From contig NZ_MCIB01000012.1 in the NCBI RefSeq assembly GCF_003609645.1, positions 62,001-126,000 of the forward strand: a DNA stretch of 64,000 nucleotides. The letters are read 5' to 3'. Under the pieces are notes generated by a model, which was not told the origin of the DNA, made no database searches, and worked only from the letters and a program-made list of their open reading frames with translations. Source of the DNA: Thermohalobacter berrensis. GTDB lineage: Bacteria; Bacillota; Clostridia; Tissierellales; Thermohalobacteraceae. Below are positions 1 through 64,000 of this stretch, piece by piece. The translations under genes were made by a program, and so were the position numbers. How positions within the stretch are numbered: the stretch's first letter is position 1; each line of letters starts with the position of its first letter.

Positions 1-1
1 C

Positions 2-70
2 AATTTGATTTACTCTAAAAAAGAAACTGGTAGATTTCCAGAAATCCAAGAAATAGAAAACTTATTGTAA
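2..70 (+). CDS. C-terminal end of a SelW/Rdx-like protein (5' truncated by window)
   Basis: An open frame enters the window and ends at the TAA at 68-70. The 22 visible residues contain YSKKETGRFPE followed by an acidic tail. The pattern of an aromatic residue, Ser/Asp-Arg/Lys-Lys and G-R/G-FPE is what I remember from the C-terminus of the SelT/SelW/SelH (Rdx) family of thioredoxin-fold proteins. The redox CxxC/CxxU motif would lie outside the window, so neither the family nor selenocysteine use can be confirmed here. A hairpin with a T-run follows directly. Confidence 0.45.
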   Translation, partial: NLIYSKKETGRFPEIQEIENLL

Positions 71-87
71 ATAGGGTTTTAACTGTT

Positions 88-119
88 GCTGATGGATTCG
101 TAATCCATCAGCTTTTTTT
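88..119 (+). terminator. Rho-independent terminator formed by a REP-like palindrome
   Basis: A 25-nt palindrome (GCTGATGG arm, asymmetric centre ATTCGTAAT) is followed by seven T residues, 17 nt after the stop of the preceding gene. The stem belongs to the dispersed REP-like family of this window, so a repeat copy appears to serve as terminator. Confidence 0.7.
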
Positions 120-442
120 ATAACTGTTGAGGGATTACGAATCCCTCAACAACAAACCTAACCACTATCCACTAACCACCAAAAACTGTATTTGTAGTAA
201 CGGACCACAAAGCATCACTTCTAAGGTAAAGTAACGGACATCCTAGTTTATCTTCTTTGGTCAAAGAAACGGTCCTCCTAAAATTATCTTCTTCGGCTAT
301 ACCAACAAAAAGTTTACAGCATCAAAAATAGGGTAGTTTATTTATAAGCCTTATGCACAGCAAAACTATATAAAAGGGGGAAATCTGTTGACTTAACAAA
401 GGCTGTGTAGCTTAATTAAAATAAGTCAATAGATTATTAAGG
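120..442. repeat. Intergenic repeat block: REP palindrome, CCACTAACCACC tract, GTAACGG module array
   Basis: No gene is visible. The block holds a REP-like palindrome (126-150), a CCACTAACCACC-type heptad tract (about 165-190) and three GTAACGG modules of 34-35 bp starting at 197, 231 and 266. Further on, TTGACTTA (388-395) and TAAGTCAA (422-429) form an 8-bp inverted repeat just before glgP. The order palindrome, CCACTAACC tract, GTAACGG array recurs elsewhere in the window. Confidence 0.75.
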
Positions 443-2878
443 ATGAAATATAATAAAGAAGATTTTAAAAAGAGGTTATTACAAAAGCTTAAGTCTGAAA
501 GGGGAGTTACCATAGAAGAAGCCTCATTATTAGATATATACTATGCCCTTGGAGATTTAATAAGGGACCTTATTTCCGACAGTTGGGTTGAAACCAATAG
601 AAGATACATTGAAGAAGAAGAAAAACAGGTATACTATTTTTCAATGGAATTTCTGATGGGAAAGCTCCTTATAAGCAACCTAATTAACCTTGGAATTAAG
701 GATTTATGTGAGGAATGTCTTGATGATTTTGGTATAAGCTTAGAAGATGTTGAAGGAGTTGAAAAGGACCAAGGATTAGGAAATGGAGGGCTAGGAAGAC
801 TTGCAGCATGCTTTATGGATTCAATGGCATCAATAGGTGTTCCTGGCCATGGATGTGGAATAAGATATAATTACGGGCTTTTTGAACAGAGGATAATAGA
901 TGGCTATCAGGTAGAGTTTCCAGACAAATGGCTTCAATATGATAATGTTTGGGAACTTAGGAAGGAAAATAAGGCTGTAGAAGTAAAATTTGGTGGAGAC
1001 GTAAGGGTTGAAGGGGAAAATGGAAAATTAAAATTTATACATGAAAATTATGAATCAGTATTAGCTGTTCCCTACGATACACCTATTATAGGATATGAAA
1101 ATAAACAGGTAAACACCTTAAGATTGTGGAGTGCAGAGGCGTTAAAGGAATTTGACTTTGCTAATTTTAGTAAAGGGGATTATTCAAAGGCCTTTGAGTA
1201 TAAAAATACTGTAGAAGCCATAACCCATGTACTTTATCCTAATGACGCCTTTGAAGCAGGGAAAATATTAAGGCTTAAGCAGGAATACTTTTTAGTTTCT
1301 GCAGGAATACAGAGCATATTGAGGACATTTAAGCATCTAAATAAGCCTGTAGAATACTTAGATGATTATGTAGCTATACACATAAATGATACACATCCAG
1401 CTTTAGCAATACCTGAACTTATGAGGATACTCATGGATGAAGAGGGGCTAGGCTGGGATGAAGCATGGAGGGTTACAACAAACACTATATCCTATACAAA
1501 TCATACTATAATGTCAGAAGCCATGGAAAAGTGGGATGTAAATATTTTCAAGAAGCTTCTTCCACGTATATACATGATAGTAGATGAAATAAATGAAAGA
1601 TTTTGTAAAGAGCTTTGGAACACTAAATACTATGGAGATTTTCAAAAGATAAGTGAAATGGCTATTATAGCCCATAATCAAATTAGAATGGCCCACCTTG
1701 CAATCGTTGGAAGCCATAGTGTAAATGGTGTGGCAAAGCTTCATACAGAAATACTTAAAAAGCAGGAACTAAAGGATTTCTTCGATTATTATCCATATAA
1801 ATTTAATAACAAAACAAATGGTATTACTCATAGAAGATGGTTTATAAAGGCAAATCCTAAATTGACTAATTTAATAACTGAAAAAATAGGTGATAGTTGG
1901 ATTAAGTCACCAACAAATATAAGGGAAATTTTAAGGTATAAGGATGATCCAGCATTTCAGGAAGAGGTATATAAAATAAAGCAGGAAAACAAGGTAAGAT
2001 TGGCAGATATGATAAAGAATGATTATGGAATAGATGTAGACCCAAATAGTATATTTGATGTACATGCTAAAAGAATACATGAATATAAAAGGCAGCTATT
2101 GGTTGTCCTATATATAATGCACTTATATAATAGGCTAAGGAAAAATCCTAACTTGGACATCCATCCTAGAACATTTATTTTTGCAGGAAAGGCCGCACCT
2201 GCATATTATACTGCTAAAAAGATTATAAAGCTTATAAATACTGTAGCAGAAAAAATAAATAATGATAAAAGGATTAAAGATAAATTAAAGGTTGTCTTTT
2301 TAGAAAACTATGGAGTATCACTGGCAGAAAAATTAATACCTGCTGCTAATGTAAGTGAACAGGTATCTACTACGACTAAGGAAGCATCGGGGACTGGAAA
2401 TATGAAATTTATGATGAATGGAGCAATTACTGTAGCTACCCTAGATGGGGCAAATATAGACATAAGGAATGCTGTTAGTGATAATAATATTGTAATATTT
2501 GGGCTAAAAGAAAAGGAAGTTATAGAGCTATACAGAAGTGGGACATACAATTCTTGTGAAATATATAAGAATGATAAGAGAATAAAGACTATATTAGACC
2601 AAATAAATGGAAAATTTTTAAATGTAAAGGATGGAGAATTTTCCATAATAATAGATTCATTATTAAAACATAATGACCAATTCTTTGTACTAAAGGATTT
2701 CGATTCATATGTTAAGGCACAACAAAAGGTTGACAAACTATATAAAGACCAGAATAGATGGAGAGAAATGTCTATAATTAATATAGGTTGTTCAGGGATA
2801 TTTTCAAGTGATAGAACTATACATGAATATGTTACCGGTATATGGGGAGCAAATATATATCATGGCTATTATGAATAG
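443..2878 (+). CDS. glgP: Glycogen/maltodextrin phosphorylase (GT35)
   Basis: This 811-residue protein phosphorolyses alpha-1,4-glucan chains to glucose-1-phosphate in the cytosol. The length is normal for the family. Near the N-terminus it has the DQGLGNGGLGRLAACFMDS glycine-rich motif, and near the C-terminus the PLP site KEASGTGNMKF, in which Lys655 should form the Schiff base. The start is the first ATG; the only purine-rich sequence is an AAGG directly abutting it, so initiation looks weak or depends on the hairpin upstream. It stands alone, ends in a strong terminator, and feeds glucose-1-phosphate to the phosphoglucomutase encoded at 20849. Confidence 0.96.
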   Translation: MKYNKEDFKKRLLQKLKSERGVTIEEASLLDIYYALGDLIRDLISDSWVETNRRYIEEEEKQVYYFSMEFLMGKLLISNLINLGIKDLCEECLDDFGISLEDVEGVEKDQGLGNGGLGRLAACFMDSMASIGVPGHGCGIRYNYGLFEQRIIDGYQVEFPDKWLQYDNVWELRKENKAVEVKFGGDVRVEGENGKLKFIHENYESVLAVPYDTPIIGYENKQVNTLRLWSAEALKEFDFANFSKGDYSKAFEYKNTVEAITHVLYPNDAFEAGKILRLKQEYFLVSAGIQSILRTFKHLNKPVEYLDDYVAIHINDTHPALAIPELMRILMDEEGLGWDEAWRVTTNTISYTNHTIMSEAMEKWDVNIFKKLLPRIYMIVDEINERFCKELWNTKYYGDFQKISEMAIIAHNQIRMAHLAIVGSHSVNGVAKLHTEILKKQELKDFFDYYPYKFNNKTNGITHRRWFIKANPKLTNLITEKIGDSWIKSPTNIREILRYKDDPAFQEEVYKIKQENKVRLADMIKNDYGIDVDPNSIFDVHAKRIHEYKRQLLVVLYIMHLYNRLRKNPNLDIHPRTFIFAGKAAPAYYTAKKIIKLINTVAEKINNDKRIKDKLKVVFLENYGVSLAEKLIPAANVSEQVSTTTKEASGTGNMKFMMNGAITVATLDGANIDIRNAVSDNNIVIFGLKEKEVIELYRSGTYNSCEIYKNDKRIKTILDQINGKFLNVKDGEFSIIIDSLLKHNDQFFVLKDFDSYVKAQQKVDKLYKDQNRWREMSIINIGCSGIFSSDRTIHEYVTGIWGANIYHGYYE

Positions 2879-2882
2879 AATG

Positions 2883-2912
2883 AAACGCGAACTTAGTTCG
2901 CGTTTTTCTTTT
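2883..2912 (+). terminator. Rho-independent terminator after glgP
   Basis: Ten-base-pair stem AAACGCGAAC/GTTCGCGTTT with a 3-nt loop, followed by a T-rich tail, starting 4 nt after the glgP stop. Confidence 0.9.
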
Positions 2913-2931
2913 GGGAAAAATTACAAAAGCT

Positions 2932-2941
2932 ATGGTATAAT
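2932..2941 (+). promoter_or_regulatory. Putative extended -10 promoter of manA
   Basis: TGGTATAAT matches a sigma-A extended -10 element (TGn plus TATAAT) 75 nt before manA and just after the glgP terminator. No convincing -35 hexamer is present, as is usual for extended -10 promoters. Confidence 0.4.
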
Positions 2942-3016
2942 TAAAAAGAAAATTACGTAAAAAAGAAAAAAACAACCTATTCATAGAAGATTTAATATAG
3001 TAGAGGAGGAAATTTA

Positions 3017-3994
3017 ATGTATCCACTTAAATTTGAAAATATATATGTAAAAAAGGTATGGGGAGGAAGGGATCTAGAGTTATTTAGGGATAACCTTCCG
3101 GAAGGAAATATAGGAGAGAGTTGGGATGTTGCTTGTCATCCTAATGGAACAAGTGTTGTTAAAAATGGAGAATATAAGGGAATGAAGCTTGGTGAACTTA
3201 TAAAGCAGGAAGGGGAAAAAATAATTGGGACTAAGATTTCCACAGATTGGTTTCCACTTTTAGTTAAACTTATAAACGCAAAGGACAAGCTTTCTCTTCA
3301 GGTTCATCCAGATGATGATTATGCTAAAAGAGTTGAAGGAGAGATGGGGAAAACAGAAGTATGGTATGTTGTAGAGGCCTTTGAAGGTGCAAACCTTGTA
3401 GTTGGAACAAAGGATTGTACTAAGGAAGAGTTTAAAAGGGCTATTGAAAATGAAGAATTGGATAAATATACAAATAGAATTCCTGTTAAAAAAGGGGATG
3501 TCTATTTTGTAAAAAGTGGACTTGTCCATGCTATTGGAGAAGGTGTTATTATAGCAGAAATACAGCAAAATAGTGATACTACATATAGGGTATATGATTA
3601 TGGAAGGGGTAGAGAATTACATATTGATAAAGCATTAGATGTAATTGATTTAAACCTTGAAGGAAAAAAAGCAGAAGGGATTACTGTTAAAAAAGAAGGT
3701 TACACTAAGATCTATTATTGCCTATGTAAAGACTTTTCTTTAGAACTATATGATGTTGAAGAAGGCTTTAATGAAGAGAGTGACATAGAAAGGTTTTACA
3801 TATTTACTTGTGTAGATGGAAATGGTGAGATTATATATAATAATGGTAATGAGAAAATAGAAAAGGGAGATAGTATTCTTATTCCCGCAAGTCTAGGTAA
3901 ATATGAATTTAAAGGTAAAATGAAGTTACTAAAAAGCTATGTTCCTGATATTAAAAAGGTTGAAGAGGAAATAATAGCTAATGTGAAATATTAA
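3017..3994 (+). CDS. manA: Mannose-6-phosphate isomerase, class I (cupin type)
   Basis: This 325-residue zinc enzyme interconverts mannose-6-phosphate and fructose-6-phosphate. Family signatures are the N-terminal VWGGRDL segment, the metal-binding LQVHPDDDYA (Gln95, His97), Glu114 in GKTEVWYV and His171 in SGLVHAIGEG. The length fits the short Firmicutes form. AGAGGAGG lies 8 nt before the ATG. The C-terminal third is a second, less conserved cupin-like domain. The gene follows glgP as a separate transcription unit. It ends 28 nt before mntA without an obvious terminator, so some read-through into the toxin-antitoxin pair is possible. Confidence 0.95.
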   Translation: MYPLKFENIYVKKVWGGRDLELFRDNLPEGNIGESWDVACHPNGTSVVKNGEYKGMKLGELIKQEGEKIIGTKISTDWFPLLVKLINAKDKLSLQVHPDDDYAKRVEGEMGKTEVWYVVEAFEGANLVVGTKDCTKEEFKRAIENEELDKYTNRIPVKKGDVYFVKSGLVHAIGEGVIIAEIQQNSDTTYRVYDYGRGRELHIDKALDVIDLNLEGKKAEGITVKKEGYTKIYYCLCKDFSLELYDVEEGFNEESDIERFYIFTCVDGNGEIIYNNGNEKIEKGDSILIPASLGKYEFKGKMKLLKSYVPDIKKVEEEIIANVKY

Positions 3995-4022
3995 AATTTA
4001 CATTTATTTAGGGGGCTTTATC

Positions 4023-4427
4023 ATGCTATCTGATAAGAGTTTAGAGAAAATAAAAAGGGTTTTTTCAGATTTTGACGATGTCAAGGCTGTATACCTATTT
4101 GGGTCATATGCGGATAATAAGGAGAATAGATTTAGTGATATTGATTTAGGAATACTACTTAAAGATAAATATGACAAAAAGATTAAGTTAGATATATTAT
4201 CAGAAATGGCAGAGATAGGTTTTTGTAAAGTTGATTTAGTTATTCTTAATGAAGCCCCAATTTTAATGAAATATGAAATAGTAAAGCATAATAAATTAAT
4301 ATATAAAAAGGATAATTTTGATTCAAATTCTTATTTTTCATCTGTAATTCGTAGATATTTAGATTTTAACCCCTTCCTAGAAGTACAAAATAAGTATTTT
4401 AAGGAGAGACTATTAAATGGTAAATAG
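4023..4427 (+). CDS. mntA: MNT-domain nucleotidyltransferase antitoxin (MntA)
   Basis: This 134-residue minimal nucleotidyltransferase carries the family signature GS-X10-DxD: Gly27-Ser28, then ten residues, then Asp39-Ile-Asp41. In characterised HEPN/MNT modules MntA transfers AMP to a tyrosine of the partner HepT and so inactivates the ribonuclease. The stop overlaps the start of the downstream hepT by 11 bp, indicating translational coupling. A GGGGG Shine-Dalgarno precedes the ATG. A role other than antitoxin would be unexpected in this arrangement. Confidence 0.87.
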   Translation: MLSDKSLEKIKRVFSDFDDVKAVYLFGSYADNKENRFSDIDLGILLKDKYDKKIKLDILSEMAEIGFCKVDLVILNEAPILMKYEIVKHNKLIYKKDNFDSNSYFSSVIRRYLDFNPFLEVQNKYFKERLLNGK

Positions 4428-4833
4428 AAATGTAATTATAAGAAGGATACAAAAAGCCCAAGAATACTTGGATTTCTTAAAACAAATTAAAAATGAATAT
4501 AATTTGAAGGAGTTTAAAAGTGATCCTAAAGTTTATGGGAGTTCTGAGAGGTTTTTACATTTGGCGATTGAGGCTTTAATGGATATTGGAAACCATATAA
4601 TTGCAGATGAGAATTTAGGAAAGGTTGAATACTATAGTGATATACCTAAAATTTTATATGAGAATAAGTATATTGGTGAAGAGTTAAGAGATGTGTTTAT
4701 AAAAATAATAGGATTTAGAAATATATTAGTTCATGACTATATTGATATAAATTTAGACTTAGTATTTGAAGTTATTGATAAAAACTTGACTGATATTGAA
4801 GAAATTATAAAAGAATATGGCAAACTAATTTAA
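4417..4833 (+). CDS. hepT: HEPN-domain ribonuclease toxin (HepT, DUF86)
   Basis: This 138-residue all-helical protein has the DUF86/HepT architecture. Near the C-terminus it has the catalytic RX4HXY motif as RNILVHDY (Arg101, His106, Tyr108); Arg and His cut RNA, and the Tyr is the residue adenylylated by MntA in studied pairs. All motif residues are intact, so the toxin is probably active. It overlaps mntA by 11 bp and is closed by a terminator. The pair sits between metabolic genes with no other mobile DNA directly beside it. Confidence 0.87.
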   Translation: MVNRNVIIRRIQKAQEYLDFLKQIKNEYNLKEFKSDPKVYGSSERFLHLAIEALMDIGNHIIADENLGKVEYYSDIPKILYENKYIGEELRDVFIKIIGFRNILVHDYIDINLDLVFEVIDKNLTDIEEIIKEYGKLI

Positions 4834-4836
4834 AAT

Positions 4837-4869
4837 AAAATGCGAGCTAAGTTCGCATTTTATTTTTTT
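4837..4869 (+). terminator. Rho-independent terminator after hepT
   Basis: Stem AAAATGCGA/TTCGCATTTT with a short loop followed by a run of T residues, beginning a few nucleotides after the hepT stop. Confidence 0.85.
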
Positions 4870-5011
4870 CTATATTTTCAAAAATTTTGTTATAATTAAG
4901 AAGGAATTTCGATAAAAATGTAGAAAATTTGTAACAAATATGGTAATATATTTTTTGAACTCCACGCAACAAGTTTTAACATTAAAGAGTCTAGAGAATA
5001 CGATTGCATAT

Positions 5012-5392
5012 CTAACTATTAATTTCATCTTTAAATATCCTAATAACTTGAGTAATTCTCTGTATTGTATTCACTGATAATGTATCTACTTCGTAAAACA
5101 AGTTTTCTAAAGCAGTTTTTTTATCTACATCATAAGAAGAAGCACTTTCTCTAGTTCTAGTATCATCTATGTACATGTAATTGCTTCTAATATTACTAGC
5201 ACCTAATAAATAATCTATAGAAACATTAAAAAATTTAGCTAACTTTTTAATTAACTCTTCATCATTAGGAAATCTGACACCTTTTTCGTAATTACTTATA
5301 GACTGTCTACTTATATTGAGAATTTTAGCTAGATCTTCTTGACGTAAACCTTTTTCTTCTCTTAATAATTTTAATCTTGAAGAAAATTTCAT
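5012..5392 (-). CDS. XRE-family HTH transcriptional regulator
   Basis: This 126-residue protein has an N-terminal HTH_3 domain (about residues 6-62). The recognition segment LRQEDLAKILNISRQSISNYEKG and the trailing FNVSIDYLLG are typical of Cro/C1-type repressors. The C-terminal half (about 65-126) is not recognised and may bind a partner or oligomerise. The start ATG follows an AGGTG-type site on the minus strand. It is transcribed divergently from the gene at 5505, with a TAGCATAG/CTATGCTA inverted repeat between them that could be its operator. It resembles the immunity-type regulators of small mobile elements. Confidence 0.9.
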   Translation of the reverse strand: MKFSSRLKLLREEKGLRQEDLAKILNISRQSISNYEKGVRFPNDEELIKKLAKFFNVSIDYLLGASNIRSNYMYIDDTRTRESASSYDVDKKTALENLFYEVDTLSVNTIQRITQVIRIFKDEINS

Positions 5393-5414
5393 CTAATCAC
5401 CTCTTATTTAATAT

Positions 5415-5448
5415 TAGCATAGTAGCTATATTTATGCCGTCTATGCTA
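5415..5448. promoter_or_regulatory. Putative operator of the XRE regulator
   Basis: TAGCATAG (5415-5422) and CTATGCTA (5441-5448) are perfect 8-bp inverted copies separated by 18 bp, in the divergent intergenic region between the XRE gene and the ORF at 5505. The spacing is compatible with two dimer contacts or one looped site. No binding evidence is available. Confidence 0.5.
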
Positions 5449-5504
5449 CAAAAAGAGGATTGTCATATCATATAGTATACATGTGTTATATTGGAGGTTG
5501 AGAA

Positions 5505-5708
5505 ATGGAATATTTGAGAGAATTAGTAGAAAGAGATTTAAAGGCTAGGTATGGAAAGGAGATAAATGTAACAGAGAAACAAATAAAAGAAGCTGTTGAT
5601 GTAATAGGAAGGGATGTAGTGTATAATTATTTAATTTTAGGTCAGGATGTGTCATTTAAGACCTTTTTTAGGAATCTAGAGATATATATTCGAATAATTA
5701 GTGATTAA
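5505..5708 (+). CDS. Small hypothetical protein divergent from XRE regulator
   Basis: This 67-residue protein has a GGAGG ribosome binding site 8 nt upstream of its ATG. It is predicted to be largely helical, charged in its N-terminal half and hydrophobic toward the C-terminus. I do not recognise the family. Its position directly across the putative operator suggests it is the main target of the XRE repressor. It is followed after 27 nt by a second small reading frame broken by a stop codon. Confidence 0.6.
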   Translation: MEYLRELVERDLKARYGKEINVTEKQIKEAVDVIGRDVVYNYLILGQDVSFKTFFRNLEIYIRIISD

Positions 5709-5735
5709 AGTAATAGATACTAGGGGGATGTTATT

Positions 5736-5954
5736 ATGGAATTTAGTAATATGATTAATGAGAAGTTAAATTTGATAATCAGTAAATTAAATGATCTAAG
5801 GAAAGAATAAAAAGTGATTTGTAGAGAGTTTAGAAAATTAGAACAAGCACAAGAAAAGATAAAGAAACAATTGGAAGGATTAAATCAATGTGATAATAGA
5901 ACTGTTAGAAAGTCAAAAAGTGAATTAGAGGATTATTTCATTGATTGTTGGTAG
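5736..5954 (+). pseudogene. Small coiled-coil ORF interrupted by an in-frame TAA
   Basis: An ATG at 5736, preceded by GGGGG, opens a frame that stops at TAA 5808-5810 after 24 codons (MEFSNMINEKLNLIISKLND...). The same frame then continues without a break to a TAG at 5952-5954, adding 47 charged, helix-prone residues rich in Lys, Glu and Gln. One nonsense change therefore splits what looks like a 72-codon gene. Alternatively the first 24 codons are a genuine micro-ORF and a GTG at 5814 restarts translation. No family is recognised. Confidence 0.45.
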
Positions 5955-5955
5955 T

Positions 5956-5992
5956 AAAACTGAAACGCGAACCCGGTTCGCGTTTCAGTTTT
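5956..5992. terminator. Bidirectional terminator between the XRE-linked operon and thiE
   Basis: A perfect 18-bp stem (left arm 5956-5973, right arm 5975-5992) contains AAACGCGAAC and has A-runs on the left and T-runs on the right, so it can act in both directions between two convergent units. It shares its core with the glgP terminator. Confidence 0.88.
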
Positions 5993-6011
5993 GGGAAACT
6001 TTTACAGTTTA

Positions 6012-6647
6012 CTATCTACCTTTTATAACCTTATCCTTAAGTATCCTACTTGCATTATAAATATCATCCTTACCTAAAATAGCCGATACAACTGCAACAC
6101 CATCAACATTAGCATCTATAACTTTACTTACATTCTCTTCATTTATACCACCTATAGCTACAACTGGAATATTTACTGTTTTCTTGATTTTAGCTAATTC
6201 TTCAATTGTAATCCTAACGGGATTATCTTTAGTAGTTGTGGGAAAAACTGAGCCTACTCCCAGATAATCAGCCCCTTTACTTTCACCATCTTTTGCTCTT
6301 TTTAGATTACAGGCTGTATAGCCTAATATTTTATCTGGTCCTAGGAGTTTTCTTGCAACTTCAACGGGTAGGTCATTATTTCCAATATGAAGTCCATCTG
6401 CATCAACTGCCAGGGCAATATCAAGCCTATCGTTTATTATAAGTGGAATATTATACTTTTTAGTTATTTCTCTTACCTTTACTGATGTTTCATAAAACTC
6501 CTTTGAAGTTAAATTTTTCTCCCTTAATTGAATAAGAGTTACTCCACCTTTAATTGCTGATTCAATACTTTTAAAGAAATCCTTACCTCTAAGAACTTTC
6601 CTATCTGTAACTAAATATAGGCTATAATCAATTTTCTTTTTATTCAT
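6012..6647 (-). CDS. thiE: Thiamine-phosphate synthase
   Basis: This 211-residue TIM-barrel enzyme condenses HMP-pyrophosphate with thiazole phosphate. Visible signatures are LYLVTDR near the N-terminus, [28 protein letters not shown], and the C-terminal phosphate loop VVAIGGI. Length is typical. Its start overlaps the thiD stop by 8 bp, so the two are one translation-coupled operon under the TPP riboswitch upstream. No thiM or thiC is beside it; thiazole and HMP must be made or salvaged elsewhere. Confidence 0.96.
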
Positions 6648-7446
6648 TAATTACCCCTGACCTTTTATAAAGGGTATAAAAGTGATGGGTAGGGCCTACT
6701 CCTTTACCTATATCTAAAGAGTTTTCTATTGCTGTGGTAATGTATTCCTTAGATAGCTTTACTGCTTCATGGATAGAGTAACCATTGGCAAGATTTGAGG
6801 CTATTGCTGATGAAAGGGTACACCCTGTACCATGGGTGTTTTTGGTATTTATTTTTTTAGTTGTTAAGGTTTCAATATTATTACCATCGAATAATAAATC
6901 GGTTGCATTTTCCTCTAGATGTCCACCCTTTACAAGTACATATTTCGGGCCCATATTCTTAATTAAATAAGCTGCCTTTTCCATATCTTTAAGGGAGTTA
7001 ATCTTTATTCCAGTTATTACTTCAGCCTCATGTATATTTGGTGTAACTATTGTTGCAAGGGGTAAAAGCTTATTTATTAAAGCCTCCTTTGCCTCAGGTT
7101 TAAGAAGGTGATAACCACTTTTTGATACCATTACAGGGTCTAAGACTACATTATCAGGTTTATATTTTTTTAGTCCTTCAGCAATAGTCTTTATTGTTTC
7201 AATTTTAGATACCATTCCTATTTTTACTGCATGAACCCTAATATCCTCAAATATTGATTCAATTTGTTTGGCTATTAATTCAGGTGATATATCCTCAACT
7301 GCAAATACTCCTTGAGTATTTTGAGCTGTTACTGCAGTAATTACACTCATTCCAAATACTCCATGGGCTGAAAATGTTTTTAGGTCGGCTTGAATACCAG
7401 CTCCGCCACTGCTGTCTGAGCCTGCAATAGTTAATACATTTTTCAT
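6640..7446 (-). CDS. thiD: Bifunctional hydroxymethylpyrimidine / HMP-phosphate kinase
   Basis: This 268-residue ribokinase-fold protein phosphorylates HMP and HMP-P for thiamine synthesis. It has the N-terminal [19 protein letters not shown] signature, [11 protein letters not shown] in the middle and the anion-hole and catalytic motif [15 protein letters not shown] (about residues 208-222). AAGGAGG precedes the ATG on the minus strand. It is the first gene of the thiD-thiE operon, about 110 nt downstream of a TPP aptamer with an intrinsic terminator. Confidence 0.96.
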
Positions 7447-7504
7447 CTTAAAACCTCCTTAAGATATGACATGGTACTAGAAGGGCCTAATATGGAGAAG
7501 AAAA

Positions 7505-7537
7505 TAAAAAAGCATAAACCAGAGTAAGGTTTATGCT
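7505..7537 (-). terminator. Expression-platform terminator of the TPP riboswitch
   Basis: On the minus strand a perfect 10-bp stem AGCATAAACC/GGTTTATGCT is followed by T residues. It sits between the TPP aptamer and thiD, where ligand-dependent termination would occur. Confidence 0.85.
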
Positions 7538-7558
7538 TATACTTAGCCTATTAATATA

Positions 7559-7655
7559 AGTACTTCCCTACGCTGGTATTACCCAGGTCAGGTTCAAGGG
7601 TCAAAGACTTCATAGGGTCTTAATCTCAGCTGGCCTCTCCAGCTCCCCTAGTACC
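7559..7655 (-). promoter_or_regulatory. TPP riboswitch (THI element) controlling thiD-thiE
   Basis: Read on the minus strand the region holds the hallmarks of the THI box: GGGGAGC, then CTGAGAT, then ACCCTTGAACCTGACCTGGG, TAATACCAGCGTAGGGAA. The closing P1 helix is formed by AGTAC sequences at 7559-7563 and 7650-7654. An intrinsic terminator follows, so thiamine pyrophosphate should switch the operon off by premature termination. Confidence 0.96.
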
Positions 7656-7699
7656 ATGGTATTTTATTTTGTTGTTACTATTATGATAGCATATAATGT

Positions 7700-8470
7700 T
7701 TATTTGTCAATCATGTTCCAGCCTATAACTGCTGCCCCTAATGCACCAATAATTTGTGTATCATTAGGGGTATATATGTTTTTCTTAATTTTAGATTCAA
7801 TATATTTTTTAAGTATGTTACTTTTTGCAACTCCACCTGTAAAAGCAATATCACCTTTAATACTTGTTTTACTAAGTAGAGTTACGGCTCTATTTGCTAT
7901 AGATTGTATGATTCCTGCAGCTATAGATTCTTTGGATGCACCATTTGCCAATAAGCTTACAATTTCTGATTCAGCAAAAACTGTACACATACTCGAAATC
8001 TGTTTAGGTGCTGTACCTTCAGCAAGCTTATCTAAATCATTAACATCACCTTCAAGAAGGTTTGCCATAACCTGAAGAAATCTTCCTGTTCCTGCAGCAC
8101 ATTTATCATTCATGAAGAATTCTCTTACATTACCATATTCATCAAGGCTTATTACTTTACTGTCTTGGCCACCTATATCTAAAATTGTACGGATATTATT
8201 ATTAATAAAATAAGCACCCTTTGCGTGGCAGGTTATTTCTGTTACAGTTTTATCTGCAAAGACCATAGAAACCCTTCCATAGCCAGTTCCTACAACCTTT
8301 TTCACTTTATTTTTATCAACATTATTATCTTCTAAAAGGAGAGTATATACTTGTTTACTTGCATTTTTTGGGCTCCATCCAGTTGGGATAATAACTTTTT
8401 TTATTATATTGCCATTAAAGAGAACACCTTTAGTAGCTACAGAGCCGGTATCTATGCCTATTGTGTACAA
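7700..8470 (-). CDS. Acyl-CoA dehydratase activase-type ATPase (BcrA/BadF/HgdC family)
   Basis: This 256-residue ASKHA-fold ATPase is the length of HgdC-type activators. It has the phosphate-1 motif GIDTGSVATKG, DIGGQDSK (phosphate-2) and the two cysteines that bridge one [4Fe-4S] cluster across the dimer (NDKCAAGTGRF and SSMCTVFAESE). It should inject a low-potential electron into the partner protein encoded two genes upstream, driven by ATP. A TTG start follows TAGGAGGT at good spacing. The partner is a single ~430-residue protein rather than a two-subunit dehydratase, which fits the double-cubane reductase pair rather than a fermentative dehydratase. Confidence 0.93.
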   Translation of the reverse strand: MYTIGIDTGSVATKGVLFNGNIIKKVIIPTGWSPKNASKQVYTLLLEDNNVDKNKVKKVVGTGYGRVSMVFADKTVTEITCHAKGAYFINNNIRTILDIGGQDSKVISLDEYGNVREFFMNDKCAAGTGRFLQVMANLLEGDVNDLDKLAEGTAPKQISSMCTVFAESEIVSLLANGASKESIAAGIIQSIANRAVTLLSKTSIKGDIAFTGGVAKSNILKKYIESKIKKNIYTPNDTQIIGALGAAVIGWNMIDK

Positions 8471-8481
8471 AACTGTACCTC

Positions 8482-8733
8482 CTATACAAAGAATTTTTTT
8501 GTTTTCTTTTCAAGTGTATATATTCCCTCAATTTTTATGTTAGGGTTTTTTATTAATAATTCTTCAACCTTTTCTTTATCATTAGGATTTATTTTTATAG
8601 AAATACCGCAACATTTGCTTAATTGTCTAGGTGTTGGAACAATGGTATATTTTATCTTTTTTTCCTTTAATAATTTTTCAAGGGACAATCCATCTGTATG
8701 TGAGGGAAAGAGTATATACGTGTTATTTTGCAT
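8482..8733 (-). CDS. DUF3343 protein (putative thiol/selenium carrier-like)
   Basis: This 83-residue protein matches the DUF3343 pattern: a beta-strand start (YILFPSHTDGLSLEKLLKEK), a VPTPRQLSKCCGISIKI stretch with a Cys-Cys pair, then a short helix. DUF3343 domains are seen alone or beside sulfur and selenium genes and double-cubane cassettes; the biochemical role is not established. It overlaps the upstream reductase gene by 11 bp and precedes the activase by 11 bp, so the three genes form one operon. The vicinal cysteines suggest a role in sulfur or electron delivery, which is inference. Confidence 0.82.
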   Translation of the reverse strand: MQNNTYILFPSHTDGLSLEKLLKEKKIKYTIVPTPRQLSKCCGISIKINPNDKEKVEELLIKNPNIKIEGIYTLEKKTKKFFV

Positions 8734-10018
8734 AAGCAGACTTTCTCTCCTTTAACATTTCAAAAAATGCCTCTAACCTTGTCTTTATTTGACCAGAATC
8801 CTGTAGAGAATAGTCACTTTCTATCATCATAACAGGTATTCCCTCTTTATCTAGGGCTTCTTTTACTTTTTTATACTCTACAGAATATGTATGACAGAAT
8901 GAAAGGGTATTATATATTACACCATCAGCATTATACTCTTTATATAACCTAATAATATCATCTATTCTTCCTTCATTTGGAGTAAAGCATGCACAGTTTA
9001 TATTTAAATATCTATCTGTTAATGCATCTATTTGTTCATCTAAAGTTTTGTTATTTTCTTTAACAGTGTTTTCAAAATATCTAGTTCCAGTACAAGTTTC
9101 TTCACATACTACTGAACCACCACTTGTTTCGATTAAATGATGGATTTTCCAGTTAGGTATTGCCATTGGAGTACCTGTAACTAATATCCTTGGTGTATTT
9201 TCAGGGAATACCCCTACACCTTTTTCTATTCTTCTTTCTAATTCATCACATAATTCTTCTGTTTTTTGTATAAACCTTTCTAGGTCATCATAGAAGGCTA
9301 TTTGTGTAATTAGCAGGGCATCTTTACCACTTATAGGTAGTTTATCAGCCTTTCTTGTATTATATAATCTTTGAAGAACTCGTCTTTTTCTGTTTATAAG
9401 TTTTATTGCATTATTTAGTCTTTCTTCTGTTATCTTGTTTCCAGTAAGCTCTTCTACTTTGTCCATAAATAGCTTTATTTCATCTTTCCAATGTTTTTTA
9501 TCATTTTCTCTTTTCATTTGAGGTAGGTCCATAACATGTATAGGTGTATAGTCATTTAATATTTCCCAAGCTTTTTTCTTACCATCACATGTTGTTTCCC
9601 CAACAAGCATATCAGCTGATTGGAAATATGGACAGGTTCCACTTATTTTAGCACCAACTGAAGCTTTAATTAATGGACATATATTTCTAGGTAGAACCTT
9701 TTCTCCATCAGGAACCCAGAAGTCTGAACCACCACATAGTCCAACTCCTATAGCATCTGCAGAAAATATTATTTCATCAGGGACAAATACACAGAAGGTT
9801 CCTAATACCTTACCACCATTTTGCTTATGATCATCTAATTCTTTAATTCTTAATCCATGTACTTCTGAAATTACAAAGTTATAGTAATTCATACCCTCTG
9901 GACGGTTTTTTTGAGATAAATATACATCTTCATAAAACTCAGGTAGTACTTCACATAACTTATCATGCTTTTCTAAATCCATATCTAATGATTTCCATAA
10001 TTCTCTGTAGTCAGCCAT
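8723..10018 (-). CDS. Double-cubane-cluster-containing anaerobic reductase (HgdB/FldC-like)
   Basis: This 431-residue protein belongs to the 2-hydroxyacyl-CoA dehydratase D-component family. Its many conserved Cys segments (GTFCVFVPDE, GLCGGSDF, RNICPLI, GTCPYFQSADM, EETCTGTRYFE, CACFTPNEGR, FCHTYSVEY) and its occurrence as a single subunit with an activase match the DCCP type, which binds an [8Fe-9S] double-cubane and reduces small molecules at very low potential. The physiological substrate of this group is unknown. GGAGGAATT precedes the ATG on the minus strand. Because two dehydratase subunits are not encoded, a fermentative 2-hydroxyacyl-CoA dehydratase is less likely. Confidence 0.88.
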   Translation of the reverse strand: MADYRELWKSLDMDLEKHDKLCEVLPEFYEDVYLSQKNRPEGMNYYNFVISEVHGLRIKELDDHKQNGGKVLGTFCVFVPDEIIFSADAIGVGLCGGSDFWVPDGEKVLPRNICPLIKASVGAKISGTCPYFQSADMLVGETTCDGKKKAWEILNDYTPIHVMDLPQMKRENDKKHWKDEIKLFMDKVEELTGNKITEERLNNAIKLINRKRRVLQRLYNTRKADKLPISGKDALLITQIAFYDDLERFIQKTEELCDELERRIEKGVGVFPENTPRILVTGTPMAIPNWKIHHLIETSGGSVVCEETCTGTRYFENTVKENNKTLDEQIDALTDRYLNINCACFTPNEGRIDDIIRLYKEYNADGVIYNTLSFCHTYSVEYKKVKEALDKEGIPVMMIESDYSLQDSGQIKTRLEAFFEMLKERKSAYAK

Positions 10019-10387
10019 AATAATTCCTCCTTATCAAATAGTTCAACTTGATTATAATATATAAATTGGTTAATTTTTACTATTATAGATAAAAACTATA
10101 TTAGATTTTGTTGTTATTCAGAACTTTTATAGTTTATTTGCAAAATTAAAAAAATTCATAATCAAAATAAACGGACCAATAACTACAATTTACTATTTAT
10201 AATTGGAAAAGATTAAAAACTAAAAATAGAAAAAATAAAAAACGTAGAGCACATTTCAATGTGCGTTGCCAGGTTGAGGGATTACGAATCCCTCAACAAC
10301 GGAAAAGATAAGGGAAACTAAAACTTGTTTTATTTAAATTTATGATAAAATATAGACAAACAGTTGTATTAGGGGGTTGGGTTTGTA
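10019..10387. repeat. Divergent intergenic region with two palindromic repeats
   Basis: This stretch separates the reductase operon from the levR-type gene and codes for nothing I can see. It contains a short palindrome GCACATTTCAATGTGC (10249-10264), one REP-like palindrome (10273-10297) and AT-rich DNA. Promoters for both flanking units must lie here, but no hexamer pair is convincing. Confidence 0.6.
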
Positions 10388-13105
10388 ATGAAAAAAGTAG
10401 ATGAAGTATATAAAGGACTAATAGATATATTTAATAAAGCAAATAATGAGGGAGTTACTGCTATACAGTTAAGTGATCATTTAAATTTACATAGATCCAG
10501 TATAAGTAGATATCTTAATCAGCTTTATAAAGAAGGAAAAGTAGAAAAAATACAAGGAAGGCCAGTATTATATAAACCGAAAGAGGAAAGGACTAATGTA
10601 GGAGATAATCAGAATAAAGTTAATATATTTCAAAAAGTTATAGGTTCAAATGAAAGTCTAAATATTCCTATACAGCAAGCTAAAGCAGCAATTCTTTATC
10701 CTCCAAATGGACTTCACACCCTTATATTAGGGGAAACTGGTGTAGGAAAAACTATGTTTGCTGAATTAATGTATGATTTTGCTAAGGAGTCGGAAGTAAT
10801 ATATAAGGATGCCCCCTTTGTATCTTTTAATTGTGCTGATTACGCTGATAATCCTCAGCTTCTTTTGGGACAACTCTTTGGAGTGAAAAAAGGTGCCTAT
10901 ACTGGTGCAGATAAGGATAAAGATGGACTTCTTAAAAAGGCAGATGGCGGAATATTATTTCTAGATGAGGTTCATAGACTTCCACCAGTAGGGCAAGAAA
11001 TGTTATTTACTTACATAGACAAAGGTTTTTTTAGAAGACTTGGAGATACTGAAAATGTAATTTACTCAAAGGTCTTAATAATATCAGCTACTACTGAAAA
11101 TCCACAATCTTACCTTTTAAAAACCTTTACTAGAAGAATTCCTATGATTATAAATTTACCATCACTTGAAGAGAGAAGTCTAAAGGAAAGACTTCAGCTT
11201 ATTGAGGAATTTTTTAAAGAAGAGTCGAAACGGATAGGAATGAGTATATATGTTGATAAAAAATGCTTAATATCTTTATTATTATATGACTGTCCTAATA
11301 ATATAGGTCAACTAAAGGGAGATATAAAACTGGCATGTGCTAAAGCTTTTTTAAATTATAAATCCCAAAATAGAGATTATATACTTGTAACATGTAAGGA
11401 TTTACCTCAATATGCTAAAAAGGGAATTATGAAGATAAAGGATTCAAGAAAAGAGGTAGAATCAATACTAGGTTCTAAAGGGGAGATTTTAAGGTTTTTC
11501 TATAATGAAGAGGAAAATAAAATTAGTTCCCATGATCATTATAATAAAGATAATTTTTATGATGTTATAGAAAATAAAGTAAATACCCTTAAAAATATAG
11601 GAATACAAGAACATGAAATAAGTGAAATAGTAAATATAAATATAGAAAATTACTTTAAAAAGTATATGGGAGATATAACTAATAAATTAAGAAGAGATGA
11701 AATCTCAAAAATAGTAGATGGAGAAATTTTAAATATTGTTGAGGAAATTCTAGAAAAAGCACAGAAAAAGTTAAATAAAGAATATAACGAAAAAATATAT
11801 TATAGTTTAGCTCTACATTTAAACTCTACTGTTCAGAGAATTAAGGAAGGGCATAAAATATTTAATCCTAAATTAAATTTTATTAGATTAAATTATTCTG
11901 ACGAGTTTTTAGTTTCAATGGAATTAGCCAAAATTATAGAATCTAAATTAGATATAGAACTTCCCTTAGATGAAATAGGATATATAACCATGTTTTTAGC
12001 TGCTGACAAGTATGATGAAGAAAATCTTACTAAGGATGATAGAGTAGGTGTGTTAGTTATTATGCATGGGAACTCTACAGCTTCTAGCATGGTAGAAGTT
12101 GCTAATAGATTGGTTGGAGAGGAACATGCAAAGGCCTTAGATATGCCATTAAATGCTTCACCTGAAGAATTATATAATAGTGCAAAAGAAAAAGTTATAG
12201 AAATAGATAATGGAAAAGGTGTCTTATTAATGGTAGACATGGGGTCATTAACAAACTTTGGTGATATGTTATATGAAGATACTGGTGTAAAGGTTATAAC
12301 TATAGAAATGGTAAGTACTCTTTTGGTAATAGAGGCATGTAGAAAGGCTGTAATGGGGAGAAGTTTAAAGGAAATTTATAATTCATGTATAAACACAAAT
12401 CCATATTTAAGGAAAAAATCAAGTAGAGTAAAAGATGTATGTGTTGAGAAAAAGAATGTAATAGTAACTGCATGTTTTACAGGAGAGGGAGCTGCTGAAA
12501 GGCTTAAAAATATATTAAAGGAGAAATTAAATATTGAAGAAGATGTCAAAATTATTCCTCTTACTCTTTTAGATAGGAAGGAATTTCTTGAAAGATTAGA
12601 ACATTTGAAAAAAGATAATGAAATATTATCAATAGTAGGAACAATAGATATTGACATTCCAGATATTCCATTTATATCTGCCCACGAAATCATAGCAGGT
12701 AATGGCATAGAAAGATTAAGGGAAATAATAGACAATGAAATTATTTATGAGAAAATCGGGAAATCTTTAGGATGTCATTTAGAAAATATAGATTCTAGTA
12801 TAGCAGTTTCACATATAAGAAAAATATTAACTGATATTCAGAATGATTTAAGTATTGTTTTATCAAGGGATGTTTTAATTGGTATAATACTACATATGTG
12901 TTTTATGCTTGAAAAAATAAAGGAAGGAAAAGCTCAAATAGTCTATAAAAACAAAGAAGAGTTATTTAAGAAATACAGTAGGGAATACAATATTGTAGAA
13001 AGACATATAAAAAGTTTAGAAAATATATTTAATGTAGAAATTATTACTGATGAAATCTGTTATATTGTAAGGACAATTATAGAGAATAGTGTAAAATTTA
13101 ATTAA
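10388..13105 (+). CDS. LevR/ManR-type sigma-54 activator with PRD and PTS EIIA-like domains
   Basis: This 905-residue regulator has an N-terminal winged HTH (about 5-62), an AAA+ sigma-54 interaction domain with Walker A GETGVGKT (from about 115), the GAYTGAD loop (about 169) and Walker B GGILFLDEVHRL (about 188-199). A first PRD follows (about 450-545), then an EIIA-Man-like domain with VIMHG (His560), an EIIB-Gat-like segment and a second PRD ending at the C-terminus. PTS phosphorylation of PRD/EIIA histidines tunes such activators. It should drive the PTS operon directly downstream from the -24/-12 site at 13251. The GxFTGA motif reads GAYTGA, as in LevR-type proteins. Confidence 0.93.
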   Translation: MKKVDEVYKGLIDIFNKANNEGVTAIQLSDHLNLHRSSISRYLNQLYKEGKVEKIQGRPVLYKPKEERTNVGDNQNKVNIFQKVIGSNESLNIPIQQAKAAILYPPNGLHTLILGETGVGKTMFAELMYDFAKESEVIYKDAPFVSFNCADYADNPQLLLGQLFGVKKGAYTGADKDKDGLLKKADGGILFLDEVHRLPPVGQEMLFTYIDKGFFRRLGDTENVIYSKVLIISATTENPQSYLLKTFTRRIPMIINLPSLEERSLKERLQLIEEFFKEESKRIGMSIYVDKKCLISLLLYDCPNNIGQLKGDIKLACAKAFLNYKSQNRDYILVTCKDLPQYAKKGIMKIKDSRKEVESILGSKGEILRFFYNEEENKISSHDHYNKDNFYDVIENKVNTLKNIGIQEHEISEIVNINIENYFKKYMGDITNKLRRDEISKIVDGEILNIVEEILEKAQKKLNKEYNEKIYYSLALHLNSTVQRIKEGHKIFNPKLNFIRLNYSDEFLVSMELAKIIESKLDIELPLDEIGYITMFLAADKYDEENLTKDDRVGVLVIMHGNSTASSMVEVANRLVGEEHAKALDMPLNASPEELYNSAKEKVIEIDNGKGVLLMVDMGSLTNFGDMLYEDTGVKVITIEMVSTLLVIEACRKAVMGRSLKEIYNSCINTNPYLRKKSSRVKDVCVEKKNVIVTACFTGEGAAERLKNILKEKLNIEEDVKIIPLTLLDRKEFLERLEHLKKDNEILSIVGTIDIDIPDIPFISAHEIIAGNGIERLREIIDNEIIYEKIGKSLGCHLENIDSSIAVSHIRKILTDIQNDLSIVLSRDVLIGIILHMCFMLEKIKEGKAQIVYKNKEELFKKYSREYNIVERHIKSLENIFNVEIITDEICYIVRTIIENSVKFN

Positions 13106-13114
13106 AGAGTGTAA

Positions 13115-13170
13115 AGTGTGCAAAAAGATTTTTTGAGTTAAATAGTGTGCGAATATTTTGCACACTATTT
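13115..13170 (+). promoter_or_regulatory. Repeated GTGTGC elements: candidate UAS and/or terminator hairpin
   Basis: AGTGTGCAAAAAG (from about 13114) is followed by the inverted repeat TAGTGTGC (about 13142) and GCACACTA (about 13166), then a T-rich tail. The three GTGTGC half-sites lie 90-140 bp upstream of the sigma-54 promoter, the usual place of an enhancer for LevR-type activators. The hairpin with trailing Ts could also terminate the regulator's transcript; both are possible. Confidence 0.55.
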
Positions 13171-13250
13171 TTATTTATTATTAAATTCTTTACTTAAGTA
13201 AAATACACAATTACAGGTATGCTAAAAAAATTTTTCTAAAATTGAAAAGT

Positions 13251-13266
13251 TGGCACGAAATTTGAA
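13251..13266 (+). promoter_or_regulatory. Sigma-54 (-24/-12) promoter of the PTS operon
   Basis: TGGCAC-N5-TTGAA matches the -24/-12 consensus TGGCAC-N5-TTGCA with one change. It lies 118 nt before the EIIB start and downstream of a gene for a sigma-54-dependent activator. Confidence 0.85.
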
Positions 13267-13384
13267 TTATATATTTAGTGAAAACAGTTACACATAGGAG
13301 GTGTAGTTTTACATAAGAAAATGTTTTCAAAATTTTAAAGTCTATTAATCTAAAAATTGTCTAAAAAATAAAGGAGGTTTTAAT

Positions 13385-13693
13385 ATGAAAATATTATTAT
13401 GTTGTGCAGCAGGAATGTCTACTAGTCTAATAGTTGAAAAAATGAAAAAGGCTGCTGAAACTAGAAATATGGATGTGACTATTGAAGCTGTTTCTGTAGA
13501 TGAAATTGAAAACGTTATACAGGATTATGATGTTGTCCTATTAGGACCACAAGTAAAATATAAGAAAAATCAGCTACAAAAGTTAGGGGACAAACATGGC
13601 AAAAAAGTAGATGTAATAAATCCTGTAGACTATGGGTTAGTAAAGGGAGACAAAATATTAGATTTTGCAATTAAACTTAGGGAGGATGAATAA
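13385..13693 (+). CDS. PTS lactose/cellobiose-family EIIB
   Basis: This 102-residue phosphotransfer protein begins with ILLCCAAGMSTSLIVEKM, the P-loop-like active site in which the cysteine after ILL (Cys6 or Cys7) accepts phosphate from EIIA and passes it to the incoming sugar. Length is normal for the Lac family EIIB. AAGGAGG precedes the ATG. It is the first gene of the sigma-54-driven operon EIIB-EIIC-EIIA-GH4, which suggests uptake of cellobiose, chitobiose or another beta-diglucoside. Confidence 0.95.
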   Translation: MKILLCCAAGMSTSLIVEKMKKAAETRNMDVTIEAVSVDEIENVIQDYDVVLLGPQVKYKKNQLQKLGDKHGKKVDVINPVDYGLVKGDKILDFAIKLREDE

Positions 13694-13695
13694 AA

Positions 13696-14979
13696 ATGAA
13701 CAAATTTTTTAATTGGTTGGAAGAAAAATTTGTGCCTATTATGGCTAAGTTTGGAAACCAAAGACACATATTAGCAATTAGAGATGGTTTTATTTCTGCA
13801 ATGCCTTTAATGATAGTAGGAAGTTTTCTATTGATACTTGCGTTTCCACCCTTTAAAGAGGGGACTAACTTTTTCTTAGCTAAGGCTTGGATGAATTTTG
13901 CTAGCAAGTATTTTGATAACTTAATGATGCCTTTTAATATGACAATGGGTATTATGACTATTTTTATATCTATTGGAATAGGTTACAGTTTAGCTAAATC
14001 TTATGGTTTAGATGCATTATCTGGAGGAATGCTTTCATTAATGTCTTTCTTACTTGTAGCAGCTCAAATGAAGGATGGAGGATTACCAACAGCTTTCTTA
14101 GGAGGAACAGGTATCTTTACTGCAATATTAACATCAATCTTTTCAATTGAAATATTGAGATTTTTAAAGAAGAAAAATTGGACAATAAAATTACCTGAAG
14201 GGGTACCTCCAAGGATAGCGGTTTCTTTTGAAGCATTAATACCTGTATTTATGTGTGTTATTATTTTCTATCCACTAAGTATATTAGTTAAAACAACAAC
14301 TGGAATGTCAATACCTGCAGCAATAATGAAACTATTTGAACCTTTATTAATTGCTTCTGATAGTCTAGGTGCAGTAATAATTGCAGCATTATTATGTCAC
14401 TTGTTATGGTTTGCAGGAATCCACGGAGCAAGTATAGTATCTGGAATTATGCAGACTTTCTGGTTAACTAATCTTGCAGCAAATCAAGAGGCATTAAGGA
14501 TGGGAGAGGCTTTGCCTAAGATCTTTATGGAACCATTCTGGGCATTTTATATCGTAATAGGAGGTTCTGGTGCAACATTAGCCCTTACCATGCTTTACTT
14601 AAAGAGTAAATCATCACATTTAAAATCTATAGGTAAGGTGGCAATATTACCTGCTCTTTTCAATATTAATGAACCTGTAATATTTGGTACACCAATAGTA
14701 ATGAATCCCGTATTCTTTATACCATTTGTTTTAGCCCCAATTGTAAACGGTACTATTGCATATATAGTACTAAAATTAGGCCTAGTTTCTAGAATTGTAG
14801 CATTACCACCATGGACAACACCAGCACCTATTGGTGCAATGTGGGCTGCAGGATGGGATATAAAGGCGGCTATATTAGTTTTAGTCCTAGCAGTGGTATC
14901 TGGAATGATATATTATCCATTTGTAAAAATTCATGAAAATAGAACAGAGCAGGATCAAGAGGATAAGGTAGCAGCTTAA
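13696..14979 (+). CDS. PTS lactose/cellobiose-family EIIC permease
   Basis: This 427-residue integral membrane protein has about ten hydrophobic segments and the family landmarks RDGFISAMPLMIVGS near the N-terminus, WFAGIHGASIVSG and the NINEPVIFGTPIVMNP loop that binds the sugar. It transports and hands the disaccharide to EIIB for phosphorylation. It begins 3 nt after the EIIB stop and ends 12 nt before EIIA, so translation is coupled. The Asn-Glu-Pro-Val-Ile-Phe-Gly loop favours beta-glucosides, but the exact sugar cannot be read. Confidence 0.95.
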   Translation: MNKFFNWLEEKFVPIMAKFGNQRHILAIRDGFISAMPLMIVGSFLLILAFPPFKEGTNFFLAKAWMNFASKYFDNLMMPFNMTMGIMTIFISIGIGYSLAKSYGLDALSGGMLSLMSFLLVAAQMKDGGLPTAFLGGTGIFTAILTSIFSIEILRFLKKKNWTIKLPEGVPPRIAVSFEALIPVFMCVIIFYPLSILVKTTTGMSIPAAIMKLFEPLLIASDSLGAVIIAALLCHLLWFAGIHGASIVSGIMQTFWLTNLAANQEALRMGEALPKIFMEPFWAFYIVIGGSGATLALTMLYLKSKSSHLKSIGKVAILPALFNINEPVIFGTPIVMNPVFFIPFVLAPIVNGTIAYIVLKLGLVSRIVALPPWTTPAPIGAMWAAGWDIKAAILVLVLAVVSGMIYYPFVKIHENRTEQDQEDKVAA

Positions 14980-14991
14980 GGAGGGATATCA

Positions 14992-15330
14992 ATGGATATA
15001 CAAAGTATAGCAATGCAGATAATAGTCAATGCAGGGGATGCAAAAAGTTCAGCTTTTAAAGCTTTAAAATATGCTAAAGAAGGCGAATTTCATAAAGCAG
15101 AAAAGAGTTTAAAAAACTGCAAAGAAAAGATTTTATCAGCTCATAAAATTCAAACTGATATGCTTCAAAAAGAAGCAGGTGGAGACAATGTTGAGGTTAA
15201 TCTATTAATGGTTCATGCCCAAGACCATTTGATGAACTCAATACTTGCTAAAGACTTAATTGAGGAAATGGTAAGCCTTTACAGTAGGCTAAATAATAAT
15301 GAAGAAAATAGTAAGGCAGAAACAGCATAA
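14992..15330 (+). CDS. PTS lactose/cellobiose-family EIIA
   Basis: This 112-residue three-helix EIIA ends its functional core with VNLLMVHAQDHLMNSILAKDL, where the histidine of VHAQDH receives phosphate from HPr. GGAGGG lies 5 nt before the ATG. It completes the split EIIB-EIIC-EIIA transporter encoded here. The C-terminal tail is short and charged. Confidence 0.95.
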   Translation: MDIQSIAMQIIVNAGDAKSSAFKALKYAKEGEFHKAEKSLKNCKEKILSAHKIQTDMLQKEAGGDNVEVNLLMVHAQDHLMNSILAKDLIEEMVSLYSRLNNNEENSKAETA

Positions 15331-15355
15331 AAAATTTAAAAGGGGTGTGAAAATA

Positions 15356-16690
15356 GTGACAAAGAAAGGACTTAAAATTGCAACAATTGGTGGTGGCTCT
15401 AGTTATACTCCTGAGATAATTGAAGGATTTATAAATAGACACCATGAACTACCAGTAAAGGAAATTTGGCTGGTAGATATTGAAGAAGGTAGAGAAAAAC
15501 TTGAAATAGTAGGGAATTTAGCAAAGAGAATGGTTGAAAAGGCTGGAGTAGATTGTGAAATTAAATTAACTTTAGATAGAAGAGAGGCATTAAAAGACGC
15601 AGATTTTGTTACTACTCAATTTAGGGTAGGACTTTTAGATGCTAGGATTAGAGATGAAAAAATACCTCTAAGATATAATTGTATAGGACAAGAAACTACA
15701 GGGGCAGGAGGATTTGCTAAGGCATTAAGAACAATACCTGTAATATTAGATATATGTAAAGATATGGAGGAACTTTGCCCAGATGCATGGCTTGTAAACT
15801 TTACAAATCCTTCTGGAATAATTACTGAAACTGTACTTAAGCATACTAATATAAAGGTTGTTGGATTATGTAATGTACCAATTCTAATGCATATGATAGC
15901 CGCTCAAGTTTTAGAAGCTGATAAAGATGATGTATTAGTTCATTTTGCAGGATTAAACCATTTAGTATGGGGTAGAAAGATATATTATAAAGGAAAAGAT
16001 GTAACAAGAAAGGTAGTTGAAAAATTAGCTGATGGAGTTAACTTTACTGCTAAAAATATACCAGATATGGGATGGGTAAAAGAACACCTTCTAGACTTAA
16101 ATATGTTACCATGTCCATATCATAGATATTTCTACCTGACAGATAAAATGCTAAAGGAAGAAATTGAGGCAGCAAAAACTGAAGGAACAAGGGGAGAAGT
16201 TGTTAAAAAGGTAGAAGCTGAGTTATTCGAATTATATAAGGATCCAAATCTTGCTGAGAAACCTAAGCAGCTTGAACAAAGAGGAGGACAATATTATTCA
16301 GATGCTGCATGTGAGCTAATAAATGCAATATATAATGATAAAAGAATCATAATGCCAGTAAATGTTCAAAATAATGGTGCTATATCAGATTTACCAGAAG
16401 ATGTAGCAGTAGAAACTAGTTGTGTAATAACTAAACATGGACCTATGCCTTTAAATACAGGACATGTAGAAACTAAAATTAGAGGTTTAATGCAAGTAGT
16501 TAAAGCATATGAAGAAATGACTGTAGAGGCAGCTGTAACTGGTGACTATAATAGAGCTTTACAGGCACTAACAATGAATCCATTAGTTACTGATTCAGAG
16601 ATAGCTAAGAAGATGTTAGATGATATTATAAGAGAGAATATAGAGTATTTACCACAATTTAAAAAATACTATGAGGAAAATTTAAAATAG
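15356..16690 (+). CDS. 6-phospho-beta-glucosidase, GH4 (NAD- and metal-dependent)
   Basis: The protein (444 residues from GTG 15356) has the NAD-binding start LKIATIGGGSSYTPEIIEGF, then QFRVGLLDARIRDE, the NFTNPSGI loop and the CNVP motif with the metal-ligand cysteine, all GH4 signatures. It cleaves the 6-phosphorylated disaccharide delivered by the PTS through an oxidation-elimination mechanism. AAAGGGGTG at good spacing supports GTG 15356; an in-frame ATG at 15299 would overlap EIIA and give a basic 19-residue extension. Whether it prefers 6-phospho-beta- or alpha-glucosides cannot be settled by eye; the EIIC type favours beta. Confidence 0.93.
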   Translation: MTKKGLKIATIGGGSSYTPEIIEGFINRHHELPVKEIWLVDIEEGREKLEIVGNLAKRMVEKAGVDCEIKLTLDRREALKDADFVTTQFRVGLLDARIRDEKIPLRYNCIGQETTGAGGFAKALRTIPVILDICKDMEELCPDAWLVNFTNPSGIITETVLKHTNIKVVGLCNVPILMHMIAAQVLEADKDDVLVHFAGLNHLVWGRKIYYKGKDVTRKVVEKLADGVNFTAKNIPDMGWVKEHLLDLNMLPCPYHRYFYLTDKMLKEEIEAAKTEGTRGEVVKKVEAELFELYKDPNLAEKPKQLEQRGGQYYSDAACELINAIYNDKRIIMPVNVQNNGAISDLPEDVAVETSCVITKHGPMPLNTGHVETKIRGLMQVVKAYEEMTVEAAVTGDYNRALQALTMNPLVTDSEIAKKMLDDIIRENIEYLPQFKKYYEENLK

Positions 16691-16696
16691 TACGTG

Positions 16697-16745
16697 AAAA
16701 ATAACGCTTCTTCTAATATTAGAAGAAGCGTTATTTTTATTTTTG
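16697..16745 (+). terminator. Rho-independent terminator of the PTS operon
   Basis: A perfect 20-bp stem (arms 16697-16716 and 16717-16736) containing AACGCTTCTTC is followed by a T-rich tail, directly after the GH4 stop. Confidence 0.93.
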
Positions 16746-17677
16746 TAAATGAGGGGAAATTAATTGACAATATGATAAATACAATTGAGAATGGAAAATT
16801 GAGAATTGAGAATTAAAAGAAAATAATAGTTATTAGTGGTTAGTGGTTAGGGAATACAATTGAGAATTGATAATGGACAATTGAGAATTAGAAATACAAT
16901 TGAGAATTGTAAACAAAACATGTTGAGGGACGTGGGCGTCCCTCAACAACAACGGTCCTCATAAAACAAGTAAAACGGGGGACAGATCTATAGTTGAACG
17001 AAGTGAAACTAAGACCTGTTCCCAAGTTGCACGAGGTAAATGAAGATAATGCAATTGAGAATATATTTGTTAGTAGTTAGTAGCCTGTAGTTAGTAAAAT
17101 ACAGTTGCTAGCTTTTGGTTCCTAGTCCTTAGCTTAAACGTTGTTGAGGGATTACGAATCCCTCAACAACAAACCCAACCACTACCCACTAACCACCAAA
17201 AACTGCATTTAAAAAGCAATTGAGAATTGATAATGGACAATTGACAATTAGAAAATAAGAAACGGACGTCGGAGAATTTTCTTCTTTGGTCAGGTAACGG
17301 ACATCAGAGCTTTACTCCCTAGGATAAGTAACGGACTTCGAAGTTCGGCTTCATTGGTTTAGTAACGGTCCTCATAGGCTAGACGTCTTAGGTTAAGTAA
17401 CGGACCACATAGCATTACTTCCTGGCCTAAGTAACGGACATCTTAGTTTCTCTTCTAAGGTATAGTAACGGACTTCACAGGCTAGACGTCCTTGGCAAAG
17501 TAACGGACATCAGAGTATGGCTTCTTTGGTCTAAGTAACGGACCTCAAAGCTTTACTCCATGGGTCAAGTAACAAATTTTAAAGGAGAATGTAAAGAAAT
17601 GTAGAATATAAATTAATGTAGAAATTTTTTGAAAATTGGAAAATTAGGGTATATTTAATAAAAAGGAGGGGAGCCCT
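16746..17677. repeat. 930-bp intergenic mosaic of heptad tracts, REP palindromes and a GTAACGG array
   Basis: No gene is visible. Contents in order: AATTGAG-type heptad tracts (about 16780-16915), a REP-like palindrome with GC-rich centre (16922-16947), a GGGGACAG-type element of about 50 bp (16978-17031), about ten consecutive GTTAGTA-like heptads (17068-17140), a REP palindrome (17143-17167), a CCACTAACCACC tract, another AATTGAG tract, then a GTAACGG array with units starting at 17259, 17294, 17328, 17362, 17397, 17431, 17465, 17500 and 17535 and a truncated one at 17569. The chemoreceptor gene follows. Confidence 0.85.
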
Positions 17678-19657
17678 ATGTCTATACGCTGGAAAATGAT
17701 TATTGTACTTATGGTGTTGGTAACAATGCTTACAGTTTTTTTAGGATATAACAATTTTAAAGATGGACAAACTATTTTAGCAGAAGAATTAAAAGTAACT
17801 TCAAGTGAGACTGTAGAACAGGTTGTAAATGTTACTGATGTTTTTATGGATTCAGTTGAAAAAACAGTAAATATATTAAGTAGTGATCCAAATGTACAGC
17901 AGGTGTTAGTTAACCCTGATTCTAGGACATGGATGATGGAAACTTTTAAAGGAATAAAAGATTCAGATGAAAATATCATGAATATTTACATCGGAACACA
18001 GACTGGACAGATGTTTATATATCCAGAACAAGACCTTGGAGATGATTATGACCCAAGAACTAGACCATGGTACAAAGCTGCAGTTGAGACTGACGGAATT
18101 ATTTGGACGGAGGCTTACAAAGATGCAGGTTCTGGGAAACTAGTAGTTTCTGTTGCAAAACCTGTATATAATGAGAGAAATTATGGAGAATTTGTAGGTG
18201 TTGTTTCGATTGACATAAGTCTTGATACATTAACAAACGTAGTTAATAATATTAAGTTAGGTGAAAAAGGATATTTGGCATTAACAGATTCTAAAGGAAT
18301 AACAATGGCACATCCAGACCCTGAGCTTGTGGGAAAAAGGGTACCTATTGAAGAATTAGTTAATGCAATAACATCAAAAGATGCTGGGAACTTAGATTTT
18401 ACTTTTGAAGGAACAGAGAGATTGGGAATTTTTAACACAATAAGTAAAACTGGTTGGAAAATAGTTGGTATAATACCTTATAGTGAAATAGAAGAAGATA
18501 CTTCAATCATCTTTAGAAATAGTATAAGGAACGGTATTATAGTACTTGTTGTTGCTATATTACTAGGACTATTTTTCTCTAGGTTTATTACAAGTTCCCT
18601 TAACAATTTAGTAGAGGATGTTAAAAAGATTGGTTCTGGTGATTTCACAGTCAAATGTAAGGTTAAAACAAAAGATGAAATAGGAACATTAGCTAAAACA
18701 TTAAATCAAATGATAAAAGATTTAGGCGTTCTTATTAAAAATGTACAAAGTTCATCAGAACAGCTTGCATCATCATCACAACAACTAACTGCTACATCAC
18801 AGCAATCAACTACAGCAGCTGAGGAAGTAGCTAGAACCATAGAGGAAATTGCCAAAAGTGCCAATGAACAAGCTGAGGATACAGAAAAAGGTGCTCAAAA
18901 GACAAATGAACTTGGAGAGATTGTAGAAGGGGACCAAGAGCTTATGAGTCAATTAAACATTGCTGCTAATAAAGTTGATGAGCTTAAAGATGAGGGTATT
19001 AAATCAATTCAAGAGCTGACTGAAAGAACAGAACAAAACAGTAAAGCTTCACAGGAAGTTCACAGGGTAGTTTTAGAAACTAACGAAAGTACAGAAAAAA
19101 TCAGTGCTTCAAGTAAGATGATACAAAATATTGCAGAACAGATAAACCTATTAGCCCTTAATGCTGCAATAGAGGCTGCAAGGGCAGGAGAGGCTGGTAA
19201 GGGATTTGCAGTTGTAGCTGATGAAATAAGGAAATTGGCAGAAGAAACTGACCAGTTTACTAAAGAAATAGAAGAGGTTGTAAATGACCTGCAGGTTAAA
19301 TCTAAAGATGCAGTAGATACAATGGAAAAAACAACAAAATATATAAAAGAACAAAATGAAAGTGTTGAGGATACTAGAGAGAAATTTGAAGGTATTGCTG
19401 ATTCAATAGAAAAGACTAAAGATATAATTAATAAGTTAAATGTATCTGGAAAACAATTGACAGAAAAGAAAAACGAAATATTATCAGTTATGGAGAATTT
19501 ATCTGCTATATCTGAAGAAAATGCTGCTTCAACAGAAGAGGCTTCTGCTTCTATAGAAGAACAATCAGCTTCAATGGAAGAAATAGCAAATGCCAGTGAA
19601 GCATTGTCTGAACTTGCTCAAGAGCTACAATCGGCTATTGTAAAATTTAAAGTGTAA
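17678..19657 (+). CDS. Methyl-accepting chemotaxis protein with dCache sensor
   Basis: This 659-residue receptor has an N-terminal TM helix (about 7-27), a periplasmic-side dCache domain (about 30-270, with [13 protein letters not shown] and the small-molecule pocket region [21 protein letters not shown]), a second TM (about 285-305), HAMP (about 306-360) and a long cytoplasmic signalling coil. The hairpin tip reads [40 protein letters not shown]. It senses an external solute and acts on CheA/CheW. GGAGGGG precedes the ATG. The MA coil contains repeated [12 protein letters not shown] heptads. The ligand is unknown. Confidence 0.96.
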
Positions 19658-19696
19658 ATAAAAACTACATCCTAATTAGGATGTAGTTTTTATTAT
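19658..19696 (+). terminator. Rho-independent terminator after the chemoreceptor gene
   Basis: A perfect 18-bp stem (arms 19658-19675 and 19676-19693) ending in a T-run follows the stop codon immediately. Confidence 0.93.
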
Positions 19697-19918
19697 TTAT
19701 ATAAAATAAAAAAGAGAAATAAAATGTATAAATATTAACTTCCATATATTGTGTTATAATTATATTATATGTTAAGATAATAACTAGTTAAATAAATATA
19801 GATACAAATATTTACTTATTAATTTTTTTGAAAAATGTGTATACAAAGAACTTCTATTAGCATACTATTATATGTATAAGTATTTAATAATGTTGAAATG
19901 CCTCAAGGGGGAGAAGGA

Positions 19919-20779
19919 ATGAATCGACAACTTGGGATTTCTATTCACAATGTTGGCATAGATTATATAAGAAAAAACAATTTTAGTATTGTTCAGTTAT
20001 GTCATAAATTTTCAGGAGCAAAGGAAATAACATCTTTACTTAAATTGTCAAAAAAATACCCTGTTAAGGTATCTTATCATGCTCCTGTTTTTTATCAGGT
20101 TGACCCTACTGTTACATATTATTTAAATAGTAATAGTAGGTTAAGGGATGCCACTTTTGAGATACTTGAGATAAACCTTAAGATGGCAAAAAGCTTACCT
20201 ACAGACCATGTAGTGGTACATTTTGCTTCTAAGGATATTGATAATAAGGTAAGTGATAAGGAACTTTTAAACTTAGCTAAAGAGAGTGCTAAAAGACTTG
20301 ACAATTTAAGTGAAAAGTATAATGTACCAATTTATTTAGAATATGTTGGCTATAATAATAGGTTTAATAGTCCTGAAGAGTGGGTAAATTTAGTAAGGGA
20401 TAGTAAAAATTTAGGTTTATGTCTAGATATAGGGCACCTTTATATATCTTGTAAGATGAATGGTATGGACTATTTTAAAGAATTAGAGAAAATGCTTCCA
20501 ACTATTAAAGCTATGCATATTTGGAATACTAGAGGATTAAAGGACTATGAGAGATATGGACATATTCCAGTCCATCCAAGTCAAAAAAGGGAAAATGGCT
20601 GGATAGATATTGAGGAAACATTAAATATAGTATTAAACTATAATAACAAAATACCTGTAATATTTGAGCCTGATTTTGAATATTGTGATATTGAATATGC
20701 TCAAGAAGGAATTGAATGGGTAAACGAACTAGTTTATAATATTACTAAAAAAAAGCGTGTCTCTTTAGACAATGTTTAA
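19919..20779 (+). CDS. Sugar phosphate isomerase/epimerase-like TIM-barrel protein
   Basis: From ATG 19919 the protein has 286 residues; GGGGGAGAAGGA lies just upstream, which favours this start over the ATG at 19898. Motifs of the AP-endonuclease-2/xylose-isomerase-like superfamily are VSYHAPVF, DHVVVHFASKD, IYLEYVGYNN, LGLCLDIGHLYIS and a late VIFEPDFE, placing metal ligands (His, Glu, Asp, His, Glu) at the expected barrel strand ends. Substrate cannot be assigned. It lies directly before phosphoglucomutase, with a 34-nt hairpin in between, hinting at a role in sugar-phosphate metabolism. Confidence 0.8.
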   Translation: MNRQLGISIHNVGIDYIRKNNFSIVQLCHKFSGAKEITSLLKLSKKYPVKVSYHAPVFYQVDPTVTYYLNSNSRLRDATFEILEINLKMAKSLPTDHVVVHFASKDIDNKVSDKELLNLAKESAKRLDNLSEKYNVPIYLEYVGYNNRFNSPEEWVNLVRDSKNLGLCLDIGHLYISCKMNGMDYFKELEKMLPTIKAMHIWNTRGLKDYERYGHIPVHPSQKRENGWIDIEETLNIVLNYNNKIPVIFEPDFEYCDIEYAQEGIEWVNELVYNITKKKRVSLDNV

Positions 20780-20848
20780 AAATAGTGGGGGATAAAAAAA
20801 TCCCTCACTATTTAAATGGACAATAGAAAAAGCAGAGGGGGACAAATT

Positions 20849-22564
20849 ATGAAGGATTTTATGGAAAAATATAAGAGTTGGTTGGAAAGTAAGTATTTTG
20901 ATGAGGAAACTAAGGAAGAATTAAGGGGAATTGAGGGGAATAAAGAGGAAATTGAAGACAGATTCTATACAGACCTTAAATTTGGTACTGGTGGTTTAAG
21001 AGGAAAAATTGGAGCAGGTACTAATAGAATGAATAAGTACACTGTTTCTAAAGCAACTCAAGGGTTAGCAAACTACATATTATCTAAGGGAGAAGACTAT
21101 GCTAAAAGGGGAGTAGTTATTGCCCATGATTCAAGGCATAAGTCAAAGGAATTTACTAAAACTGCAGCTTTAGTATTAAATGCAAATGGTATTAAGACAT
21201 ACGTTTTTGATGACTTAAGACCAACACCTGAATTATCCTTTACAGTAAGACATTTAAATGCAGCTGCAGGTATTGTTATAACAGCTAGTCATAATCCACC
21301 AGAATATAATGGCTATAAGGTTTACTGGGAAGATGGTGGACAAATAGTACCAAAGCGTGCCAATGAGGTTATAGAAAAGATAGACGAAATTAATGACTAT
21401 TCTCAGGTTAAGACTATTGATGAAAAAGAGGCTAAAGATAAGGAATTATTTAATGTAATAGGAAAAGAAGTTGATGATGTATATGTTAATAAAGTAAAGG
21501 AACTTAGTATAAGGGATAATGTAGATAAAGATATAAAGATAGTATTTACTCCATTACATGGTACAGGTAATGTTCCTATAAGAAGGGTTTTAGATGAATT
21601 AGGATACAAAAATGTATATGTTGTAAAAGAGCAAGAAAAGCCTGATCCTAACTTTTCAACAGTAGATTATCCTAATCCAGAGGACCCTGCTGCATTTGAA
21701 TTGGCTAGAAAGATAGGAGAAGAAGTAGATGCAGACATACTATTAGGTACAGACCCAGACTGTGACAGGGTAGGAGTTGTTGCTAGAAATAAAGATGGAA
21801 AATATCAAGTATTAAATGGTAACCAGACAGGAGCATTATTATTAGACTACATATTATCAAGCCTTAAGGAAAAGGGTAAATTACCTTCAAATGGTGTTAT
21901 GGTAAAAACTATAGTTACAAGTGATTTAGGAAAGGTAATAGCAGAAAGCTATGGAGTAGAAACTATAAACACATTAACTGGCTTTAAATTTATTGGTGAA
22001 AAGATTAAGGAGTTTGAAGAAAAGAAAAATAAGGAATTCCTATTTGGATATGAAGAAAGCTTTGGATATCTTACAGGAAAATTTGTAAGGGATAAAGATG
22101 GAGTTATATCATCTATGTTAATATGCGAGATGGCAGCATACTATAAGAGTAAGGGATTAACACTATATGAGGCATTACAAGACTTATATGAAAAGTATGG
22201 ATATTATGTTGAAAACCTACACTCAATTAAACTAGAGGGTGTTGAAGGTAAAAGAAAAATAGAAGCAACAATGGAGAAGTTTAGAGAAAGCTATCCTTCT
22301 GAAATAGCAGGATTAAAGCTAGTAAGATATAGTGATTATAAAGTTAGAAAGAGCTTTGACTTAGTTAAGGATGTAACTGAAGATATTGAACTTCCTAAGT
22401 CAAATGTTCTAAAATTTGAATTTGAAGATGGTTCATGGTATGCCTTAAGACCATCAGGAACAGAGCCAAAGCTTAAGATTTATATGTCAGCTAATGGCAA
22501 GACTAAAGAAGAGGCTGAAGGTAAGATTAAAGAGATGAAAGATGAAATATTAGCAGAAATGTAA
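20849..22564 (+). CDS. pgcA: Alpha-phosphoglucomutase / phosphomannomutase
   Basis: This 571-residue alpha-D-phosphohexomutase interconverts glucose-1-phosphate and glucose-6-phosphate. All four active-site loops are present: TASHNPPEYNGYKVY with phosphoserine Ser147, metal loop GTDPDCDRVG, sugar loop GYEESFGYLTG and the phosphate-binding RPSGTEPKLKIY. Length matches the PgcA/PGM type of Firmicutes. AGAGGGGGA precedes ATG 20849; an in-frame ATG 33 nt earlier would place the ribosome binding site inside the protein. It links glycogen phosphorylase and the PTS products to glycolysis and cell-wall glucans. Confidence 0.95.
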   Translation: MKDFMEKYKSWLESKYFDEETKEELRGIEGNKEEIEDRFYTDLKFGTGGLRGKIGAGTNRMNKYTVSKATQGLANYILSKGEDYAKRGVVIAHDSRHKSKEFTKTAALVLNANGIKTYVFDDLRPTPELSFTVRHLNAAAGIVITASHNPPEYNGYKVYWEDGGQIVPKRANEVIEKIDEINDYSQVKTIDEKEAKDKELFNVIGKEVDDVYVNKVKELSIRDNVDKDIKIVFTPLHGTGNVPIRRVLDELGYKNVYVVKEQEKPDPNFSTVDYPNPEDPAAFELARKIGEEVDADILLGTDPDCDRVGVVARNKDGKYQVLNGNQTGALLLDYILSSLKEKGKLPSNGVMVKTIVTSDLGKVIAESYGVETINTLTGFKFIGEKIKEFEEKKNKEFLFGYEESFGYLTGKFVRDKDGVISSMLICEMAAYYKSKGLTLYEALQDLYEKYGYYVENLHSIKLEGVEGKRKIEATMEKFRESYPSEIAGLKLVRYSDYKVRKSFDLVKDVTEDIELPKSNVLKFEFEDGSWYALRPSGTEPKLKIYMSANGKTKEEAEGKIKEMKDEILAEM

Positions 22565-22576
22565 TATTAGCCTATT

Positions 22577-22614
22577 AAAGGGACGGTAAAGATTAATTTT
22601 ACCGTCCTTTTTTA
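22577..22614 (+). terminator. Rho-independent terminator after phosphoglucomutase
   Basis: AAAGGGACGGTAAA pairs with TTTACCGTCCCTTT-like sequence across a short loop and runs into seven T residues. Confidence 0.9.
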
Positions 22615-22655
22615 TGTCCATTATATCCATTTTCGACATTATTCTTAAGTTATGC

Positions 22656-22727
22656 AAACCGGGACGGTTCTCTTTTTCACCATTTTTTTCCAAAACTGAA
22701 AAACAGAACCGTCCCGGTTTTTCAGTT
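22656..22727 (+). repeat. GGGACGGTTCT inverted repeat with an alternative hairpin
   Basis: Perfect 16-bp arms (22656-22671 and 22705-22720) enclose 33 nt. A second hairpin, AACTGAAAAAC (22694-22704) with GTTTTTCAGTT (22717-22727), uses part of the same right arm, so the two folds exclude each other. GGGACGGTTCT-type elements are familiar intergenic repeats in Clostridia; an attenuator role upstream of the vanZ-like gene is only a possibility. Confidence 0.7.
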
Positions 22728-22789
22728 ATAAAATAGAATGTTTAGGTAACAATAATCTTGTCAAGACATATAATGTGGAGGTATATAAT

Positions 22790-23239
22790 TTGGAAAAAAG
22801 AATTATCTTTATAATTCTTACTGTAATATGGCTAATAGTTATTTTCACCTTTTCTTCTCAGGAGGGAGATATATCTGATGAAAATAGCATGAAAATAGCT
22901 ACACAAATAAGCAGAGCTGCCAAAAACTTTAGGCTGGATGGAAATATAAAAACCTTTAATTTTGTTACAAGAAAAATTGGTCATTTTGGTGAATACTTTA
23001 TTTTAACAATCTTAATTTTTGGTATTTTATCCACGACAAACATCAATGATAAATATAAATATATTTTTGCATGGATTATTCCTGTAATATATGCTATAAT
23101 TGACGAATATAACCAAAGATTTATAGCCGGAAGAAGTGGTACAATAAAAGATGTAGTAATAGATAGCATTGGGGCAGTTGCAGCAATAATTTTTATTTTT
23201 AGTTTTACATATATAAGGGCTGCAAGAGATGATACCTAA
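22790..23239 (+). CDS. VanZ-like membrane protein
   Basis: From TTG 22790 (GTGGAGG eight nt upstream) the protein has 149 residues and four hydrophobic segments. It carries the VanZ-family landmarks FSSQEG near the first helix, KIGHFGEYFILT in the second region and DEYNQRFIAGRSGTIKDVVIDSIGA near the third. VanZ-like proteins are of uncertain function, one member giving low-level teicoplanin resistance; a role in the cell envelope is inferred. An in-frame GTG at 22775 overlaps the ribosome binding site and is less likely. It is followed after 20 nt by an exported wall hydrolase, likely co-transcribed. Confidence 0.9.
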   Translation: MEKRIIFIILTVIWLIVIFTFSSQEGDISDENSMKIATQISRAAKNFRLDGNIKTFNFVTRKIGHFGEYFILTILIFGILSTTNINDKYKYIFAWIIPVIYAIIDEYNQRFIAGRSGTIKDVVIDSIGAVAAIIFIFSFTYIRAARDDT

Positions 23240-23259
23240 GAGACTAAGGAGGCAAAATC

Positions 23260-24675
23260 ATGAAAAGGAAACATTCAATAATAATGATATTTACCTTGAT
23301 ATTATCATTATTATTGTCAAGTGTAGTATATTCACAAGATATGAGAAAAAACCCTCCAAGGGAGGTAATAGAAAAAAAGATAGAAGCCGTTGCTAAAAAG
23401 AGGGGAATACCTTCAGTTATATTAAAATCTATCGCTAGGGTTGAAAGTGTATTTAAGCAGTATGATTCAGATGGAACAGTTTATACCGGTAGAAGTGGAA
23501 GCATTGGTATAATGCAGGTTTTTAATAAATATGGATGGTTTGATACTAAAAGGCTTATGTATGATATAGATTATAACATTGAAGCAGGTGCAGATGTTCT
23601 ACTTAGAAAGTGGAAAATGGCTAATGAAAGACTACCTAAAATAGGGAATATGGATCCTAATATCCTAGAACACTGGTATTTTGCAATTTGGGCCTATAAC
23701 GGCTGGAGCCAAAGTAATAATCCCCACATGATACCATATAAGTTTTCTACATGGACTAAAAAACATGCCTATCAAGACTTGGTATATATGATAGCAGAAA
23801 AGGAATATGGGCAAAAGATAACTCCTATTGATATAAGCAAACTTCCTAAAAGGGGATTGCCTAGTAAAAATCTTTATTTTGAAACCCCAGAGCCATTCCA
23901 CTATGGGGATATTGAGGTGTATAAAAAAGGTGATATAGTTGAAGTTGATGTAACTTCTTCACTAAATGTTAGAGGAAAACCAGATGGCTCCACTATAGCA
24001 AAAGTAAAGGATGGAACTAAACTACAGGTTATAGATGGGCCTAAACTAAAGAATGGATATTATTGGTATAGGGTTAAAAATGAGAATATAGATGGATGGA
24101 TTGCTGGAAATTGGATTTTTAAAGTAAAGGAAGGAAAAATACAGCCTAAGAAAAATTATCCATTAAATGATATAGGAAATTCTTGGGCAAAGGATTATAT
24201 ACTAAAGCTTTATAATAAGGGTATTATTACTGGGGACGGAAACAAAAACTTTTATCCAAAGAAGCTTGTAACGAGACAGGATATAGCTATTATCCTTACA
24301 AAGGCCTTAAATCTTGATTATAATAACTATCAGCTTAAATATAGTGATAAAAAAGTTATTGATAAATGGGCTATTAATTATATAAAGGCTGTATCAAAGG
24401 CTGGTTTTATGACTGGGGATGAGAATAAAAAGTTTAATCCATATGAAACTATAACTAGAAAGAAGCTAGCCATTATTGTTTCAAAGATATTAGGTAATAA
24501 AGAGAAAGACCCTATAAACCTTGTGAAGGAAAAGGGAATAATGGTAGGCTATAGTGATGGTGAGTTTAGACCTAAGGATTTCCTTACAAGGGAACAGGTT
24601 GCAAAGGTAATTGTAAAGCTTTTAGAAGTCTTAGAAGAGAATAATAATGAAAGTAAAATAAAGGGACAGAACTAA
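23260..24675 (+). CDS. Exported lytic transglycosylase with SH3b and SLH domains
   Basis: This 471-residue protein starts with a signal peptide (about 1-26, cleavage near VYSQD). An SLT/lysozyme-like domain follows (about 35-185), with Glu62 in KSIARVESVF as likely catalytic acid and SGSIGIMQVFN and FAIWAYNGW motifs. An SH3b domain spans about 225-285 (SSLNVRGKPDGS, GWIAGNW). Three SLH motifs finish the protein (from about 300), for example GIITGDGNKNFYPKKLVTRQD, anchoring it to wall polymers. It probably remodels peptidoglycan at the cell surface. AAGGAGG precedes the ATG. Confidence 0.92.
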   Translation: MKRKHSIIMIFTLILSLLLSSVVYSQDMRKNPPREVIEKKIEAVAKKRGIPSVILKSIARVESVFKQYDSDGTVYTGRSGSIGIMQVFNKYGWFDTKRLMYDIDYNIEAGADVLLRKWKMANERLPKIGNMDPNILEHWYFAIWAYNGWSQSNNPHMIPYKFSTWTKKHAYQDLVYMIAEKEYGQKITPIDISKLPKRGLPSKNLYFETPEPFHYGDIEVYKKGDIVEVDVTSSLNVRGKPDGSTIAKVKDGTKLQVIDGPKLKNGYYWYRVKNENIDGWIAGNWIFKVKEGKIQPKKNYPLNDIGNSWAKDYILKLYNKGIITGDGNKNFYPKKLVTRQDIAIILTKALNLDYNNYQLKYSDKKVIDKWAINYIKAVSKAGFMTGDENKKFNPYETITRKKLAIIVSKILGNKEKDPINLVKEKGIMVGYSDGEFRPKDFLTREQVAKVIVKLLEVLEENNNESKIKGQN

Positions 24676-24694
24676 ATCTGTCCCTTTATTTTAT
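24655..24694. terminator. Bidirectional terminator between the SLH protein and yyaC
   Basis: Arms 24655-24670 and 24677-24692 (AAAATAAAGGGACAGA and its complement) form a perfect 16-bp stem spanning the stop of the upstream gene, between two convergent genes. Confidence 0.9.
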
Positions 24695-24699
24695 CTTAA

Positions 24700-25224
24700 C
24701 TAATATTTTGCTGCCTTTATTAATGCTCTAGTTATAGTTTCTGCCATTTCCATTACAAATCCAAGTCTAATATTGTGGAGGGAAATGTTGTTATCACTTT
24801 TTAAAGAATCTACTATTCCTATAATTGATATATCTCCTATTGAAGGAAGGTTTTTTCCTACTCCTTTTCCAGGGAAGATTGGACTTTGTCTTACCTGTAT
24901 AATACCTATATTCTCTTCTTCACCTAGACAGGCATCAATTGCTATAGCAAAGTTAAATGGATGTCTTTGCTTTATATTTATTAGTTTTTCTTTTAGATTC
25001 AAGGCATGTATTGGAGAACCTAATGTTCCATAAACGGGATAGGGGAAGTTAGATTTTTTTAGTAGTGTTCCCACTAAAGGCCCAAGACAGTCTCCTATAC
25101 ATTTATCTGTTCCTACACAAATTATTATCATATCGTTTTTTAAATAGGGCTTTAGATGTCTTCCTAAGGTTTCAGATGCAAATCTATCGTTGTAATATAC
25201 TTCTTTCTGAATATTTTCTTTCAA
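24700..25224 (-). CDS. yyaC: YyaC-type spore protein (DUF1256)
   Basis: This 174-residue protein has the DUF1256 core: IICVGTDKCIGDCLGPLVGTLL, YGTLGSPIHALNL, AIDACLGEEENIG and FPGKGVGKNLPSIGDISI. The family is conserved in endospore formers, is related in fold to hydrogenase-maturation/GPR-type proteases and is expressed in the developing spore; the precise role is unsettled. It starts at a TTG with GGGGGAG upstream on the minus strand. Its presence argues that the organism sporulates. Confidence 0.9.
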   Translation of the reverse strand: MKENIQKEVYYNDRFASETLGRHLKPYLKNDMIIICVGTDKCIGDCLGPLVGTLLKKSNFPYPVYGTLGSPIHALNLKEKLINIKQRHPFNFAIAIDACLGEEENIGIIQVRQSPIFPGKGVGKNLPSIGDISIIGIVDSLKSDNNISLHNIRLGFVMEMAETITRALIKAAKY

Positions 25225-25345
25225 ATGCTTCTCCCCCTTAATTTTATATATGAAATTAGGAGTAAAAAAATTACCAATTATAGTGTATAAACTTTTTCTT
25301 TTGGTGGATAATATATGAAAAAATTTATCTAAAGGGAGGATTTAT

Positions 25346-25420
25346 ATGAAAAAAATATATTATTCTATATTAGTTATATTATTCACTGTTTTAACAGTAG
25401 GTGTAATGGTTAAATTATAA
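25346..25420 (+). CDS. 24-residue hydrophobic small protein
   Basis: An ATG with AAAGGGAGGA ten nt upstream opens a 24-codon frame (MKKIYYSILVILFTVLTVGV...). The peptide is a Lys-Lys N-terminus followed by one transmembrane helix, the shape of a small membrane peptide. The strong ribosome binding site makes translation plausible. No family is recognised. It sits alone between yyaC and the c-di-GMP riboswitch. Confidence 0.5.
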   Translation: MKKIYYSILVILFTVLTVGVMVKL

Positions 25421-25520
25421 ATATGATAGCTAAATAGAAAATTACATATTTGTAACATTTACTTTTTATGACAAATATTATAAAATAGTATTAAAACTAG
25501 ATAAATTTTTCAAAAACAGA

Positions 25521-25607
25521 ATTACGATAAGGGCAAACTTATCGAAAGATAAGGACGCAAAGCCATGGGCCTAAGGTGAATTAATCACTATGGTTGCCAG
25601 GTTACCG
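25521..25607 (+). promoter_or_regulatory. Cyclic di-GMP-I riboswitch (GEMM)
   Basis: The aptamer core is clear: GGGCAAACTTATCGAAAGAT, then GGACGCAAAGCCA, CCTAAGG, and the closing TATGGTTGCCAGGTTACCG. The GAAA tetraloop and its receptor-like CCTAAGG segment are both present. It lies upstream of an HD-GYP gene and is followed by an intrinsic terminator, so c-di-GMP level should gate expression of a protein that probably degrades c-di-GMP. Confidence 0.95.
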
Positions 25608-25637
25608 AAAATTTTGTATATAGTTTTTAGTATATAT

Positions 25638-25680
25638 ACACTTGCCTTTATTGTAACTGTAAAGGTAGGTGTTTTTTTCT
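25638..25680 (+). terminator. Expression-platform terminator of the c-di-GMP riboswitch
   Basis: ACACTTGCCTTTA pairs with TAAAGGTAGGTGT (two G-U pairs) and runs into seven Ts, about 30 nt after the aptamer and 20 nt before the HD-GYP start. Confidence 0.88.
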
Positions 25681-25701
25681 TAAATACAAGGGGGTGATGT
25701 T

Positions 25702-27411
25702 TTGCTAAAAACTAATAATGTTTTAGTAAAACAGAAAAATGTTAAAGAAAGTTTAGATGATTCTATACTTAAAATTATTAATTTAATTAATTATGATGTG
25801 GCTATACTTTTAACAGTTAGTAGAAATAAGGATTATATTGTTTTACAGAGTAAATTTGAAAGACATAATAGTGCTTTTAAAAGAACCTTTAAAGAGGTTA
25901 AGTACTTAAGGAGAGATTTACCTAATAGTATATTAAATTTAGTTGTTAAAAATAAAGAAATAATAACCTTTTCTAAAGACAAAAAAGATTTTAATAAATA
26001 CTTACCCTTTATAGAGGGAATTCAACATGAAATATACATACCATTACTCTCAGATTATGGTGATATCATAGGATGTTTATATTTAGGTACTTTTAACGCA
26101 GATAATAGGGTAGATATGGACAAGCTTAATAATAAGAATATAGAAAAGGAATTAACATTAGTCTACAGAATGTTTCAGCTATGGCATATGAAAAAAACAG
26201 AAACTGAGGAATTTTTTAATGTAGTTTCTATAATGTGTGAAACAATCAAAGAGAAGGAACCATATATGCTTACCCACCTTTATAATGTAGCCCAATGGTC
26301 TGTTGCCATAGCTAAAGAGTTATCTTTTGATAAAGAAAGAATTGGAAGGCTATATATTGCTGCTATGTTACACGATATAGGTAAGCTTTATGTAAGCAAC
26401 GAAATATTAAATAAACCCTCTTTTCTTACTGAAAAAGAATTCAAATTAATAAAAAAGCACCCTATATTTAGTTATAAAATAATAAAGAAATTACCAAGGA
26501 TTAGATTTGATATAGATGAAATAGCCTTAATAGCAAAACATCATCATGAAAGGTTTGATGGAAAGGGATATCCAGACGGGTTAAAAGGAGAAGAGATTCC
26601 TTTAGAAAGTAGAATTATGTGTGTAGCAGATTCTATAGATGCCATGCTTTCGATAAGGAGCTATAAAAAACCAAAATCTATTAATTATATTGTCAAGGAG
26701 CTAAAGGCTAATAGCGGTAAACAATTTGACCCTAAAATATGTAATATAGCAATGAAACTTTTAATGAAGACAAAGGTTGAAAATGAAAATATACTTTCAA
26801 ATCCAATTATATGGTCAACATTAGTTATAGCAACTGACAAAGATGTATATACTATTGAAGGAATTATAAGACAGTTTAATAAAGGTTATGTTTTTGAAAC
26901 AGATCTTTTTGATTTCTCTAATATTGAAAAAGGAGAAATAAAAAAATTAAGCCTATATGTTAGAGGAAAAAAGAATATTAATGAATATGATGTTAAATTA
27001 GATTATCTTGGAAAGGACAAGGTGTATATTTCTAAATTGGAGTTAAGACCATTTGTAGATACATTTTCTATGCATTGGGAATTAAATGGAAGATTAACAA
27101 TAGGGCCTACTACTGAAGTAAATGTAGATATATTCAGAGTTGGGGGAAGTAGTTTATCATTTTCTATTAGTAACTTTGAAGTTAAAAAACATAATTATGA
27201 GGATGTATTATCACTTAAGATCTTCTTTGAAGATGGGACAAAACTTGCGGTTACAGGTAAAATAACAAATAATTATAAAATCGGGGTAAAATATTATTAT
27301 GAATACAAATACGTAAATACCCCCGATTATACTAAAGATAAAATATTTAAACAACTTTTTAGGAAACAAATAGAAATAAGAAAAATAATTAATGAAAGTT
27401 ATAAAAAATAA
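25702..27411 (+). CDS. HD-GYP domain protein, c-di-GMP riboswitch-controlled
   Basis: This 569-residue protein has an N-terminal GAF-like region (about 10-150), an HD-GYP phosphodiesterase domain (about 185-350) and a C-terminal beta-rich region (about 380-555) that resembles PilZ-type folds. The HD-GYP core shows MLHDIGKLYV, KKHP, AKHHHERFDGKGYPDGL and VADSIDAM, so all metal ligands and the GYP triad are intact and c-di-GMP hydrolysis is likely. A TTG start follows AAGGGGGTGA. The riboswitch upstream suggests a feedback circuit. No TM segment is seen, so it should be cytosolic. Confidence 0.92.
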   Translation: MLKTNNVLVKQKNVKESLDDSILKIINLINYDVAILLTVSRNKDYIVLQSKFERHNSAFKRTFKEVKYLRRDLPNSILNLVVKNKEIITFSKDKKDFNKYLPFIEGIQHEIYIPLLSDYGDIIGCLYLGTFNADNRVDMDKLNNKNIEKELTLVYRMFQLWHMKKTETEEFFNVVSIMCETIKEKEPYMLTHLYNVAQWSVAIAKELSFDKERIGRLYIAAMLHDIGKLYVSNEILNKPSFLTEKEFKLIKKHPIFSYKIIKKLPRIRFDIDEIALIAKHHHERFDGKGYPDGLKGEEIPLESRIMCVADSIDAMLSIRSYKKPKSINYIVKELKANSGKQFDPKICNIAMKLLMKTKVENENILSNPIIWSTLVIATDKDVYTIEGIIRQFNKGYVFETDLFDFSNIEKGEIKKLSLYVRGKKNINEYDVKLDYLGKDKVYISKLELRPFVDTFSMHWELNGRLTIGPTTEVNVDIFRVGGSSLSFSISNFEVKKHNYEDVLSLKIFFEDGTKLAVTGKITNNYKIGVKYYYEYKYVNTPDYTKDKIFKQLFRKQIEIRKIINESYKK

Positions 27412-27486
27412 TTTTCTCCCATTTTAATTATACAATCATATTTTTCAAGGATATATAGGAAATTAAGCCTATATTTTTCCTGTTTA

Positions 27487-27517
27487 ATAAAAAAAGCATC
27501 CATTTTACTGGATGCTT
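27487..27517 (-). terminator. Terminator of the NAGPA-domain gene
   Basis: On the minus strand AAGCATCCA and its complement TGGATGCTT form a 9-bp stem whose loop contains the stop codon at 27505-27507; a T-run follows. It may also stop transcription from the HD-GYP gene. Confidence 0.8.
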
Positions 27518-30327
27518 CTTTTAAACATTGGTAATATTTCATATGTTATTTCACCATTATTTACTGCAAAGGATAAATATTTAAGGTTATATATATCTTT
27601 GGTTTCTTCTATTTTAGGATTGTTAAATTGTATATACCTTATACCATCCTTTAAGTTAACCTTAATTTTATCACCACCATGTATTACCCAAACATCTTTA
27701 CCGTTTTTACTGTAGTTTGACAAGATTTCATGGAAAAGATCTGCTTCAAGTTTATCAACAAAACCATTTGGACCAAATACAGGCTTAGGTAGTACAACTA
27801 TTATATTTTTTTCCTCTACATTTAGTAGTTTGTTTTTTAACCATATCCATTGATTATAATCAGTCTGTCTTATTCCACCCTTTGAGTTATCTAATTGGAT
27901 AAAATAAGTGTCTTTATGTTTAAAAGAAGAATAACCTGATGTAACCTCTAGTATAGGCTTATTGTTATTTTCAAGGTATTGTTTATCTAACTTATCCATA
28001 ACAATTCCTACTTCATTCTTATTAAGATAGCTCTCGGTTCTTTTTAAAATTTGATAATCTAATAAATTATCTATTTTATTAATTCCACCTGTAACCATAA
28101 ATTTATAACCATTTTCATTAACTTCTACATGTTTTTGTTTATTATCCTTAACCACTGTTTCTTTAGGAAGCTCTATATTCTTAAAGGGTGTTCTATAAAG
28201 GGCTTTTAATCCATCAAATAGTATTTCTCCTTTATCAAAATTAAGTGGATTAATTTCTACTACATATATTCTATTTAGTTTAATAGGATAGGATACATTT
28301 CTAGGTATATCTGCTGTAACCCATTCCCATCCATTCCAATTAACATGCTGAGTAAAATCTATAGGATAGGTATTTCCATTACTATCAGTTATTTTGCCCC
28401 TAATCCAATGATTGCTATTATTTCCATGTATCCACATACCAATCTTGTCGGGACTGCCTTTAAGCTTTAATCCATCTTCACCAAATAGGATATATCCAGC
28501 ACTTGTACCTTCTGATTCTGTAAAGTCGTACTTAAGCTTTACAGATGATGTTCCTTCTTTGTCTTCATTGGCAAGTTCAATATTACCCTTTACACTTTCA
28601 GGATAAGGGATAAATTCTATATTATCTAAGTCTTCAAAGTCTTCTATTTCAACCTCACTATATCCAACTGAAACTAATATGTTTTCTACTGCATCTTCTA
28701 CTGAAGCTACTATAGCACCAGAGCTAGGCTTATTACTACTATAAAATACACCATCTCTAATTTTACCAATATCTCCAATTATATGCCAGTTTATATCATT
28801 TGGATTAATCTTTGCAGTAAAGCCTTCTGTATTTATACCATAAATTTCTCCTAAATCTACTTTACCATCTATGTCCACATGGAATTTATCATTTTCTATA
28901 TATAAATCCTTTAGTTCATTTAATACTCTTATATATATTTCTGCCTCTTTTCCTCTATATTCAGCTTTAATAGTGGCTGTTCCAGATTCTTCTGGCATAA
29001 AAACATTATCTTTAAATCTACCTTTGACACCTTCTATATCGAAATCTACCCTATCTAAATCTATCTTTACAGGATTATGGTATTTATCATAGCCCTTTAC
29101 ATAAAATTTTCGTGTAGTATTAACAAATACATTTGTATCTTCAGTAAAAATCTGAATATAGTCAAGTCTTCTTTTGGGAGCATCACTAAAAATGCCTAAA
29201 CCATTTACTATTCTTCTTTCATTTCCATCTGATGGATGGTTTACAACCTGTGGGCTATCAACTCCATTTGGTGATACTACCATTGTAGTAGAGCCACCAC
29301 CATCAAGATTGATTGCTTCATATGCACCTAAATCTATCATTATTTCTGCTAATGTGTCTAATTCAACACCTTTAAAGGATGTATCTCTACCGTCTATTGT
29401 TACCATTATAAGTTCATCTCTATCTTTAGTTATTCCTAAAGCAGTTCTAGGGTGCTTCCCTTTTACATTAAGGGTAAAATCTGTTTTTTCTCCATCTTTA
29501 ACAAGGAAGGTTCCGCCACCTATAGCAGCTTTTATTTTTTTATAATCTATTTCACCCTTTATATCAATTTTAACTTTATCTCCTATATTAAAATTATTAG
29601 CTAAGTTCATTCCTGTTGGACCTCTGCTGATTAAAACATAACCATCTTCAGGGATATCAGTAGGTGGCTGTCCTATTCTTATATCTTTAACTATATTGTC
29701 TTCAACTAATACTTCCACTATATCAGAATAGTTGGTATTGCCAGGAGTTTTTCCGTTCCAGTGTTTGTTATACATTACTACTACATTAGTAAATTTACTA
29801 TATTTATTTATGGTAGATATTTTAATAGGCTTTCCATTTTCGGGTATAACGCTCATTTCCCAATTCCAATAAGATATTAGTGGTTTTTTATCTTCATCTA
29901 CAGAGAAGACAGGAAGATCTTTATTAAAATCATATGGAGAAGAGACAATTTTACCTTCAGATATTACAGCACCAAGGGGATAAGGTTTTGCCTCTGTGGA
30001 GAAAAAATCTCCATTTATCCCAGCAATAGCCTCTTTTTCCTTTACCATATTTGAAAGCTTTTCTCTAGTCGATATTCCTTTATCACTAAAAAGAACTCCA
30101 ATATCTGTATATCTATCATCTAAATCTACCCTTAAAACATTTATGTTACGCCAACCTGCTGAAGTAAATCTTTGAATCTTTTCAAGTATAACTCCACTAG
30201 AAATATTTTCTTCCCATTTTCTTTCGTGAATTAATATAGAACTATCTGATATTCCAAAGGTACTACTAGATATAAGTAAAGCTCCTCCAACAATACCACT
30301 AACTATTTTTCTTATATATTTATTCAT
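27505..30327 (-). CDS. Exported phosphodiester glycosidase (NAGPA) domain protein
   Basis: From ATG 30327 (AGGTGGTG upstream) the protein has 940 residues. It has a signal peptide (about 1-25, VSGIVGGALLISSSTFG), a NAGPA/phosphodiester glycosidase domain (about 70-360) with AGINGDFFS, RGPTG, HPRTALGITKD and INLDGGGSTTMV, then Ig-like beta domains (about 370-540), a jelly-roll carbohydrate-binding-like segment (about 560-690) and a C-terminal region that looks like a reduced metallophosphoesterase fold (about 720-930). NAGPA domains expose or cleave glycosyl phosphodiesters, for example in wall polymers. Substrate unknown. The C-terminal domain lacks a clear GDxHG motif, so it may be inactive. 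Confidence 0.87.
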   Translation of the reverse strand: MNKYIRKIVSGIVGGALLISSSTFGISDSSILIHERKWEENISSGVILEKIQRFTSAGWRNINVLRVDLDDRYTDIGVLFSDKGISTREKLSNMVKEKEAIAGINGDFFSTEAKPYPLGAVISEGKIVSSPYDFNKDLPVFSVDEDKKPLISYWNWEMSVIPENGKPIKISTINKYSKFTNVVVMYNKHWNGKTPGNTNYSDIVEVLVEDNIVKDIRIGQPPTDIPEDGYVLISRGPTGMNLANNFNIGDKVKIDIKGEIDYKKIKAAIGGGTFLVKDGEKTDFTLNVKGKHPRTALGITKDRDELIMVTIDGRDTSFKGVELDTLAEIMIDLGAYEAINLDGGGSTTMVVSPNGVDSPQVVNHPSDGNERRIVNGLGIFSDAPKRRLDYIQIFTEDTNVFVNTTRKFYVKGYDKYHNPVKIDLDRVDFDIEGVKGRFKDNVFMPEESGTATIKAEYRGKEAEIYIRVLNELKDLYIENDKFHVDIDGKVDLGEIYGINTEGFTAKINPNDINWHIIGDIGKIRDGVFYSSNKPSSGAIVASVEDAVENILVSVGYSEVEIEDFEDLDNIEFIPYPESVKGNIELANEDKEGTSSVKLKYDFTESEGTSAGYILFGEDGLKLKGSPDKIGMWIHGNNSNHWIRGKITDSNGNTYPIDFTQHVNWNGWEWVTADIPRNVSYPIKLNRIYVVEINPLNFDKGEILFDGLKALYRTPFKNIELPKETVVKDNKQKHVEVNENGYKFMVTGGINKIDNLLDYQILKRTESYLNKNEVGIVMDKLDKQYLENNNKPILEVTSGYSSFKHKDTYFIQLDNSKGGIRQTDYNQWIWLKNKLLNVEEKNIIVVLPKPVFGPNGFVDKLEADLFHEILSNYSKNGKDVWVIHGGDKIKVNLKDGIRYIQFNNPKIEETKDIYNLKYLSFAVNNGEITYEILPMFKRSIQ

Positions 30328-30351
30328 TATTAAACACCACCTAAGAATCAA

Positions 30352-30854
30352 TTTTAAATTGTAAATGTTAAATTAAGTTGAGGGATTACGAATCCCTCAA
30401 CAACGCTAAAACACCCCTTAAGGAATTTACAATTTACAATTAACAATGAACAATTAATGAAATGCAAAATTTTTTCCATTTCATAATGTTGAATTTTAAA
30501 TTGTAAATGTTGAATTAGGTTGAGGGATTACGAATCCCTCAACAACGCTAAAAATACAGTTGTTAGCTCTTGGTTTCTGGTTCCTAGCCAAAAAGTTTTT
30601 AATTTTACTAAGAGCTGAGAGCAAAGAGCTAGGAACTGCTTTTAATAGCAAGGAATTATTACGATTGTTTTCTAATCAATAATCTTCATAGTATTATTAA
30701 AAACCAACCACTAACCACTAATAACCAAAAACTTTTTTTCTAGTAACGGACATCAAAGCATTACTTCTAAGGTTAAGTAACGGACATCATAGGCTAGACA
30801 TCTCGGGTCAAGTAACGGACCACGAAATCCAACTTCTTAGGTTAAGTAACTATC
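30352..30854. repeat. 500-bp intergenic repeat block with tandem duplicated unit and GTAACGG array
   Basis: Two near-identical units, each a heptad tract plus a REP palindrome followed by GCTAAAA, lie at about 30350-30410 and 30490-30551 (palindromes 30377-30401 and 30519-30543). Then come GGTTCCTAG and GAGCTGAGAGC heptads, a CCACTAACCACTAAT tract, and three GTAACGG units starting at 30743, 30777 and 30812 with a partial one at 30846 that abuts the stop of the ttcA-like gene. No coding sequence is visible. Confidence 0.85.
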
Positions 30855-31565
30855 TTAAAACCAAAGCCTAAACTGGTCCTTATTTTGAATAGCAGTAAGA
30901 AGTCTGTCACGAGCTCCTGGTATATCTTTGTATATATCCCTTAAAAGTTGCTTCATATATTCTCTTTTACTATTTTTATCCATTGGACATGGACTTTTGA
31001 CAGTAGGGATATTATTTCTTCTGACTGCCCCTATTATTTCACGTTCTTCTGCATATACCATAGGTCTAATTACATGAATATCCTTTCTAGACATGTATGT
31101 TTGAGGTAAAAATGTACATACCCTTCCTTCGTATAACATACTCATAAAAAGGGTTTCTATAGCATCATCTGCATGATGACCAAGTGCTAGTTTATTACAA
31201 CCCCTTTCCTTAATTAAATCATGTATAGCTCCTCTCCTCATTCTTGCACATAGGGAACAAGGATTTTTTTCTTTTCTTATATCGAATACAACTTGAGCAA
31301 TATATGTATCTTTAACTGTATATGGGACATCAATTTTTTTACAGAATTCCTTTATAGGGGTTAGGTCAAAATCTTCAAAACCAAGTGCTATAGTCACAGC
31401 CTCTAGCTCATATTTAACAGGACTAAATCTTTGGAACAATTTTAATCCATATAATAAAGTTGTACTATCTTTACCACCAGATACACCTACAGCAATTCTA
31501 TCTCCATCTTGGATTAAATCATAATCTTGTACAGCTTTTCTTATAGCACCAAGTATTTTTTTCAT
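30855..31565 (-). CDS. TtcA-like tRNA sulfurtransferase (PP-loop ATPase)
   Basis: This 236-residue protein has the PP-loop AVGVSGGKDSTTLLYGL (about 27-43), the CSLCARMRRGA Cys-X2-Cys pair and KLALGHHADDAIETLFMSMLYEG, all of the TtcA/TtuA family that thiolates tRNA bases through an Fe-S cluster. A further Cys in VKSPCPMDK supplies the third ligand. It is shorter than enterobacterial TtcA, as is common for clostridial members, so the modified base is uncertain. The gene is bracketed by GTAACGG module arrays in inverted orientation. Confidence 0.9.
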   Translation of the reverse strand: MKKILGAIRKAVQDYDLIQDGDRIAVGVSGGKDSTTLLYGLKLFQRFSPVKYELEAVTIALGFEDFDLTPIKEFCKKIDVPYTVKDTYIAQVVFDIRKEKNPCSLCARMRRGAIHDLIKERGCNKLALGHHADDAIETLFMSMLYEGRVCTFLPQTYMSRKDIHVIRPMVYAEEREIIGAVRRNNIPTVKSPCPMDKNSKREYMKQLLRDIYKDIPGARDRLLTAIQNKDQFRLWF

Positions 31566-32620
31566 TATGACACCCTTTCATACTTATTCTTTTGTTTATA
31601 TAGCTACAAAAACCCATCTTAATTATATATGATTATTATTATACTTAGGTTACAATTGGATTACAAAAGTATTAAAAATGGTATGACGGGGAAGAAATGA
31701 TATGAGGATTGTTACTTGATCTAGGAAGTAAGGCGTTGTTGTCCGTTACTTAGACCTAGGAAGTAAGGCGTTGTTGTCCGTTACTATGCCAGAGATGTCT
31801 AGCCTAGGAGGTCTGTTACTTTAGCCAAGGAGTTAAGCTTTGTGGTCCGTTACTTAGTCAGAGAAGTCTAGCCTTCGGGGACCGTTACTTTTACTTTGCC
31901 AAGGACGTCTAGCCTGTGAAGTCCGTTACTATGCTTAAGGGTCTAGCCTTTGGGGACCGTTACTTGGCCTGGGTAGAGAGTCTAAGACGTCCGTTACTCT
32001 GTCTAGGATGCCAGGCTGCGAGGTCCGTTACTTAGACCTAAGAAGTAAAGCGTTGAGGTCCGTTACTTAGGCCAGGAAGTCTAGCCTAGGAGGTGCGTTA
32101 CTTCGACCAAAGAAGTAATGCTTTGTGGTCCGTTACTTAGACCTAAGAAGTAAAGCGTTGAGGTCCGTTACTTGTTAAAGCCGTGTTTCGTGATTTAGTA
32201 ATGCTTTGAAGATCGTACTACTAACTACACCCTACTAACTACTAACAAGTATTTTCTAATTGTCCATTGTCCATTGTCAATTGCTTTTAAAATGTAGTTT
32301 TTGGTGGTTAGTGGATAGAGGTAATCGCGGAAATATGGGGGCAGGCCTCCTGTTTCACTGCGTTCAACGATAGGTCTGTCCCCTTTGTTACGATTTTAAG
32401 TTGATGGATTACGAATCCATCAACAACATAACAAGTTTTTTTACTAACAACTAACTACTACCTACTAACTTTTTCTAAAAAGCTAAGGACTATGAACCAA
32501 GAGCTAGCAACTGTATTTTACTAACTACATGCTACTAACTGCTAACAAATTTAATTGTCAATTACATTTCCTATTGTATTTGAAAGAGGAGTCTGGTTAG
32601 TGTTGCACATATAATAAAAA
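31566..32620. repeat. 1-kb intergenic mosaic with a 13-unit inverted GTAACGG array
   Basis: The complement of the GTAACGG module (CCGTTAC) recurs about 13 times between 31711 and 32173, every 34-36 bp; the unit beginning GTTACTTAGACCTAAG occurs twice in identical form. Heptad tracts (about 32216-32300), a CCACTAACC-type tract in reverse, a GGGGACAG-type element (about 32339-32391), a REP palindrome (32400-32423) and further GTTAGTA heptads follow. No open reading frame of interest or RNA gene was found before the tRNA terminators. Confidence 0.85.
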
Positions 32621-32643
32621 AGTCTTCTATAAAATAGAAGATT
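32614..32643 (-). terminator. Possible second terminator downstream of tRNA-Pro
   Basis: On the minus strand an 8-bp stem (arms 32622-32629 and 32635-32642) is followed by a T-run, about 85 nt beyond the first tRNA terminator. Confidence 0.45.
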
Positions 32644-32726
32644 CTCAAGGTTGACTTTTTTGAAACACATGACGGAAATTATATTTTATCCACAATTTCT
32701 ATTTGTTTATAATTTCCTATGTGTTA

Positions 32727-32760
32727 TAAAAAAAGAGCTAAGATTTGCATCTTAGCTCTT
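32727..32760 (-). terminator. Terminator of tRNA-Pro
   Basis: A perfect 12-bp stem AAGAGCTAAGAT/ATCTTAGCTCTT with a 4-nt loop is followed on the minus strand by seven Ts, 30 nt beyond the tRNA 3' end. Confidence 0.9.
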
Positions 32761-32789
32761 GGTCTCTTAAGTTATTATAGATATAAAAA

Positions 32790-32866
32790 TGGTCGGGGTG
32801 GAGGGATTCGAACCCCCGACTCCATGGTCCCAAACCATGTGCGCTACCAAACTGCGCTACACCCCG
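32790..32866 (-). tRNA. tRNA-Pro (UGG)
   Basis: On the minus strand the 77-nt sequence folds as a standard cloverleaf: acceptor CGGGGTG/CACCCCG, D-arm GCGCAGTTTGGTAGCGC, anticodon arm CATGGT-TTGGGA-CCATG with anticodon TGG, and GGTTCGAATCC in the T-arm. The discriminator A and an encoded CCA end are present. It stands alone with its own terminator. Confidence 0.97.
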
Positions 32867-33216
32867 ACGTCAAAGACAAGAATAAGTATAAAGGATAATA
32901 GGATTATTTGCAAAGCTAAATAAGGGCTAAAAATGGCTATTATACTCTATTATATCAATAATAAATGTATTTTCCTCATAATTTCTTATTATTACTATCC
33001 ATTAATTAATTTTATGTTAATTTTGTTAACTTCTTTATATATTAATTGTAAATATTAAAATATGCTGTCGATTAAGGAAATATTTCCCGGGAAAATGAAA
33101 AATAATTGTATTGCTAAAGTCTAAGTTTAAATTTAATTTCATGGCTTAAAAACTTCCATAAACTGTGAATGTATTGTATAATGGGAGGTAGCAGATTAAA
33201 ATAGGTGGGTGTAAAT
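32867..33216. other. AT-rich intergenic region; weak sigma-28-like motif
   Basis: No gene is seen between the tRNA and the export protein. TAAA at about 33051 followed after 14 nt by GTCGATTA resembles a sigma-28 promoter with short spacing, upstream of the export gene; the match is weak. The tRNA promoter should lie at about 32880-32910 on the minus strand. Confidence 0.35.
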
Positions 33217-33687
33217 ATGGGGGATATACTTGAAGTAATAAAAAAGGAGATAATAGTAGTTGCAATTGCAGCTGCACCTGTTGCAGAGTTAAGAGGTGCA
33301 ATACCTTTAGGAATTTCATTAGGCTTTAGTCCAGTTTATAGTACATTTTTAAGTATTATTGGTAATATTCTTCCTATACCTATTTTACTTAAATTGTTAC
33401 GACCTATATTTGATTATTTTGGGGATAAGAAGTATATAGGGCCTCTTTTAACTTGGGTAAAAAATAGAACTATAAAGAAAAGTAAGAAGGTTCAACAATA
33501 TAGCATATTAGGGTTATATCTTTTAGTGGCTATACCGCTTCCTTCTACTGGAGCATGGACAGGGTGTATTGCTGCAACTTTATTTAACATTGATTTTAAG
33601 CAGGCTTTTCCTACTATTGTAGCAGGGGTTATTACTGCAGGAATAATAGTATTTACACTAAGCTATCAAGTTACGACACTTTTTTAA
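33217..33687 (+). CDS. Small multidrug export-like membrane protein (COG2426)
   Basis: From ATG 33217 the protein has 156 residues with four to five hydrophobic segments. PVAELRGAIPLGISLGFSP near the N-terminus and AIPLPSTGAWTGCIAA in the third segment are the signatures of the COG2426 family, annotated as putative small multi-drug export proteins without firm functional proof; similarity to DedA-type folds is likely. GGTGGGTG upstream supports ATG 33217 over GTG 33205. It is monocistronic, with the SAM riboswitch of metK 80 nt downstream. Confidence 0.87.
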   Translation: MGDILEVIKKEIIVVAIAAAPVAELRGAIPLGISLGFSPVYSTFLSIIGNILPIPILLKLLRPIFDYFGDKKYIGPLLTWVKNRTIKKSKKVQQYSILGLYLLVAIPLPSTGAWTGCIAATLFNIDFKQAFPTIVAGVITAGIIVFTLSYQVTTLF

Positions 33688-33767
33688 TAAACAATGTAAA
33701 AAAATATTGACTTAGGGTATTTATTGTGATAACATACATTTCGAGAATTGAATAAAAATCTTGATGC

Positions 33768-33871
33768 CTTATCAAGAGTGACGGAGGGAATGGGCCCAAT
33801 GAAGTCCGGCAACCGGCAACATAAAGTTGCACGGTGCTAAATCCCACAGAACCTAGTTCTGAAAGATGAGG
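33768..33871 (+). promoter_or_regulatory. SAM-I (S-box) riboswitch of metK
   Basis: P1 is formed by CCTTATC (33768-33774) and GATGAGG (33865-33871). Between them are AGAGTGACGGAGGGAATGGG, CCCAATGAAGTCCGGCAACC and GGTGCTAAATCCCACAG, the conserved S-box core. A terminator follows, so high S-adenosylmethionine should shut off metK. Confidence 0.97.
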
Positions 33872-33883
33872 TAGTGCCTAATC

Positions 33884-33913
33884 AGCCTCTTCCTTTTGGA
33901 AGGGGCTTTTTTA
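33884..33913 (+). terminator. Expression-platform terminator of the SAM riboswitch
   Basis: AGCCTCTTCC and GGAAGGGGCT pair across a 4-nt loop and are followed by six Ts, 12 nt after the aptamer. Confidence 0.92.
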
Positions 33914-34097
33914 AAACTAAATTTAAAATTGATGATGGAAAATGTAAAATAAAATGATAAATAATAAAAAATCTCATTACAAATAATATGTATCTAAAGT
34001 AGTATTGTAAATGGGATAGTCTTAAGCAGAGGTTTTTTAAATAATTTTAAATTTTTAATTTTACATTTTAAATTTCTACACAGGGAGGTAGAGAAGG
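33914..34097. repeat. Inverted heptad tracts before metK
   Basis: An AAATTTAAAATTGATGATGG-type tract (about 33917-33970) and its inverted counterpart AATTTTTAATTTTACATTTT (about 34050-34075) flank some 80 bp of AT-rich sequence in the metK leader, downstream of the riboswitch terminator. Confidence 0.65.
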
Positions 34098-35294
34098 ATG
34101 AGAAAATGGTTTTTTACTTCAGAGTCAGTAACAGAAGGACATCCAGATAAAATTTGTGACCAGATTTCAGATGCAGTTCTTGACGCTATTTTAGAAAAAG
34201 ACCCAGCTGCAAGAGTAGCCTGTGAAACATCAGTAACAACAGGATTAGTTTTAGTATCAGGTGAGATTTCAACAAAGTGTTATGTAGATATTCCTAAAGT
34301 AGTAAGAAAGACTATAGAAGGAATAGGATATACTAGAGCCAAGTATGGATTTGACTGTGATACTTGTGCAGTACTTACATCAATAGATGAACAGTCACCA
34401 GATATTGCAATGGGTGTAGATGAAGCTTTAGAACATAAAGGTGGAGAAGAAGATGACCTAAGCTTAATAGGTGCTGGTGATCAAGGTATAATGTTTGGAT
34501 TTGCATGTAATGAAACTGAAGAATACATGCCGCTTCCAATAGCATTAGCTCATAAACTTGCAAGAAGATTAGCTGAAGTTAGAAAAAATGGGACATTAGA
34601 CTATTTAAGACCAGATGGAAAAACTCAGGTTACAGTTGAATATCACGATAATAAACCGGTAAGAATAGATGCCATAGTAGTATCTACTCAACACAGTCCA
34701 GAGGTAGACTTAAAGACAATAGAAAGAGATATAAGAGAATATGTAATTAGAAAAGTTGTACCAAGAGAATATTTAGATGAGAACACAAAATACTACATTA
34801 ACCCAACTGGAAGATTCGTAATTGGTGGTCCTCAAGGTGATGCAGGTCTTACAGGAAGAAAGGTTATAGTTGATACTTATGGTGGATATGCTCGCCATGG
34901 TGGAGGAGCGTTCTCAGGAAAGGACCCAACTAAGGTTGATAGATCAGCTGCTTATGCTGCTAGATATGTAGCTAAAAATATAGTTGCAGCTGGATTAGCT
35001 GATAAATGTGAGGTTCAACTTGCATATGCAATTGGTGTTGCACATCCTGTATCAGTATTTGTAGATACTTTTGGAACTGCAAAAATAGAAGAAAGTAAAA
35101 TAGAGGAACTAGTTATGAAACACTTTGACTTAAGACCAGCAGCTATAATTAGAGATCTAGACTTGAGAAGACCAATCTATAAACAAGTTGCAGCTTATGG
35201 ACACTTTGGAAGAGATGACCTTGACCTTCCATGGGAGAGAACAGACAAAGCAGAAATATTGAGAAAAGAAGGCTTAAATGCAATTGAAAATTAA
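34098..35294 (+). CDS. metK: S-adenosylmethionine synthetase
   Basis: This 398-residue enzyme makes S-adenosylmethionine from methionine and ATP. It carries [24 protein letters not shown] at the N-terminus, the signature [12 protein letters not shown] and the phosphate loop [22 protein letters not shown]. Length is typical. GGAGG precedes the ATG. Expression is controlled by the SAM-I riboswitch 230 nt upstream. The C-terminal codons run directly into an AATTGAC heptad tract. Confidence 0.98.
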
Positions 35295-35571
35295 CAATTG
35301 ACAATGGACAATTAAATACAATTGAAAATGTAAAATGGAAAATATGATAAATACATGTTAGTAGTTAGTAAGAGTTAAATGTTGAGGGATTGTGAATCCC
35401 TCAACAACAATTTTATTACTAAGAACCAAGAACTAAGGACTAACAGTTCAATTTTTTAATGTTGCTGATGGATTCGTAATCCATCAGCTTTTTTTATGTG
35501 CATTTAACCCTTCACCCTTTACTAAAATTAAACATATTATATTATAACCAGAAAATAAAGGGTGTGGTCTT
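35295..35571. repeat. Repeat block after metK with a REP-type terminator
   Basis: Heptad tracts (35290-35360), a REP palindrome (35391-35405 onward on its left arm from 35381), an AAGAACC heptad tract and a second REP palindrome (35464-35487) followed by seven Ts, which is probably the metK terminator. No gene is seen. Confidence 0.75.
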
Positions 35572-35874
35572 GTGGTATTTTGGGTCCTTACAATTATTGT
35601 GTATACTTTTTTTATTTATGGTGTTATAGCCTTTTTAAAGAATATATATTCAAAGTATATAAACGATATTAAGGGTGAAATAAGAATTTTAATCAAAGAT
35701 GCTAATGAAGTTGAGTGGCTAATAAATATACTTAAAAGAAATTTTCACAGTATAACTATAATAACAGAAAAATATAATGAAGAAGTTGATAATATGGTAA
35801 AAATAATGTCTAATGATGTTAATATAAAGTATGAAATTTTAGAAGATATTAAAACTCGTGAGGAAGTCGAATGA
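35572..35874 (+). CDS. Small hypothetical protein with N-terminal membrane helix
   Basis: This 100-residue frame starts at GTG 35572 behind AAAGGGTGTGG. It has one N-terminal hydrophobic helix (VFWVLTIIVYTFFIYGVIAFL) followed by a soluble alpha/beta part. ANEVEWLINILKR, and two later strand-helix-strand patterns, suggest a small cytosolic domain facing inward. I do not recognise the family. A sequence weakly reminiscent of the terminator motif of the sigma-factor gene follows. Confidence 0.65.
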   Translation: MVFWVLTIIVYTFFIYGVIAFLKNIYSKYINDIKGEIRILIKDANEVEWLINILKRNFHSITIITEKYNEEVDNMVKIMSNDVNIKYEILEDIKTREEVE

Positions 35875-36001
35875 TGACTTTCTTTTTTTTGTTTAGATTC
35901 TAAAAAGGTATTTCTGGTTTTCCTTCCTTGAATATTTAAAAGTCTCAAGTTTCCCATTTTAATAAAATAGATTACCATATATACACCGGTAAATTTTAAG
36001 G

Positions 36002-36028
36002 AGGCCTCCTTGTTTAGGAGGGCTTTTT
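36002..36028 (+). promoter_or_regulatory. Hairpin covering the putative ribosome binding site of the sigma-factor gene
   Basis: GCCTCCT (from 36004) and AGGAGGGC (36016-36023) pair across a 5-nt loop and five Ts follow. It can be read as an intrinsic terminator or as a stem that hides the AGGAGG used by the sigma factor gene beginning just downstream. Confidence 0.55.
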
Positions 36029-36631
36029 CTGTATAAAGATATAAATTGCCTTATAAGTGAAAGTATTAATGGAAGAAAAGAGGCTAAAACTGAGTTGATT
36101 TTAAGGCTTAAACCACTTATTCTGTCATCCATAAAAAGGTATTACAACAAAAAGGATATTTATGATGATTTAATTCAAGAAGGATATGAATTAATTCTTA
36201 ATGGATTAGAAAATTATGATGAAAAGAAAGGGGTTCATTTTTTAGGATATATAAAACTATTACTTAAGTATCATTATTTAAACAAAAACAAGGATAATGA
36301 AAACACTATATCTTTAAACATGCCAATAAATGATGAAGAAGATATGGAACTTATAGATACTATTCAAAGTAAAAGTCTAAACCAAGAAGAAATTATAGTA
36401 AAAAGAGAAGATAATGAGATACTACATTCTTCATTTTTAAAGTTGACTAAAAGACAGAGACAGGTAATAAGCTTATTTTATGTAAACAATCTTTCTATTA
36501 AAGAAATAAGTAAAAAATTGGGTATTAGTTATAGAACTGTTGTAAATACAAAGGCTACTGCTATAAAAAAGCTTAAAAAATTCTTAGAAAAGAATAGTAA
36601 AAAAACCTCCTTTTATCTATATAAGGGGTAG
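36029..36631 (+). CDS. Sigma-70 family (ECF-like) RNA polymerase sigma factor, start uncertain
   Basis: The frame has region 2 (KTELILRLKPLILSSIKRYYNKKDIYDDLIQEGYELILNGLENYD) and region 4 (LTKRQRQVISLFYVNNLSIKEISKKLGISYRTVVNTKATAIKKLK). The first recognised start is TTG 36095, but homology of region 2 continues upstream (LISESINGRKEAK), so the true start should be earlier. The frame is open to 35993 without ATG, GTG or TTG. AGGAGG at 36016-36021 sits seven nt before CTG 36029, which I take as the likely start, giving 200 residues. The next genes (DUF1659, DUF2922, YvrJ) are commonly linked to such a factor. Confidence 0.75.
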   Translation: MYKDINCLISESINGRKEAKTELILRLKPLILSSIKRYYNKKDIYDDLIQEGYELILNGLENYDEKKGVHFLGYIKLLLKYHYLNKNKDNENTISLNMPINDEEDMELIDTIQSKSLNQEEIIVKREDNEILHSSFLKLTKRQRQVISLFYVNNLSIKEISKKLGISYRTVVNTKATAIKKLKKFLEKNSKKTSFYLYKG

Positions 36632-36646
36632 AAGGGAGGTGAGAAG

Positions 36647-36880
36647 ATGGCAGTAACATCAACGGTTCAAAGTTCGAAATTAAGAATTCAACTAGATGGA
36701 GGAGTAGACGGAGACGGAAAACAGATTATTAAATCTAAGACCTACTCTAAAGTAAAAACTACAGCTACAAATGATGATATCTATAATGTAGCAACTAATC
36801 TAGCAGGGCTTCAAACATATCCTGTATATGCGGTTAAAAGGATTGATGAAGTGGAATTAACAGAGTCTACACAGGTTTAA
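36647..36880 (+). CDS. DUF1659 small protein
   Basis: This 77-residue protein resembles the DUF1659 family: STVQSSKLRIQLDGGVDGDGKQIIKSKTYSKVKTTATNDDIYNVA followed by a helix and a final short strand (YAVKRIDEVELTES). The family is found beside DUF2922 and YvrJ genes in Bacilli and Clostridia; its function is not known. GGGAGGTGAG precedes the ATG, 15 nt after the sigma-factor stop, so it is probably co-transcribed. Confidence 0.83.
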   Translation: MAVTSTVQSSKLRIQLDGGVDGDGKQIIKSKTYSKVKTTATNDDIYNVATNLAGLQTYPVYAVKRIDEVELTESTQV

Positions 36881-36914
36881 TGGAACTTTAAATAGTTAAG
36901 TAGGAGGTGAAAAT

Positions 36915-37133
36915 ATGGCTGAAAGAACACTGCAGTTAATCTTTAAAAATACATCTGATAGAACTTCCAGATTATCAATCGAAGATCCTAGGGATAACCT
37001 TACAGAGGCAGAAATAAATACAGTTATGAATGATATTATTACAAGAAACATTTTTAGTACATCAGGAGGAGACTTAGTAAGGATAGCAGGAGCTAGAATT
37101 ATAACTAAGGATATACAAGAATTTAACCTCTAG
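36915..37133 (+). CDS. DUF2922 small protein
   Basis: This 72-residue protein has the DUF2922 pattern TLQLIFKNTSDRTSRLSIEDPRDNLTEAEINTVMNDII with a conserved DP-x-LT turn, and a C-terminal RIAGARIITKDIQEFNL strand. It always neighbours DUF1659 in the arrangement known from spore-forming Firmicutes; function unknown. AGGAGGTGA lies six nt before the ATG. The two small proteins share a beta-alpha-beta size and may form a complex, which is only inference. Confidence 0.85.
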   Translation: MAERTLQLIFKNTSDRTSRLSIEDPRDNLTEAEINTVMNDIITRNIFSTSGGDLVRIAGARIITKDIQEFNL

Positions 37134-37343
37134 AAAGCAATTAAGAATTTTTTTAAGTTGTTGATGGATTCGTAATCCATCAACTTGAAAATAAATATAA
37201 AATTGCTGAGGGATTACGAATCCCTCAGCAACAAATATGAAAGTGAAACAGAAGACCTGTCACCTGTTTTATTTATTAGTTTAAATTTTGCAAACAGCTA
37301 AAAACCAAGAACTAGCAACTGCTTTTCTAGGGAGGTATAAAAT
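37134..37343. repeat. REP palindromes and heptads between DUF2922 and YvrJ genes
   Basis: Two REP-like palindromes of opposite centre orientation (37160-37184 and 37205-37228) lie 20 bp apart, followed by a partial GGGGACAG-type remnant (AAGACCTGTCACC) and an AAACCAAGAACTAGC heptad tract. Confidence 0.75.
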
Positions 37344-37487
37344 ATGGAAGATATATATGCTCAAGTAGCAAATTTGGGCTTTCCAATAGCAGTATCAATT
37401 TACCTTTTGGTAAGAATAGAAGGAAAACTCAATAAGCTAACTGAGAGCATAAACGAACTTTCAAGAGTATTAAGTAAAGTAGTTTAG
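37344..37487 (+). CDS. YvrJ family small membrane protein
   Basis: This 47-residue peptide (MEDIYAQVANLGFPIAVSIYLL...) matches the YvrJ family: a short N-terminal helix, one TM segment AVSIYLLVRI and a soluble KLNKLTESINELSRVLSKVV coil. Function is not established; its size and shape recall phage-holin-like accessory proteins. AGGGAGGT precedes the ATG. It closes the sigma factor-DUF1659-DUF2922 group and ends in a strong terminator. Confidence 0.85.
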   Translation: MEDIYAQVANLGFPIAVSIYLLVRIEGKLNKLTESINELSRVLSKVV

Positions 37488-37492
37488 AGTTT

Positions 37493-37526
37493 AAGCTGAT
37501 GGTCTACAGACCATCAGCTTTTTTTG
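37493..37526 (+). terminator. Rho-independent terminator after yvrJ
   Basis: A perfect 13-bp stem (AAGCTGATGGTCT and complement) with a 2-nt centre is followed by seven Ts. The arms resemble the GCTGATGG REP arm. Confidence 0.92.
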
Positions 37527-37553
37527 TGTTTTACCGGAAAAAATTATAGACAC

Positions 37554-37582
37554 TTGACACGAACGTATGTTCGTTTTATAAT
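37554..37582 (+). promoter_or_regulatory. Consensus sigma-A promoter with embedded LexA box
   Basis: TTGACA (37554-37559), 17-bp spacer and TATAAT (37577-37582) form a perfect promoter. The spacer is occupied by CGAACGTATGTTCG (37560-37573), an exact match to the Gram-positive LexA/DinR box GAAC-N4-GTTC with its flanking C and G. LexA bound here would block RNA polymerase, making the downstream gene part of the SOS response. Confidence 0.93.
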
Positions 37583-37609
37583 ATAATAAAATTGAAGGGA
37601 GTGGATAAA

Positions 37610-38200
37610 TTGGATAAAATTGAAAAACTATTAGATGAAGGAATAATGGCTATTGTTCCAGTTTATATAAATATGAAGGGTAATGTTACAAAAATAATAA
37701 CTAGAGAAAAAAACGAATTTCAAACTAATAGGAGTATAAAGACCTTTTTAAGAATATTAGCAAGCTTTTATGGAGTTGATTTAAGAGTTTCCAGAAAATA
37801 TTATGGGAAACTAATAGGAGCAAAGAATATTGTACCATTTTATTTTGATAGAGATAATATTTTAGTGCCTGTTAAGGTTAGAAAGCCAATATCCAAAAAT
37901 GACGGGGCTTTTGGATACATAAATTTAAAATACATTAGGGAAGTAAAAGAGAAAAAGAAAACTGTTAATATAATATTAGAAGGAAATATTTCAATTAAGT
38001 GCCTTCAAAGCTATAGAACAGTTATAAAACACATAAGAGATGCCAAAATATTAAAAAGGGTATGTAGTTATAATGAACCATTAGTAATGGAGGAAAGGGC
38101 TAACTTTTATAAAGAATATAACAAACCAGCTACAAAGGGAGATATTGCAGTATTAAGAAATGAAATATTAGATATTAAAAATACACTTAAAAGCAATTGA
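37610..38200 (+). CDS. ComK-like competence transcription factor
   Basis: This protein (196 residues from TTG 37610, with GGGAG upstream) follows the ComK pattern over most of its length: an early IVPVY strand with TKIITREKNEF, the FYGVDLRVSRKYYGKLIGAKNIVPFYFDRDNILVPVKVRKP segment that parallels ComK FFGSSYAGRK...P...IFLFPT, GYINLKYIREVK, and a basic segment (YRTVIKHIRDAKILKR) late on. ComK binds DNA as a tetramer at AT-rich K-boxes. Length matches B. subtilis ComK (192). A LexA box controls it. GTG 37601 and TTG 37592 are alternative starts. RecD2 and ComF genes lie downstream. Confidence 0.75.
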   Translation: MDKIEKLLDEGIMAIVPVYINMKGNVTKIITREKNEFQTNRSIKTFLRILASFYGVDLRVSRKYYGKLIGAKNIVPFYFDRDNILVPVKVRKPISKNDGAFGYINLKYIREVKEKKKTVNIILEGNISIKCLQSYRTVIKHIRDAKILKRVCSYNEPLVMEERANFYKEYNKPATKGDIAVLRNEILDIKNTLKSN

Positions 38201-38783
38201 GAATAGGAAATGCAATTGACAATGGAGAATTGAGAATTAAAAGAAAATAATAGTTATTAGTGGTTGGTGGTTAGTGGTTAGGAAAGTACAGTTGTTAGCT
38301 ATTGGTTCCTAGTTCCTAGACAAAAATTTTTAGTTTTGCTAAGAGCTGAGAGCAAAGAGCTAGGAACTGCTTTTAATAGCAAGGACTTATTACGATTGTT
38401 TTCTAATCAATAATCTTCATAACATTACTAAAATCCAACCACAATCCACTAATTACCAAAAACTGCTTTTAAAAGTAACGGACCGCAGAGCTTTACTGCT
38501 TTGGCCGAGTAACGGACACCTTAGCTTCTCTTCCAGGGCATAGTAACGGACCTCGAAGCACTACTTCCTAGGTTAAGTAACGGACATCAACGCCTTACTA
38601 CTTAGGCTAAGTAACGGACCCCCTAGGCTAGACATCCTTGACAAAGTAACGGTCCCCGAAGGCTAGACTTCTCTGGTCAAGTAACGGACATCTTTGCTTA
38701 TCTTCTCAAGTCAAATCTACCCTTTAGCATATTATCCACTCTATGTTATAATGTAGAAAACTACTATAATTGGGGGATTTAAA
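38201..38783. repeat. Intergenic mosaic with a 7-unit GTAACGG array before recD2
   Basis: Order: AATTGAC heptads (38210-38250), GGTTAGTGGTTAGG, GGTTCCTAG and GAGCTGAGAGC heptads, a CCACTAATTACCAAAAACTG tract and seven GTAACGG units of 34-35 bp between 38475 and about 38714. The right half (array then CCACTAACC tract then heptads in reverse) reappears inverted downstream of recD2. No gene is visible. Confidence 0.85.
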
Positions 38784-41015
38784 TTGCTAACATTAGAGGG
38801 TACAGTAGAAGAAATAATATACCAAAATGAGTCTAATGGATATACTGTGGCAATTTTAGAGACAGAAGATGATGTAGTTACTATAGTTGGATATATACCT
38901 ATAATAAATATAGGAGAAACCTTAAGGGTTCAAGGAGAATGGACATACCATGCAAATTATGGACAGCAGTTTAATGTAGAAACATATTCTACTGTAGTAC
39001 CTGCTACCTTAAATGGAATAGAAAAGTATCTTTCATCAGGCTTAATACCTGGAATAGGGCCTAAAACTGCTAAGAAAATAGTTGAAAAGTTCGGAAGAGA
39101 TTCACTTGATATTTTACAATATAATCCAGATAAGCTCAAAGAGGTTGATGGTATAGGTCCTAAAAAGGCCAATAAAATAGCAGAAGCATTCCAGGAACAG
39201 CGTGAGTTAAGGGATGTTATGATTTTCTTACAACAATATGGAATAAGTCCAAGTTATGGGATAAGGATATATAAAAAGTATGGAAATGAAACAATTGCAA
39301 AGATAAAGGAAAACCCCTATAGGTTATCAGAAGATGTATTTGGTATAGGTTTCAAAATGGCAGATAAAATAGCAAGAAATATGGGGGTAGATTTAAGATC
39401 ACCATATAGAATAAATGCAGGAATAAAATTTACTTTAATGGAATCTTCCAGTGAAGGACATACATATATTCCTAGGGAAGAACTTATAAACAAGGCTACT
39501 TCTATTTTGGAAGTGGAAAAAGAGCTTGTAGAAGAAGGTCTTACAAGTCTTGCTTTAAAACAGGAAATACATATAGAAAATATGGATGATGAAGTGTCTG
39601 TGTATTATATGCCCTTTTATTATGCAGAAACTAATGTTACTAAAAAGATAATAGAGCTTTCTCAAGGAGAGGTAAAAGAGCTTGATATAGATGTTGACCA
39701 AGAAATTCAAAACCTTGAAGAGGAAAATTCAATAAAATTTGCAAATAATCAGAAGGAGGCAATAAAAGAAGCTGTTAAAAATGGTGTTTTAGTTATAACA
39801 GGAGGTCCAGGTACAGGGAAGACTACTACAATTAACAGTATAATTAAGCTATTTGAGGAAAACGACCTTACTGTTTCCTTAGCAGCTCCCACTGGAAGGG
39901 CAGCTAAAAGAATGACAGAGGCTACAGGGAAAGAAGCTAAGACTATACATAGACTACTTGAATACACATATGTAGATGAGGAAATGGGAATGGCTTTTGC
40001 TAAGGATGAAGGGACTCCAATAGAGGAAAATGTTGTTATTATTGACGAGGTATCAATGGTAGATATACTCCTTATGAACAACCTATTAAAGGCAATACTC
40101 CCAGGAACAAGACTGATTTTAGTAGGGGATGTTGACCAGCTTCCTTCGGTAGGGCCCGGAAATGTTTTAAGGGATATAATAGACAGTAAAGTTGTAAAGG
40201 TAGTAAAATTAAATGAAATATTTAGGCAAGCCCAAGAAAGTATGATAGTTGTAAATGCCCATAGGGTAAACAAGGGAGAAAAACCCCATTTAAATGTAAA
40301 GGATAAAGACTTTTTCTTTATGAGAAGAAATAATGGAAAAGACATAGTTAATACAATAGTAGAGTTGTGTAATGAGAGGCTCCCTAATTTTTATGGATAT
40401 GACCCTGTAAAGGATATCCAAGTATTAGCTCCTATGAAAAAAGGGGATACAGGGATAAATTCCTTAAACCAGCAATTACAAAGTGTCTTAAATCCTAAAA
40501 ATCCTATGAAAGAAGAAAAGGAAACGAACCAATTTACCTTTAGAGTAGGGGATAAGGTAATGCAGATAAAAAATAACTATAGGGCAGAATGGGTAATAAG
40601 AGAAAATGGAAAGGTTGTTGAAGAAGGTGAAGGTGTATTTAATGGTGATTTTGGGTATGTAAAGGATATAGATAATGAAGAAAGTGAAATGATAGTAGTA
40701 TTTGATGATAACAAAGAGGTAACATATAACTTTAGTCAGTTAGATGAGCTAAAGTTAGCTTATGCAACAACCATACATAAAAGTCAGGGTAGCGAATTTC
40801 CTGTAGTAGTAATGCCTATAAACTGGGGACCACCAATGCTTCTTACCAGAAATCTACTTTATACAGCCATAACAAGAGCAAAGGAATTAGTAGTTTTAGT
40901 CGGTATGGAAAAATATTTATATATGATGATAAGAAATAACAGGATTATAAAAAGATATTCAGGACTTAACAAAAGGCTATTTAAGTTTTTTGATGTAAGA
41001 AAGAGGGAAATGTAA
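38784..41015 (+). CDS. recD2: ATP-dependent RecD2-like DNA helicase
   Basis: This 743-residue SF1B helicase has the N-terminal OB-like domain and HhH repeats (GIGPKTAKKIVEKFG, DGIGPKKANKIAEAF; about 80-150), Walker A ITGGPGTGKTTTINS (about 335-350), Walker B NVVIIDEVSMVD (about 412-423), VGDVDQLPSVGPGNVL and the C-terminal motif LAYATTIHKSQGSEFPVVVMP with an SH3-like insertion. It is the RecBC-independent RecD2 type involved in DNA repair and mismatch processing. A TTG start follows GGGGGA. It is bracketed by inverted GTAACGG arrays. Confidence 0.96.
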   Translation: MLTLEGTVEEIIYQNESNGYTVAILETEDDVVTIVGYIPIINIGETLRVQGEWTYHANYGQQFNVETYSTVVPATLNGIEKYLSSGLIPGIGPKTAKKIVEKFGRDSLDILQYNPDKLKEVDGIGPKKANKIAEAFQEQRELRDVMIFLQQYGISPSYGIRIYKKYGNETIAKIKENPYRLSEDVFGIGFKMADKIARNMGVDLRSPYRINAGIKFTLMESSSEGHTYIPREELINKATSILEVEKELVEEGLTSLALKQEIHIENMDDEVSVYYMPFYYAETNVTKKIIELSQGEVKELDIDVDQEIQNLEEENSIKFANNQKEAIKEAVKNGVLVITGGPGTGKTTTINSIIKLFEENDLTVSLAAPTGRAAKRMTEATGKEAKTIHRLLEYTYVDEEMGMAFAKDEGTPIEENVVIIDEVSMVDILLMNNLLKAILPGTRLILVGDVDQLPSVGPGNVLRDIIDSKVVKVVKLNEIFRQAQESMIVVNAHRVNKGEKPHLNVKDKDFFFMRRNNGKDIVNTIVELCNERLPNFYGYDPVKDIQVLAPMKKGDTGINSLNQQLQSVLNPKNPMKEEKETNQFTFRVGDKVMQIKNNYRAEWVIRENGKVVEEGEGVFNGDFGYVKDIDNEESEMIVVFDDNKEVTYNFSQLDELKLAYATTIHKSQGSEFPVVVMPINWGPPMLLTRNLLYTAITRAKELVVLVGMEKYLYMMIRNNRIIKRYSGLNKRLFKFFDVRKREM

Positions 41016-41610
41016 AGCGGTTGCTAGAAATCACGTGTTTCGTGAATACTCCTAAGATGTCTAGCCTACGTGGACCGTTACTTAGACCTAAGAAGTAAAG
41101 CTTGGCTGTCTGTTACTTAACCTGGAAAGTTATGCTACGAGGTTCGTTACTTAACTTAGAAAGCTATACTACGAGGTCCGTTACTATGCCAAAGAAGAGA
41201 GTCTAGGATGTCCGTTACTTTAAAGACAGTTTTTGGTGGTTAGTGGGTAGTGGTTGGGGAATTGACCTGAAGAGTTAGACTTTAGGGTCTGTAATTCTCA
41301 ATTCTCCATTCTCCATTCTCAATTGTATTTAATGGTCCGTTACTTAGACCAATGATGTCTAAGCTTCGTGGTATTTTTAAAATTTTCAATTTTCCATTTT
41401 CAATTTTCAATTGCATTTTTCAGGGCGTCCCTCAACAACTGGAAACTACTAGCTTCTTCGTCTTCTACCAGTGAAACATGGGGACAGGTCTTCTGTTTCA
41501 CTCTGTTCAACGATAGATCTGTCCCCCATTTCACTTTACTAATTTTACATTTTACATTTTCAATTTTTAATTTTCCTCAATCTACTAACTAATTTTTAGG
41601 AGATTTTATT
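41016..41610. repeat. Intergenic mosaic with an inverted GTAACGG array after recD2
   Basis: CCGTTAC units lie between about 41060 and 41225 (roughly five), then AGTTTTTGGTGGTTAGTGGG, inverted heptads (41290-41332 and 41380-41415), a lone CCGTTAC unit (41336), a degenerate REP arm and a GGGGACAG-type element (41481-41528). A heptad tract precedes the comF ribosome binding site. Apart from shadow frames no gene is present. Confidence 0.82.
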
Positions 41611-42360
41611 ATGAGACTAATTAAAAGTACCGTAAAGACCTTTTTCAGTGTAATATTAGAATTAATATATCCAGAGAGGGGTATATGCTTTATATGTGAT
41701 AAATATGATGAAACCTTAGATGAAGGGCATATCTGCAAAAGTTGTAGAAAAACGTTACCTTTTATAAAAGAACATAGATGTAAAATATGTGGCAAACCTT
41801 TAGAATTAGGATATATACCTGATAAATGTCCTGATTGTATTAAAAATAGACATTATTTTGAAAAGGCAGTTTCCCCTTTGTTATATAAAGATATAGTAAA
41901 AGATTATATTTATAAGTACAAATATGGAAAAAAGTCATACATGTATAAAGCCTTTGCCCCATTAATGGTTAATGAGTTAGTTAAAAATAATCTTACTGAT
42001 TTTGACTTAATAGTCCCTGTACCATTACATAGGTCAAAAATGAGAAAAAGGGGTTTTAATCAATCAGAGCTTCTAGCGAGACTTATTTCTAAAAAATTGG
42101 ATATACCCTTAGATATTAAAAATTTAAAAAGGGTAAAAAAGACATTAACCCAGAATAAATTGAAAAGAGATGAAAGATATAAAAATGTAAAAAATGCATT
42201 TAGTATAAAGAAAAAAGGGGTATTCAATAATAAAAGGATACTATTAGTAGACGATATTTTTACAACTGGTTCAACTGTAGATGAATGTAGTAAAACACTC
42301 TTAAAAGCAGGAGGAAAGGAAGTTTTTGTCGTAACAATTGCAGTGGTAGATCATTATTAA
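41611..42360 (+). CDS. comFC: ComF family phosphoribosyltransferase-like protein
   Basis: This 249-residue protein has an N-terminal double zinc finger (CFICD, CKSCRK, CKICGK, CPDCIK; residues about 25-75) and a PRTase fold ending in ILLVDDIFTTGSTVDECSKTLLKAG. ComFC-type proteins are needed for DNA uptake in naturally competent bacteria and occur widely outside them; the reaction is not established. It occupies the place of comFC in the B. subtilis comF-yvyF-flgM order; comFA is absent and recD2 lies upstream instead. Whether the strain takes up DNA is not shown. Confidence 0.92.
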   Translation: MRLIKSTVKTFFSVILELIYPERGICFICDKYDETLDEGHICKSCRKTLPFIKEHRCKICGKPLELGYIPDKCPDCIKNRHYFEKAVSPLLYKDIVKDYIYKYKYGKKSYMYKAFAPLMVNELVKNNLTDFDLIVPVPLHRSKMRKRGFNQSELLARLISKKLDIPLDIKNLKRVKKTLTQNKLKRDERYKNVKNAFSIKKKGVFNNKRILLVDDIFTTGSTVDECSKTLLKAGGKEVFVVTIAVVDHY

Positions 42361-42472
42361 TTTTGTATTAAGACAAAATTATCTAAAATTCTTCAATAGG
42401 AAACATTTTTTTGGTAAAATAAAAATGAGTAATATTACCAAAATATCGCAAATAACTTTTGGGGGCGAGTTT

Positions 42473-42877
42473 ATGAATGTAAGAAATTGTGCTAAATGTG
42501 GAAAAATATATGCCTATGACGGCTTTAGTCTATGTCCAAGGTGTAGAAGACAAGAAGAGGAAGATTTTAAGAAGGTAAAAGAGTACTTATATGACAATCC
42601 TGGTGCCGATATTAAAGAGGTTTCACAAGAAACGGGAGTATCCACTAAAAAGATATTAAGATATTTAAGGGAAGGAAAGCTTGAATTAAAGGATGAATCA
42701 AACTTTATATTAGATTGTGAAAGGTGTGGAACACCCATAAAAACAGGCAGGTACTGTGACAAATGTGCTACGGAACTCCAAAAAGAACTAAAAAATGCAG
42801 TATCAATTCCTAAAAAAGAAGATACTAGATATACAGGTAAAATGTATGTGGCAAATAGGCATAACAGGAAAAAGTAA
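42473..42877 (+). CDS. yvyF: YvyF flagellar operon protein
   Basis: This 134-residue protein has an N-terminal zinc finger NCAKCGKIYAYDGFSLCPRCRR, a central helix-turn-helix-like ISQETGVSTKKILRYLREGKL segment and a second Cys pair CERCGTPI/CDKCA. It matches the YvyF family (flagellar operon protein TIGR03826) encoded between comF and flgM in Firmicutes. ATG 42473 with GGGGGCGAG upstream is preferred to ATG 42425. It ends 10 nt before the sigma-28 promoter of flgM and may be co-transcribed with flgM by read-through. Confidence 0.9.
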   Translation: MNVRNCAKCGKIYAYDGFSLCPRCRRQEEEDFKKVKEYLYDNPGADIKEVSQETGVSTKKILRYLREGKLELKDESNFILDCERCGTPIKTGRYCDKCATELQKELKNAVSIPKKEDTRYTGKMYVANRHNRKK

Positions 42878-42886
42878 AAAATGTGT

Positions 42887-42914
42887 TAAAGGTATTCCCC
42901 ATCTTTACCGATAA
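42887..42914 (+). promoter_or_regulatory. Sigma-28 (SigD) promoter of flgM
   Basis: TAAA (42887-42890) is separated by 16 nt from ACCGATAA (42907-42914), close to the consensus TAAA-N15-GCCGATAA. Transcription should start near 42921. Confidence 0.82.
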
Positions 42915-42949
42915 TAGAAGTAGAGAATGAAGAATCGGTAGAGATGGGG
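42897..42949 (+). promoter_or_regulatory. Ribosome-binding-site-hiding hairpin in the flgM leader
   Basis: Arms 42897-42912 (CCCCATCTTTACCGAT) and 42934-42949 (ATCGGTAGAGATGGGG) form a 16-bp stem with one G-U pair. The right arm contains the GATGGGG that ends 7 nt before the flgM ATG. The left arm lies upstream of the predicted sigma-28 transcription start, so only longer, read-through RNAs could form this stem. Confidence 0.75.
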
Positions 42950-42956
42950 TGTTTTT

Positions 42957-43244
42957 ATGAAAATTTTTAATAGTAAAGTACAGAGAATACTTCAAGTATA
43001 TAAGAATAATAAGGTTAATGACACTAAAGGAAAAACAAAATCAAATAAAACAGATAAACTTAGTCTTTCAAGTAAGGCAAAAGAGTATCAAATAGCAATG
43101 AATGCGTTAAAGAAAGCACCAGATGTAAGAAAAGAGAAGGTTGAAAGAATTAAAAGAGAGATTGAATTAGGAACATATGAGGTCAATTCAGGAAAAATAG
43201 CTGAGAAAATGCTTGATATGAACAGATTCGATAAAAAGGCTTAA
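42957..43244 (+). CDS. flgM: Anti-sigma-28 factor FlgM
   Basis: This 95-residue protein has the DKLSLSSKAKEYQIAMNALKKAPDVRKEKVERIKREIELGTYEV core that is diagnostic of FlgM; the conserved C-terminal helices bind sigma-28 until the hook is complete and FlgM is exported. A GTYEVNSGKIAEKML tail completes it. It has its own sigma-28 promoter, forming the classical negative loop, and its leader carries a hairpin discussed as a finding. It is followed by flgN and the late structural genes. Confidence 0.95.
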   Translation: MKIFNSKVQRILQVYKNNKVNDTKGKTKSNKTDKLSLSSKAKEYQIAMNALKKAPDVRKEKVERIKREIELGTYEVNSGKIAEKMLDMNRFDKKA

Positions 43245-43261
43245 TCCGGATGGTGATAAAA

Positions 43262-43756
43262 ATGAGAAAAGTTGTTAAGGGCTTAAAGGATATTTTAGAA
43301 AGGGAACTCCATCTATATAATAATATACTTGATTTATCAGAAAAAAAGACTGAAATTATAAAATCTGGTAAGGTAAAGGAATTAGAAAAAACCACTCAAA
43401 TAGAGCAGAAACTAATATACCAAGCAGGAAGACTAGAAGAAGAAAGAGAAGAAATAATAGAAAAACTAAGAAAAGAGTTTGGTTTAAAGAAGGATATAGA
43501 TATGACAAAGCTATTAGAACATTTAGACAAAAATGAGAAGGGAATTATAGAAAAGATAAGAAATGAATTGTTAGATACTTTAGAAAAGCTAAAAGAGAGA
43601 AATAACTTAAATGGAAGGCTCATTCAAGATTCCCTAGAATATATAAATTTTAATCTAAATTTATTAACAAATGCCTCAAAACAAACTACTTATAGTAATG
43701 AAGTAAAAAAAGGTGACCAACCACAAAACAAAAACCTATTTGATGCGAAAGTGTAG
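43262..43756 (+). CDS. flgN: FlgN flagellar export chaperone
   Basis: This protein (164 residues from ATG 43262) is almost fully helical and highly charged, with a long coiled coil (about 5-135) as is typical for FlgN, the cytosolic chaperone of the hook-filament junction proteins FlgK and FlgL. It lies exactly between flgM and flgK as in other Firmicutes. GGATGGTGAT upstream supports 43262; ATG 43250 is an alternative start. The C-terminal tail is polar and probably flexible. Confidence 0.88.
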   Translation: MRKVVKGLKDILERELHLYNNILDLSEKKTEIIKSGKVKELEKTTQIEQKLIYQAGRLEEEREEIIEKLRKEFGLKKDIDMTKLLEHLDKNEKGIIEKIRNELLDTLEKLKERNNLNGRLIQDSLEYINFNLNLLTNASKQTTYSNEVKKGDQPQNKNLFDAKV

Positions 43757-43767
43757 GTGGTTTTTCT

Positions 43768-45639
43768 ATGAACATATTTACAGGACTATCAACAGCAATA
43801 TCGGGACTATATACAAATAAAAAATCGTTAGATGTAACAGCCCATAATATATCAAATGTAAATACACCTAATTATGTAAGACAACAGGTAATTCATTCAA
43901 GTGCTGATTATTCACAACTCCCTAATAGCAAGTTTAAATTAGGTACAGGGGTTTCTATACAGGAGATAAGGCAGTTAAGGAATGAATTTTTAGATTTTAA
44001 GTATAGATTAGAATCAGAAAAACAGGGATATTGGTCGGCGAAAAATAGTGTTTTTGAAGAAGTACAAGGAATTTTAAACGAAATTTCAGACACAGGTCTT
44101 CAAAAGGTTATGGACAAGTTTTGGAATGCTTGGGAAGAATTAGCCAAAGCTCCAGATAACCTTACAATAAGAGGACTTCTTAGGGAAAGAGCTGTTTCTT
44201 TTGTTGATACTGTAAACCATCTTGGAGAACAGCTTAATAAGTTTCAAGAAAAACTAAACATAGAAATTCAGAATAAGGTTACTGAAATTAATGATATTGC
44301 TAAGAAGATTGCTAAATTAAATGATAACATTGTTATTGCTGAAGCTAGAGGAACCAATCCCAATGATTATAGAGATACAAGGAATAGCCTTTTAGATAGA
44401 TTATCTCAACTTGTTTCTATGGAATATGTAGAAGAAAAAACTGGTGCAGTTAATGTCTCAATAGGTGGAAAACATCTAGTAAATAGGGAAAAATATTATG
44501 AAATTGGAATAGCAAATAGGGATATCTATTGGAAAAACAGTGATGAAAAAGTTAAATTAAATGGAGGAGAATTATTAGGGTTAATGGATGCAAGGGGAAG
44601 CGGCCAACGAACAGATGGTAATGTAAGTGATAAGGTAGATGTAGTTTTTGCATATACAGGAGCAGCACCTGCAGTAATAGATGATTATAAAACAGACATA
44701 GAAAGTAGATTAGTTCACAATCCAGATTATTACCAAATAGCTGACACAGATATTTCAGATATTATAGATTATATTGATTCACTTTCACTTGAAGATAATA
44801 CACATAAAAAAGTAATCCTCTTTGATAATAATTCATCAGGGATAGCTAGTGAAACTCAGATGGAGGAATATATAGAGGAATTTAATAAAAGAGGTGTTTC
44901 TGTAACAGTTATATCTGACCCAGATAATAAATATGACGCAAGTGGCCAGCAGGGATGGACCGACTTAACTGAAGGAACAGGTGGAAGCTTTTTTGACATA
45001 AACAATATTAGTGATTCTCAATTTGCTGAAGAACTTTCACAGGAAACTACAAACACCCTATCTAGACATATGGGTACTGTAAATAATTTTCTAAAAATAA
45101 TACCTTCAATAAAGCAAAAGCTAAATACATTTGTAAATACTATAGCTAGAAATATTAACTATATACATAGACAGGGAATAGCTTTAGACGGAGATACAGG
45201 AATAGACTTCTTTTTAAATACTAATCCTAATGAGCCAATACAAATGGGGAATATTACTTTAAACCCAGATTTAGGTATATTAAATAAAATATCAGTATCT
45301 AAAAATGGAGACAGGGGAAATGGTGAGATTGCTAAGGAAATTGCTGATTTAAGAGATAGTTACCTATTTGGAAATATAACCACAGATGATTATTATAGAG
45401 ATATTGTTTCAGATATAGGTGTTGCAGGAAACGAAGCTGCAACAATGGAAGAAAGCCAAGAAATATTGATATCACAAATAGAAAATAAAAGAGAATCCAT
45501 ATCAGCTGTATCTTTAGATGAAGAGATGAGTAATATGATTAAATACCAACACTCTTATGTAGCCAATACAAGAGTAGTTAACGCAATAGATGAAATGTTA
45601 GATAATATTATTAATAAACTAGGGAGGGTCGGAAGATAA
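43768..45639 (+). CDS. flgK: Hook-associated protein FlgK with inserted vWA-like domain
   Basis: This 623-residue FlgK forms the first hook-filament junction. The N-terminus (MNIFTGLSTAISGLYTNKKSLDVTAHNISN) and C-terminus (YQHSYVANTRVVNAIDEMLDNII) are canonical. It is over 100 residues longer than usual because of an insertion of about residues 291-420, with a strand VVFAYTG, a helix region, KKVILFDNNSSG, NKRGVSVTVI and TGGSFFDI. This is the layout of a von Willebrand A domain, although the first MIDAS motif is AYTGAAP rather than DxSxS. The stop codon lies in a perfect 46-bp palindrome. Confidence 0.95.
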   Translation: MNIFTGLSTAISGLYTNKKSLDVTAHNISNVNTPNYVRQQVIHSSADYSQLPNSKFKLGTGVSIQEIRQLRNEFLDFKYRLESEKQGYWSAKNSVFEEVQGILNEISDTGLQKVMDKFWNAWEELAKAPDNLTIRGLLRERAVSFVDTVNHLGEQLNKFQEKLNIEIQNKVTEINDIAKKIAKLNDNIVIAEARGTNPNDYRDTRNSLLDRLSQLVSMEYVEEKTGAVNVSIGGKHLVNREKYYEIGIANRDIYWKNSDEKVKLNGGELLGLMDARGSGQRTDGNVSDKVDVVFAYTGAAPAVIDDYKTDIESRLVHNPDYYQIADTDISDIIDYIDSLSLEDNTHKKVILFDNNSSGIASETQMEEYIEEFNKRGVSVTVISDPDNKYDASGQQGWTDLTEGTGGSFFDINNISDSQFAEELSQETTNTLSRHMGTVNNFLKIIPSIKQKLNTFVNTIARNINYIHRQGIALDGDTGIDFFLNTNPNEPIQMGNITLNPDLGILNKISVSKNGDRGNGEIAKEIADLRDSYLFGNITTDDYYRDIVSDIGVAGNEAATMEESQEILISQIENKRESISAVSLDEEMSNMIKYQHSYVANTRVVNAIDEMLDNIINKLGRVGR

Positions 45640-45674
45640 TTTGAAATAATTAATTATTTCAAATTATCTTCCGA
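45629..45674. repeat. Perfect 46-bp palindrome over the flgK stop codon
   Basis: The last codons of flgK (GGA AGA TAA) and the following 13 nt are copied in exact inverted form, 23 bp per arm, with no loop. A heptad tract (AATGTAAAATTTAAAATG) starts directly after. It has no T-run, so it is not a classical terminator. Confidence 0.9.
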
Positions 45675-45749
45675 ATGTAAAATTTAAAATGTAAAATTGA
45701 AAATTAGACCAAAGATACTTGGCGTGTAAAAATATCCTTTGGAGGATTT

Positions 45750-46103
45750 ATGAAAGATAATAATTTGATAAAAGAAAAAAGCTATAATTTTGCATTAAGG
45801 ATAGTCAAAATGTACAAATATGTCATAAAAGAAAAAAGAGAATATGTTATGTCAAAACAACTTTTAAGGTCTGGTACAAGTATAGGAGCTAATGTAGAAG
45901 AGGCTTGTGCTGGTCAAAGTAAAAAAGATTTTATTTCCAAATTTTCAATTGCCTTAAAAGAAGCTTTTGAGACAAGGTATTGGTTAAGATTAATAAAAGA
46001 TAGCAATATGATAGAATCAAAGTACGTAGATAGTATGATAAGTGATTGTAATGAACTTATTTCTATACTTACTAAAATTATAAAAACGGCTAAAAATAAT
46101 TAG
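45750..46103 (+). CDS. Four-helix bundle protein of the 23S rRNA IVP family
   Basis: This 117-residue protein matches the four-helix bundle family otherwise encoded in 23S rRNA intervening sequences: YNFALRIVKMYKYV, SKQLLRSGTSIGANVEEACAGQSKKDFISKFSIALKEAFETRYWLRLI. Function is unknown; members occur as lone cassettes in many genomes. It is inserted between two flgK genes and is flanked by AATGTAAAA heptad tracts in opposite orientation (45674-45709 and 46109-46142), which suggests insertion as a unit. The stop sits in another short palindrome (about 46094-46116). Confidence 0.9.
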   Translation: MKDNNLIKEKSYNFALRIVKMYKYVIKEKREYVMSKQLLRSGTSIGANVEEACAGQSKKDFISKFSIALKEAFETRYWLRLIKDSNMIESKYVDSMISDCNELISILTKIIKTAKNN

Positions 46104-46166
46104 TTTAATTATTTTACATTTTACATTTTCAATTTTAAATTTTTATTGTGAACGGAGTGAGAAAAT

Positions 46167-47672
46167 ATGTCCGGTTGGTTAGGTCTTAATACAGCAATAT
46201 CAGGGTTATTTGCAAGCCAAAAATCATTATATACAACAAATCACAATATATCTAATGCAAATACTGAAGGATATTCAAGGCAAAAGGCAGTTCAACATGC
46301 TGCAGATCCATTGACTTTACCTGGAATAGGAATGTTAGGGACAGGTACAGAGATTACTGAAATAAAGAGAATAAGGGATTCATACATAGATTATAAGTAT
46401 TGGTCAGAAAATTCAAGTTTAGGTGAATGGCAAGTAAAAAGAGATACATTAGTCAATATAGAGAATATATTTAATGAACCTTCTGATTCAAGTTTTAGAC
46501 AGTATTTGGATGAATTCTTTAATTCATTAGAAACCTTAAGTACTGACCCATCAAGCTATGCACATAGGTCATTAGTAAAGGAAAAGGCTGTAGCATTAAC
46601 AAATCATTTAAATGAAACAGTGAATAGACTGTATTCATTACAAAAAGAGTTAAACTTTGGAGTTAAAACTAAAATAAAACAAGTTAATGATATAGCAGGC
46701 CAAATAAGAAATTTAAATGACCAAATATATAGACTAGAAATTGATGGGACTAAAGCAAATGACCTAAGGGATAGACGAGCACTTTTAGTTGACAAGCTAT
46801 CAAAAATTGTAAATGTTCAAGTAAGTGAGAATAGCGGTAAATATAGGGTTTCTATCGGTGGAATAGCATTGGTTGACCATGTTAATATAAGTAAGATTAA
46901 GTATCCACCTCCTACTACTGATAATAAGTTTAATCCTAAGGAGAAACTTTATAAAGTAGAATGGGAGACAGGAGAAACTGTAGATTTAAAAGGTGGAGAA
47001 CTTAAAGCGCTTTTAGACCTTAGGGATGGAGAAGGTGAAGGAAATATATATCGTGGTGTTCCATTTTATATAAAACGATTAGATGAATTTGCTCAGAAAC
47101 TGGCAGAAAAGATGAATGAGGTTCATAGTGATGGATGGGGATTAAATAATACTACAGGCACATTTCTTTTCACTGCCCATGGTAAGAAAACTTCTGATTA
47201 TACAGACTTAAGTGAACTTCTGGATGAAATAAGGGCAGAAAATATATCATTATCTGGAGATATTAAATCAAATTCAGACTATATAGCTGCAAGCTCAGCC
47301 AATATAGCAGCAGCCTCGAATCCTGATGGGGTAAAGAACAATGAAAATGCCTTAGAACTAATAGAATTAAGGGAAGATAAGAATTTCTTCGATACAACTA
47401 CTCCACAGGGTACACCTGATGACTTTATAAAGGCAGTATTATCAAACTTTGCAGTTGATAGTCAGCATGCTAATAGGATGGAAGAAAATCAGGATGCAAT
47501 TATGGCTAATATTAAACAAAAAAGGGAATCAAAATCAGGGGTATCAATAGATGAGGAAATGTCTAACATGGTTAAATTCCAGCATTCATATAATGCAGCA
47601 GCTAAAATGATAACTACAATAGATGAAATCTATGAAGTTACTATAAATAGGTTAGGACTGGTAGGAAGATAA
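46167..47672 (+). CDS. flgK: Second hook-associated protein FlgK
   Basis: This 501-residue FlgK paralogue has the normal length. The N-terminus reads LNTAISGLFASQKSLYTTNHNISNANTEGYSRQ and the C-terminus MVKFQHSYNAAAKMITTIDEIYEVTINRLG. Compared with the longer copy upstream it lacks the vWA-like insertion. A typical genome has one flgK, so this pair suggests duplication followed by domain acquisition, or two filament types. GAACGGAGTGAG precedes the ATG. It ends with the same GGA AGA TAA as the first copy. Confidence 0.94.
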   Translation: MSGWLGLNTAISGLFASQKSLYTTNHNISNANTEGYSRQKAVQHAADPLTLPGIGMLGTGTEITEIKRIRDSYIDYKYWSENSSLGEWQVKRDTLVNIENIFNEPSDSSFRQYLDEFFNSLETLSTDPSSYAHRSLVKEKAVALTNHLNETVNRLYSLQKELNFGVKTKIKQVNDIAGQIRNLNDQIYRLEIDGTKANDLRDRRALLVDKLSKIVNVQVSENSGKYRVSIGGIALVDHVNISKIKYPPPTTDNKFNPKEKLYKVEWETGETVDLKGGELKALLDLRDGEGEGNIYRGVPFYIKRLDEFAQKLAEKMNEVHSDGWGLNNTTGTFLFTAHGKKTSDYTDLSELLDEIRAENISLSGDIKSNSDYIAASSANIAAASNPDGVKNNENALELIELREDKNFFDTTTPQGTPDDFIKAVLSNFAVDSQHANRMEENQDAIMANIKQKRESKSGVSIDEEMSNMVKFQHSYNAAAKMITTIDEIYEVTINRLGLVGR

Positions 47673-47982
47673 TCCTTTCGGAATGTAAAATTTAAAATGT
47701 AAAATGGAAAATATAATAAATACAATTGAGAAATAAAAAAATTAAATATTGAAAATGTAAAATTGAAAATTAGGCAAGATAAACACAAAAACGTAGAGCA
47801 CATTTCAATGTGCGATTAGTGAAACAAAAAACTAGTGAAAGAAGGGGACAGATCTATCGTTGAAGGAAGTGAAACAGGAGACCTGTCCCCAAGTCCCATG
47901 GGGTGAAGATGGACAATTTAATTAAGAGACTATTTTCCGTTGTTGATGGATTCGTAATCCATCAACTAAAAGGAGGTTTAAT
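47673..47982. repeat. Repeat block before flgL
   Basis: Heptad tracts (47683-47775), a GCACATTTCAATGTGC palindrome (47798-47813), a GGGGACAG-type element (47843-47892) and a REP palindrome (47942-47966) that ends only a few nucleotides before the AAAGGAGG of flgL. The REP stem could therefore influence flgL translation. Confidence 0.8.
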
Positions 47983-49296
47983 ATGAGAATAACAAATAAC
48001 ATGTTAGTAAACAACATGATGAGAAACCTAAATAGAAACCTTAAAAAAATGGATAGAATACAACAGAAGCTTTCATCAGGTAAGAAATTTCAACTCCCAT
48101 CACAAGACCCAATAGGGGTTTCAAGGAGTTTAAAACTACATACAGACATATCAAAAATAGACCAATATAAGAGAAATTTAGATGATGCTAATTCATGGCT
48201 TGACATAACAGAATCTGCACTTAGTGAAATAGGAGATGTTTTACAAAGGGCAAGGGAATTAACAGTACAGGCATCAAATGGGACTAATACTGAAGAAGAC
48301 TTAGAAAAGATAGCTTCAGAAATAAAACAGCTCAAAGACCATTTAATAAATGTAGCAAATACAACATATGCAGGAAGATATGTTTTTTCTGGATTTAAAA
48401 CAGATGTACCATTACTTGATGAAAATGGGAATTATAAGTTAACTAATTATGAAAATACCTATACAATTAATCCATCAATAACTACTATAACTGGGAATAC
48501 AGTGTCAAAGTTTGATTTTAGTAATGATAATTTAAAAATACAAATAAAAGAAGGAACTAATACAGATGTAATTACCTTGGATAGTGATTATACAGATATG
48601 ACTGGATTAATTACTGAAATGAACAATCAAATAAGTAATACAAGCGTAAATGTTACTAACAATGCCGGTAGTTTAGAGTTTACTGGAACTTCAGCTATTG
48701 AGATTGTTCAAGTTAGTGGTAATATTGAAGATATTGGATTAGATTATACTATGGACAATATTGCAGCAAATAGATCAATAAAACAAAGTGAAATAATGAG
48801 ATATAATGTAGGTATTTCAGACCAAGTTGATGTAAATACTGTAGGAACTAGAGTATTTGGTATATTTGATGGAGATTATAGTGATGGTAATTTTGATGAA
48901 ATAGCTACAGGATACAGAGAAAACTCAGATAAGAAGGCAGCAGATAAAGGGGATGCAGATAAAAGTTATCTTATACAAATATTTGATGATTTAATCGGGG
49001 CTTTAGAAAGTAATGACTCAGATGTTATAGAGGAAACTTTAGGTAGAATAGATAAAGCAAACAATAATTTGCTGTCTGTAAGGGCAGATATAGGGGCTAA
49101 GGTAAACAGACTAGAACTAACACAAAAGAGATTAGAATCAGCAGAAATAAACTTTACAAAATTATTAGCAGAAAACGAAGATGCAGACCTCTCTGAAGTA
49201 ATAATGGACTTAAAGATGAAGGAAAATGTATATAGAGCATCTCTAGCAGCAGGAGCTAGAATAATACAACCAACGTTAGTAGACTTTTTGAGATAG
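47983..49296 (+). CDS. flgL: Hook-associated protein FlgL
   Basis: This 437-residue protein is the second junction protein between hook and filament, homologous to flagellin at both ends: RITNNMLVNNMMRNLNRNLKKMDRIQQKLSSGKKFQLPSQDP and, at the C-terminus, LTQKRLESAEINFTKLLAENEDADLSEVIMDLKMKENVYRASL. The middle (about 140-290) is a variable beta-rich insertion. AAAAGGAGG lies 8 nt before the ATG. The stop lies inside an 18-bp inverted repeat. Confidence 0.95.
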   Translation: MRITNNMLVNNMMRNLNRNLKKMDRIQQKLSSGKKFQLPSQDPIGVSRSLKLHTDISKIDQYKRNLDDANSWLDITESALSEIGDVLQRARELTVQASNGTNTEEDLEKIASEIKQLKDHLINVANTTYAGRYVFSGFKTDVPLLDENGNYKLTNYENTYTINPSITTITGNTVSKFDFSNDNLKIQIKEGTNTDVITLDSDYTDMTGLITEMNNQISNTSVNVTNNAGSLEFTGTSAIEIVQVSGNIEDIGLDYTMDNIAANRSIKQSEIMRYNVGISDQVDVNTVGTRVFGIFDGDYSDGNFDEIATGYRENSDKKAADKGDADKSYLIQIFDDLIGALESNDSDVIEETLGRIDKANNNLLSVRADIGAKVNRLELTQKRLESAEINFTKLLAENEDADLSEVIMDLKMKENVYRASLAAGARIIQPTLVDFLR

Positions 49297-49316
49297 AATC
49301 TCAAAAAGTCTACTAA
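49276..49316. repeat. 18-bp inverted repeat over the flgL stop codon
   Basis: Arms 49276-49293 and 49299-49316 are perfect complements with a 5-nt loop that contains the TAG stop. A heptad tract follows. It may act as a transcript-end hairpin although there is no clear U-run. Confidence 0.85.
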
Positions 49317-49595
49317 TTCTAAATTTTAAATGTTAAATATGATAAATACAATTGAGAATTGACAATGGACAATTGACAATTAGAAAAGATTAAAAATGTA
49401 AAAAAGTTAGTAGCATGTAGTTAGTTGTTAGTAGCAAAAAAATGCAACTCTTAGTTCTTAGAGTTTTTATTTCGCTGAAAGCACCTCACATTGCCGTTGT
49501 CGAGGGACGCCTACGTTCCTCGATCATAGCTTTAAGAAATTTCAACGTTGTTGAGGGATTCGTAATCCCTTAACCATTATTTAGGTAGTGATATA
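49317..49595. repeat. Repeat block upstream of the RAYT gene
   Basis: Heptads (49321-49400), GTTAGTAGC heptads, a REP-like element with degenerate arms (about 49498-49523) and a REP palindrome (49550-49574) whose right arm reads CCCTTAAC. The RAYT start codon is 21 nt further on. Confidence 0.78.
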
Positions 49596-50099
49596 ATGTC
49601 TCCTACATGGAAAAATCTACAACAACCTAATATAGCTTACTTTATAACTACAACTATAACCAATTATGTCCCTATATTTATAGATAATAAGTATAAAAAT
49701 ATAGTTCTAGACAACTTATATTTTTACAGCAAAAAATATAATTATAAATTAATTGCTTATGTCGTAATGCCGGAACATATTCATTTTATCTTAAGCTTAA
49801 AAAGAGAATCTAAACTTCATGAATTTATGAGAGATTTTAAGAAATATACATCTAAACAAATAGTAAAACAATTGAAAGAAGATAATAATAGTGAAATATT
49901 AAATGTATTTGCTAATAAAGCGAATGGAAAAGCAAATTATGCAGTTTGGATGCAAAGATATAGGAGTGTTCCAGTTTATAGTGAAAAAATATTAAAACAA
50001 AAGATTGATTACATACATAGAAATCCATTAAGAAGAGGGTTAGTAAATGAACTAGAAGATTACCAATATAGTAGTTTTCATATATATTATAAGGAATAA
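49596..50099 (+). CDS. REP-associated tyrosine transposase (RAYT, TnpA_REP)
   Basis: This 167-residue protein has the Y1/RAYT core: YFITTTITNYVPIF, then the metal-binding HUH motif VVMPEHIHFIL (His61, His63), a helix region and WMQRYRSVPVYSEKI with candidate catalytic tyrosines (Tyr122 or Tyr128), ending in IDYIHRNPLRRGLV. RAYTs are single-copy, domesticated relatives of IS200/IS605 transposases thought to spread REP palindromes. REP-like palindromes flank it directly (49550-49574 and 50100-50123). It is inserted between flgL and the DUF6470 gene in the flagellar cluster. Confidence 0.92.
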   Translation: MSPTWKNLQQPNIAYFITTTITNYVPIFIDNKYKNIVLDNLYFYSKKYNYKLIAYVVMPEHIHFILSLKRESKLHEFMRDFKKYTSKQIVKQLKEDNNSEILNVFANKANGKANYAVWMQRYRSVPVYSEKILKQKIDYIHRNPLRRGLVNELEDYQYSSFHIYYKE

Positions 50100-50316
50100 G
50101 CTGATGGATTGCGAATCCATCAGCAACTTTAGGGATATAGTGAAGTTGATATTAAACAACGTAGCGCAGAATTTATTCTGCGCATTATAATTATTAAGAC
50201 ATTACCTAGTTGTTGAGGGACGCCACGTCCCTCAACTATAAGGGAGATTCATAATTTATATTTTGTTATTGAGGGATTCGTAATCCCTCAATTTACATAA
50301 TATAGGAGATGATAAC
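50100..50316. repeat. Three REP-type palindromes and one GCGC palindrome after the RAYT gene
   Basis: REP palindromes at 50100-50123, about 50213-50237 (GGGACG centre) and 50268-50291 and a GCGCAGAATTTATTCTGCGC palindrome (50164-50183) occupy the whole gap. The last REP copy lies just before the next ribosome binding site. Confidence 0.82.
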
Positions 50317-50868
50317 ATGGGCCTAAAAATAAATACCACTTGGGCAAAATTAGCTATGAATACTACAAGGGGACAAATGAAAATCCAACAGCCTAGAGGA
50401 GAACAGACCATAAAACAGACTAAACCCCAAGTAAAAATAAAATCAGAAAAGCCAAAGGTGATAATAGACCAATATCAATGCTTTGCAGAAGCAGGGTTAA
50501 AAAATTTCTTAGATTTAACAAGAGAACAAATAAATCTAGCAAGACAAGCTGCATTAGAGGGAATAGGAAGAAGGGCCCAAGATGGGGATAGAATGGCAAT
50601 GATACAAAAGAATATGCCACCTGCTATACCTGAAATAGCAGAGAAAAATGCGTGGGATGATGAATTAGATTATAATGTAGATCTTATGCCAAAAAGCAGA
50701 CCTAAAATACAGGTTAAAGGAGACTTAAAAATAGACTGGGTGTTAGGTAAAGCAGAAATAAACTATACACCTAAAAAGCCAAAAACAAATTACCAAAGGG
50801 GTAAAGTAGAAATCTACCTTAAGCAAAAGGGAAGTATAGATATACAGTATGTAGACGTGAAAGCCTGA
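50317..50868 (+). CDS. DUF6470 protein (YviE-like) of the flagellar operon
   Basis: This 183-residue protein is basic in its N-terminal 60 residues and has ITTWAKLAMNTT-like start LKINTTWAKLAMNTTRGQMKI, repeated PKVIIDQYQCFAEAGLKNFLDLT and a C-terminal GKVEIYLKQKGSIDIQYV. It corresponds in place and composition to YviE (DUF6470) between flgL and fliW in B. subtilis. Function is not known. TAGGAGATG precedes the ATG. Confidence 0.85.
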   Translation: MGLKINTTWAKLAMNTTRGQMKIQQPRGEQTIKQTKPQVKIKSEKPKVIIDQYQCFAEAGLKNFLDLTREQINLARQAALEGIGRRAQDGDRMAMIQKNMPPAIPEIAEKNAWDDELDYNVDLMPKSRPKIQVKGDLKIDWVLGKAEINYTPKKPKTNYQRGKVEIYLKQKGSIDIQYVDVKA

Positions 50869-51097
50869 AAGGAATTGAAAATGTAAAATGTAAAATATGA
50901 TAAATACAATTGATAATGGAGAATTGAGAATTAGAAAAGATAAATATCTAAATTGTAGAGCATAATTTATTATGAGTTCACATTTGTAAAACATAACCCG
51001 TAGGTCACAATTAATTGTCACCTACAATGATATAATTAACGTTGTTGATGGATTCGTAATCCATCAACTTAACCCATAAAAAGGAGGAACAATAATA
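50869..51097. repeat. Repeat block before fliW
   Basis: Heptads (50873-50935), a degenerate CACAATTAATTGTCACC palindrome (about 51003-51024) and a REP palindrome (51044-51068), then the fliW ribosome binding site AAAAAGGAGG. Confidence 0.75.
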
Positions 51098-51550
51098 ATG
51101 AAACTAAACACCAAGCATTTTGGCGAAATTGAAATAGATGAAAATTCAATAATAAACTTTCCAGATGGACTACTAGCCTTTGAAGACCAAAAGAAGTTTA
51201 CAATAATAGATAACCCAGATAAAGAAGTTCCATTTCAATGGCTTCAATCAATAGACAATCCTAACCTTGCCTTTGTAATAATAAATCCTTTTATATTTAA
51301 AAAGGATTATGAATTTGATATACCTAAACAAGTAGTAAAAAAACTAGAAATAGAAGAAGAAAAGGATGTAATAGTATATACAATAGTAGTAGTACCAGAA
51401 GATATAAATAAAATGACAGCAAATTTAGCAGGACCATTAATAATAAATAATAAAAATAGAAAAGGAAAACAAATAATACTAAGTGATAGCAGATATTCAA
51501 CTAAACACAATATTTTAGAAGAACTCCAAAAGGTTAATCAGGAGGAATAA
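51098..51550 (+). CDS. fliW: Flagellar assembly factor FliW
   Basis: This 150-residue protein starts with the FGEIEIDENSIINFPDGLLAFEDQKKF motif and contains PFQWLQSIDNPNLAFVIINPF and ANLAGPLIINNKNRKGKQIIL, all typical of FliW. FliW binds CsrA allosterically and is released when flagellin accumulates, so it couples flagellin level to hag translation. It overlaps closely with csrA, whose ATG is 3 nt downstream, and the flagellin gene follows 560 nt later. Confidence 0.97.
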   Translation: MKLNTKHFGEIEIDENSIINFPDGLLAFEDQKKFTIIDNPDKEVPFQWLQSIDNPNLAFVIINPFIFKKDYEFDIPKQVVKKLEIEEEKDVIVYTIVVVPEDINKMTANLAGPLIINNKNRKGKQIILSDSRYSTKHNILEELQKVNQEE

Positions 51551-51553
51551 ACT

Positions 51554-51778
51554 ATGTTAATTCTTACAAGAAAAAAAGATGAAAGTATAATTATAGATGA
51601 TAATATCGAGATAATGGTCGTAGGGATAAGTGAAGGCAAGGTTAAATTAGGGATAAAAGCTCCAAAGGATATAGAGGTACATAGGAAAGAAATATATGAA
51701 GAAATTCAAAAAAGTAACCAAGAAGCAGCAAATACTAAAAAGATTGACTTTAATGCCCTAAGAAAACTGTTTAAGTAA
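51554..51778 (+). CDS. csrA: Carbon storage / translational regulator CsrA
   Basis: This 74-residue RNA-binding dimer begins MLILTRKKDESIIIDDNIEIMVVGISEGKVKLGIKAPKDIEVHRKEIYEEI, matching CsrA over its whole beta-sandwich. It represses translation by covering GGA-containing sites over ribosome binding sites, in this operon most likely the hag leader. It is translated directly after fliW (AATCAGGAGG overlaps the fliW end). Confidence 0.98.
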   Translation: MLILTRKKDESIIIDDNIEIMVVGISEGKVKLGIKAPKDIEVHRKEIYEEIQKSNQEAANTKKIDFNALRKLFK

Positions 51779-52146
51779 TGAACAATTAAAGATACAATTA
51801 ACAATTTACAGTTTACAAATTACAATTAGAAATACAATTAAAAATTGAAAATTGAAAATGTAAAAAAAGTTAGTAGCATGTAGTTAGTTGTTAGTAGCAA
51901 AAAAATACAGCTCTTAGTTCTTAGAGTTTTTTATTTCGCTGAAAGTAGCTCACATTTCAATGTGAGGTTACATTTGCAAACCATTAATCGTAGGCACAAT
52001 TAATTGTGACCTACAATAATATAGTTAACGTTGTTGAGGGATTCGTAATCCCTCAACTTGGACGTTGTCGTGGGACATCCAAGCACATCGACTAATAATT
52101 TTCTTAAAAACTAAACAAAATTTCCCAAAAAAATTTCAAAAAATCC
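51779..52146. repeat. Repeat block between csrA and the flagellin promoter
   Basis: Heptads (51780-51870), GTTAGTAGC heptads, a CTCACATTTCAATGTGAG palindrome (51949-51966), a CACAATTAATTGTGACC palindrome (about 51990-52011) and a REP palindrome (52033-52057). No gene is seen. Confidence 0.78.
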
Positions 52147-52173
52147 TAAAGTCCTTAAAAAGCATGTCGATAT
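52147..52173 (+). promoter_or_regulatory. Sigma-28 (SigD) promoter of the flagellin gene
   Basis: TAAA (52147-52150), exactly 15 nt, then GTCGATAT (52166-52173) match the flagellar late-gene consensus. The predicted mRNA leader is about 160 nt long. Confidence 0.93.
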
Positions 52174-52180
52174 ATTATAA

Positions 52181-52342
52181 TGAAAGGAAAATATTAAAAG
52201 TTTAATTTCACCTCTGGCCAGAGGATATCCTTATTTTAGGCAGGACGCCTAAAACTTTAACATTAAACATTTAAAATTTAAAATTCCGCTTTTGGCGGAA
52301 CTGGCAGGGAAGCCAAAAAAATCATTCAAGGAGGAATGTATA
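52181..52342 (+). promoter_or_regulatory. Long structured flagellin leader with candidate CsrA sites
   Basis: Hairpins CCTCTGGCCAGAGG (52210-52223), TTTTAGGCAGGACGCCTAAAA-type stem (about 52233-52253) and TTCCGCTTTTGGCGGAA (52282-52298) precede the AAGGAGGAA ribosome binding site. Several GGA triplets, one in the ribosome binding site, are candidate CsrA contacts, as known for hag in B. subtilis. Confidence 0.6.
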
Positions 52343-53884
52343 ATGAGAATTAACCACAATATTTCAGCATTAAACACTTACAGACAGCTAAGTTTTAATA
52401 ATATTAACACTCAAAAATCATTAGAAAAATTATCTTCAGGTTACAGAATTAACAGAGCTGGAGATGATGCAGCAGGTCTTGCGATTTCAGAAAAAATGAG
52501 AGCTCAAATAAGAGGTTTAGGACAAGCTCAAAGAAATGCTCAAGATGGTATTTCTTTAATTCAGACAGCTGAAGGTGCATTGAATGAAACACAATCAATA
52601 CTTCAAAGAATGAGAGAGTTAGCAGTACAATCTGCTAACGATACTAACGTAGATGTTGACCGTGAAGCACTTCAAAACGAAATAGACCAGTTAGCTCAAG
52701 AATTAACTAGAATAGCTAACACTACAGAATTTAACCAAAAGACATTACTAAATGGTGGAATAACACAAAGTGGTGTTGGTGAAGTTAAATTCCATATAGG
52801 AGCAAATCAAGGACAAGACGTATCATTAGCGATAGCAGCTATGGATGCTTACTCACTAGGAGTAGCTAGAGACGTAACTGAAACTTCAGCAACTGTTAAT
52901 GGAAGTGTTATATCTAATGTAGAATTTGATGAAAATAATCTTGGCAGCGCAGTAGTAGATGGGGCAAATATTACATTTAATGCTGCTGATAATACAGGAA
53001 CTGCTGCTTCTGTAACTCTTGATAGTGGTGCAGGAACAATTACAATAACTGATGGCAGTGCTAGTGCTGATGCAAATAATATTAAAATTGAATTAACCAC
53101 TAATTCTAGTGATACTTTAGATGTTTCTGCTTCTGGTGATACAATTACAATTGCTCTTGCCAATTCAACATCTAGTAATAACACTGCTGGAGCCATAGAA
53201 ACTGCCTTACAAGGGTTAGGAACAGTAAATGGTGTAGATGTTAGTGACTGGACTGTATCAGGAGATGCTACTTGGACTTCGGGACCTCCGACTTCAGCTT
53301 CTGTTTCAGCAACAAGCTTATCTGGTGGAGCTGATCCAAATGCAGCTGAAACAATAGTTACTATTAGTGATGGAACGAATACTCAAAATATAACAGTAAA
53401 TGACACAGATACAAGTGTATCAATTGATTCAGGTGTTTTTGCTGGAATTTCATTTGATGTATCAGACGTTACTACACTAAACAGTGGTAATGATAGTATA
53501 AATGTTTCACAGACTGTTTATTCTGCAACAGCTGCTACTTTCTCAGGAGGAGAAAAGACAGCAGATGCATCTGTTAAAGGTGGAATTGATATATCAACTC
53601 AAACAGCAGCAAGTAGTGCTATAGATACAATAGATACAGCATTAACTAAAGTATCAGAAGAAAGAGCAAAGCTTGGTGCTTATCAAAACAGACTTGAACA
53701 TACAATAAACAATCTAGGAACAGCAAGTGAGAACCTAACAGCAGCTGAATCAAGAATTAGAGATGTAGACATGGCTAAGGAAATGATGCAATTTACTAAG
53801 ATGAATATCTTACAACAAGCTGCTCAAGCAATGTTGGCTCAAGCCCAGCAACAACCTCAAGGAGTATTACAACTTCTTAGGTAA
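52343..53884 (+). CDS. hag: Flagellin (precursor form, gene interrupted by a group I intron near its 3' end)
   Basis: From ATG 52343 (CAAGGAGGAA upstream) the unspliced frame gives 513 residues. The N-terminal D0/D1 region is canonical (MRINHNISALNTYRQLSFNN, LSSGYRINRAGDDAAGLAISEKMR), as is the C-terminal D1/D0 (NRLEHTINNLGTASENLTAAESRIRDVDMAKEMM). Residues about 185-425 form a Thr/Ser/Ala-rich variable region for the outer filament surface. The frame ends LAQAQQQPQGVLQLLR-stop, but a group I intron core follows and a second C-terminus lies at 54312-54356. Joining 53839 to 54312 gives the canonical end LAQANQQPQGVLQLLR. Confidence 0.93.
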   Translation: MRINHNISALNTYRQLSFNNINTQKSLEKLSSGYRINRAGDDAAGLAISEKMRAQIRGLGQAQRNAQDGISLIQTAEGALNETQSILQRMRELAVQSANDTNVDVDREALQNEIDQLAQELTRIANTTEFNQKTLLNGGITQSGVGEVKFHIGANQGQDVSLAIAAMDAYSLGVARDVTETSATVNGSVISNVEFDENNLGSAVVDGANITFNAADNTGTAASVTLDSGAGTITITDGSASADANNIKIELTTNSSDTLDVSASGDTITIALANSTSSNNTAGAIETALQGLGTVNGVDVSDWTVSGDATWTSGPPTSASVSATSLSGGADPNAAETIVTISDGTNTQNITVNDTDTSVSIDSGVFAGISFDVSDVTTLNSGNDSINVSQTVYSATAATFSGGEKTADASVKGGIDISTQTAASSAIDTIDTALTKVSEERAKLGAYQNRLEHTINNLGTASENLTAAESRIRDVDMAKEMMQFTKMNILQQAAQAMLAQAQQQPQGVLQLLR

Positions 53885-54311
53885 TGCTGGATAAGGGTCC
53901 CTTAAAGGGTAACCTCTAAGTGCAAATCGGGTGAATTGCTGGAACTTCCTAAAGCTCTGCTCCCTACAACGTAATCCGAAAGGATAGGCGTGATAGGTTA
54001 AAAAACAGCAGAGATGGAACAATGGATAATCAGCAGCCAAGCTCCTGTTCCGAAAGGATGGAGAAGGTTCAACGACTAGGGCGAACGGCCTACGGCAATT
54101 GAGAATTGATAATGGAGAATTGAGAATTATAAAACTCAATTGTACGGCTATGAGGTCCGTAGGGGTATGAGGTTCTCCGAAGTGCCCGACAACCGGAAAT
54201 AAAATTGAAAATTGAGAATGGAAAATTGAAAATTAGTAATATAATAAAATTCATTCTTAAAACCGGTTGAAGATATAGTCTGGCAAGTATCGAAAGATAT
54301 TTGATGATCCG
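53840..54311 (+). ncRNA. Group I (IA-type) self-splicing intron in the flagellin gene
   Basis: The catalytic core can be traced: P3 TCGGG (53927-53931) with CCCGA (54185-54189); the P element GAATTGCTGGAA; P5 CTCTGCT/AGCAGAG; the Q element AATCAGCAGCCAAGCTCC (about 54028-54045); the R element GGTTCAACGACTAG; the S element GAAGATATAGTCTGG; P7 GACTA (54074-54078)/TAGTC (54276-54280); P8 CAACCGG/CCGGTTG; P9 stem with GAAA tetraloop (54284-54303); terminal omega-G 54311. The insert between P7 and P3 marks subgroup IA. The 5' site after T53839 is inferred from the duplicated C-terminus; I could not find a convincing P1 for it, and GGAT/GTCC near 53892 is an alternative. Confidence 0.9.
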
Positions 54312-54356
54312 CAAGCAAATCAACAACCTCAAGGAGTTCTTCAATTATTAAGATAA
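54312..54356 (+). CDS. hag: Flagellin second exon (15 codons including stop)
   Basis: The 45 nt after the intron encode QANQQPQGVLQLLR and a TAA. This is the classical flagellin C-terminus and continues in frame from GCT 53837-53839. It is a synonymously diverged copy of the last 45 nt of the precursor frame (53840-53884): most codons differ in third positions but encode nearly the same residues (AQ versus AN at one step). Confidence 0.85.
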   Translation, partial: QANQQPQGVLQLLR

Positions 54357-54366
54357 TAGTTAAGCA

Positions 54367-54402
54367 TAAAAAAGAGACTCTGGATTTTCCAGGGTCTCTT
54401 CA
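54367..54402. terminator. Bidirectional terminator between flagellin and the homing endonuclease
   Basis: Arms AGAGACTCTGG (54373-54383) and CCAGGGTCTCT (54389-54399) pair with one G-U. A-runs on the left and T-rich DNA on both sides fit convergent termination. Confidence 0.85.
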
Positions 54403-55464
54403 CATTTTAATCCTTCCTTCTTGTCTAAGTCTTCTTATTTTATCAACGATTCCCCAATATGTTCTGTTTAATCTTTTGGCAATTTCTTTATAGGTTACTC
54501 CTTTTGTTTTTAAGTCTATAATTAATAATTCATCTTCCTTTGAATAAGTATTATCTATGACTTTTAAAGGAGCCTTTATTATTTCTTTATTAGGGTATGC
54601 TTTTTCTAGCTCTAGTTTTTTATCATTCAGTCGCTTTTCAATATCAACTTTATAAGTCATACAAGGTATTTCATTAACATATGGTCTAACTAAATTAACA
54701 AACTTCATTAATTCATTTCTCTTTCCTATTTCTAAAATATAGTTATTACCATCAGGTCTTCTTTTTAACTTAAATTTAATGTTAAATTTCTTTTTAATAT
54801 GATTTTTAAGAATTATATTTTCTTCCTTTGTAAAATTTAGTGAATACAGATATATATGAGGAGTTATGTACATCTTATTATTTTTATTAGATATGTCTAA
54901 TACAAGACTTCCATCATCCATATATAAACAGGCTAGTCCAATGGGATGGTCTAATAATTTAATATTTTCTTTAGTAATTGTTTTCACTTTGTTTTTGTAA
55001 AATTTATTATATAAATCTGTATATATTGGATGACTTGGAGAGTATAATTTTCCGTTTATCCCATTTACACTAAATTTAAAGTCTAAATCTGATAGCATAT
55101 TAGCTTTCCATTTTCTATAGGGGATTTGCTGATTACATCCATGTTCTCTATAATGGGCGTTTATACTTCTACCATATAAAGCTAGATTTCCATCTCCAAG
55201 AATACTTCCAACAATAATATTTCTCTGTATTTGATTTAAAGTATAGTTTTTTAGTTTTTCTTTATATTTTCTTTTCTTTGCTTTCATCAATTTTGTGTGT
55301 AACTTTTTCTTGTATTCTCTACTTTTTCGAATTCCATATTTAGATGCTTTTCTTCTTAAGGTATATATAGATATACCTAATTTATTAGCTAATTCCTTAG
55401 TGTCAGTATTAGGATAGTGTTCTTTAATAAGGGTAATTAATTGTTCTTCACTTAAATCATTCAC
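54400..55464 (-). CDS. LAGLIDADG homing endonuclease, convergent to flagellin
   Basis: This 354-residue protein has an N-terminal HTH (about 5-45, KELANKLGISIYTLRRKASKYG), two LAGLIDADG motifs (IVGSILGDGNL 84-94 and GLACLYMDDGSL 176-187) with acidic residues at both, and a C-terminal HTH (GVTYKEIAKRLNRTYWGIVDKIRRLR). Two motifs indicate a monomeric double-strand endonuclease. It lies 43 bp beyond the flagellin second exon, on the opposite strand, outside the intron. A GGAGG and an AAGGAG precede the ATG. It probably drives intron homing into flagellin alleles by acting in trans on the exon junction, which is inference. Confidence 0.92.
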   Translation of the reverse strand: MNDLSEEQLITLIKEHYPNTDTKELANKLGISIYTLRRKASKYGIRKSREYKKKLHTKLMKAKKRKYKEKLKNYTLNQIQRNIIVGSILGDGNLALYGRSINAHYREHGCNQQIPYRKWKANMLSDLDFKFSVNGINGKLYSPSHPIYTDLYNKFYKNKVKTITKENIKLLDHPIGLACLYMDDGSLVLDISNKNNKMYITPHIYLYSLNFTKEENIILKNHIKKKFNIKFKLKRRPDGNNYILEIGKRNELMKFVNLVRPYVNEIPCMTYKVDIEKRLNDKKLELEKAYPNKEIIKAPLKVIDNTYSKEDELLIIDLKTKGVTYKEIAKRLNRTYWGIVDKIRRLRQEGRIKM

Positions 55465-55487
55465 TCCTTCACCTCCACTCGAAACAG

Positions 55488-55501
55488 AACATTTGTTCTT
55501 T
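55488..55501 (-). promoter_or_regulatory. LexA-like box upstream of the homing endonuclease
   Basis: AGAACATTTGTTCT has the GAAC-N4-GTTC architecture of a Gram-positive LexA site and lies just downstream of a TATAAT on the minus strand (55512-55517), before the endonuclease gene. The internal four bases deviate from the consensus at one position. Confidence 0.55.
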
Positions 55502-55676
55502 ATAATTTTATTATATCATATATTTAGTAAATATTTTAGATTAAAGGTTTGTTTGTAATAAATATAGAAGGGATTTTATATAAATAGCCATTTATAAAGA
55601 TTAAATATATTTTATGATATAATTGACATATAAATTAGCATTACATTACAAACAAAACGGAAATGGGGATTACATT

Positions 55677-55919
55677 ATGAATAATTCTAAAGACAAAGAA
55701 TATTTTGAGCAAAAGCTAGAATGGGTAAAGTATAGGATTAAAATGTTGAATAAAATTGAAGAAAAATTAAGGGAAATGAAAGGTTTAGCCAAGTATGTTA
55801 AGGATAATGATTTAGATGAAGAAGAAATTCAGGAGATTAATACAAAGATAGATAGTTTAAGGGAAGAAGTTGTTGAAATGGATGAAAAGAGTAAGACATT
55901 TTGGTTAGATAATCAATAG
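55677..55919 (+). CDS. Small coiled-coil hypothetical protein
   Basis: From ATG 55677 (AATGGGGAT upstream) the protein has 80 residues, nearly all helical: DKEYFEQKLEWVKYRIKMLNKIEEKLREMKGLAKYVKD then DEEEIQEINTKIDSLREEVVEMDEKSKTFWLDN. It looks like a pair of antiparallel coils. I do not recognise a family. It is inserted between the flagellin locus and flaG and could be a flagellar accessory or an unrelated insertion. An in-frame ATG at 55623 has no ribosome binding site. Confidence 0.65.
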   Translation: MNNSKDKEYFEQKLEWVKYRIKMLNKIEEKLREMKGLAKYVKDNDLDEEEIQEINTKIDSLREEVVEMDEKSKTFWLDNQ

Positions 55920-56076
55920 GCAGGTTACATTAAAATGTAACCTGCAGTAATGATATAAGATTAAGTAGGTCACAATTAATTGTGACCTATTTAAATATAA
56001 GTAAGCAAATAGTAGAACACAATGACTTGTGTTCTATGGAAAATTTGAGCTACATAAATACAAGTTCCAAAAAATA

Positions 56077-56125
56077 AAGCTAGACTGTTTCAATTCTTAC
56101 TTTATGAAACAGTCTAGCTTATTTA
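56077..56125 (+). terminator. 16-bp hairpin, possible terminator
   Basis: AAGCTAGACTGTTTCA (56077-56092) and its exact complement (56105-56120) flank a 12-nt loop; only a weak T-run follows, so termination is uncertain. Confidence 0.5.
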
Positions 56126-56448
56126 AAATAGAACTTATGGTAGATATACCAACCCTTTGGTTCTGTTTCTAATAACTTACTCGGCACTTCTTTTATCTAC
56201 CTTCCTTCTTGCTTAAATTTCTCTTAGTCCTAAAAACTTTAAACTTCTTAACTTCCCATAATACTTAAATTTAAAATTGTTCTTTGTAACTCTATACTTC
56301 TTAAAAAAATAATGTTTAATAATATGGTTGGTATAGAGCTACCATGTTCTATTTACTTATATTATACACTATTTTTTATTATTTGTAAATAGAATTTTCT
56401 GAAAATTAACAAAATTCCACTTCTTTTTCTTTTTTATTGTATAAAAAT

Positions 56449-56475
56449 TAAAGCTTTTAAAATTATTGTCGATAT
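56449..56475 (+). promoter_or_regulatory. Sigma-28 (SigD) promoter of flaG
   Basis: TAAA (56449-56452), exactly 15 nt, then GTCGATAT (56468-56475) match the flagellar late consensus as in the flagellin promoter. Confidence 0.92.
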
Positions 56476-56509
56476 AATATATAGAATGAGATAACAAGGA
56501 GTGATGAAG

Positions 56510-56884
56510 GTGCGTATAGAAGGTGTATCTTCCCCAGCTGTTATTCAAAGATCACAATCAGTATCAAGAGAAGATAGTGGACATGTGAAAAAATTAGACC
56601 AGGATAAAAGTAAAGAGGTAGAAGCAGGAGTAGTTAATAATGAAGAAAACAAGAAGGTTAGTGAAGATGAATTAATACATGCTATAGAAAAGGCCAATGA
56701 AAGTGTAAAGATTTATGATAGAAGGTTAGAATTTTCAATCCATGAAAAAACAAAGGAGATAATTGTAAAGGTAATAGATACAAATACAGATGAGGTAATA
56801 AGAGAAATACCTCCTAAAAAAATACTTGATATGGTAGCAAAAATGTGGGAATTAGCAGGAATATTAGTGGATGAGAAAGTTTAA
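56510..56884 (+). CDS. flaG: Flagellar protein FlaG
   Basis: This 124-residue protein (GTG 56510, with AAGGAG eight nt upstream) has the FlaG core near its C-terminus: RRLEFSIHEKTKEIIVKVIDTNTDEVIREIPPKKILDMVAKM. FlaG modulates filament length or assembly and is encoded before fliD. An ATG at 56504 is too close to the ribosome binding site. It has its own sigma-28 promoter. The stop is followed at once by a perfect 11-bp inverted repeat (56884-56906). Confidence 0.9.
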   Translation: MRIEGVSSPAVIQRSQSVSREDSGHVKKLDQDKSKEVEAGVVNNEENKKVSEDELIHAIEKANESVKIYDRRLEFSIHEKTKEIIVKVIDTNTDEVIREIPPKKILDMVAKMWELAGILVDEKV

Positions 56885-57135
56885 CAAAATCCTTAAAGGA
56901 TTTTGTAATGTAAAATTGAAAATGTAAAATGTAAAATAAAAAGATTATAAAAACTATAAAAGACACATTGAGTTGTAAATGTTGAATTAGTTTAGGGTAT
57001 ATAAAGAAGTATATAATTGAGGGACGTAGCGTCCCTCAATAACTAATGAAAAATTTTCATTATATAGATACTTTAATAATTTTCAATTTTTAATTTTGAA
57101 TTTTTAATTCCCTAAAAAGGGTAAGGGGTGGTTAC
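56884..57135. repeat. Palindrome plus repeats between flaG and fliD
   Basis: ACAAAATCCTT and its complement (56884-56906) with a 1-nt centre follow the flaG stop and lead directly into AATGTAAAA heptads (56907-56940). A REP-like palindrome with a GGGACG centre (57017-57040) and an inverted heptad tract (57075-57110) precede the fliD ribosome binding site GGGTAAGGGGTGG. Confidence 0.8.
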
Positions 57136-58827
57136 ATGAGTGATATGAGAATAGGTGGTCTTGCTTCTGGGATGGATATAGACCAGATAGTAAGTGATTT
57201 AATGAAGGCTGAAAGGGTAAAAGTAGACAAGCTTGAACAGGAAAAACAGCTTATAGAATGGAAACAGGAAATGTATCAAGAAATGAATAAAGAGTTTGCA
57301 AATTTTATACTTGATACAAGGAAAGAGTTTGGTTTAACAGATATTACCTCTACAGGGACACTAATAAGTAAATCTGTTGATAGTTTAGATTGGGTAAAAA
57401 CTGCAACCTCATCAAATGAAACAGTTACTACAGTAGATGCCTATGCTAATGCTATTAGAGGTAGTTATGATATAACTGTAGATAGATTAGCAGAAAATTT
57501 TTCTGCAGCTAGTAGTACTATAATTTCATCAGGTGATAAAGCCAATATTGCAAGCCAGTTTGGAGTAAATGCAAATGATACTATTAAATTTACTATTGAA
57601 ACTAATGAAGGAAGTCAAACATTTGACTATACAAACTTAGATAGTATTAGCTTAGATGATATAGTAGATGATATTAATAATGCTAATTTAGGAGTAACTG
57701 CTGTATATGATAGCGAAATAGATAGATTTTTCCTACAGACTGATAATACTGGTGCAGATAATTGGATGAAGATAACAGACAATAGTACTTTTGCAAGTGG
57801 AGAAACTTTTATTACTGGTGCTTCTAGTTTATTAGCCCTTAAATATGATGATAATGGCACATCTACATCTTTGGTAGATGGGCAACAGTATTCAGGGGTA
57901 GATGCACAGATAGATTTTGGAGAGGCTAAAGATATAACTATGGATTCTAATCAGTTCACCATAAACGGTATAGAATTCAACCTAAAATCTACTGGAAGTT
58001 CTACTGTACAGGTTAATACTGATATTGATGCAGTATATGAAAAAATAAGCTCTTTTGTGGAAAAATATAATGAAATAGTAGATAAGGTTGGTACAAAACT
58101 TTCAGAAGAAAGATACAGAGACTATAAACCATTAACTGAAGAACAAAAAGAGGCTATGTCAGAAAAGGAAATTGAATTATGGGAAGAAAAGGCTAAAAGT
58201 GGTCTTTTAAGAAATGATATGCTTCTTTCAAGGACAATGCAAAGGGTAAGATCAGGTTTATATGATGATGTTGTAGGGGTAACAGGTAGCTTTGATCATT
58301 TAACTGAAATAGGGATAACAACAGAAAAGTATTCAAGTGGAACTGTTGGAGGAAAGTTAGTAATAGATGAGCAAAAGCTAAAGGAAGCTATACAAGAGGA
58401 TGTAGACGGTGTATTAGAACTATTATTTAAGGAACCAAGTGATGCATTAGCAAGTAAATCTGAAGATGAGATGACTGCTTCAGAAATAGAGCAAAAAAGA
58501 AGTGAAAGTGGATTAATACGTAGGATATATGATAATATGATTCAAGGTATGAAAGAGATTATAAATAAGGCAGGTCCTGGAGATGACGTAAATATTTATA
58601 GAAATGTAAAGTCTACAATGCTATTAGATTTTGTTACTGAACATGGAAGCACAAGTATGTTGACTGATGACATTGTTGATTTAGATGAAGAAATAGATGA
58701 TATGTATGATTATTTAACTCAGGTTGAAGATAGGTACTGGAGAGAGTTTACACAAATGGAGAAGGCTATAGCACAGATGAATCAGCAGAGTGCTTGGCTA
58801 ATGCAGCAGTTTGGAGGAGGAATGTAA
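57136..58827 (+). CDS. fliD: Filament cap protein FliD
   Basis: This 563-residue protein forms the cap that folds and inserts flagellin at the filament tip. It has the FliD N-terminus MRIGGLASGMDIDQIVSDLMKAERVKVDKLEQEKQLIEWKQEMY and a coiled C-terminus (VEDRYWREFTQMEKAIAQMNQQSAWLMQQFG). The central domains carry Asn/Thr-rich beta segments, the usual variable part. Length is typical. It begins the fliD-fliS-fliT group. Confidence 0.95.
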   Translation: MSDMRIGGLASGMDIDQIVSDLMKAERVKVDKLEQEKQLIEWKQEMYQEMNKEFANFILDTRKEFGLTDITSTGTLISKSVDSLDWVKTATSSNETVTTVDAYANAIRGSYDITVDRLAENFSAASSTIISSGDKANIASQFGVNANDTIKFTIETNEGSQTFDYTNLDSISLDDIVDDINNANLGVTAVYDSEIDRFFLQTDNTGADNWMKITDNSTFASGETFITGASSLLALKYDDNGTSTSLVDGQQYSGVDAQIDFGEAKDITMDSNQFTINGIEFNLKSTGSSTVQVNTDIDAVYEKISSFVEKYNEIVDKVGTKLSEERYRDYKPLTEEQKEAMSEKEIELWEEKAKSGLLRNDMLLSRTMQRVRSGLYDDVVGVTGSFDHLTEIGITTEKYSSGTVGGKLVIDEQKLKEAIQEDVDGVLELLFKEPSDALASKSEDEMTASEIEQKRSESGLIRRIYDNMIQGMKEIINKAGPGDDVNIYRNVKSTMLLDFVTEHGSTSMLTDDIVDLDEEIDDMYDYLTQVEDRYWREFTQMEKAIAQMNQQSAWLMQQFGGGM

Positions 58828-59032
58828 AAAACAATTGAGAGTTGAGAATTGAGAATGGAGAATTTACAATTAAATGAAAAATTATTCCTATTCAATAATG
58901 TTAAATTTTAAATTGTGAATGTTAAATTTGGTTGAGGGATTACAAATCCCTCAACAACGTTAGTAGAGCATATTTCAATGTGAGATTAAATGTGCGGTTA
59001 TTAGTAAATAAATTAAGCTAGGGGGATTTGGA
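58828..59032. repeat. Heptads and REP palindrome between fliD and fliS
   Basis: AATTGAG heptads (58831-58875), an AAATTGTGAATG tract, a REP palindrome (58931-58955) and a GAGCATATTTCAATGTGAG palindrome (about 58965-58984) precede the AGCTAGGGGGA of fliS. Confidence 0.75.
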
Positions 59033-59425
59033 ATGGTAATGAATAATGCTTATCAGCAATATCAGCAAAATTCAATAATGACAGCTTCACCTGAAGAATT
59101 AACTTTAATGTTATATAATGGTGCTATAAAGTTTATAAAACAGGGTAAAATTTTTATTGAACAAAATAATATGGAAAAGGCCAATAATTCAATAATAAGG
59201 GCACAGGATATTATTAGTGAATTAAATATTACACTAAATATGGATTATGAAATCTCTAAGAATTTAAGAAGTTTATATACATTTATACTTGATAGACTTA
59301 TGCAGGCAAATATTAAAAAGGATATTAGTATTTTAGATGAAGTTTTACCTTTAATAGAGGAACTAAGGGATACTTGGCAGGAAGCCATGAAGATAGCCAA
59401 GAAGAATAAGAAGGCAGCTAAATAA
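59033..59425 (+). CDS. fliS: Flagellin-specific chaperone FliS
   Basis: This 130-residue helical protein binds the flagellin C-terminus to stop cytoplasmic polymerisation. MNNAYQQYQQNSIMTASPEELTLMLYNGAIKFIKQGKIFIEQ is the characteristic FliS N-terminus. AGGGGG precedes ATG 59033; ATG 59039 is an alternative with the same motif. Its ligand is exactly the 15-codon flagellin tail present in two versions in the flagellin gene. Confidence 0.95.
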   Translation: MVMNNAYQQYQQNSIMTASPEELTLMLYNGAIKFIKQGKIFIEQNNMEKANNSIIRAQDIISELNITLNMDYEISKNLRSLYTFILDRLMQANIKKDISILDEVLPLIEELRDTWQEAMKIAKKNKKAAK

Positions 59426-59440
59426 GCAGGAGATGATTAA

Positions 59441-59917
59441 ATGACTAATAATATAGTAAAAGACTTAATAGAAGTTAGCAGAAAAAAGATAAATCATCTA
59501 AAAAATATACTGAATTATACTAAGATTCAACAAAAAGTTATAGGAAATAATGACCTAGATAAACTTCAACAATACATAGAAAAAAAACAGAAGGAGATAG
59601 AAAGTATAAATAAATTAGATAGTATTTTTATTTCAAAATATGAGGAATTGAAAGAAAAAAATAATATAAATTCCATTGAGGATATTAGAGTGGAAAAATA
59701 TCCTGATCTAAAAGAGCTAAAGGATAATATTAAAGAAATTACTAAGCTATTAAAGCTAATACAACAGCTAGAATTACAGAATAACCAAAAAATAAAGTCA
59801 AATTTTGATAAGGTAAAGACAAAATTAAAAAATGTAAAAAAGGGTAAGAAGTTAGTTAAAGGGTATAATCCTTATAATAATTTTAATGATTCAATTTTTA
59901 TAGATAGAAAGAAATAA
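59441..59917 (+). CDS. FlgN/FliT-like flagellar chaperone
   Basis: This 158-residue protein is almost fully helical and rich in Lys, Asn, Glu and Ile, with a long heptad-type coil from about 5 to 115 and a basic tail. Position directly after fliS and size fit a FliT- or FlgN-like chaperone, probably of FliD; sequence alone would not separate these. GCAGGAGATG lies just before the ATG, 15 nt after fliS. Confidence 0.78.
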   Translation: MTNNIVKDLIEVSRKKINHLKNILNYTKIQQKVIGNNDLDKLQQYIEKKQKEIESINKLDSIFISKYEELKEKNNINSIEDIRVEKYPDLKELKDNIKEITKLLKLIQQLELQNNQKIKSNFDKVKTKLKNVKKGKKLVKGYNPYNNFNDSIFIDRKK

Positions 59918-60086
59918 ATAAGTTAGTAGTTAGTAGCCTGTGGTTAGTAGGAAATAAATGTTGAGGGATTACGAATCCCTCAACAACAAGGCACGGGGGC
60001 GTCCCTCAACAACAGTAACAACAAAAACAAGAAGGGATGCAGGTATCCTTCAACAATGGAAACTTTAGAACAGGGGGAGCATTTTT
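59918..60086. repeat. Repeat block before yjfB
   Basis: GTTAGTAGCCTGTGG heptads, a REP palindrome (about 59959-59983), half of a GGGACG-type REP element (about 59990-60010) and a degenerate copy at 60033-60056 fill this gap. Confidence 0.72.
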
Positions 60087-60284
60087 ATGAAGATAAGTTC
60101 TTATATGTCACAAAACATATACAGCCTTAAGCAAGCTCTAGGTATGGCTACATTAAGAAAAGCTATGAATCAGGATGCACAAAGTGTGGCTAATATTATG
60201 AAATCTGTGGAAAATATAAATAAAACTGAAATAGAAAGGTCAGTTAATCCACATGTAGGTGGAAATATAGATATAAAGGTGTAA
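60087..60284 (+). CDS. YjfB family putative motility protein
   Basis: This 65-residue peptide (MKISSYMSQNIYSLKQALGM, ..., NQDAQSVANIMKSVENIN, ... NPHVGGNIDIKV) matches the YjfB motility family of small proteins linked to flagellar regulons. The function is unknown. CAGGGGGAG precedes the ATG and a strong terminator follows. It ends the flagellar part of the window. Confidence 0.85.
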   Translation: MKISSYMSQNIYSLKQALGMATLRKAMNQDAQSVANIMKSVENINKTEIERSVNPHVGGNIDIKV

Positions 60285-60309
60285 AAAGCGAGCTTTGCTC
60301 GCTTTTTTT
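60284..60309 (+). terminator. Rho-independent terminator after yjfB
   Basis: GCGAGC and GCTCGC pair across TTT, with flanking A and T runs, then seven Ts. Confidence 0.92.
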
Positions 60310-61064
60310 ATTATTAGACTTTTTATCTTTTACCCCATGCAACTTAGGGATAGGTCTTCTTATTGTATTGTTCATTACTTACGTCGAGGGACGTGGGCGT
60401 CCCTCGACAACAGGTATTTTCTAAAAACTAGGAACTAAAAAGCTAAGAACTGTATTTATTCCTAATCCATAACTACATATTGTGGATAAAAAAATCCCAC
60501 ATACTATGAAAATTATAAATATAATTGTTAGAACTTTTCTAAGTTTGTAAAAAAAACTCGAAAAAAATAAGTCCACATTTTTTCACTTGCTATACACATG
60601 TTTTTCCACATAGTATTCTGTGGAAAATTAAGCTTTTCCACAGAGTTATTAACATTATCCACATATTTGTTGTGAAGTTATCCACACCAGCAGTTAGGAT
60701 ATTAGTATAAAAATGGAAATGTATATTTATACTTTATATGCATACACTTAAAAAAGTAAAAAATCTTAATAGCTAACAAATTAGCAAAATTTTTTTAAGT
60801 TTATATAAAAAAATATTTAATGTTTTAGATAAAACAAGTTAAGGGTATCATATTATAATAACAAGAAATATTTTTAGCTTAGATAAAGTTTTATATTTAC
60901 AGACTCAAAATATCTTTTCATTAACTAATACTTAAGAAATTGGAGGAAATTATACCAAAATGTAGAATAATATTAATATTAAATAATTTTACAAAAGTCT
61001 TGTTAATAATTTTTATAAGGAAATACTAAAATTTTTAATAAATAGATGAAAGGGGCTGACCTGT
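60310..61064. other. Gene-free region with DnaA-box cluster and AT-rich tract
   Basis: No gene is seen over about 755 bp. A GGGACG-type REP palindrome (about 60384-60410) and a heptad tract precede a cluster of DnaA boxes (60481-60686), after which about 300 bp of very AT-rich sequence with poly-A and poly-T runs leads to the hpf promoter region. Confidence 0.7.
60481..60686. promoter_or_regulatory. Cluster of six DnaA boxes
   Basis: Perfect TTATCCACA boxes at 60481-60489 (reverse), 60655-60663 and 60678-60686, and one-mismatch TTTTCCACA boxes at 60602-60610, 60619-60627 (reverse) and 60634-60642. The partial GTCCACAT at 60571 could be a seventh. All lie within 206 bp. Confidence 0.8.
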
Positions 61065-61598
61065 ATGAAACTAATTATAACAGGAAGAAATATGGAGGTT
61101 ACAGATGCTTTAAAGGACACAGTTCGTAGAAAACTAGGAAAGCTAGACAAGTATTTTCACGAAGATGTTGAGGTTCATGCAACATTAAGTGTGGAGAAAA
61201 ACAGACAAATTTTTGAAGTTACTATACCTATTAATGGTAGAATGATTAGGGCTGAGGAATCAACAGAAGATATGTATACTTCTATAGATAAATCAATTGA
61301 TATTTTAGAAAGACAAATTAGAAAGCATAAAACAAAATTACAAAAAAGATATAATAATGGTGAAACTATTAGATTTGAAAATATAAAGCCTTTATCAGTA
61401 GAAAAGGATAGTACGCCTAAGATAGTAAAGACTAAACGATTTGCTATGAAGCCAATGGATGCAGAAGAAGCAGTTTTACAAATGGAACTATTAGGTCATG
61501 ATTTCTTCGTATTTACAAATGGAGAAACTGATGAGGTAAATGTTGTATATAAAAGAAAAGACGGGAACTATGGTTTAATTGAACCCGAATACTTATAA
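61065..61598 (+). CDS. hpf: Long-form ribosome hibernation promoting factor (HPF)
   Basis: This 177-residue protein has the N-terminal HPF/RaiA domain (MKLIITGRNMEVTDALKDTVRRKLGKLDKYF) and the C-terminal long-form dimerisation domain (KRFAMKPMDAEEAVLQMELLGHDFFVFTNGETDEVNVVYKRKDGNYGLIEPE), which joins two 70S ribosomes into a 100S dimer in stationary phase. GAAAGGGGCTG precedes the ATG. It lies upstream of secA as in B. subtilis (yvyD-secA). Confidence 0.97.
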   Translation: MKLIITGRNMEVTDALKDTVRRKLGKLDKYFHEDVEVHATLSVEKNRQIFEVTIPINGRMIRAEESTEDMYTSIDKSIDILERQIRKHKTKLQKRYNNGETIRFENIKPLSVEKDSTPKIVKTKRFAMKPMDAEEAVLQMELLGHDFFVFTNGETDEVNVVYKRKDGNYGLIEPEYL

Positions 61599-61723
61599 AA
61601 ATAATATTAAACTTTATTTATAAAAGGAATAGGGGAGATAAATTATTTTCTATATTTAATATAAAATATATATGTGAAATATGTTGAGGACATATCAAAT
61701 ACTCAACAATGAAAATTGATTTA

Positions 61724-61766
61724 TAGGTAGCTGACACGTATGTGTTAGCTACCTACTTGTTTTTTG
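61724..61766 (+). terminator. Rho-independent terminator after hpf
   Basis: TAGGTAGCTGACAC and GTGTTAGCTACCTA (one G-U) pair across 4 nt and run into a T-rich tail, 125 nt after the hpf stop. The 14-bp stem separates hpf from secA. Confidence 0.85.
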
Positions 61767-61850
61767 AGAAGTTATGGCCTCCTTGTCTCTTACAAATTTT
61801 AGTGATAAAATAAATTGATAAGGCAAGAATATTTGAAGGGTGATGATTAC

Positions 61851-64000
61851 ATGAAAAGTCTATTTGAAAAGATATTTGGTACCTATAGTGAAAGGGAGAT
61901 AAAGAGGCTTAATCCTATTGTGGATAAAATAGAAAGTTTAGAAAGTGAAATGAAAAAGCTAACAGATGATGAACTAAAGGCAAAAACTGATGAGTTTAAA
62001 AATAGATTAAACAATGGAGAAACTCTTGATGACATACTTCCAGAGGCCTTTGCAGTAGTAAGGGAAACTGCAGATAGAGTACTTGGAATGAGACATTATA
62101 GGGTACAGTTAATAGGTGGTATAGTACTTCATCAGGGAAGAATTGCAGAGATGAAAACAGGTGAAGGTAAGACATTAGTTGCCACTTTACCTGTTTATTT
62201 AAATGCCCTTACAGGAAAAGGAGTTCATGTTGTAACTGTAAATGACTACCTGGCTAAAAGGGATAGAGAATGGATGGGAAAAATATACGAATTTTTAGGT
62301 TTATCAACAGGCTGTATAGTTCATGGTATGAGTAATGCAGAGAGAAGAAAAGCCTATAATTGTGATATAACCTATGGTACTAATAATGAATTTGGCTTTG
62401 ATTATTTAAGGGATAATATGGTTATATATAAGGGCGAAATGGTACAAAGAGAACTAAACTACTGTATAATAGACGAGGTTGACAGTATATTAATAGATGA
62501 AGCCAGAACTCCACTAATTATTTCAGGAGAGGGAAATGAATCAAACAAGTTATATCTTGCTGCAGATGCTTTTGCAAGGACACTTAGAGGTAGAAAAGTA
62601 GACCCAAATGAAAAGAAAAATGATCCATTTAATAGGGAGATAAAAGAGGAAAATGTAGACTTTTTAGTAGATGAGAAGGCAAATACTGTTACTTTGACTG
62701 AAAAAGGTGTGAAAAAGGCAGAAAATTACTTTAACCTTGAAAACCTTGCAGACCCTGTAAATATGGAAATATCCCACCATATAAATCAAGCACTAAAGGC
62801 ACATAACCTTATGAAAAGGGATAGAGACTATGTTGTTAAAGATGGTCAAGTAGTAATAGTAGACGAATTTACGGGGAGATTAATGTTTGGAAGAAGATAT
62901 AGTGATGGCTTACATCAAGCTATAGAAGCTAAAGAAGGCTTAGATGTAAGAAGGGAATCAAAAACACTTGCCACTATTACATTCCAGAATTATTTTAGAA
63001 TGTATAAAAAACTTGCAGGTATGACAGGTACTGCTAAGACAGAAGAAGCTGAATTTAAAGAGATATATGGTATGGATGTTATAGAAATACCTACAAATAA
63101 GCCTGTAGTTAGAGAAGATTGCCCTGATGTTATATACAAGAATCAGGAGGTTAAGTTTAGGGCTGTAGTAGAGGAAATAAAGGAAAAATATAAAAAAGGT
63201 CAGCCTGTACTTGTAGGTACTATATCTATAGAGAACTCTGAAATTCTAAGTAAGATGCTTAGAAAAGAGGGAGTAAAGCACGAAGTATTAAATGCTAAGT
63301 ACCATGAAAGGGAAGCAGAAATAGTTGCCCAAGCAGGAAGATTAGGTGCTGTAACTATAGCAACAAATATGGCAGGTAGAGGTACAGACATTGTATTAGG
63401 TGGTAACCCAGAATATATGGCAAAAAGTGAAATGAAGAAAAAGGGATATTCCGACCACATAATTGCCTTAGCAGATAGCTTTTTTGATACAGATGATAAA
63501 GAAATATTAGAAGCTAGAAAGGTATATAAAGAGTTACTAGAAAAAGCTAAGGAATCATTAAAGGATGAACAGGAAAAGGTTAAGGAACTTGGAGGATTAC
63601 ACATAATAGGTACAGAAAGACATGAGTCTAGAAGAATAGATAATCAGCTAAGGGGACGTTCTGGACGTCAGGGAGACCCTGGTTCTTCAAGATTTTATAT
63701 ATCCCTTGAAGATGACCTTATGAGATTGTTTGGTAGTGAAAGAATAAGGGGAATGGTTGATACTTTAGGTATGCCAGATGATGAACCTTTAGAGCATAAA
63801 CTTCTTACAAAATCAATAGAGAATGCTCAAAAGAAGGTAGAGGCTAGAAACTTTAATATAAGAAAGCATGTTTTACAATATGATGATGTAATGAATAAAC
63901 AAAGAGAAGTAATATATGCTGAAAGAAGAAAGGTACTTGAAGGTGAGAATCTAAAAGAAAATATTATTTCTATGCTAGAAAATATAATAGAAGGAGCAAT
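61851..64000 (+). CDS. secA: Preprotein translocase ATPase SecA (3' truncated by window)
   Basis: From ATG 61851 (GAAGGGTGATG upstream) 716 codons are visible with no stop, so the last ~100-150 residues lie outside. The motor motifs are intact: [26 protein letters not shown] (Walker A), [37 protein letters not shown] (Walker B), [35 protein letters not shown] and [38 protein letters not shown]. SecA drives Sec export through SecYEG. It is the canonical clostridial type and follows hpf, as in B. subtilis. Confidence 0.98.

What the first reader, a model, noticed from the sequence alone, without database searches (positions are those of the whole stretch)
16780..17250. Intergenic DNA built from degenerate 7-nt tandem units
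Several apparently different repeats share a 7-bp period. Between 17068 and 17140 about ten successive heptads follow a GTTNNTA pattern (GTTAGTA, GTTAGTA, GCCTGTA, GTTAGTA, AAATACA, GTTGCTA, GCTTTTG, GTTCCTA, GTCCTTA). AATTGAG AATTGAT AATGGAC AATTGAG, AGAGCTG AGAGCAA AGAGCTA GGAACTG and AACCACT AACCACC are the same scheme with other words. The same tracts recur in over a dozen gaps (for example 30480-30660, 35290-35450, 38210-38470, 45675-45709, 49320-49460, 51780-51920). Cyanobacterial STRR heptamers are the nearest known parallel; I know of no named family in Clostridia.
Basis: partly seen in the sequence, partly recalled or inferred. Interest (0 to 1): 0.7.

Follow-up and report, generated by a model that had tools for sequence, protein, structure and literature searches.

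The report
Heptad arrays end S23 elements
The seven-base tandem repeats between these genes look like the matched, inverted ends of a very small genetic element built around an uncharacterised protein (S23) best known from insertions in ribosomal RNA, which offers an explanation for puzzling seven-base repeats seen in many bacteria, plasmids and phages.

Summary
In detail: intergenic DNA of the window has a strong lag-7 excess (z 13.8; coding none). The tracts are probably not free-standing satellites. The window holds an S23 gene (PF05635, 23S rRNA intervening-sequence protein; 45750-46103) bounded by inverted heptad tracts. Elsewhere, lag-7 tracts lie beside S23 genes in 43 of 61 loci (both sides 30; other lags tested at most 5 per side). 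The heptad word matches between the two ends of one element, inverted, and differs between elements (5-mer sharing 0.49; shuffled 0.067). S23 co-occurs with AATKGAN tracts (9 of 11 against 36 of 238 genomes of the phylum sample). In the Alcanivorax genus the one genome of 17 without S23 has 1 match, the others 46-278. ORF-less copies with matched ends and a 23S rRNA insertion with heptad ends tie these together. Against: a prediction test with a second word largely failed; 18 of 61 S23 loci, own S23 copy 1 and two phage S23 loci lack heptads; most window tracts have no inverted partner. Favoured mechanism, inferred: a pentameric S23 ring binds one heptad per subunit. How the element moves is unknown.

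The parts
45750..46103 (+). S23 gene (23S rRNA intervening-sequence protein, four-helix bundle, 117 aa): protein of the one complete element in the window
   Evidence: PF05635 E 2.5e-28; TIGR02436 E 4.8e-33; whole-genome family search E 7e-28
45673..45708 (+). left heptad end (AATGTAA AATTTAA AATGTAA AATTGAA AATTAG)
   Evidence: lag-7 tract; inverted partner of the next part, 5-mer sharing 0.81
46108..46147 (-). right heptad end, inverted copy of the left word
   Evidence: the two arms pair in the predicted fold (whole-fold z only -1.0)
16781..16819 (+). AATTGAG tract of the finding, no inverted partner within 700 bp
16821..16856 (+). TTAGTGG tract of the finding
16856..16889 (+). AATTGAG AATTGAT AATGGAC AATTGAG tract of the finding
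17069..17137 (+). GTTAGTA / GTTNNTA heptads of the finding; by eye inverted relative to 17177-17196
   Evidence: 93% complementary copy of 17062-17135 at 32480-32553
17177..17196 (-). AACCACT heptads (GTTAGTG on the other strand)
17217..17250 (+). AATTGAG AATTGAT AATGGAC AATTGAC tract of the finding
47679..47722 (+). solitary tract that repeats 25 bases of the left end of the S23 element letter for letter (GAATGTAAAATTTAAAATGTAAAAT)
   Evidence: sequences; family D7
56906..57112 (.). inverted tract pair without an S23 gene between (129 bp apart): candidate ORF-less element
   Evidence: 5-mer sharing 0.47
54096..54235 (+). two tracts inside a predicted group I intron (53873-54302)

Best explanation
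The heptad arrays are the terminal repeats of small elements built around an S23 gene (PF05635 / TIGR02436, the protein known from 23S rRNA intervening sequences), and of ORF-less relatives of those elements. A complete one lies at 45673-46147: four to five heptads, S23 gene, inverted heptads. Each element has its own heptad word, alike at both ends, so words differ between elements while the period stays seven. SHOWN: S23 gene in the window between inverted tracts; word match between ends; the period at S23 ends; co-occurrence with S23; ORF-less copies with matched ends; change of unit number in sevens; a 23S rRNA insertion with heptad ends. INFERRED: the S23 protein, whose Xanthomonas homologue is reported as an assembly of five four-helix bundles, binds about one heptad per subunit at each end, which would explain why the unit is seven, why ends mostly hold 4-5 units and why units of both ends change together; slippage or unequal exchange then lengthens or shortens arrays. 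The element would spread by a process in which S23 acts as the recognition part and the host, or an RNA step, supplies catalysis; S23 has no known catalytic domain. Tracts would survive right behind stop codons because a 7-nt unit holding a stop codon puts stops into all three frames within 21 nt. Solitary tracts such as those at 16780-17250 would be one-ended or decayed relatives (not shown for each).
For: Window element. S23 loci: 61 loci fetched, best matches first, of 152 rows; lag-7 tract upstream in 36, downstream in 37, either 43, both 30; other lags tested (5,6,8-11,13) at most 5 per side. Second set, Alcanivorax genus, 25 newly fetched loci of 46 rows (related species, not independent): 16 up, 14 down, 9 both, other lags 0. 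8 of 8 plasmid S23 loci fetched (of 25 plasmid records hit) carry lag-7 tracts, 7 on both sides. Ends match: 29 elements, 5-mer sharing 0.49 inverted, 0.106 uninverted, shuffled 0.067 +- 0.024, maximum 0.194 of 5000. Control ORFs of 90-400 aa in 143 loci that were fetched for bearing heptads: tracts on both sides 31 of 698, with matching inverted words 4 of 698; S23 31 (this script's rule) and 21 of 61. Co-occurrence in 249 genomes of the window's phylum: S23 in 9 of 11 genomes with AATKGAN x4, in 36 of 238 without, Fisher p 4e-6; over the family cut-off 8 of 11 and 31 of 238, p 2e-5. Alcanivorax genus: 16 genomes with S23 hold 46-278 ARTKRAN x4 matches (overlapping matches counted; reversed control 2-23), the one without holds 1. 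Between glyA and nrdR (named by eye) the words at both ends of the same S23 element change together across 15 loci (G count at position 2 r 0.84, at position 5 r 0.97; arms agree 0.857 against 0.739 +- 0.024 shuffled, maximum 0.826), and one genome has no element there, homology breaking at one heptad border and about 10 nt outside the other. ORF-less inverted pairs: 42 pairs, 32 of them 125-140 bp start to start, word correlation between ends 0.83 and 0.95. 23S rRNA: in G090 an insertion of about 110-125 nt in an LSU hairpin loop starts and ends with inverted heptads of the TTCGAAG kind, and next to another rRNA copy an S23-like C terminus (score 62 against 31 S23 proteins, best of 300 shuffles 39) stands 7 nt before a TTCGAAC array. 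Steps of seven: 25 of 104 indels in tracts, 9 of 344 outside, in 62 alignments at 85% identity or more. Solved homologue 2rld (E 7e-34) and the more distant 2gsc (E 0.13 by sequence; called a PF05635 representative in PMC10053308) have five chains each; title of Lin 2006 seen in a reference list.
Against: Prediction test, written down beforehand: five genomes whose S23 ends carry TTCGA/TTGGA-like words were expected to hold dispersed GTTSGAN x3 tracts; 3 of 5 (G087, G161, G139) had none, one (G097) had only its S23 end, one (G158) had one dispersed place besides its S23 end; of 13 genomes with the pattern only 3 have S23 by PF05635, little more than expected from 45 of 249. G090 among those ten does hold an S23-like end in a partly masked stretch; the others are unexplained. 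18 of 61 S23 loci have no tract on either side, including own copy C12:22188. 2 of 2 phage S23 loci have none. Heptad genomes G177, G225, G293, G296 have no S23 hit, and that of G249 is weak. In the window 2 tract pairs within 700 bp are inverted, 7 are direct. In one plasmid element (Anabaena) and the two Planktothrix ones the arrays do not match as simple inverted ends by eye. No target-site duplication was established and no catalytic domain is known. The Alcanivorax comparison has a single S23-minus genome and its species are related.
Confidence: 0.78

Rival explanations
1. Slippage minisatellites: any 7-mer can be amplified by replication slippage because seven bases is the polymerase contact length; S23 genes merely sit in repeat-rich gaps.
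For: Unit number changes in sevens. Heptamers were reported as the commonest class of longer simple repeats in most genomes studied, with a polymerase-footprint proposal (Mrazek 2007 as cited in PMC4679880 and PMC4692102, passages).
Against: Words match between the two ends of an S23 element in inverted, not direct, sense (0.49 against 0.106); the same words recur across phyla, by eye often as sharp AT-rich tracts in GC-rich surroundings; tracts lie beside S23 far more often than beside other ORFs and follow S23 presence.
Confidence: 0.1
2. The arrays are binding sites of a post-transcriptional regulator (CsrA, cold-shock protein or ribosomal protein S1), kept by selection at gene ends, and S23 is one such regulator or a bystander; nothing moves.
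For: Tracts sit at gene ends in fixed orientation: an ORF of 120 codons or more ends near the tract in sense in 82 of 150 bacterial tracts and in antisense in 13 of 150; counting only stop codons lying wholly before the tract, 38 against 12. Two junctions stay occupied, by eye, with changing words across the Alcanivorax genus. MacGregor 2015 proposed translation for TAACTGA repeats (PMC4679880, passages).
Against: ORF-less copies with matched ends and mostly similar length, presence and absence at the same junction, occurrence in viral contigs and on plasmids of several phyla.
Confidence: 0.2
3. A telomerase-like bacterial reverse transcriptase (DRT10 kind) writes the tandem repeats.
For: DRT10 makes tandem-repeat cDNA from a short RNA template, with varied motif lengths (PMC12632851, passages).
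Against: The window carries many words; repeats lie in matched inverted pairs around S23. I did not search for reverse transcriptases.
Confidence: 0.04
4. The tracts belong to the IS200-like transposase (Y1_Tnp) family that is also present in the window and mobilises palindromic repeats.
For: A Y1_Tnp gene lies at 49596-50099 and palindromes share the gaps with heptads.
Against: That gene is bracketed by the palindromes, not by a matched heptad pair; the heptad link to S23 holds in loci chosen without regard to Y1_Tnp. Flanks of Y1_Tnp genes elsewhere were not surveyed.
Confidence: 0.04

Closest known systems
Intervening sequences (IVS) of 23S rRNA with an S23 ORF (Leptospira, Coxiella; PMC4990558, passages)
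   Same: S23 gene inside a short element (428 nt in Coxiella), terminal inverted repeats that form a stem; in G090 an rRNA insertion with heptad ends
   Different: The window element and the other S23 elements examined here, except those at rRNA in G090, lie between protein genes as far as ORFs and annotation show; ends are tandem heptads with element-specific words, which the passages read do not mention; excision by RNase III not tested
Cyanobacterial STRR heptamers, Beggiatoaceae TAACTGA, Xanthomonas and Nostoc GGGAATC / GGGGATT, Geobacter GGACCGG (PMC4679880, PMC4692102, PMC2700814, passages)
   Same: Tandem heptamers of a few units, often intergenic, degenerate words; TAACTGA near gene ends
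   Different: Described as repeats alone; no link to S23 in the passages read
Accessory variability determinant (Avd) of diversity-generating retroelements
   Same: PF05635 resembles Avd (PMC10053308, passages); weak profile match of the window protein to the Avd model (E 0.08, below cut-off)
   Different: Reverse transcriptase and template or variable repeats were not searched for at S23 elements
MITE-like non-autonomous elements
   Same: ORF-less copies, mostly of similar length, with matched inverted ends
   Different: No transposase known and no target-site duplication established

Membership tests
23S rRNA intervening sequence (IVS) | encodes S23 protein (PF05635) | tested here: met
   window 45750-46103, E 2.5e-28
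23S rRNA intervening sequence (IVS) | complementary terminal repeats forming a stem | tested here: met
   inverted ends 45673-45708 and 46108-46147
23S rRNA intervening sequence (IVS) | located inside an rRNA gene | tested here: not met
   window element lies between protein ORFs and no rRNA reached the Rfam threshold in the window; met by the ORF-less insertion in G090
23S rRNA intervening sequence (IVS) | excised from the precursor RNA by RNase III | not testable with these tools
   needs RNA data
cyanobacterial STRR heptamers | tandem heptamers in intergenic DNA | tested here: met
cyanobacterial STRR heptamers | the published words | not tested
   words recalled only; AATCCCC arrays beside S23 in Planktothrix plasmids were seen
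MITE | matched inverted ends without ORF | tested here: met
   42 pairs in two Alcanivorax-genus genomes; one pair in the window, 56906-57112
MITE | target-site duplication | tested here: inconclusive
   compared junctions differ too much to define one
slippage minisatellite | unit number changes by whole units | tested here: met
   25 of 104 indels in tracts, 9 of 344 outside
slippage minisatellite | arrays independent of a flanking gene | tested here: not met
   S23 association and matched inverted ends; but see the failed prediction

The most novel reading that the evidence does not exclude
S23 elements are a pan-bacterial class of minimal selfish elements (about 0.45 kb, one gene) whose pentameric protein reads one heptad per subunit, so that each lineage carries its own seven-letter code at both ends. 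rRNA intervening sequences, cyanobacterial STRRs, TAACTGA and similar heptamer families would all be sites or remains of this one system, possibly spread through an RNA step as the related Avd protein suggests.
Probability: 0.4. Interest if true: 0.92.

Novelty: new variant of a known kind. Interest (0 to 1): 0.85.

Why it matters
Two long-standing oddities would become one testable problem: tandem heptamers, reported as the commonest longer simple repeats in most bacterial genomes studied (passage in PMC4679880), and the S23 protein, still called functionally uncharacterised in 2024 (passage in PMC11270868). If S23 reads heptads, it would be a small natural sequence-specific ring with an easily varied code; changes at two S23 residues that follow heptad position 2 in what look, without a tree, like two subclades give a first handle. 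It may also give an origin for the heptad hairpins found at nine places of a 13.9-kb phage contig, though no S23 gene was shown there.

Tried and rejected
Alternatives tried: heptads as chance composition (rejected); a fixed composite with GG in the third unit (weakened: viral contigs give 47 stretches for that order, 30 and 17 for two other orders, at least 120 for no GG, 1 for the reversed pattern); AATT words as the defining feature (rejected: many words); DRT10-like writing (no positive evidence); phage records for the L218 region (no match); a whole-element RNA fold (z -1.0, not significant). The reversed-pattern control is itself a heptad word in some genomes (Alkaliphilus 145 matches), so it is not a clean null there. 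The prediction that genomes with TTCGA/TTGGA-like S23 ends hold dispersed copies largely failed. The first register for the Alcanivorax arms was partly wrong and was redone (one row, L393, still off register). L385 was dropped because my motif missed its ORF. A first comparison of viral loci used alignments down to about 60% identity and gave no clear step of seven; one search keeps only those at 85% or more.

Full report
OBSERVATION. The seven-base period is real. Lag-7 self-match in the intergenic DNA of the window is 13.8 standard deviations above dinucleotide shuffles and is absent from coding DNA. 35 tracts pass one tract rule at lag 7, at most 3 at any other lag from 4 to 20 that is not a multiple of seven. 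In 16780-17250 the excess is z 8.9. There the pattern AATTGAN AATTGAN AATGGAN AATTGA (two mismatches allowed) has 50 places, its reversed control none.

HOW FAR IT SPREADS. By eye many are sharp AT-rich tracts in GC-rich surroundings. In those 117 loci (856 kb), with AATKGA tracts masked, there are 140 lag-7 tracts of other words against at most 27 at any lag from 4 to 20 that is not a multiple of seven. Viral contigs give 47 stretches against 1 for the reversed pattern. In a phage contig, L218, heptad tracts stand at nine places in 13.9 kb, most of them as hairpins (15 tracts). In a sample of 249 genomes of the window's phylum, 11 have AATKGAN x4; 8 have the reversed control, with 25 matches of which 14 are in one genome, G099.

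DYNAMICS AND PLACE. In 62 alignments of at least 700 columns and 85% identity among the fetched loci, indels of exact multiples of seven make up 25 of 104 in tracts and 9 of 344 outside; the tract indels printed are all from viral loci. In related phages one junction holds a tract in one contig and unrelated DNA in another (L362 and L376). Tracts lie behind stop codons, AATTGAN in sense: an ORF of at least 120 codons ends near the tract in 82 of 150 bacterial tracts in sense and 13 of 150 in antisense; in viral loci 128 and 52 of 273. Part of this comes from stop codons inside the tract; counting only stop codons lying wholly before it, 38 against 12 remain in the bacterial set. In the window itself the distance is larger (median 129.5 for 8 tracts). 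Since 7 is 1 modulo 3, a unit with a stop codon gives stops in all frames.

THE S23 LINK. [quoted passage not shown] The same gene lies in the window at 45750-46103 (PF05635 E 2.5e-28, TIGR02436 E 4.8e-33), between inverted tracts 45673-45708 and 46108-46147. In 61 S23 loci (those fetched, best first, of 152 rows, from the phylum sample and from named heptad-rich genomes) a lag-7 tract lies upstream in 36 and downstream in 37, either in 43, both in 30, while the other lags tested reach at most 5. In 25 further loci of the Alcanivorax genus, many of them the same elements in related species, the counts are 16, 14 and 9, other lags 0. Of 25 plasmid and 2 phage records hit I fetched 8 and 2: all 8 plasmid loci have tracts, 7 of them on both sides; the 2 phage loci have none. 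The Anabaena plasmid element stands between cas2 and cas1.

ENDS MATCH. Over 29 elements with different words, 5-mer sharing between the upstream tract and the inverted downstream tract is 0.49, without inversion 0.106, and 0.067 +- 0.024 when ends are dealt out among elements, maximum 0.194 in 5000. Other ORFs in loci fetched for bearing heptads have matched inverted tracts in 4 of 698 cases, S23 genes in 21 of 61. Across 15 loci of the same element between glyA and nrdR (named by eye), words at both ends change together; residues S66N and D/E94K/R follow the letter at heptad position 2, by eye in two groups of proteins, which is suggestive only, since word distance also follows protein distance (r 0.80). 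End tracts are 4 or 5 heptads long in 81 of 116 cases.

CO-OCCURRENCE. S23 is found in 9 of 11 AATKGAN genomes and 36 of 238 others in the 249 (Fisher p 4e-6; with hits over the family cut-off 8 of 11 and 31 of 238, p 2e-5). In named heptad genomes it is found in 14 of 16. In the Alcanivorax genus 16 of 17 genomes have S23 and hold 46 to 278 ARTKRAN x4 matches (reversed control 2 to 23); the one without has 1. That genome also lacks the glyA-nrdR element; homology stops at one heptad border and about 10 nt outside the other. At a second junction the same genome has, by eye, a short decayed-looking heptad pair.

ORF-LESS RELATIVES AND RECURRENT SITES. In two genomes of the genus I paired by hand 42 inverted tracts too close for an S23 gene; 32 are 125-140 bp apart start to start and their words agree between ends (r 0.83 and 0.95). 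At one gene end, compared over 17 genomes, the gap begins, by eye, with heptads of different words, lengths and interiors close behind the stop codon (one of the 17 is partly N).

RIBOSOMAL RNA. In G090, a genome found through the word GTTCGAN, a 23S rRNA gene carries an insertion of about 110-125 nt in a hairpin loop that starts and ends with inverted heptads of the TTCGAAG kind (I recall the flanking sequence as helix 45). Next to another rRNA copy, whose 5' part reads N, an S23-like C terminus (score 62 against 31 S23 proteins, best of 300 shuffles 39; no Pfam hit for the 22 residues) precedes a TTCGAAC array by 7 nt; from the sequence that follows I take it to lie inside the 23S gene (recalled, not tested). 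This ties the classic intervening sequences to the heptads.

AGAINST. A prediction noted beforehand failed for the most part: of five genomes with TTCGA/TTGGA-like S23 ends only one has a dispersed GTTSGAN tract, and ten of thirteen genomes with that pattern have no S23 hit. In 12 stretches of such genomes I saw tracts at gene ends without an S23 gene beside them, apart from the G090 rRNA case. Own S23 copy 1 (C12:22188) is not heptad-bounded. 18 of 61 loci show nothing. Most window tracts have no inverted partner within 700 bp. So S23 is unlikely to be the only route by which heptads arise or persist, or many arrays outlive it.

MECHANISM. S23 homologues 2rld and, more distantly, 2gsc have five chains per entry, and the 2gsc paper's title, seen in a reference list, speaks of five four-helix bundles. 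My reading is one heptad per subunit. That is inference, as is the mode of spread. PF05635 resembles Avd, which is essential for retrohoming (PMC10053308, passages), so an RNA step is possible.

PRIOR ART. The 5 papers in the held library that print one of six 14-letter stretches of such tandems are, by titles and abstracts, not about bacteria. Searches on heptamer repeats (20 of 1,934, 20 of 86 and 25 of 371 papers listed) and on S23 or four-helix-bundle terms with repeats or mobility (20 of 20, 12 of 22, 30 of 1,393 and 24 of 24 listed) showed no paper that links S23 with heptamers, as far as titles, abstract openings and the passages I read go. PMC3936711 (passages) notes 18 S23 genes in cas loci, one between cmr3 and cmr2, which fits insertion at gene junctions. 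Most subscription papers are not in the library.

Noticed in passing
window 49596-50099 with 49539-49583 and 50102-50127: IS200-like transposase gene (Y1_Tnp, PF01797) bracketed by inverted copies of the palindrome GTTGYTGAKGGATTCGTAATCC, of which one pattern finds 15 copies in the window: a REP-like family with its likely mobiliser.
   Followed up: partly
window 17294-17557, 30742-30846, 31711-32173, 38474-38715, 41050-41258; own genome C12 near 22188: Arrays of 34/35-nt units beginning GTAACGGAC in both orientations; one array directly follows the S23 gene copy that lacks heptads. 35 is five times seven, which may be chance.
   Followed up: partly
window 53873-54302: Predicted group I intron that carries two heptad tracts inside it.
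   Followed up: no
L473, L475, L477: S23 genes inside defence-like loci on plasmids: between cas2 and cas1 in Anabaena, between DISARM drmD and an MmeI-type gene in Planktothrix No.66, between a helicase-related and an N-6 DNA methylase gene in Chlorohelix.
   Followed up: partly
L521 (G304): The junction studied holds a 656-bp insert with, by eye, a partial repeat of the neighbouring gene end between heptad arrays of different words.
   Followed up: no
L551, L552 (G090): Two 23S rRNA copies of one genome carry different insertions at the same hairpin, by eye one heptad-bounded and one not.
   Followed up: partly
G302 (Alkaliphilus pronyensis, L108): 145 matches to the reversed control pattern: AGTTAAN-type heptads are abundant there.
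   Followed up: no
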